Below are positions 1 through 21,408 of a stretch of 21,408 nt of DNA, piece by piece. Made by a program: the position numbers and the translations under genes. The stretch is from a virus: the IMG/VR virus record IMGVR_UViG_3300010400_000056, positions 1 through 21,408 of that record. One strand, given 5' to 3'. The notes below the pieces were generated by a model. The model searched no databases. It saw only the letters and a list, made by a program, of their open reading frames with translations, and was not told the DNA's origin. Each line of letters begins with the position of its first letter. Within the stretch, counting starts at the first letter, position 1.

Positions 1-1
1 G

Positions 2-865
2 CTGTCCAAGGTGACCGGGCGCGACTTCCAGCGCTGGTATGACAGCTTCCGGGCCCCTGTCGTGGAAGGCGGCCCCGAGCGCCCGGCCCGCGCCGCCGCC
101 ATGATGGACATGATCCGGGTGGTGATGAATTACGGCGTGGTCGCCGAGGTGGACCCGCGGTGCGCCACGCTGGCGCTGATCCTGCGGAAGATGCGCTTCG
201 AAGGGTCCAGGCCACGGCAGTCCTACCTGACCGCCGACATGGTCGTGGCGTTCCGCAAGGCGGCGCATACCCACGGCAGGCCCTCCATGGCCCTGGGGAT
301 GGCCCTGCAGTTCGAGACGGCGCTGAGGCAGCGGGATGTCATCGGCGAGTGGGTACCCGCACCAGCGGCCACGCCAGGGCCACTGGCGGGCACGGGCAAG
401 CGATGGACCACGGGGCTGGTGTGGGGAGAGCACATCGACGCGGACCTGGTCCTGCGCAAACCGACGAGCAAGAGCGGCGGGCGGAAGCTTGCGGCGGTCG
501 ACCTGCGGCTCTGTCCGATGGTGATGGACGAGCTCGAGCACGTGCCGGCCGAGCGGCGCGTCGGGCCCGTGATCATCTGCGAGGGGACGCGCCAGCCCTA
601 TACAGCGTGGTGGTACTCGACCCTGTGGCGCAAGATCGCCGACAAGGCCAAGATCCCATCCGGCGTCTGCAACATGGACGCGCGGGCCGGCGCGGTCACC
701 GAGGCGAACGAGGCCGGGGTTGACCTGGAGCACCTGCGCGCGCTCGCCACGCATTCCGACGCGGCGATGACGCAGCGATACAACCGGATGACGATGGAGA
801 AGACCGCCGAGGTGATGCGCCTGCGGGTGGCGCGGCGGGAGATCAAGGGGAAGGACACGGCATGA
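2..865 (+). CDS. int: Tyrosine recombinase / phage integrase, 5' truncated by window edge
   Basis: Site-specific recombinase that would integrate and excise the phage genome. The reading frame is open to the left edge, so the N-terminal arm-binding part is missing. A GTG at 11 is only an internal candidate start; residue numbers below count from it. The catalytic-domain landmarks can be followed: first Arg in ALRQRD (R106), beta-hairpin Lys in TSKSGG (K154), box II Arg in NMDAR (R225), the box II His in ATHSD (H248), and the nucleophile Tyr in QRYNR (Y257), followed by a charged C-terminal helix. The usual His three residues before the box II Arg is Met here. It shares an ATGA overlap with the next gene and faces the late operon. 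The family assignment is firm from motif order; the attachment site cannot be read from this window. Confidence 0.88.
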   Translation: MSKVTGRDFQRWYDSFRAPVVEGGPERPARAAAMMDMIRVVMNYGVVAEVDPRCATLALILRKMRFEGSRPRQSYLTADMVVAFRKAAHTHGRPSMALGMALQFETALRQRDVIGEWVPAPAATPGPLAGTGKRWTTGLVWGEHIDADLVLRKPTSKSGGRKLAAVDLRLCPMVMDELEHVPAERRVGPVIICEGTRQPYTAWWYSTLWRKIADKAKIPSGVCNMDARAGAVTEANEAGVDLEHLRALATHSDAAMTQRYNRMTMEKTAEVMRLRVARREIKGKDTA

Positions 866-1140
866 GCTGGGATGACAACTACGACGATATCCCCGATGAC
901 TGCCTGCATGAGGAAGCCGACATCGACATCCTGACGGGTCGCGCGCTGTGCCATGTCTGCGGGCACGCATGGTGGGCGAGCGACGCCGAGATCGAAGCCC
1001 AGGCGACGCATGAGCGCGAGTATGCGGAAGCTGTCGAGCGCGAAGAACTCGCCCGCAGAACGATCCGTGAAAACACCAACTCGAACGTCTCTCGAACGCC
1101 GAACGCCGACGAGCCGGAAACCACTGAGCCGCAGCGATAA
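862..1140 (+). CDS. Small zinc-ribbon-like protein downstream of the integrase
   Basis: A 92-residue acidic protein whose ATG overlaps the integrase stop (ATGA), so the two are probably translated together. The N-terminal half holds a Cys/His set: C14 and H16 in DCLHEE, then C30 and C33 in CHVCGH with H35 next to it. This CxH-x13-CxxC spacing suggests a small zinc-binding ribbon. The C-terminal half is a charged, Glu/Arg-rich helix followed by a low-complexity tail. Small proteins of this kind next to integrases are common in alphaproteobacterial prophages. It might act with the integrase as a directionality factor or DNA-binding partner, but that rests only on position. No function is demonstrated by the sequence. 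Confidence 0.72.
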   Translation: MSWDDNYDDIPDDCLHEEADIDILTGRALCHVCGHAWWASDAEIEAQATHEREYAEAVEREELARRTIRENTNSNVSRTPNADEPETTEPQR

Positions 1141-1258
1141 TCCGCACAACCCAATCTGGCGGCGGATCAGTGCAACGGCGTTGATTTTGCTGGGGCGACG
1201 TTCTGAAATGAGCCAGAGAACGGCAAATTTGTCCCATATCCCGCGATGCGGCGGCCGC
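1141..1258. other. Gap between convergent integrase and late operons; possible attP region
   Basis: This is the only non-coding gap of note. It lies between the stop of the zinc-ribbon-like gene and the terminator tail. It includes a modestly AT-richer stretch around 1180-1245. I see no tRNA, no clear direct or inverted repeats and no supported small gene. Being next to an integrase operon it is a reasonable place to look for an attachment core, but no core can be identified without the host junctions. The integrase 5' side, beyond the left edge, is an equally good candidate. Confidence 0.25.
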
Positions 1259-1292
1259 AAAATAAAAAGGCCCCAGCCTCGCGGCCAGGGCC
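1259..1292 (-). terminator. Intrinsic terminator at the end of the late operon
   Basis: Read on the minus strand, a 10-bp stem (1283-1292 pairing with 1269-1278, with two G-U wobbles) closes a GCGA tetraloop. A run of TTTTT-A-TTTT follows (1268 down to 1259). It lies about 20 bases past the stop of the last minus-strand gene, exactly where transcription of the lysis/late operon should stop before running into the integrase genes. There is no T-run on the other side, so it is a minus-strand terminator and not a bidirectional one. Confidence 0.85.
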
Positions 1293-1312
1293 CAGTCAGG
1301 GAGGGGTGGTGC

Positions 1313-1819
1313 TCACCGGATCTCGAACGTAGCCTCCACGGGCTCGCTGGGGACGATCGGCCACAGGTGCTCCCATGGCCAGCAGGCGCCGTTGATATTG
1401 ACCAGTCGCAGCCGCCAGAGGCCGGGGGAGGCGTTCAGGATCTTGGGGACGACGTCCGGCTTCGCGCGCGGCTTGGCGCGCATTGCGTCGAATGACGGGG
1501 GAACCTCAACGGCGTGTGTCTCGCCGCGAAACCGGATTGAGCCTTCGTGGTCGATAAAGGTCTGCTGGGCGTCGACGTCGCATAGCCTCCGCCATTTGCC
1601 CGACTTGCGCAGCCGAAACTCAGCCCGGCCAGCGGCCACGTCCGCCACCGAAAACACCCGCGGCTCAAGCCAGATCGAGGTGAGTTGCACTGGGGGCAGG
1701 AAGTGGGAGGCGATCACGAACACCGGGGACAATGTTACCACAAGCAGCGCCAGCATCGTGAGCGCCGGCAGGGCGTGGCATGTCGTGAATCGGCGGCCGA
1801 AGATGGTGAAAGGCTTCAT
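1313..1819 (-). CDS. Membrane-anchored phage protein with exported beta-rich domain, unknown function
   Basis: A 168-residue protein and the last gene of the minus-strand operon, directly before the terminator. The frame is open for another 84 codons upstream. I chose the internal ATG at 1819 because it makes an ATGA overlap with the preceding gene, and because the upstream extension is a shadow of that gene. Residues 17-38 form one strongly hydrophobic segment after a short basic N-terminus, so the protein is probably an N-in signal anchor. The rest would lie in the periplasm and carries two cysteines (C80, C146) that could form a disulfide. I do not recognise the family. Its place in the lysis cassette suggests a role in lysis control or the envelope, but superinfection immunity or an accessory role is equally possible. 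Confidence 0.68.
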   Translation of the reverse strand: MKPFTIFGRRFTTCHALPALTMLALLVVTLSPVFVIASHFLPPVQLTSIWLEPRVFSVADVAAGRAEFRLRKSGKWRRLCDVDAQQTFIDHEGSIRFRGETHAVEVPPSFDAMRAKPRAKPDVVPKILNASPGLWRLRLVNINGACWPWEHLWPIVPSEPVEATFEIR

Positions 1820-2037
1820 GGCTTGCCCCCATGGAACCATCCCCATATCGCTACGGCCGCCGTTATAACCGCCCACAGGATAGGCCAAGCGAAGCCTACC
1901 CATAGGCGCCAGGCCTCGTGTTGGCGGCGCTGAGCCTCTTTCTGCTCGTGCTCCTGGCATCGTTCCCACCATAGCAGCCGGTTCTGCTGCCGCTCTCGCG
2001 GCGACGTTGGTCCGGGCGGGAAGTCCTCGACGTCCAT
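1816..2037 (-). CDS. Small single-helix membrane protein of the lysis cassette
   Basis: A 73-residue protein. The first 45 residues are polar and highly charged, with a Glu/Gln/Arg-rich helix (about residues 24-44). They are followed by a tryptophan-rich membrane segment at 46-66 and a short tail ending in GGKP. The ATG immediately follows a TAG stop of a small upstream frame, and the stop overlaps the next ATG, so it sits tightly within the cassette. The topology (cytoplasmic coiled segment, then one C-terminal membrane helix) could suit a holin regulator or small accessory lysis protein. No family is recognised, and the functional statement is inference from position. Confidence 0.65.
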   Translation of the reverse strand: MDVEDFPPGPTSPRERQQNRLLWWERCQEHEQKEAQRRQHEAWRLWVGFAWPILWAVITAAVAIWGWFHGGKP

Positions 2038-2172
2038 CTAGCGCCGCCTGCGGTAGCAATGTGTCAACCAAGATGCGGCACCTTTGATCCCGGCCATGCC
2101 ATCAGCCCCCAAGCTGGCGGTGCGGTCAGGCGCTCCGGTCGGTTGCCGCCGGCCGGGGCGCCACTGCGTCAT
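2038..2172 (-). CDS. Possible 44-residue basic protein filling a gap in the lysis cassette
   Basis: This small frame fills exactly the space between two better supported genes. Its ATG at 2172 overlaps the stop of the upstream gene as ATGA, and its TAG stop (2038-2040) directly abuts the ATG of the next gene. The product starts MTQWRPGRRQ and ends in CYRRRR, is rich in Arg and Gly, and has no membrane segment. The third codon positions are mostly G or C, in keeping with coding sequence. The perfect fit to the ATGA-coupled architecture is the main argument. The low-complexity basic composition is the main argument against it, since GC-rich non-coding DNA also gives Arg-rich frames. No function is proposed. 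Confidence 0.42.
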   Translation of the reverse strand: MTQWRPGRRQPTGAPDRTASLGADGMAGIKGAASWLTHCYRRRR

Positions 2173-2378
2173 CGCTTCTTGCCCCATCCGCACAGGCGTT
2201 TCCCGACCCTGTTGTGGGCGTCGACCTGCTCCTTGGTCTGCCGGTCATCGGAGGCCCGCCAGTAGATCGGCTGCGCCACCGAGCAGAACTTGGCCCCGGC
2301 CGTCGCCGGCGGGGCCGCGTCGGAGCACGTCAGGTGCGCCCAGAACAGGAAGACCGGGCCGTCGCAGGTCATCGCCAT
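2169..2378 (-). CDS. Rz1-like small protein (putative outer spanin)
   Basis: A 69-residue protein placed three bases after an Rz-like partner. The core reads KFCSVAQPIYW followed by a polar helix and the ending AHNRVGKRLCGW. This Cys-(x)n-AHN...LCGW pattern is familiar from small proteins that follow Rz-like genes in alphaproteobacterial phages. C18 in HLTCSD could be a lipidation site, but the residues before it do not make a good lipobox and the N-terminus is short for a signal peptide. A start at the second Met is also possible. In a spanin pair this protein would sit in the outer membrane and join the inner-membrane partner to fuse the membranes after the murein is cut. The spanin role is inferred from order and pattern. 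Confidence 0.6.
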   Translation of the reverse strand: MAMTCDGPVFLFWAHLTCSDAAPPATAGAKFCSVAQPIYWRASDDRQTKEQVDAHNRVGKRLCGWGKKR

Positions 2379-2381
2379 TGG

Positions 2382-2633
2382 TCAGGGTCTCCGGAAGTCG
2401 TCGTCGAAGGCCGTATCGTCCGCCTTCGCCGCATGGTCCGCCGCCGCTTCAGCCCGCGCGGCTGTTGCCGCTCGCACCTCCGAGTCGGCAATGGTGAGCG
2501 CCTCGGCGGCCGCCTCCGCCCTGCCCATGCCCCTCGCCTCGGCCACCAGGATGTGGTCGGAGATCGATTGAAAGAGCTTGAGAACCTGCGGAAGCGCCTG
2601 CAGCAGCGCCTTGATGACAGCCCAGGCGGTCAC
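2382..2633 (-). CDS. Rz-like small protein (putative inner spanin component)
   Basis: An 83-residue protein whose ATG overlaps the holin-like gene stop (ATGA). Residues 1-30 form an amphipathic to hydrophobic helix that could anchor in the inner membrane. Residues 32-70 are an alanine-rich, heptad-like helix with alternating Arg/Glu, typical of a coiled coil. The C-terminus is acidic (DDTAFDDDF) and ends RRP. This shape and its position between holin and Rz1-like gene match the Rz-like members of Rz/Rz1 pairs in alphaproteobacterial phages. The hydrophobic segment is weaker than in the classical lambda protein. The assignment is therefore structural and positional and does not rest on a recognised domain. 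Confidence 0.6.
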   Translation of the reverse strand: MTAWAVIKALLQALPQVLKLFQSISDHILVAEARGMGRAEAAAEALTIADSEVRAATAARAEAAADHAAKADDTAFDDDFRRP

Positions 2634-2821
2634 TGCTTGACCGTGCCACCGGTGACGTTGCCGTCCTTGGCGAAGATCAGGGCGAGGCCGGCGGTGAGCG
2701 CCGCGCTGAAGCCCATGTCGAAGCCGGGAACGTGGATGCCGAGGAAGGTATTGGCCGCGCCCAGGACGATCAGCACCAGACCGCCGAGGGAGGTTTTCCA
2801 GTTGGAGAAAAGAGCCTGCAT
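2630..2821 (-). CDS. Holin-like small membrane protein
   Basis: A 63-residue protein with a basic N-terminal stretch (SNWKTSLGG), a long hydrophobic segment (about residues 14-28), a short turn around VPGFDM and a second hydrophobic segment (about 37-50) ending in FAKDGN. Two short membrane helices in about 60 residues, next to an endolysin and an Rz-like gene, are typical of phage holins. Holins form lesions in the inner membrane and let a signal-less endolysin reach the cell wall. The start is preceded by AAGGACC-type purines on the minus strand. Its stop overlaps the next ATG. It is the best holin candidate in the cassette, though the neighbouring 35- and 73-residue membrane proteins could share or antagonise the role. 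Confidence 0.7.
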   Translation of the reverse strand: MQALFSNWKTSLGGLVLIVLGAANTFLGIHVPGFDMGFSAALTAGLALIFAKDGNVTGGTVKQ

Positions 2822-2845
2822 TTGCGTTGGTCCTTGGATGCAGAT

Positions 2846-2864
2846 GCCCGGCAGCCGGCCGGGC
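2846..2864 (-). other. Short GC hairpin between lysis genes
   Basis: A perfect 7-bp inverted repeat (2846-2852 with 2858-2864, 5-base loop) lies in the 50-base gap between the 35-residue gene stop and the holin-like start. There is no T-run, so it is not a convincing terminator. It could shape mRNA stability or holin translation, or be a chance product of GC-rich DNA. Confidence 0.3.
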
Positions 2865-2871
2865 GCGGGTT

Positions 2872-2979
2872 TCAGGGCAACGGATGCAGCGCGAGGAACA
2901 GCGCGGCAGCGCCGATCAGGAGGACAAGCAGGACGCCAGCCGCGCCCGCGCGAACGCCATTGCCAGAGGATTCGGGCAT
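2872..2979 (-). CDS. 35-residue single-helix membrane protein
   Basis: A very short gene. The product starts MPESSGNGVR and continues as one uninterrupted hydrophobic helix (about residues 12-31), ending LHPLP. The ATG is one base after the TGA of the preceding gene, with a GAGGT ribosome-binding motif about 8 bases upstream. The position between the endolysin side and the holin-like gene, the good ribosome-binding site and the clean membrane helix argue that it is real. It could be a second holin, an antiholin or a pinholin-like peptide. The N-terminus is short and only weakly charged, so topology is uncertain. Confidence 0.58.
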   Translation of the reverse strand: MPESSGNGVRAGAAGVLLVLLIGAAALFLALHPLP

Positions 2980-2980
2980 G

Positions 2981-3154
2981 TCAGACCTCGGTCCCTTCCG
3001 CTTCCTTGTTCGCCAGCGCCCGCTTGATGTCCCGCCCCATCAGGTAGAGCCTCACCGCGGCCACCTTCTGCGCAGCGCTGCCTTTGCCCTCGGTGATCCC
3101 CGCAAGCCTGCTCAGGTCCATCAGCGAAACGCCGTCGAGGTCGATCTCAGCCAT
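2981..3154 (-). CDS. Small phage protein, unknown function
   Basis: A 57-residue protein beginning MAEIDLDGVS. The frame continues upstream into the endolysin region, but that extension is a shadow. The ATG at 3154 lies two bases after the endolysin TGA, and the proximal residues switch to protein-like composition. It has an N-terminal segment with LMDLSRLAGI followed by a Lys/Ala-rich helix (QKVAAVRLYLMGRDIKRAL), giving a compact two-helix appearance with no membrane segment. It sits between endolysin and the 35-residue membrane protein in the lysis cassette. No family is recognised. Confidence 0.62.
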   Translation of the reverse strand: MAEIDLDGVSLMDLSRLAGITEGKGSAAQKVAAVRLYLMGRDIKRALANKEAEGTEV

Positions 3155-3156
3155 GG

Positions 3157-3687
3157 TCAGGTCACTCCGACCTCGCGCGCGGCCGCGCCGGCCTGGACCT
3201 GGATCGGCGAGACGGTCGGCCGGGTGACGGAGGCCGGCCACCAGTAGCCAATCAGCCCGAAGCGCGGCGCTGACCGTCGGAAGGGCTCGATCGCCACGGC
3301 GTCACCCTCGTTCCCGCCGAGGACGTAGATCCGGTCGCCGGCCTCGCCACGATAGAAGCCGACATGGCCCAGGCCGCTGTCGCGCCGGCCGCGCCAGAAC
3401 ACGGCGATGGCGCCGAGCGCGGGGCCGGCGAGCGGCACGAAGCGCTCGGAATGCCGGAAGCTCTGTGAGGCCGCCGACCGGGTGCCCGGAATGCCGCTCT
3501 GCTCGAGCGCGGCGTTGGCGAAGATCGCGCACCAGGGCACATCGCTGTCGTCGCCGTCGATCTCAATCCGGGCGAGTTTGCGATAGGCCATGACCCGCGG
3601 TGTCGACGCGCGGCCAGGCGTCTCGCGGATACCGACCTCGTGCAGCGCCCACTGGAACCACGGCGGGGCATTGTCGAACAGGCTCAC
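3157..3687 (-). CDS. Endolysin, TIGR02594/CHAP-like peptidase or amidase
   Basis: A 176-residue cell-wall hydrolase. The region PWCAIFANAALEQSG (C53) with the later GLGHVGFY (H108) and GGNEGD (N126) forms a Cys-His-Asn arrangement of the NlpC/P60-CHAP type. The SAASQSF segment after the Cys is typical of the TIGR02594 family found in phages and prophages of alphaproteobacteria. The enzyme would cut peptide or amide bonds in peptidoglycan at the end of the lytic cycle. There is no signal peptide or membrane segment, so export depends on a holin, as expected from the downstream genes. Its ATG overlaps the tail-fibre stop (ATGA). The C-terminal 25 residues are Pro/Ala-rich and look like an unstructured tail. 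The exact bond cleaved is not known. Confidence 0.85.
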   Translation of the reverse strand: MSLFDNAPPWFQWALHEVGIRETPGRASTPRVMAYRKLARIEIDGDDSDVPWCAIFANAALEQSGIPGTRSAASQSFRHSERFVPLAGPALGAIAVFWRGRRDSGLGHVGFYRGEAGDRIYVLGGNEGDAVAIEPFRRSAPRFGLIGYWWPASVTRPTVSPIQVQAGAAAREVGVT

Positions 3688-5150
3688 GTCATGATCTCCC
3701 GGATACCGAGGTAGGAGTTCATCACGCCGCCCAATAGCCTGGCGCCCCCCTGACCATTGAATGTCGTCGTGCCGGCGCCGTCGGCACCCGCCCTAACCCT
3801 GAATGTGGTTGCTGACGTTGTTCCAGCGACCATGCGGTGCTTGAGCGTGATTGGAGCACCGGAGGCCGTCCCGATCACATGAAACATGGCCGCGAGAGCA
3901 TTCGCCGTCGCATCCTGGAACAAGGCCGCAGTCATGTCGCCGTTGCTGCCGTTGGTCACCTCGATCTGCGACTCGATCTCCAGCAGGTTCGCCGCCGACG
4001 TTGGCGTGATAGCCTGCGTCATGAACTCCAGGCCCTCGGTGATCTGCGGGATGGTGTCGTCCTTCGGCAGCACCGTAACGCCGGTGTTGACGGCGCCGGT
4101 GAAATTCCATGCGGACTGGATCTCGTGGCCCGGCAGCGGCGTGTTCTGGCCGAACGGATGCAGGATCGTCGGACTGACGTTCCATGTGCCCGCGGTGGCA
4201 AGCCCCGAGTCGTAGGAGGCGTGGGCGGCCACGACATAGGGGCGAGTAGTCACCGCGGTTCCGGTATAAAAAACGTGCGCGCTGTCCGCGCCGCCTGCGC
4301 CGCCCTCCGCGGTCGAGGATGCCCGCGGCACCCGCCCAAGCGGGTAGATGTTCTTGCCGTTGCGACAGTTGATCACGCCGATCCGGATCGTGCCGGCATC
4401 GTCGAACAGCACGATCCACAGCCGGAAAGCCTCGCCGCTCGTCGCTCCGAGTGTCGATCCTGACGTGATCAACAGTGAGGTGGCTGACGTGACCACGCGA
4501 TGAACATAATTTCCCGTCGTTCCTGAGCTGCGGACGACGACGACCACAGGATCGGTGGGCGACGGATCAGTGCCGGCATATGTCTTGAGTGCATAGTTGA
4601 CTTGGTTCGATCCATTGCTCTCGACGATATAGCCGCCAAGGATCATTCCCTGCATCACCTGCGTGGGGGCCGGAATTCCAGGCAACCCGCAAGAGAACCA
4701 GTTCGACCCATCCGTGTGGAGGATCGCGCCTTGGCCCGTCGTCAGGGTAATGCTTGCAGACCCGTCGATGGTCTGCGATCCGCTGCCGTCGACCGTGATC
4801 GAGCCGCTCGAATTGTTCACCACCGCAAAGCAGAACGGCGAGGCGACATCTGTCGCGCTCGGCGTGGTGATGGTGATACCCGACGCCGTTGCGCGGACCA
4901 GTTTGCCTTGGTCGGTGGACAGAACTTGATAACTGGTCGAAGTGTTGCCGATACCGGCCGAGCCGAACGTCTTGTCGAAAGCCGCGTCCGTGTTCGCGAT
5001 GTCGGCCTCGAGCGCGGTCTTGATCGGGTCCGGGAGCTTGGTCTTGATCGTCGACCACTTGACGCGGTTCGCCTCGGTCTGACTCCCGTCGTCGGCCGGC
5101 GGGTTGGAATTGTAGTTCGCTACCGTGGCGCTGGTGAACGGCGAGGCCAT
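3684..5150 (-). CDS. Tail-fibre / receptor-binding-like structural protein
   Basis: A 488-residue protein. Residues 1-60 (MASPFTSATVANYNSN and the following polar, helical stretch with KWSTIKTKLPDPIK) look like the particle-attachment domain. The rest is rich in Gly, Ser and Thr with alternating hydrophobics (for example SSGSITVDGSGSQTIDG), a composition typical of beta-structured trimeric fibres. There is no catalytic motif that would mark a depolymerase. The gene sits between the internal virion proteins and the endolysin, a common place for fibre genes in podoviruses. Its ribosome-binding site (AATAGGAG) includes the TAG stop of the previous gene, coupling the two. Host-receptor binding is inference. 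A head-decoration or neck-fibre role cannot be excluded. Confidence 0.7.
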   Translation of the reverse strand: MASPFTSATVANYNSNPPADDGSQTEANRVKWSTIKTKLPDPIKTALEADIANTDAAFDKTFGSAGIGNTSTSYQVLSTDQGKLVRATASGITITTPSATDVASPFCFAVVNNSSGSITVDGSGSQTIDGSASITLTTGQGAILHTDGSNWFSCGLPGIPAPTQVMQGMILGGYIVESNGSNQVNYALKTYAGTDPSPTDPVVVVVRSSGTTGNYVHRVVTSATSLLITSGSTLGATSGEAFRLWIVLFDDAGTIRIGVINCRNGKNIYPLGRVPRASSTAEGGAGGADSAHVFYTGTAVTTRPYVVAAHASYDSGLATAGTWNVSPTILHPFGQNTPLPGHEIQSAWNFTGAVNTGVTVLPKDDTIPQITEGLEFMTQAITPTSAANLLEIESQIEVTNGSNGDMTAALFQDATANALAAMFHVIGTASGAPITLKHRMVAGTTSATTFRVRAGADGAGTTTFNGQGGARLLGGVMNSYLGIREIMT

Positions 5151-5160
5151 GGGTTGGCTC

Positions 5161-7128
5161 CTATTCGACGGCGGAGATCGTGCCGGCGGTGGCGTCCGCA
5201 GCCGACCGAGGACGGATCGTTATTCTGCCGGGCCGCTCCTGCATCCGCCGGATGACCGCCGGCAGGTCGCCGACGCGATCGGGATTGACGAGCAGGTCGG
5301 CCAATTCCTTGTCGGTGCGGCTGCGCAGCGTGTCGCGGAGCCACTTCGGCCCGGCCGTGAATATGCGGCGCAGGAACGAGACCGAGCTTGGACCGCTCAG
5401 CATCGCATCCATGACGAGATCGCCGACCACGCCCTTGGCGTCCGCCATCTCGGCCTGCCGACGCGCCGTGGCGCTGTTGCCGAGCGAGCGGCCGACGAGT
5501 TCGGACGAGCGCACCTCACTTCCAAGCCGCTGTCCCCAGGCGCGTGCCGTTTCCTCGGTCGGCATCATGGCGGCGACCTTGGCCCGCACCTCGGGCGCGC
5601 GCAGATATTTGGTCAGATCCGGCAGGCGGGCCGGGTCATTCCCAAGGGTCGCGATGATCCGCGACACGGCCCCGATGCGGAATCCCTCCTGCTCGGACGG
5701 TGAGAGTGCGCGGAAGGCGGCGCCCATCTCGTCGGCGGATGCGGTCTTGGCCAGGATTTTCCGGCCCTCATCGATCGCGTTGAGGAATGCGCTCGGCCCG
5801 GCCCACGCCTCGCGCGCCGCCGCATATTCGGGGACGACGCCGTCGAGCTCGTTCCGCATGACCTGGACGAGCCGCGTCAGGGTCCTGGCCTTCTGATCCT
5901 TGCCGGCCCGCACCGCCTCGCCGATCTGATCGTCGATGATGCGTTTCGTGTAGTCCCAGAACTGCAGGTTCGGGAAAGCCGGGACCTTGCCGGACAGGAA
6001 TTTGAGGTTTCCGCCCTCCACCAGCGCGCCCGGGTTCATGGCTCCGAAGCCATCGGCAATGGCATTGTCCTGCCAGACCCGCACGGCGCCTCGCATGGCA
6101 TTCTGCACCGTCGGGCTCGCCGAGAGCCGTTCGAGCCCCTGTGTCCACACGACGTTGTCGCCGGCCTCATAAGCGGCCGTGTAGAGCGGGTTCGCGGCGG
6201 CCGCGCGCTGCGCAGAGGTTTCCTCGATCGCCTGGACCGATGTCCGGCTCGTTCCGGTCAACTCCTTGAGATCCTCCGAGACCCGCCCGAGTTGTCCTTC
6301 CTGCCGCTTGGTGAGCGCTGGAATGACCTGCGTCCGGCCGGCGCCGGGGGTCTGGGCGACGCGCTCGACCAGGCCGCGCACGTTCTCGCCGCCGACATCC
6401 GCCAGCGTGGTCTGGCCGGGCCGCTGCGCCTCGGCAGAGAAGAAGCGATCGGCGAACGTTGCCGGCGTGTCAGCATCCCGGGCGGCGGCGCGTGCCAGTT
6501 GGGCCTCCGCCCCCGCCACGGGCTGCAGTGCGCCACGGATCGCCCGACCGGCACCCACCACGCCCTCGACCACGGACGGCGCCACAGCGCCCACGCCAGC
6601 CCCGATGGCGGCCCCTTTGGCGGCCCCCTCGAGACGCTCGCCTGGCTTGGCTCCGCCAGCCCCCGCAACAGCGCCCTCGGCAGCGCCCAGCGCCCCGAAC
6701 CGGGCGGCCTGCTGCAGCTTCCCTCCGGTCGCGGCGAGCGCTCGCAGCACGCCCACGGGCACCAGGAGAACGCTCGACCCGACCGCGCCCGCCACCTCGC
6801 CCGGCAGGCTGATGGAGACTGGGATCTGCGCGTCGCGCGCCTGCTCCTTGGACAGGTTCTCGGCATAGGTGCCGCGGCCAAGCATCTCGTCCATCTTGGC
6901 GGCAAACTCATCCGCCCAACCGAAGGTGATGCCGGACGCGATCGAGCGCACCGCGTCGTCCACGCGCGCGAAAACCCCCTTCGATGCGGGCAATGGTTTC
7001 CAGCCCTCGCCGTCAAAGGCGAGCATTTCGCTCGTCTCCGGATTGACCGAGGTCTTGGCCGGCTTCCATGCGCCGTCGGCGTCGAGGAAGACGGTTTCTC
7101 CGGTCGATGGGTTGGTTGCGATCGGCAT
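5161..7128 (-). CDS. Large internal virion / DNA-ejection protein
   Basis: A 655-residue protein. The N-terminus has two related segments of about 21 residues (residues 6-26 and 29-49) sharing the pattern N-P-x-T-x-E-x-x-x-x-D-x-x-G-x-W-K-P. Residues 110-200 are rich in Gly and Ala with several weakly hydrophobic stretches (LLVPVGVLRALAA, GAAIGAGVGAVAP), the kind of glycine-rich amphipathic region that ejected proteins insert in membranes. The remainder is helical and ends in an Arg-rich tail. With the next two genes it forms a set of three, as with the T7 gp14-15-16 or P22 gp7-16-20 ejection proteins, placed between tail and fibre genes. I see no transglycosylase motif. The role is inferred from composition and order. 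Confidence 0.66.
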   Translation of the reverse strand: MPIATNPSTGETVFLDADGAWKPAKTSVNPETSEMLAFDGEGWKPLPASKGVFARVDDAVRSIASGITFGWADEFAAKMDEMLGRGTYAENLSKEQARDAQIPVSISLPGEVAGAVGSSVLLVPVGVLRALAATGGKLQQAARFGALGAAEGAVAGAGGAKPGERLEGAAKGAAIGAGVGAVAPSVVEGVVGAGRAIRGALQPVAGAEAQLARAAARDADTPATFADRFFSAEAQRPGQTTLADVGGENVRGLVERVAQTPGAGRTQVIPALTKRQEGQLGRVSEDLKELTGTSRTSVQAIEETSAQRAAAANPLYTAAYEAGDNVVWTQGLERLSASPTVQNAMRGAVRVWQDNAIADGFGAMNPGALVEGGNLKFLSGKVPAFPNLQFWDYTKRIIDDQIGEAVRAGKDQKARTLTRLVQVMRNELDGVVPEYAAAREAWAGPSAFLNAIDEGRKILAKTASADEMGAAFRALSPSEQEGFRIGAVSRIIATLGNDPARLPDLTKYLRAPEVRAKVAAMMPTEETARAWGQRLGSEVRSSELVGRSLGNSATARRQAEMADAKGVVGDLVMDAMLSGPSSVSFLRRIFTAGPKWLRDTLRSRTDKELADLLVNPDRVGDLPAVIRRMQERPGRITIRPRSAADATAGTISAVE

Positions 7129-7131
7129 CGG

Positions 7132-8175
7132 CTATTCCACGATCTGAAAGCCTTTGGGCGGGGCGGGAATCCCGGTCGCGCCGAAACGCTCATCGAAGGT
7201 CGCCGGCTTCTGAGCCGGCCGCGCCGGCGAGAGGTCGACGACGACGTTTTTATCGTCGAGCTTCTGGCGCTTGGCGATCTGGAGAAAACTGTTGACCGTC
7301 TGATCGTGCTGGCGCTCGGCCGCGTGATAGAACTTCTCGGCCTGCGACTTGATTTCGCGGCGGGCCTTGTCCGACAGCGTTCCACCGCCGATTATCTTGT
7401 TGTATTGCCCCATCACAGCCGCCGGGACGCCGGCTGCATTCGAGGCGGTCGCGAACTCGCCCTCGCGCACCGTCGAGCCCGGGTCGAGGATCTTCATGAA
7501 CTGGAACACCAGGCCGATGTCGCCGGCGCCGGTGGTCTCAATCACGTCGAAACGGTTCTTGGCGTCGCGCACTTCGATGAACGGCTGCGACTGCTTGATG
7601 TAGTCGCTGCGCAGCGTGTTCTCGAGCTTGACGCGCTCCTCTGGCTTCATCGGGTTTAGGTCGACATCGCTGCCGGTCGCCGCGGCGACCGTCCTTGCCT
7701 TGGAAACGGCCTGGGCGCCCTCCGCGGCCCCGGCGGCAGCCCCCGCCTCGATCCCGCTCGGCGCGCTCAGCGCCGCCTGCACCTGGGCGGCAATGGCCCC
7801 TGGGTCACGCCCGCCGCGCGCGGCGAGGCGCTGGGCGCTCTCGACCAGGGGCGCGACCGCTTTCATGACCGCCGCCGGGTCACGGCCGGCGGCGATCGAC
7901 TCCTTGATGGTCTGCCCGACGACCGCCATCGTGTTGGAGATCTGCTTGTCGATCTCTCCGGAAAACTGCTGGCTCTCGGCGTTCTTGATCTGCCGCTCCT
8001 GCAACGTCAGGCCCTTTTCGCGCAGCCGCACGTCGTCGGCATTCGTGCGTTCGGTGATGTCGAGCCCGCGCCCGCGCAACGCGGCGTCCTGCTTGAGCTG
8101 CTGCTCCTGCAGCGCAAGCTTCTGCGCCGTCTCCATGCCGCTCGCCATGCCCCCGAGAAAGATGCCGTTTGCCAT
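7132..8175 (-). CDS. Internal virion protein candidate, coiled-coil rich
   Basis: A 347-residue protein. Residues 15-80 are a long charged helix (QEQQLKQDAALRGRG, then LREKGLTLQERQIKN) typical of a coiled coil. An Ala/Gly-rich region follows (about 120-165). The C-terminal half contains a recognisable conserved phage segment, FMKILDPGSTVREGEFA (residues 226-242), followed by a helical bundle and a Pro-rich end. The DPGSxVREGEFA pattern recurs in podovirus and prophage structural proteins that sit beside ejection proteins. The gene lies three bases after the preceding stop, whose neighbourhood (AAGGGGTGA) supplies the ribosome-binding site. A role as a middle ejection protein (gp15-like in position) is inference. 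Confidence 0.68.
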   Translation of the reverse strand: MANGIFLGGMASGMETAQKLALQEQQLKQDAALRGRGLDITERTNADDVRLREKGLTLQERQIKNAESQQFSGEIDKQISNTMAVVGQTIKESIAAGRDPAAVMKAVAPLVESAQRLAARGGRDPGAIAAQVQAALSAPSGIEAGAAAGAAEGAQAVSKARTVAAATGSDVDLNPMKPEERVKLENTLRSDYIKQSQPFIEVRDAKNRFDVIETTGAGDIGLVFQFMKILDPGSTVREGEFATASNAAGVPAAVMGQYNKIIGGGTLSDKARREIKSQAEKFYHAAERQHDQTVNSFLQIAKRQKLDDKNVVVDLSPARPAQKPATFDERFGATGIPAPPKGFQIVE

Positions 8176-8178
8176 GGT

Positions 8179-8937
8179 TCACCCCTTGAGGCCGCCGGTG
8201 CTGAAGATGCTGCCGGCGTACTTTCCGGCAGCATCCGCGACCGGTTGCGAGATCTGCCCGAAGAACTTGCCGGCGCCCTCGTTCTCCTTGGCGATCATCG
8301 CCGACTCGAGACGCGCGTTCGCCCCCAGCTGGTCCGTGGCCTGCGAGGCGATCTTGGTGGCAAGGTCGGCCTGCAGGTTGAGCTCGTTGAGGCCGGTCTG
8401 GAACGACGCGCGCCGGGCCTCGAACTCCTGGTTCAGCAGGTTGTTCGTGGCTTCCAGCTCCTGGAGGAACGATTCCGCCGCGACGCGCTCGCGCTGCCCG
8501 GAGAACTCGCTCTCGGCGCGCGTGATCGCGTCCTGCCCGAAGGACGAGCCGAGCACCCGGCGGCGCTGCAGGTTCTCCCGTAGGTTCCCCACCGCCGCGC
8601 GGCGCGCGTTGTCAATCTCGGCGAGGCGCGATGCACGCAGTTCGCTGATGCCGGGCGCCACCTTGGAGCGCAGGCCCGCGAGTTCGCTCGACAGTCCGCT
8701 GAAGCTATCCGCGATGCTGCCGACGAGCCCCGTCCGCTCGGGCGACACATCAACGTTGACGCCGTGCCGGCCGCTCGACGTGCGCAGGCCGCCGGCGTTG
8801 ACCTGGATGGGCTGGAAGTTCTGCAGCGGCGCGCTCGGGTCCTTCTGCCCGCCGCCGAACAGCTTTGACAGGCCGAAGCTGGCGCCACTGCTGATGGCTG
8901 ATGCGGCCAGCGCGGTTCCGAGCGTTCCGAGTGCCAT
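8179..8937 (-). CDS. Internal virion protein candidate (gp14-like in position)
   Basis: A 252-residue protein with an N-terminal Ala/Ser/Gly-rich hydrophobic region (MALGTLGTALAASAIS, then FGLSKLFGGG), a short beta-like segment, and a long heptad-rich helix (about residues 75-220) including LRENLQRRRVLGSSFGQDA and AESFLQELEATNN. Phage ejection proteins that form the outer-membrane channel (T7 gp14) often combine such a hydrophobic N-terminus with a long helix. It is the first of the three internal-protein genes after the tail genes. The start overlaps the previous stop as TGATG, giving tight coupling. Function is inferred from shape and order. Confidence 0.68.
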   Translation of the reverse strand: MALGTLGTALAASAISSGASFGLSKLFGGGQKDPSAPLQNFQPIQVNAGGLRTSSGRHGVNVDVSPERTGLVGSIADSFSGLSSELAGLRSKVAPGISELRASRLAEIDNARRAAVGNLRENLQRRRVLGSSFGQDAITRAESEFSGQRERVAAESFLQELEATNNLLNQEFEARRASFQTGLNELNLQADLATKIASQATDQLGANARLESAMIAKENEGAGKFFGQISQPVADAAGKYAGSIFSTGGLKG

Positions 8938-9503
8938 CAGACCGACCTCGTCTCAAATACGGCGGTCGCCTCGCCGGGATAGGCATTGAACGACGTTCCG
9001 ACGCGACGCATCACGCCGTGCTTGGCGATCGTCTCGAAAAATCGCCGGTGCACTTCGCGCGCGTATTCCACCATCGGCATCTGCGCGTGGATCATCCGGA
9101 AAAAGTTGACCGCGCTCTCGATCCGATTTCGGGGAGACGCCCAGGGAAACCAGACCATGTCGCCGACGATCATGAACGGCGCGAAGGCCGGGTTCGGGTG
9201 CGAATAGAAGCCGAGCACCAGGCCAACCGGCATCACGCCCTTCCGGCTCGGAGCGAACAGCGTCCAGGCGCCGTGATAGTTGACCTCGATCTCGACCTCC
9301 AAGGCGGTCGTGAACGCGGCCGAGTCCATCTCGCCGCCCGCGAACTTCTCCCCCATCGAGGCGAGCGCGCCCTTCTTGTATGCCGCCCAGACATAGCGCA
9401 GGTCCTCGCGCTCGATCGGCCGGAACGAGACCTGGCGCGCGAGCGTCTTCTTCAGCCGCCAGGCCGGGCGCTTTTCGGTGCGGATATCCCGCTCGTGCTT
9501 CAT
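8937..9503 (-). CDS. GNAT-like phage structural-region protein
   Basis: A 188-residue protein. After a basic N-terminus, the order of elements resembles a GNAT acyltransferase fold: FRPIEREDLRYVWA near residues 27-40, beta strands around VGLVLGFY, a longer strand MIVGDMVWFP, a helix RNRIESAVNFFRMIH, a second helix with VHRRFFETIAKHG, and a final strand AVFETRS. I do not see a clean acetyl-CoA-binding R/Q-x-x-G-x-G/A loop, so it may be an inactive, structural version. Phage T7 gp13, next to its internal-protein genes, is thought to have a similar fold, and the position here matches. It overlaps both neighbours (ATGA at its start, TGATG at its end). The fold is a pattern guess. Confidence 0.58.
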   Translation of the reverse strand: MKHERDIRTEKRPAWRLKKTLARQVSFRPIEREDLRYVWAAYKKGALASMGEKFAGGEMDSAAFTTALEVEIEVNYHGAWTLFAPSRKGVMPVGLVLGFYSHPNPAFAPFMIVGDMVWFPWASPRNRIESAVNFFRMIHAQMPMVEYAREVHRRFFETIAKHGVMRRVGTSFNAYPGEATAVFETRSV

Positions 9504-11107
9504 GGCGACGCGACCGTGAACCGCAGGCCGATTTCATTGATGTGGTAGTGGTCCACGTCCTCCACCTGGATGCGCAGCTGGAAATCGCTGCCCTGTCCAG
9601 GCGGAAAGAATTGCTGTTTCAGCAGCCGGTGCTCGAAGCGCGCGCCGAAATAAACATCGCCTCCGAAATAGTGGTCGCCGCCGAAGTGCGCCGCGTCCGA
9701 AACCGCGCTGAGCACGATTTCGACGCTCTCGCTCGACGCTGTCGCGCCAGCCCACTCGAATGTCAGGCGGGCGGTCACTGCAGCGTGCTTGTGATATTTG
9801 ATGTAGCCCTTGACGGAGTTGAACTCAGTGTCGAGCGGAGCCGAGAACAGCCTGGTCAGAAACTCGCTGGCGATGGCGACGGACCCGGCATCGCCTCCTT
9901 CGCCTGACCCCTCCATCCTGTAGAGGTTGCCGGATGCATCGCCCATGATCACGTATTCAAGGCCATCGGACGGGTCGAGCAGAGCCATCACGAAGGTCGG
10001 CTGGAACGCCATGTTGTGGCTGGTCGTCCAGCGCATCCACGGCGAAAGCTCTTTGCCGATCATCGCCGTCTGCGCGACCCAGACTTCAGACTGACCGGAC
10101 GGGAAGCAATAGATGCGGTTCAGGCGAGCGTTGTAGACAATCGTCCAGCCGGTGAAATCCTCGATGTCCGGCTTGACCGGCGAGGTCAGGTCGTCTGCCT
10201 CGGAGTCGCCGAACCGGTCGGTGTCGCGCACGCTCTCGATGCGCCCGGCGCGGCCGTAGACGATGTCGTTCCCGACATAGGCGAGCGACTCGTCGCCGGA
10301 CGCAGCCGACCCGGCATAGAACTCCGTGAATGCGAAGTCTTTTGCGGACGCCCCGGTGAGATTGAACAGCTGTCCGTGCGCAGACGAGATGATCGTTGTG
10401 CCGAACGCTTCGACGAGACCATTGATCGGCTTGAGGTCTGGGGTCAGGAGGAAGAACGGATCTTCTTCGCTCAGCGAGGACGCCGGCCGTTGCGATTCCG
10501 AGATGACCGCATAATTCCCGCGCAGAGATCCTACGATCATGTGCCGCAGCGTCGTGGTCGCGTCCTTCACGTGCGCGAAGATTGCGCGCTCGTTCGAGAC
10601 GGTCAGGTACTTGGCCGAGAAGTTCCCGAATGCGGATCCGGAATCGGTTCCGCTGAGAAACGACACAGATTGAAAGGTCGTTCCGTCCCATTCCTTGACC
10701 ACGTCCGCAAGGTTGATGTCGGTGATCAGAACCTTGTCGTCCAGCGTCCAGTTGTGCGTGCGCCAGTGCCCCCGCAGCTTCGCGGTCGACGTGCAGCTGC
10801 CCACCAGCGTGAAGCCCGTTCCGCCATCCCATGAATAAACCGATCCGCCGGCCTGGATCAGCGTCGACACTGTGCCATCGGACTTGAGCAGAGATGCGCC
10901 GCCGCGGATCTCTGCGCCGTTGGGCGCCGTCCCGATGAGGTCGAAGGGCGGCCGATTGCGCAGCTCGCGACTTTCCAGGTCGAGCAGAAAATTGCCGCCA
11001 TCGGCCGCCTCGCGCGGATCGATCTCGTCCTCGGACGCGCGGGTATGCAGGCCGCCGCCGAACTTGATGACGAGATCGACATCCTTGGGGCCGGCTTTCG
11101 CGACCAT
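9500..11107 (-). CDS. Tail nozzle / tail-tubular-B-like (gp12/gp10-like) stabilisation protein
   Basis: A 535-residue beta-rich protein. It starts with a conserved-looking segment, VIKFGGGLHTRASEDEIDPREAADG split across residues 13-37. It continues through repeated strands with Trp and Gly turns (SVYSWDGGTGF, NRIYCFPSGQ, NLYRMEGSGE) that suggest blade-like repeats of a propeller. It ends with YHINEIGLRFTV. Residues 474-490 carry a triple aromatic-Phe-Gly repeat (HFGGD, YFGGD, YFGA). Podoviral nozzle proteins (T7 gp12, P22 gp10) have this size and lie directly after the adaptor gene, as here. It would close the portal channel after packaging and form the tail tube tip. The ribosome-binding site GAGGTGA overlaps the upstream TGA. 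Confidence 0.74.
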   Translation of the reverse strand: MVAKAGPKDVDLVIKFGGGLHTRASEDEIDPREAADGGNFLLDLESRELRNRPPFDLIGTAPNGAEIRGGASLLKSDGTVSTLIQAGGSVYSWDGGTGFTLVGSCTSTAKLRGHWRTHNWTLDDKVLITDINLADVVKEWDGTTFQSVSFLSGTDSGSAFGNFSAKYLTVSNERAIFAHVKDATTTLRHMIVGSLRGNYAVISESQRPASSLSEEDPFFLLTPDLKPINGLVEAFGTTIISSAHGQLFNLTGASAKDFAFTEFYAGSAASGDESLAYVGNDIVYGRAGRIESVRDTDRFGDSEADDLTSPVKPDIEDFTGWTIVYNARLNRIYCFPSGQSEVWVAQTAMIGKELSPWMRWTTSHNMAFQPTFVMALLDPSDGLEYVIMGDASGNLYRMEGSGEGGDAGSVAIASEFLTRLFSAPLDTEFNSVKGYIKYHKHAAVTARLTFEWAGATASSESVEIVLSAVSDAAHFGGDHYFGGDVYFGARFEHRLLKQQFFPPGQGSDFQLRIQVEDVDHYHINEIGLRFTVASP

Positions 11108-11110
11108 TCG

Positions 11111-11776
11111 TCACCTCGGCAGGTATGACGAGCGCATCTGCCTCATCGTCATCAGGCGGGCGGCCTGTCCGATCATCGCCCGGAACAAGTCACCGTCGAA
11201 CTCGTTGCGCCGCTCGCGCTTCCACAGCTGCACCCATGCCGGTACCATTGCGCGGAACACCGCATCGGAGAAAGGCATCGTGTCCGCGGCAGCGTCGAGC
11301 ACCAGGTCTTTGTCGTACTGATAGGTATAGACGCGGCCGGCTTCGTCGGCTGTCGGAGTTCGGTCAAGGTGGAGCTTGCTGGCGGCCCGCGGCCGGATCG
11401 AGCCGTAGTGCGGCAGGCCCGTATCATCCTGCTCCGGATCAGCGATCAGCATCGCGTTGTAGCCGCCGGGATAGTCGAACAGATACTGGTTGTTCGTCTT
11501 GTCGATCAGCGGATAGCGAAGCCGCACGAGGTCGGAGGCGAGATCGTAGGCGCGTGTCCCGGCCACCAGCGTGATGGTGCTTTCATCCTGCCCCTGCGGC
11601 AGCGCCACGCTCGATGAGGAATAGAGTTCGCCGATCCCCTCATTGATGACCTGCACGGCGACATCGATCGAGACCTGGCGCGCGCTGTCCGTCAGCGACG
11701 TGAGCGTCCCGGCGTCGCCGGCGATCAGGCTGACGCGCTTGAGAATTTCGTTGACACCGTTTAGAAGGGTTTTCAC
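11111..11776 (-). CDS. Head-tail adaptor / tail-tubular-A-like (gp11-like) protein
   Basis: A 221-residue protein beginning at GTG (11776), with AAGGA about 11 bases upstream and an in-frame TGA seven codons before it, so no earlier start is available in this frame. The order of features fits the podoviral gatekeeper/adaptor family. An N-terminal helix (MKTLLNGVNEILKRVS) is followed by a second long helix (RQVSIDVAVQVINEGIGELYS), then beta strands (STITLVAGTRAYDLAS, a motif typical of this group), a YPGGYN turn and a C-terminal helix pair (FRAMVPAWVQLWKRER). It would dock below the portal and join the nozzle. It is followed by the nozzle gene three bases on. The homing endonuclease gene lies just upstream on the opposite strand. 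Confidence 0.75.
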   Translation of the reverse strand: MKTLLNGVNEILKRVSLIAGDAGTLTSLTDSARQVSIDVAVQVINEGIGELYSSSSVALPQGQDESTITLVAGTRAYDLASDLVRLRYPLIDKTNNQYLFDYPGGYNAMLIADPEQDDTGLPHYGSIRPRAASKLHLDRTPTADEAGRVYTYQYDKDLVLDAAADTMPFSDAVFRAMVPAWVQLWKRERRNEFDGDLFRAMIGQAARLMTMRQMRSSYLPR

Positions 11777-11806
11777 GACACATGCATTCCTTCAAGAGGA
11801 TCGCAA

Positions 11807-12448
11807 ATGTTTACCGTTTACCGGCTTACGCTCTCCGCCCCCGGCAAACCCGATAGGCACTATGTCGGATGCACCAAGCGCTTCCGCGCCCGCGAAAATG
11901 AACATCGGTCGATGCTAAAGAAGGGCGCTCACTTCAACAGGGATTTGCAGGCTTCATATGACGCAGAGACCGCAATTTCGATAATGGTTCTTGCAGAAGC
12001 AAACTCACACCAAGTTGGCGTAGATCTTGAGTCTCAGTGGACTAATATTCTACGCGCGAAAGGGGATATAGTTCTCAATCGCAGGCTTGACGCAGGATCG
12101 AATAGAGGTCTGAGGCATTCTGATCGAACGAGGGCAGCAATTACCAGCGCTCTATCGGGCCGTAACACGCGGTCACCTGAGGCGATTGCCTCGACAAACG
12201 AAAAACTGAAAGGCCGATCGAAACCTGAGCAGGTCATCGAGGCGTCTCAGCGAGGCCTTGCCATCTGGCGCTCTGACCCAAAAAACGTGGAATCCGTAGC
12301 GCGCCAGCAAGCGCGGCTGTCTGACGAACAGGTCAGAGCCATCAGGGCGTCATCGCTGACCTACGCGCGTCTATCGGGACTCTTTGGCGTCGCCCCATCC
12401 GTGATATGTCGCATCCGTCAAATAAAGTCCTACCGCTGGGTCTCCTGA
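11807..12448 (+). CDS. GIY-YIG homing endonuclease with NUMOD3-like and HTH DNA-binding segments
   Basis: A 213-residue free-standing homing endonuclease, the only plus-strand gene inside the late operon. The GIY-YIG core is seen as VYRLT (residues 4-8), HYVGCT (18-23), R26/R28 and EHR (32-34), and the metal-binding Glu probably E75 in DLESQW. A NUMOD3-like segment follows (GLRHSDRTRAAITSALSGR, 101-119). The C-terminus (LSDEQVRAIRAS, then LFGVAPSVICRIRQIKSYRW) is the helix-turn-helix end often found on phage HNH and GIY-YIG enzymes. Ribosome-binding site AAGAGGA lies 7 bases before the ATG. It is lower in GC than its neighbours: 27 G/C by hand count in bases 12001-12060. Its last 19 bases overlap the convergent neighbour. 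It would cut allelic DNA lacking the gene and spread by repair. Confidence 0.88.
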   Translation: MFTVYRLTLSAPGKPDRHYVGCTKRFRARENEHRSMLKKGAHFNRDLQASYDAETAISIMVLAEANSHQVGVDLESQWTNILRAKGDIVLNRRLDAGSNRGLRHSDRTRAAITSALSGRNTRSPEAIASTNEKLKGRSKPEQVIEASQRGLAIWRSDPKNVESVARQQARLSDEQVRAIRASSLTYARLSGLFGVAPSVICRIRQIKSYRWVS

Positions 12449-12897
12449 GGGGGATTGCGCTTCGCCTCGATCTTGGCAATCAGGTCCGGCATGCGGTCCC
12501 GCCGGCCCATGGGGATGCCCTCGGCCTTGCAGACGCGGCGCAGGGCGTTGATGTCCATGGTGGCGAGTGTCGGCGCGGCGGGCTTCTGCGCCTCAGGCGC
12601 GCGGGTCTGCTGCGCCCACTGCCGGGCGAGGTCCGCGATCGCGTCGGCCTCCACGCCGTTCGTCTCGGGCACCGCCGGCCCGGCCGAGCCTTTGCCGCCG
12701 CCGTTCATCGCGCCGAGCGGGCGCGGCGGAATGCGGATGCGGGTCAGCCCGCGGCGGCGCAGGATGTCCCGCATCAGGATCGCGGGCATCTCGTCGGAGA
12801 TGTCGCTGACCTTGTTCTCCCGCGCGAACAGGAAAAGCTCGCGACGCGTCGCCTTCTCCAGGTTGTCGCGCGGGTCTTCGATCTTGTTGAGGATCAT
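12430..12897 (-). CDS. Phage protein with two SAP/HeH-like helical segments
   Basis: A 155-residue protein with two similar small helical modules. The first is near residues 17-52 (ATRRELFLFARENKV, then MPAILMRDILRRRGL). The second is near residues 113-147 (MDINALRRVCKAEGI, then RDRMPDLIAKIEAKR). A Gly/Pro/Ala-rich linker separates them. Each has the helix-loop-helix look of SAP or HeH motifs, which bind DNA in many proteins and also appear in phage head proteins next to the capsid gene. It lies directly after the major capsid gene, so a head-completion or DNA-contact role is possible. The gene downstream in the operon is reached only after passing the inserted homing endonuclease. No precise family is recognised. 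Confidence 0.7.
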   Translation of the reverse strand: MILNKIEDPRDNLEKATRRELFLFARENKVSDISDEMPAILMRDILRRRGLTRIRIPPRPLGAMNGGGKGSAGPAVPETNGVEADAIADLARQWAQQTRAPEAQKPAAPTLATMDINALRRVCKAEGIPMGRRDRMPDLIAKIEAKRNPPQETQR

Positions 12898-12913
12898 GCA
12901 GGCCTCGATGAGC

Positions 12914-12939
12914 CCCGGGCAGGCCGAAGCCCGCCCGGG
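12914..12939 (-). promoter_or_regulatory. Very stable TTCG-loop hairpin after the capsid gene
   Basis: On the minus strand an 11-bp stem (12929-12939 with 12914-12924, one G-U pair) closes a TTCG loop in the 55-base gap between the capsid stop and the next start. No T-run follows, so it is not a standard intrinsic terminator. A UUCG-capped stem just 3' of the capsid message could protect that mRNA segment from 3' decay, or lower downstream expression, giving the capsid protein its excess. That role is inference from position. Confidence 0.6.
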
Positions 12940-12952
12940 ATGTGTCGCAACA

Positions 12953-14038
12953 TCAGTTCGTCAGGTTGGTCGCGCCGACGCGGATGGCGCGGCTCCAGTT
13001 GCTGTTGAGCACCGCCCCGGCGTAGAACGCCTTCCACGCGATCGTGGCGATCTCATTGAACGGATCGGACGTTCCGCCCGATCCGCGGTCCTTGAAGATC
13101 AGCTCCCACCCGCCGGTGTTGTCGCCGGCCCGGTAGACGCCATCCGTGTGCCGCTTGCCGAGGCCCACGGAACCGAAGGCGTCCTTGCCGTACACCAGAA
13201 TGGTGTAGAGATCGACGAGGCCGGACGTAGCTCGCAGGTCCGAAGTGGACTCCGAGTTGCCAGTGTTCTCGTCGATCGAGGCGTCCTCGCTCTCGACGAA
13301 GCGGAGGCCCTTGCCGGCCTTGCCGTAGTAGCCGATTTCGCCCACCACGGTGGCGGTCTGGCCGGCGTAGGTCTCGACCGACTTGAAGCCGGTGAGGCCA
13401 GCAACGTCGACCGACACGTCGGGGTGGAGGATCGCCCAGAAGCTCGGCAGGATCGGCGCGGTGCCGATGTTGGTCGAGCCGGTGGTCATCGGCATGAACG
13501 TCCGCGCCGAGTTGCGCGACAGCTCGTTGATCACGCGGTCGAGCACGCCAGTGGTGATCGCGCCATCGACGAGGCCGTCTGACGCCACATTCAGTGCGTA
13601 GCGCTTCGTCGCGTTGTCCTCGCCGACGTTGCGCTGCAGCTGGTTGAGGCTGCGGCCGGCCGACTCGCCCAGCACATCCACCAACTCGTCGGTGGTGCGG
13701 TTCGGGTTGTAGAGGTCGACCTCCTCGTTCACGATGTAGAACTGACCGTACTTGGCCACGGTCGCGGTCACATCGGTGAAGGTCGGCGTGTCGGAATCGC
13801 GGCCCTGCATGTAGCTGGCCGTGCCGGTGAGCTCGGTGAGTGCCGTGGTCGACGGCGTCTCCTGCTCGATACGCCGCCACTTGATCGTGGAAGTGCCCTG
13901 CTGCTTGTTGATCATCCCGGCCTGCGTGCCCATGAAGTACGGGCAGTGCTGCTGGGCGCGACGCAGAAAGGTCTGCTCGAAGACGACATTGACCGGCTTC
14001 TGCAGTTCGACGTCGGTCGCGGTGATAGTCTGTGCCAT
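12953..14038 (-). CDS. Major capsid protein, N4-gp56 family
   Basis: A 361-residue major capsid protein. Segments characteristic of the N4 gp56 family (TIGR04387) are clear: an early NKQQGTSTIKWRR region (residues 44-56), VAKYGQFYIVNEEVDLY (94-110), DVLGESAGRSLNQLQRN (121-137), a central FMPMTTGSTN and HPDVSVDV part, and the C-terminal block GKRHTDGVYRAGDN, WELIFKDRGSGG and the ending AIATIAWKAFYAGAVLN-like helix. The fold would be HK97-like, forming the icosahedral shell. The scaffold-like gene precedes it, as usual. Ribosome-binding site AAAGGA lies about 10 bases before the ATG. A stable hairpin follows the stop. The length is slightly below many relatives but nothing seems missing. Confidence 0.92.
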   Translation of the reverse strand: MAQTITATDVELQKPVNVVFEQTFLRRAQQHCPYFMGTQAGMINKQQGTSTIKWRRIEQETPSTTALTELTGTASYMQGRDSDTPTFTDVTATVAKYGQFYIVNEEVDLYNPNRTTDELVDVLGESAGRSLNQLQRNVGEDNATKRYALNVASDGLVDGAITTGVLDRVINELSRNSARTFMPMTTGSTNIGTAPILPSFWAILHPDVSVDVAGLTGFKSVETYAGQTATVVGEIGYYGKAGKGLRFVESEDASIDENTGNSESTSDLRATSGLVDLYTILVYGKDAFGSVGLGKRHTDGVYRAGDNTGGWELIFKDRGSGGTSDPFNEIATIAWKAFYAGAVLNSNWSRAIRVGATNLTN

Positions 14039-14073
14039 GACCTATGGTCCTTTGGGGTCATAGCGCCGACCAG

Positions 14074-14685
14074 CTATCTCATGTGCTGGTCTTTCCAGGC
14101 TTGGAACTCCCCTTCGGTCATCTTGCCGAGATCGGGGGCCTTGCCTTCGGGCGCGCGGGTTGATGCGCCCCGAACCGCGGCGGTCACGGCATCACGGTCT
14201 TCGGTCGCCCCCTTGTCTGGCATCTTTCCGTACTTCTTCGCGAAGGTACGGCCGAGACCATCCACCACCTTCGCGAACCCCTTCGGATTCGCGCGGCGGT
14301 CGCGCCAGGCATTCGACAGGCGGGGGTCACGGCGGGCTTGCGCATCCATCCAGGCTTCCACGAAGTCGTCGTCAAAGTGCTCCGGGTCGAGATCGCCCCG
14401 GACACTCTTGATCGTCTTGTCCATGTCTTGCCGAAAAATGAACTGCTGCACTTCCGCAATGGCCCCGTCCGCGATTGCGGCGGGGGGTGACTTTTCCGTG
14501 TTGCCCGGCTCCGCTTTTGGTTCGGGCTTGGCGGGCGTGGACGCGCTCGGCCTCCCTTGGTCGTCGAAAGCGGCGAGCAGGGTGTCGAGATCGTCCTCGG
14601 TCCGTGCGCCGGCCTCCGTCGCGCCCGGCTGTGCCGGCGCTGGGGTGGTCTCAACCACGGGCTGCGTAGTGGTGGTCTCGCTCAT
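14074..14685 (-). CDS. Putative scaffolding protein
   Basis: A 203-residue, strongly charged, low-complexity protein located directly before the major capsid gene, the classical place for a scaffold. Residues 1-75 are Thr/Pro/Ala/Glu-rich and likely disordered. A DDLDTLLAAFDD helix (31-42) resembles short acidic helices in such proteins. The C-terminal half is helical with VQQFIFRQDMDKTIKSV, then FVEAWMDAQARRDPRLSNAW, and ends EFQAWKDQHMR. There are no Cys residues and no enzymatic motif. It would guide capsid protein assembly and leave before or during DNA packaging. Its start has a perfect AGGAGA ribosome-binding site about 5 bases upstream, stronger than those of neighbours, in line with the need for many copies. 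The function is inferred from order and composition. Confidence 0.7.
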   Translation of the reverse strand: MSETTTTQPVVETTPAPAQPGATEAGARTEDDLDTLLAAFDDQGRPSASTPAKPEPKAEPGNTEKSPPAAIADGAIAEVQQFIFRQDMDKTIKSVRGDLDPEHFDDDFVEAWMDAQARRDPRLSNAWRDRRANPKGFAKVVDGLGRTFAKKYGKMPDKGATEDRDAVTAAVRGASTRAPEGKAPDLGKMTEGEFQAWKDQHMR

Positions 14686-14712
14686 GGGTTCTCCTGTTGA
14701 GCGGTTCCAGGG

Positions 14713-14937
14713 TCATCCGCCTGATGGCGGAATGGCGTTCTGCAGGAAGTCGAGCCAAGCGCGCTGCTGGTTCGCGCGGCCGCTCCTGTGGACCCAGAGA
14801 TGCACCTGGTCGGCGCCAGGCGTCGCGCTGTTCGCCTTGAACTCGGCCGGCTCGGGGGCCGGCACGGACCGGAGCAATTCGGGAAAGGCCGGGTGCTCGC
14901 GCATCTTCTCGAGCAGGTCGCGCAGGGATTCGCTCAT
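14713..14937 (-). CDS. Small conserved-looking protein between portal and scaffold
   Basis: A 74-residue protein starting MSESLRDLLEKMREHPAF. The frame runs open further upstream inside the portal gene, but the ATG at 14937 overlaps the portal stop (ATGA) and marks the real start. An N-terminal amphipathic helix with the ending FPELLRSV is followed by a linker, then HLWVHRSGRANQQRAWLDFL, which looks like a second helix. It has no membrane segment. Small proteins at this location exist in several podoviruses with N4-gp56-type capsids. I do not recognise a defined family and assign no function beyond head-gene context. Confidence 0.72.
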   Translation of the reverse strand: MSESLRDLLEKMREHPAFPELLRSVPAPEPAEFKANSATPGADQVHLWVHRSGRANQQRAWLDFLQNAIPPSGG

Positions 14938-16847
14938 TGTCCGATGACCTCGGGAATGCCGGCCACGGCGGCGGCGGGCGCGGCCGGACCGGCGATTGCC
15001 AGCGGCGGCGGCGGGGCGCTGACGCCCATGATGGCGTCGACATCGGTCCAGCCGCCCTCGCGCAGCACCTGCGCCTTTGCCTCGCGCAGCTTGATATCGG
15101 GCGGAACCTGGAACTGCACGCCCATCTGGTCCATCTGCAGCGCCAGGGCGAGGCTTTGCAGCCGGGCCTGCTTCTTCTGCGCCTCTTCGGCCGGGCCTCC
15201 CGAGCCGAACCACTCGAAGGTCGCGCGCTCCGGGAGCTGGTCGCGCGTCACCTCGACATAGCCGCCATACGCTTCGATGAAGAACGAGACGGTGTCCCGG
15301 CTGCCGATGGCATCGCGGGCCATGGGATAGGCCATATCCAGCCACCGCGTCATCGGCCCCTGCCCGCACTGGCGGACATAGTCGACCGTGCGCACGGCGC
15401 CGCGCTGCAGCTCGGCGTCCTTCGCGAATGCGGTGGTGTGGCTGACCGTCTGCGCGCCGAGCCGCGCCGGCAGCACACCGGTGAGTTCGGCATAGAGATT
15501 GATCGCCGCGGCCATGGCGGCCGAGAGCGACGAGGGGTCGCCGCCGATCTCGGTGTGGGCCTTGATGGCACCGGGATCGCTCGATGCCCATGTCGCCCCG
15601 GGATAAATCTCCGGTCCGCCGGACTGCGCAAAGGTAAGATCTGTTTTGTCATAGCCGACCGGCGGGTGGTTCTTCAGCATCGCCGAGTCGAGCAGTCGAT
15701 TGAGGGCGTCGGTCGCCATCATCTGAACCGGCCGGCCCTTCATCAGCGGCGAGGTCGGATAGGTGTCGTCGGCGCCCTCATAGTGATAGGGGAACAGCAG
15801 GTAGGACGAGACCGGCGACTTGCGGAACCGGCAGCGCACCACGCCGTGGCTGGCATTGCCGCCCTTGTCCTTTCCGCCCATCACGATGGTCACGACCGCG
15901 CCGGGCAGGATCATGCTGCGCGTGGTCTTGCGTGGCACAACAAGGTCGCCTTCGATCTCGAGCAGCGTCACGAAGCCATTATCGTCCTCGACCACATCCT
16001 TGCAATTCTTCGGCATCCATCCGCCGTCTTCGGCGTCCGGGTCGCTCGACCCGCGGTTCGCCGCGAGCTTCAGGTTCTCCAGCCGGATGTGATCGACCGC
16101 GATGTGCGTGGGTTCCAGCATCTGGATCGAATGCATGGAGGCTGGGGTGTCGTCGAGGTAGAGATTCTTGATCGAGCACGGCAGCAGCACCGGAAAGCGC
16201 TGCGTCTCACGCCGAACGCCACGGCCGGTCTTGAAATAGAGGCTTTTGGCCTGCATCCGAGCGCGACCAATGCCCATGCCGTATTTGAGCGACTCGGCAT
16301 TGATGCGGTCCAGCCGCGTGAAGAAATCCTCGTTCCGGTCGCCAAACTGCTGGCGGAAGATGTGCGTCAGGTAACCCTCGACCAGCTTGTCGGCGTTGTC
16401 CTGGTTGATCTGGCTCGGGACCTCGGCCTCGTCGCCAAGGATCATCGCTTGGAAGTCGGCCTTGGCCAGGTATTCGTCGGTCATCTCCGCGTGCGCGCGG
16501 AACCACGAGCCGCTGTCCGGGAACATCATGCGGCGCGCGTCGGCGGTGAGCACCTCCAGCGCCTGCGCCTGCAGCGGCAACTCGACTTCGGCCATCCAGG
16601 CTTTCTTCGTGTCGAGGACGCGCGAGCCGTTCTTGATGATGTATTTGTATGTGACATCCGGCTCCATCGCAATCTGCCGGTCGATCTCCTTCCACGCCCT
16701 CTCGCGGTCGCTGCGGGCCTTTTTCCGCCGCTCCCATTCCTCGATCCCCCACTCGGCAATGTGGTCCCAGTCGCGCGCGTCGAAACGGCGCTTTGGCGAC
16801 TCCTTGCCGTCGCGCGGGTCGATCTCCGTGGCGTCGGACTCAGCCAT
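14934..16847 (-). CDS. Portal protein
   Basis: A 637-residue protein in the position and size range of podoviral portals (about 540-760 residues). The N-terminal half is helical and highly charged, with WKEIDRQIAMEPDVTYKYI, then a Trp-rich region. The middle has strands and the segment PVSSYLLFPYHYEGADDTYP, followed by MMATDALNRLLDSAMLKNHPPV, a long-helix region that resembles the portal core where the subunits form the ring. The last 40 residues are Ala/Pro-rich and low in complexity, perhaps an exposed tail. As the ring at one head vertex, it would take DNA from the terminase and later hold the adaptor. The ATG is inside the end of the preceding gene (8-base overlap). The assignment is from size, order and composition; no short signature motif proves it. 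Confidence 0.82.
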   Translation of the reverse strand: MAESDATEIDPRDGKESPKRRFDARDWDHIAEWGIEEWERRKKARSDRERAWKEIDRQIAMEPDVTYKYIIKNGSRVLDTKKAWMAEVELPLQAQALEVLTADARRMMFPDSGSWFRAHAEMTDEYLAKADFQAMILGDEAEVPSQINQDNADKLVEGYLTHIFRQQFGDRNEDFFTRLDRINAESLKYGMGIGRARMQAKSLYFKTGRGVRRETQRFPVLLPCSIKNLYLDDTPASMHSIQMLEPTHIAVDHIRLENLKLAANRGSSDPDAEDGGWMPKNCKDVVEDDNGFVTLLEIEGDLVVPRKTTRSMILPGAVVTIVMGGKDKGGNASHGVVRCRFRKSPVSSYLLFPYHYEGADDTYPTSPLMKGRPVQMMATDALNRLLDSAMLKNHPPVGYDKTDLTFAQSGGPEIYPGATWASSDPGAIKAHTEIGGDPSSLSAAMAAAINLYAELTGVLPARLGAQTVSHTTAFAKDAELQRGAVRTVDYVRQCGQGPMTRWLDMAYPMARDAIGSRDTVSFFIEAYGGYVEVTRDQLPERATFEWFGSGGPAEEAQKKQARLQSLALALQMDQMGVQFQVPPDIKLREAKAQVLREGGWTDVDAIMGVSAPPPPLAIAGPAAPAAAVAGIPEVIGQ

Positions 16848-17214
16848 TCAGGCGGGCCTTCCTGCGGGCGAAAAGGTCGTCCGTCGCGTGCTTGATCGCG
16901 GCGTTGATGCGCGCGCGCTGCTTGCTCTCGCGCGGAATCGATGGGTCGTGGTTCTTGTCGAAGTAGAGCGGGGCTCCGACATCGAGCTCCTCGTCACCCT
17001 TCGCGGCCCACCACATCGTGGCGTAGGCCCCATAAGGGAAGTCGGTCGGCTCGACGCCGAAATGCCGGTGCATGTGGTGCGGTGGCAGTGAGAAGCCGTC
17101 CGCAATGAAGATTTCACGGCCGTCGTCGAGCGTCTCGCGCCACACCGGCGGCATCGCCGCGGCCCGGCAGATGCGCTCCATGTCGGCCTTGGTGATGGTG
17201 CGTTGCCCAATCAT
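16840..17214 (-). CDS. Conserved-looking small phage protein between TerL and portal
   Basis: A 124-residue protein. The frame continues upstream, but the ATG at 17214 overlaps the preceding stop (ATGA), so the extension is a shadow of that gene. Visible features are an N-terminal helix with DMERICRAAAMP, an aromatic and His-rich centre (FSLPPHHMHRHFG, then TMWWAAKGDEELD), and a basic C-terminal helix (RARINAAIKHATDDLFARRKARL). The HH-x-H-x-H cluster could bind a metal, though it may only be a surface feature. It overlaps the portal start by 8 bases. It may take part in packaging or head assembly by position; no family is recognised. Confidence 0.72.
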   Translation of the reverse strand: MIGQRTITKADMERICRAAAMPPVWRETLDDGREIFIADGFSLPPHHMHRHFGVEPTDFPYGAYATMWWAAKGDEELDVGAPLYFDKNHDPSIPRESKQRARINAAIKHATDDLFARRKARLNG

Positions 17215-17420
17215 TTGCGTTCTGTGACGAGATCGGCCGCCATCCAGGCCGCGTTCCAGCGGGTCGTGTTCCACTGTTCGCGCGACACTTTGCCGGCCTT
17301 CGGATGGCTGAAGATGTGCTGGTTGCGCATGATGCGGTAGAGGTCGTTGAACACGCGGCGCGCTGGCTCCGACCATTTGTCCCACTTCTTCTTCGGCACC
17401 TTGTAGCGATTGCTTGCCAT
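17211..17420 (-). CDS. Small basic phage protein next to terminase
   Basis: A 69-residue basic protein beginning MASNRYKVPKKKWDKW, with a second part FNDLYRIMRNQHIFSHPK and a C-terminal WNTTRWNAAWMAADLV. The arrangement, an aromatic-rich two- or three-helix unit with an SHPKA turn and a WNAAWxAAD ending, is familiar from small conserved hypothetical proteins placed just after terminase large subunits in alphaproteobacterial phages. It could assist packaging or be an unusual terminase small subunit, since no other candidate is seen in the window, but at 69 residues it is short for that. It starts six bases after the TerL stop and is coupled to the next gene by ATGA. Confidence 0.72.
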   Translation of the reverse strand: MASNRYKVPKKKWDKWSEPARRVFNDLYRIMRNQHIFSHPKAGKVSREQWNTTRWNAAWMAADLVTERK

Positions 17421-17425
17421 GTGGG

Positions 17426-18859
17426 TCAGATCCTCGTGCTTGCAATCGGCGCCATCGGCGCGTGCGAAACGTGCGGCCGGTTGATGATGGTGAGCGGGAC
17501 GGCGTATCTCTTCATCATCACTGCGTAGAACGTGGCCTTAAGAATGTCGTCGCGACGCGCAACGATCAGGCCGTCCTTGCGGTGGTAGCTGCGCTTTTCC
17601 TCGAACCAGTCCGACAGATGCCGGCAGACCTTGAAGCGGCCGGTGCACATGCGCTCGAGGATCTCGTCGACGATCGGCTCGACCGGCTGCGGGCCGCCCT
17701 TCTCGTCCGTCCCCGGCACCTTCGGGTAGCGCGCCGACTTGGCCAGCATGTTCACGCGGTGCTCGCGGTAGGCATCTGCCAGGATGCGCCCGCCGGTCTT
17801 CTCTCGGTTCATGCCGTCATGCGGCCACGCCACCGGCACCATCGGATTGGCCTTGTTGAACCAGGCCGCGTGGTAGGGCGGCAGCTCGTTGGCCTTGCGG
17901 TAGCAGTCGATGACGTAGATCACGTCCTGGTCGCGGTCCCAGGCGATCTCGACGCCGGCCGCCGGGTGGTCGATGCCGAAGTCGCAGCCCTTGATGCGCG
18001 CCCAGTGGTCCGGGATCTTGAACGGGTCGCACGAGATGACATCGTCGGCCACCGGGAAGACGGCGCCCTCGCCGAGCATCGGAATGCCCTTGGTGCGGGC
18101 GTCGCGCTCGTGCGTGCGGTAGGCGGTCGACAGCCGGTCCTTGTCCTCCTGGCTCAGGTGCGGCGCGTCATCCCAGGATGCGCCGCGGAGATAGATGCCC
18201 GGCCCGCCGTCCTGGAAGTGCTTCACGAGATCTGTCACGCCCGACAGCGGGGTGAACGTCACCAGGACGATGCCTTTCGAGGTCAGAATGCGGGTCTGCG
18301 ACTCAGAATAGATCATGTAGTCGTCCGGCTCCTCGTCATCCCAGACGACGTGCGGCGCCGTGCCCTGCCATTTCCGCCAACCCTGCTCGTAGGTCTTCAG
18401 GTTGCAGACCGAGACGCCACCCGATCGGTGGCGGACCCGAAAGGAGTCGATCACATTCTTGACGCCGGCTTGTCGCGTCTGCGGCTGCCCGATGATGCGC
18501 GCCTTCGGCACCCAGCCAGTGCCCATGTTCTCGCCGAGATCGCCGAGCAACTCGATCTGCACGATGTCGCGTGAGGTCTCGTTCGTCGGGCTTCCGGTCC
18601 AGACCAGTGTCGGGTGCGGGAAGCGCCGGCCTTCCCACCATTCCGGGTAATCGCCGGTCAGATGGTAGGAGACTTCGGCCGCTGCGCATTGCGTCTTGCC
18701 GACCCGATTTGCCGCCATCAGCATTCGTTCGGGGTTCGTCGCGCCCGCGTCGTGAAACTCCTTCTGCCACGGATACGGCTTGTAGCCGCGGATTTTCTGC
18801 GCGCGGATCTGCGCATTGAACTGCGCAATAAGCTGCGCGGCCTTCTGCAGGTCGGACAT
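17426..18859 (-). CDS. terL: Terminase large subunit (packaging ATPase and nuclease)
   Basis: A 477-residue DNA-packaging motor. The N-terminal ATPase shows the P-loop variant AANRVGKT (residues 49-56), an adenine-binding-like PYPWQKEF (29-36), Walker B with catalytic acids VVWDDE (171-176) and the coupling motif TFTPLSG (201-207). The C-terminal nuclease, of RNase H type, has acidic positions in GCDFGID (291-297), VIDCY (316-320) and RRDDIL (435-440). It would cut concatemers and pump DNA through the portal. A TTG two codons earlier is possible, but the ATG at 18859 overlaps the preceding TGA as TGATG and is the better start. It is followed by small phage genes, then portal. The headful or cos type cannot be judged from this. 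Confidence 0.92.
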   Translation of the reverse strand: MSDLQKAAQLIAQFNAQIRAQKIRGYKPYPWQKEFHDAGATNPERMLMAANRVGKTQCAAAEVSYHLTGDYPEWWEGRRFPHPTLVWTGSPTNETSRDIVQIELLGDLGENMGTGWVPKARIIGQPQTRQAGVKNVIDSFRVRHRSGGVSVCNLKTYEQGWRKWQGTAPHVVWDDEEPDDYMIYSESQTRILTSKGIVLVTFTPLSGVTDLVKHFQDGGPGIYLRGASWDDAPHLSQEDKDRLSTAYRTHERDARTKGIPMLGEGAVFPVADDVISCDPFKIPDHWARIKGCDFGIDHPAAGVEIAWDRDQDVIYVIDCYRKANELPPYHAAWFNKANPMVPVAWPHDGMNREKTGGRILADAYREHRVNMLAKSARYPKVPGTDEKGGPQPVEPIVDEILERMCTGRFKVCRHLSDWFEEKRSYHRKDGLIVARRDDILKATFYAVMMKRYAVPLTIINRPHVSHAPMAPIASTRI

Positions 18860-19497
18860 CAATCACGCCGGAAGGCGAAGCTCAGGATGTTGTCGCGGCC
18901 GGCGCGCGTTTCGAAGTCGTCGCGCTCGAGCAGCCGGAAGCCGTGCATCGCCATCCAGCGCGCCAGCCCTTCCTCGGTGAAATAGTAGAGGTGCTCGCCC
19001 GGCCGGTAGTGCTTCGAGGCGCGGATTGCCGTCAGATCGCCGAAAATCGGGACGGAAAGGAACGCGAACGCACTATCGGGCATCCGCTCGAAGTAGCGCT
19101 CGGGTTCCTCGATGTGCTCCAGCACGTCCCAGAAGGTAAAACCCTGGAACAGATAGAACTTATCCGACCAGCGATGCCTGGCATGAAGCCATTCGACAGC
19201 CTTCGGATTGACGTCGAAACCGAACGTGTGCGGCCGACTCTTAATGAACTCGCCGGACCCGATGCCGATGTCGAGGACGCCACCGTCGCAGACGACATGC
19301 CGGTTGACGAGATCGACCCGCCCGGCATTGATGGCGCGCGCGATCTCCGTGCCCTCGTACCCCACGTATTTGTCGAAATAGGGCGCATCGTAGGGCACGC
19401 GGTGCGCCATGTCCGCCTGCCAGGCGACGCCGTTCTCCAGGCAGAGCGTCAGGTCGCCGTCGCGCACGGCCGGGAATGTCTCGATGAACCTGTCCAT
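18859..19497 (-). CDS. Class I SAM-dependent methyltransferase (Methyltransf_23-like)
   Basis: A 212-residue methyltransferase. The SAM-binding motif I is VLDIGIGSGEF (residues 74-84), followed by FGFDVNPKA (92-100) for motif II and FWDVLEHIEEP (122-132), the post-motif typical of Methyltransf_23/UbiE-like enzymes. The late HLYYFTEEGLARWMAMHGF (169-187) is also typical of that group. Before motif I is a long N-terminal region containing FDKYVGYEGTEIARAINAGR, which could contact the acceptor. The substrate is unknown. Enzymes like this act on sugars or lipids in surface glycan pathways as well as on small molecules. It sits between a methyltransferase gene and terL, coupled by TGATG to terL and three bases from the upstream gene, so it shares the late transcript. 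Confidence 0.85.
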   Translation of the reverse strand: MDRFIETFPAVRDGDLTLCLENGVAWQADMAHRVPYDAPYFDKYVGYEGTEIARAINAGRVDLVNRHVVCDGGVLDIGIGSGEFIKSRPHTFGFDVNPKAVEWLHARHRWSDKFYLFQGFTFWDVLEHIEEPERYFERMPDSAFAFLSVPIFGDLTAIRASKHYRPGEHLYYFTEEGLARWMAMHGFRLLERDDFETRAGRDNILSFAFRRD

Positions 19498-19500
19498 GCG

Positions 19501-20106
19501 TCACGCGGTTGCGCGCCAGAGCGCGAAGGAGTCGCCGAAGGTCGTCACGGTGCCGCGGTTGCGGAGAGTGTTGACGAGCCCCCACACCGCGGGCTGCAGC
19601 GGCCAGTATTCGTGGAACAGCACATGGCCGCAGCGCTCTACGGCCTTGAAGTCGATCTCGGTGTCGACCGCGTGATTGCCGTCGACATAGGCCGCGTCGA
19701 AGTCCAGATCGGCGATGATCTTGTTCCGCCCTGCATTGCTCTCGACGTCGACGAAACGGATGTTGTTGATGCCGCAGAGGGCGGCGAAATCTCGCTTGTC
19801 GTCATCCGGGAAGATGTCGAATGAGACCACCTCGTCGAAGTGTCGGGCGAGGACGATCGCGGTCATGCCCTTGCACGTTCCGATCTCGATGCATCGCTTG
19901 CCCCTGAAGCCATGCTCGCGCGCGAACCGATCGATCCCGAGCAGCGCCGTCGAGCGGCGGAAGACGTTGATGCCGTGGCGCCGATAGATCTTGTAGAGGT
20001 CGGTGTTTCCCCAGTTCCGCCACCACTGCTCCATGTGCTCCGTCAATTCGATCTGATATATACGATCCGGTTCGGTCCGACCGAACGGCACCATAAGACT
20101 GATCAT
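19501..20106 (-). CDS. Class I SAM-dependent methyltransferase (Methyltransf_24-like), paralogue of the upstream fused domain
   Basis: A 201-residue methyltransferase. Motif I is CIEIGTCKGMTAIVLAR (residues 72-88), with the acidic residue in VVSFDIF (93-99), then FDAAYVDGNHAV (136-147) and CGHVLFHEYW (159-168). The DGxH and VLFHD/E motifs are typical of Methyltransf_24. It is clearly related to the C-terminal half of the upstream fusion: both share FRRSxAL, EIGTxxG, LAR, NNI, DFDxA, DGxH, DFxxVxRCGxVLFH and a final FALWR. The gene appears to be a stand-alone copy with its own N-terminal extension (residues 1-50). The substrate is unknown; a glycan or nucleotide-sugar is a reasonable guess from the fused GT29-like partner. 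ATGA overlap with the fusion gene shows coupled translation. Confidence 0.85.
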   Translation of the reverse strand: MISLMVPFGRTEPDRIYQIELTEHMEQWWRNWGNTDLYKIYRRHGINVFRRSTALLGIDRFAREHGFRGKRCIEIGTCKGMTAIVLARHFDEVVSFDIFPDDDKRDFAALCGINNIRFVDVESNAGRNKIIADLDFDAAYVDGNHAVDTEIDFKAVERCGHVLFHEYWPLQPAVWGLVNTLRNRGTVTTFGDSFALWRATA

Positions 20107-21332
20107 GCACGGCCTCTCCAGAGCGCAAAAATCCCCATCACCTCAACCTCGCTGCTCGGCAGCGTCTTGACGAACTCGGTCACGCCGTTCGGGTGATCCG
20201 GGTCAAAATCGTGGAACAGCACCGTCCCGCAACGCTTCACCATGTCGAAGTCGAGCCCGACCTGCGGCATCCGGTGATCGCCATCGATGAAGGCGAAATC
20301 GAAGTCGATGCCCGCGAGCAGTGCGGCCTTTTCCTCGTCCGAGCGGACCAGGTGCAGGTCGATATTGTTGGCGCCCATGCCGGCCCAGAAGCCGCGCCGG
20401 CTGTGTTTCGGATACATGCGCTCGGCCTGGCCGTTGCGCAGGTCGATCGTGGTCACGCGCGATGCGAAGCGCGCCAGGAAGGCAGTCGACACGCCGCGGA
20501 ACGTGCCGATTTCGACGATGTGCCGGCGACCGCCGCGCAGGATGAACTCGATATGCTCCGCGCCATTCGCCACCTTCAGCGCACTGCGGCGGAAGATGGT
20601 TTCCCCTCCGATCTCGACGGCGCGCGCCATGAACTCATCGATCAAGACCGGAAGCGGGGCGTCACCGTTCTGCATGATCCAGTTGAGCCGCTTGTCGAAG
20701 GTGATGGGGTGTCGGGGCGCGTGATCGCGCAACCATTGCAGTTCGCGCTCGGGGGCGTGCGCGATCGGGTCGTCCGCATTCCGGAACACCCACCGCTCGT
20801 TGACGTTGTGGATGCCAGAGCGGAAGAAGTCGAAGCCGGTCAGGTAGAAGTGCGCCGGGTCGAACGACAGGATGTCGAGCACCGCGGCGAAGCCGGTCGT
20901 CGGAACGTGGTTGCCGAGCGTCTCGAACTTCTGCAGGAACGCGGCGGTGTCCGGGATGTAGGTGTCGCAGAACCACCAGTTCCGCCGGCGCTCATAGATG
21001 TAGCGGAAGTCGACGCCCTTCATGCGGTTGTTGAGCTCGTGCCAGCGCGACTGGATCGCATGCGCGTCTGGGCACTTGCACATGCACAACGTCACGCCGT
21101 GGCGGCGCAGGTCTTCCACGCTCTTGCGGATCGAGTCGCCGAAGAACGAGTAGAAGACGTCGGTGCGGGCGCCGGTCTCGGGCGAGAGCTTATAGTTGGA
21201 AATGCGGACGACAACGTCGAACGAGTCGACGAATCCCTGCTCGTTATCGAGGCACCCCGGCCCGCTCCCGACGATCGCCACCCGCTTGCCCGCGAAGCGC
21301 GCTCGCGCCGCCGATCTGTCGATGAAATTCAC
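20103..21332 (-). CDS. Fusion of a GT29 (sialyltransferase-like) domain and a SAM methyltransferase
   Basis: Two-domain protein of 409 residues from a GTG at 21332 (VNFIDRS). The frame stays open to a GTG at 21392 and beyond, so the start is uncertain. The N-terminal half has sialylmotif-L-like features: VAIVGSGPG (18-26), GFVDSFDVVVRISNY (33-47), TDVFYSFF (57-64). It also has a motif-S-like VPTTGFAAVLDIL (143-155) with YLTGFDFF, and HNVNE (175-179) near motif VS. The C-terminal half (about 230-409) is a Methyltransf_24-like domain with EIGTFRG (274-280), FIDGDH (348-353) and VLFHDF (371-376). The protein would transfer a sugar, perhaps an acidic one, from a nucleotide donor and methylate a related substrate. 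No membrane segment is seen. Substrates are unknown. Two other methyltransferases follow. Confidence 0.82.
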   Translation of the reverse strand: MNFIDRSAARARFAGKRVAIVGSGPGCLDNEQGFVDSFDVVVRISNYKLSPETGARTDVFYSFFGDSIRKSVEDLRRHGVTLCMCKCPDAHAIQSRWHELNNRMKGVDFRYIYERRRNWWFCDTYIPDTAAFLQKFETLGNHVPTTGFAAVLDILSFDPAHFYLTGFDFFRSGIHNVNERWVFRNADDPIAHAPERELQWLRDHAPRHPITFDKRLNWIMQNGDAPLPVLIDEFMARAVEIGGETIFRRSALKVANGAEHIEFILRGGRRHIVEIGTFRGVSTAFLARFASRVTTIDLRNGQAERMYPKHSRRGFWAGMGANNIDLHLVRSDEEKAALLAGIDFDFAFIDGDHRMPQVGLDFDMVKRCGTVLFHDFDPDHPNGVTEFVKTLPSSEVEVMGIFALWRGRA

Positions 21333-21408
21333 CAACGGCCGCGACGAGCTCGGCGTCGGTGCAGATATCGATGACGTGGCGCGATGAGGCACGGTGCAGG
21401 ATTTTCCC
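21244..21408 (-). CDS. Possible C-terminal fragment of an upstream gene, cut by window edge
   Basis: In the frame offset from the glycosyltransferase, the minus strand reads GKILHRASSR, then HVIDICTDAELVAAVGEFHR, and stops at TAA (21244-21246). From 21408 to about 21343 this frame has protein-like composition, and about 18 of 22 codons end in G or C by hand count, better than the other frames here. It would overlap the GT29 gene start by about 89 bases, which is long for this phage, so the last 20 or so codons may be a chance extension or the fusion gene may begin inside it. The function is not recognisable from such a short piece. Confidence 0.35.
   Translation of the reverse strand, partial: GKILHRASSRHVIDICTDAELVAAVGEFHRQIGGASALRGQAGGDRRERAGVPR

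Follow-up and report, generated by a model that had tools for sequence, protein, structure and literature searches.

The window analysed here is an IMG/VR record, complete at 21,408 bases, whose minus strand carries an SU10-like virion operon with terminase, portal, capsid, SAP-like and adaptor genes; in the interval between the last two, an open reading frame runs the other way (Table 1). From position 1141 to the right end this is the sole plus-strand gene called and, given two plus-strand ORFs at the left edge (11-865 and 862-1140), the opposite-strand block around it comes to ~20.2 kb. Its ATG lies 30 bp from the adaptor start (11776, minus strand), its 3' end overlaps the SAP-like gene by 19 bp, and its composition is foreign and not adapted to the phage: GC is 0.548 against 0.652 ± 0.034 in the 20 other listed genes, and GC3 is 0.570 against 0.851 ± 0.048 (z = -5.9), each value being lower than in any other of the 21 genes. 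The first-pass annotation, made from the letters alone, had described a GIY-YIG homing endonuclease gene inserted antisense within the virion operon, alone on its strand, placed between these two genes with the same overlap, poorer in GC than its neighbours and equipped with a strong ribosome-binding site of its own. That description holds throughout: the last point is accounted for by a GAGGA motif, the identity of the protein by its PHROG 314 match, an I-TevI profile and the core residues that it keeps. Elsewhere in the window, the left-edge ORF at 11-865 (plus strand) is tyrosine-integrase-like, just under the Pfam cut-off, and may point to a temperate phage; three methyltransferase-like genes stand in a row at 18859-21392, adjoining the terminase gene.

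Table 1. Features of the window around the SAP-like/adaptor junction, in order of position.
Feature	Position	Strand	Basis
SU10-type adaptor gene	11111..11776	-	Pfam PF24175, E 1.3e-7
Adaptor start codon GTG, at the position of codon 2 in most clade relatives	11774..11776	-	Alignment; upstream in-frame TGA
Inferred insert, ~677 bp: 30-bp leader, ORF and 5 bp after the stop	11777..12453		Empty-junction comparison; ends good to a few bases
GAAGGA, Shine-Dalgarno-like, before the adaptor gene, insert-supplied	11788..11793	-	Sequence; use putative
Shine-Dalgarno-like GAGGA ahead of the endonuclease ATG, at 6 nt	11796..11800	+	Sequence
Free-standing GIY-YIG homing endonuclease gene, 213 aa, ATG start	11807..12448	+	Pfam, PHROG, predicted model, I-TevI profile, alignment
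GIY-YIG catalytic domain, ~residues 1-91	11807..12079	+	Three-protein alignment; profile against I-TevI chains
Predicted helix-turn-helix-like C-terminal DNA-binding tail, ~residues 171-209	12317..12433	+	Alignment with L162 HTH stretch
End of the SAP-like gene, 7 codons (PPQETQR) plus stop, insert-derived	12430..12453	-	Comparison with relatives
SAP-like gene, 155 aa, in the capsid-adaptor interval	12430..12897	-	Homologues in relatives
Major capsid gene	12953..14038	-	phrog_1357, E 9.6e-35
SU10-like portal gene	14934-16847	-	
Terminase gene	17426-18862	-	

On its sequence, the gene is a free-standing GIY-YIG homing endonuclease gene whose product is predicted to cleave DNA. By Pfam alone the assignment is weak (E = 0.015; 16 bits, below the gathering cut-off of 22.6), whereas the related proteins that occupy the same junction in two other loci, L081 and L162, pass that cut-off at 39.1 and 40.6 bits; the cut-off is a matter of scoring and no biological trait. 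PHROG 314, 'homing endonuclease', is matched along the whole window protein (E 3.2e-7), and a profile built from the three junction endonucleases finds I-TevI chains in the PDB sequence set at 1e-18, over the catalytic domain; it is through this profile that the predicted GIY-YIG class becomes firm. Seven columns that align with I-TevI (Y5, Y19, R29, H33, H42, E75 and N91) are invariant across the three proteins, and Y5, Y19, H33, H42 and N91 we take to have a catalytic role in the GIY-YIG core. The position altered in 1mk0, going by the PDB title, corresponds to E75 in the alignment, and the residue at which the two I-TevI chains differ corresponds to R29. The predicted model of the window protein has a mean pLDDT of 73, with block means of 84-90 over the first 60 residues, and the top three Foldseek matches are all to the I-TevI catalytic domain (prob 0.95-0.97, E-values 0.33-0.45; the best with prob 0.97, TM normalised to the target of 0.65 and an E-value of 0.33). 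With E-values above 0.3 these matches support a GIY-YIG fold, with I-TevI as the closest predicted fold, and do not prove it. Towards the C-terminus, the NUMOD3 and HTH matches of the L162 protein align with the second half of the window protein; the HTH matches in L162 and L081 are weak in Pfam, and the window protein itself returned neither a NUMOD3 nor an HTH Pfam match.

How does the junction look without the gene? Capsid and adaptor searches of viral contigs supplied the relatives, and an alignment search of genome contigs with the capsid, where a single-sequence capsid search had found nothing, added one more, L120; a single-sequence search of the viral contigs with the endonuclease likewise found nothing. 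L120, with the capsid, SAP-like and adaptor genes of the group, belongs to a contig binned as Nitrospiraceae and may thus hint at a host for the wider clade. Once identical stretches had been merged and three loci with an unmatched adaptor N-terminus dropped (L038, L113 and L146), 88 distinct adaptor starts remained, of which 87, the window included, have an upstream capsid gene (L030 does not). No endonuclease is present at the SAP-adaptor junction in 84 of these 87 loci, and in 83 of the 84 the preceding gene ends no more than 40 nt from the codon aligned to residue 1 of the window adaptor, the one beyond being L111 (+85); the automatically picked upstream ORF was in the wrong frame for L019, whose SAP-like ORF ends at +28, and probably for L159. 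Most commonly the SAP-like gene overlaps the adaptor gene by ~16-20 nt: its protein has a C-terminus of the type ..NGENAA or ..NGQNAA before the stop, and the adaptor start that it overlaps is, for example, ATGGCGAAAACGCTGCTTGA. The presence of the gene is thus sporadic, with empty alleles in relatives, as for homing endonucleases, and the comparison with insert-less relatives that had been proposed from the first reading does find the empty site. L040 carries, between capsid and SAP-like genes (L040:3378-4815), a 333-aa protein that matches glycosyltransferase family 9, together with an other-strand ORF of 125 aa, its SAP-adaptor junction itself being empty.

Setting the window against these empty alleles delimits the insert. 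The left flank of the insert matches relatives until AAGCGCAAT and the right flank match restarts at GTGAAAACC, while relative L008 runs unbroken through the empty junction (CGCAATGGCCAAAACG); on the minus strand, the window follows its relatives to GAGGCGAAGCGCAAT (GAGGCGGAACGCAATGGCC in L008), diverges, and matches again from GTGAAAACCCTTCTAAAC. No empty relative closer than ~70% identity in the adaptor and 79% in the capsid was found, so these ends are placed across distant sequences. Direct or inverted repeats flanking the window insert were not found, the longest direct match being 5 bp, which is the chance expectation; a 9-bp direct match in L162, ATAAATGGC, has a chance of 0.07 and we do not claim it as a repeat.

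Both neighbours have been remade at their ends. The SAP-like protein matches its relatives up to ..KIEAKRN, after which PPQETQR and a stop, encoded on the strand opposite the endonuclease 3' end, take the place of the usual ending; its C-terminus is therefore a product of the insertion, as the first-pass annotation had supposed. The change on the other side escaped that first reading, as did the repeated occupation of the junction described below. The adaptor has lost the ATG or GTG at which it normally starts, and the following codon, GCG or GCC in most clade relatives, is GTG here. This GTG must start adaptor translation, because its frame is closed by a TGA six codons upstream and offers no start codon in the interval, and the GAAGGA that sits 11 nt before it, within the insert, probably serves as the adaptor's Shine-Dalgarno sequence. 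The insertion may also be old. Among clade mates taken from the capsid tree, 24 of 25 (the exception is L183) have a stop in the SAP frame inside the adaptor 5' end, at 0-8 codons, whereas in the window that stop is gone and the frame runs 44 codons to the next; this suggests that enough time has passed since the insertion for the constraint of the overlap to relax, though it does not date the event.

Two distant relatives have their own occupants of this junction. L081 has an antisense endonuclease of 226 aa (L081:2303-2983) and L162 a sense one of 216 aa (L162:3931-4581), both between SAP-like and adaptor genes. In L081 the SAP-like protein ends early, at 113 aa, and the adaptor begins ATGAAAACT, with AGGA before its ATG; in L162 the endonuclease ATG directly follows the SAP-like stop, the endonuclease stop overlaps the adaptor start, and AAGGAAG lies in the endonuclease 3' end at that overlap. 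The L081 protein recurs at 100% in a second metagenome assembly (L194, the same contig as L082), and the window insertion is known from a single assembly. At the end of the L162 contig (L162:5206-5304), an inverted fragment near-identical to its own endonuclease from about residue 35 onward overlaps the adaptor 3' end; this contig end is likely chimeric, and L162 is for that reason to be read with some caution.

The three endonucleases are each other's best matches (window-L162 80.9 bits, window-L081 80.5, L081-L162 135), ahead of whatever 50,697 phage records contain, where their best matches reach 66, 82 and 80 bits. In a tree of 22 sequences, mostly chosen from best hits and not at random, 10 of the 19 inner branches are open, and a single clade for the three is neither shown nor rejected by the AU test (p = 0.40); the window branch is the longest, at 2.01 against 0.82 and 0.25. 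On the capsid tree (84 rows of the 85 capsids gathered for the 88 loci) the three carriers fall in three separate places, each near empty relatives, the nearest by capsid identity being L019 for the window (79%), L086 for L081 (69%) and L164 for L162 (85%); DNA relatives of L164 were sought among named phages and none was found. At least three changes are required, which cannot distinguish gain from loss. Since L162 has the opposite orientation, however, it cannot descend from the same insertion event as the window or L081 unless an inversion took place. All told, it looks as though one endonuclease family has repeatedly entered one junction, in either orientation.

A further locus deserves mention as a lead only. 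L028 has, exactly at the adaptor start (L028:7585-7625, approximately), a 41-bp insertion that is absent from its near relative L017, to which the flanks are 89% and 80% identical. One frame of it reads IFTVYAVF, to be compared with MFTVY in the window endonuclease; in a shuffle test the resemblance arose in 218 of 200,000 trials (chance 0.001), with three motifs chosen after the fact. It is possible that this stretch is the scar of a lost endonuclease.

Very probably, then, a free-standing GIY-YIG homing endonuclease gene entered the SAP-like/adaptor junction of a tailed phage in antisense orientation. The predicted enzyme would act on relatives that lack the endonuclease, cutting at, or close to, the conserved 5' end of their adaptor gene; repair from a carrier would copy the endonuclease gene into the cut genome, and the insert, in splitting the recognition site, would protect the carrier. 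It would also bring the adaptor its new Shine-Dalgarno sequence and leave it a substitute start codon; with these start signals inside the insert, imprecise loss would harm a probably essential virion gene, and retention would so be helped. More tentatively, and with rather less than even confidence, we could go further and posit a single lineage with a fixed target at the start of SU10-type adaptor genes, entering repeatedly in either orientation and each time taking over the adaptor start signals, so that its loss then harms the virion; L028 would hold the scar of a fourth visit.

Perhaps, on the other hand, the junction is merely tolerated, being among the few spots at which a phage can survive an insert in its crowded virion operon, whilst the enzymes cut elsewhere. 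According to PMC2988022, the free-standing endonucleases of T4 cleave at distances of hundreds to thousands of bp from their own insertions, and by that example the junction may be a tolerated place and not a cut site. Members of the same endonuclease family do sit at other junctions within the virion-gene blocks of other phages (U9 and Segz_1), and homing endonuclease genes are described as clustering near structural and terminase genes (PMC10448857), and near essential genes. Tolerance alone, however, does not predict that the three endonucleases should be mutual best matches. Nor does it sit easily with a whole-record search, in which the three-protein profile was run against the records of 94 relatives (1.74 Mb; 9 are capsid-only records, and the other 85 are the set of 87 with distinct adaptor starts minus L069 and L120): the only intact relatives were those of L081 and L162, both at the SAP-adaptor junction. 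Two of two has a chance of ~0.0015, a rough figure that assumes one gene junction per ~800 bp and leaves out the window because the window chose the hypothesis. We consider tolerance without targeting somewhat unlikely. The record of L087 (G046:C1:13116-13382, minus; 34494-34652, plus) has two weak matches to the endonuclease C-terminal half, with internal stops, which could be decayed endonucleases or unrelated HTH proteins.

Whether the window gene still works is a separate matter. Expression would presumably use a promoter other than that of the late operon, and a scan of 9000-11900 found no sigma-70-like promoter on the plus strand upstream of the ORF, phage-specific promoters being invisible to such a scan; the sole sigma-70-like plus-strand match in 11500-12600 lies inside the ORF, at 11958-11985. 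With no promoter found, the gene may be hardly expressed, as has been argued for T4 segD. We could thus imagine a silent passenger, intact in sequence yet no longer expressed or active, and kept for the adaptor start signals that it contains. Its antisense position to the late operon, its poor Pfam score, its long branch and the lost SAP-frame stop with the age that this suggests are all in keeping with such decay. Against it, the frame is open at full length, the catalytic residues and the C-terminal tail are kept, and the composition has not adapted to the phage, and on balance we find a silent passenger unlikely.

An assembly chimera is very improbable: the single assembly and the sharp GC shift at the insert would fit one, but unrelated assemblies hold related endonucleases where the breakpoints fall, the L081 insert is present in two metagenomes, and both neighbours keep open frames that have acquired new start and stop signals. 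Introns encode many GIY-YIG endonucleases, but a group I intron has a negligible chance here and was rejected, as no Rfam match at the gathering threshold appears in the window, L081 or L162, and just ~35 bp of an intergenic, antisense insert lie outside the ORF. Neither tRNA nor Rfam features were found. The gene thus lies outside any intron or intein, as Seg-type genes do, in an intergenic insert that is nearly all ORF.

The closest parallel comes from T4, where segD, likewise a GIY-YIG gene that stands free, lies between genes 23 (capsid) and 24 and runs antisense to both, without a detected promoter (PMC2988022). The window gene shares with it the class, the free-standing state, the antisense position among virion genes near the capsid gene and the lack of a detected promoter; by comparison of descriptions (the same source), it differs in its SAP-like/adaptor junction and in an insert that overlaps and remakes both neighbours. 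I-TevI, whose catalytic domain (PDB 1ln0 and 1mk0) has the same core residues and predicted fold, is intron-encoded, unlike the free-standing window endonuclease. Among named phages, the nearest PHROG 314 proteins belong to Pseudomonas phage vB_Pae_U9 (94% coverage) and Xanthomonas phage MK21 (84%); they are 28-32% identical and lie at other junctions, in the same direction as their flanking genes, that of U9 within the virion-gene block, and the related Segz_1 gene is upstream of a major tail gene. In vB_Pae_U9 (L043:3962-5387), two annotated endonuclease genes of opposite strand flank one small virion-block gene. The ICP1 tape-measure locus, which takes different HNH endonucleases about 30% identical (PMC10448857), offers another case of different endonucleases at a single locus; there they reside in introns, whereas here they lie between genes and in both orientations. 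A search by title and abstract on antisense, same-site, both-orientation and start-codon insertions and on Shine-Dalgarno supply, with subscription journals largely outside it, returned nothing that describes this junction.

What we describe is an element of an ordinary, known kind, well supported and with T4 segD as its direct precedent; free-standing endonuclease genes were already known in virion operons, including that one antisense to a T4 capsid gene. What is uncommon here is that the ends of both neighbours have been remade, and that one junction is used by related endonucleases in both orientations. Because nature provides alleles with and without the insert, in either orientation and across a wide phage group, two questions become directly testable: do free-standing endonucleases insert at, or close to, the site that they themselves cut? 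And could the takeover of a neighbour's translation-start signals retain endonucleases, much as the essential-gene promoters embedded in some T4 endonuclease genes are said to favour retention (PMC2988022)?
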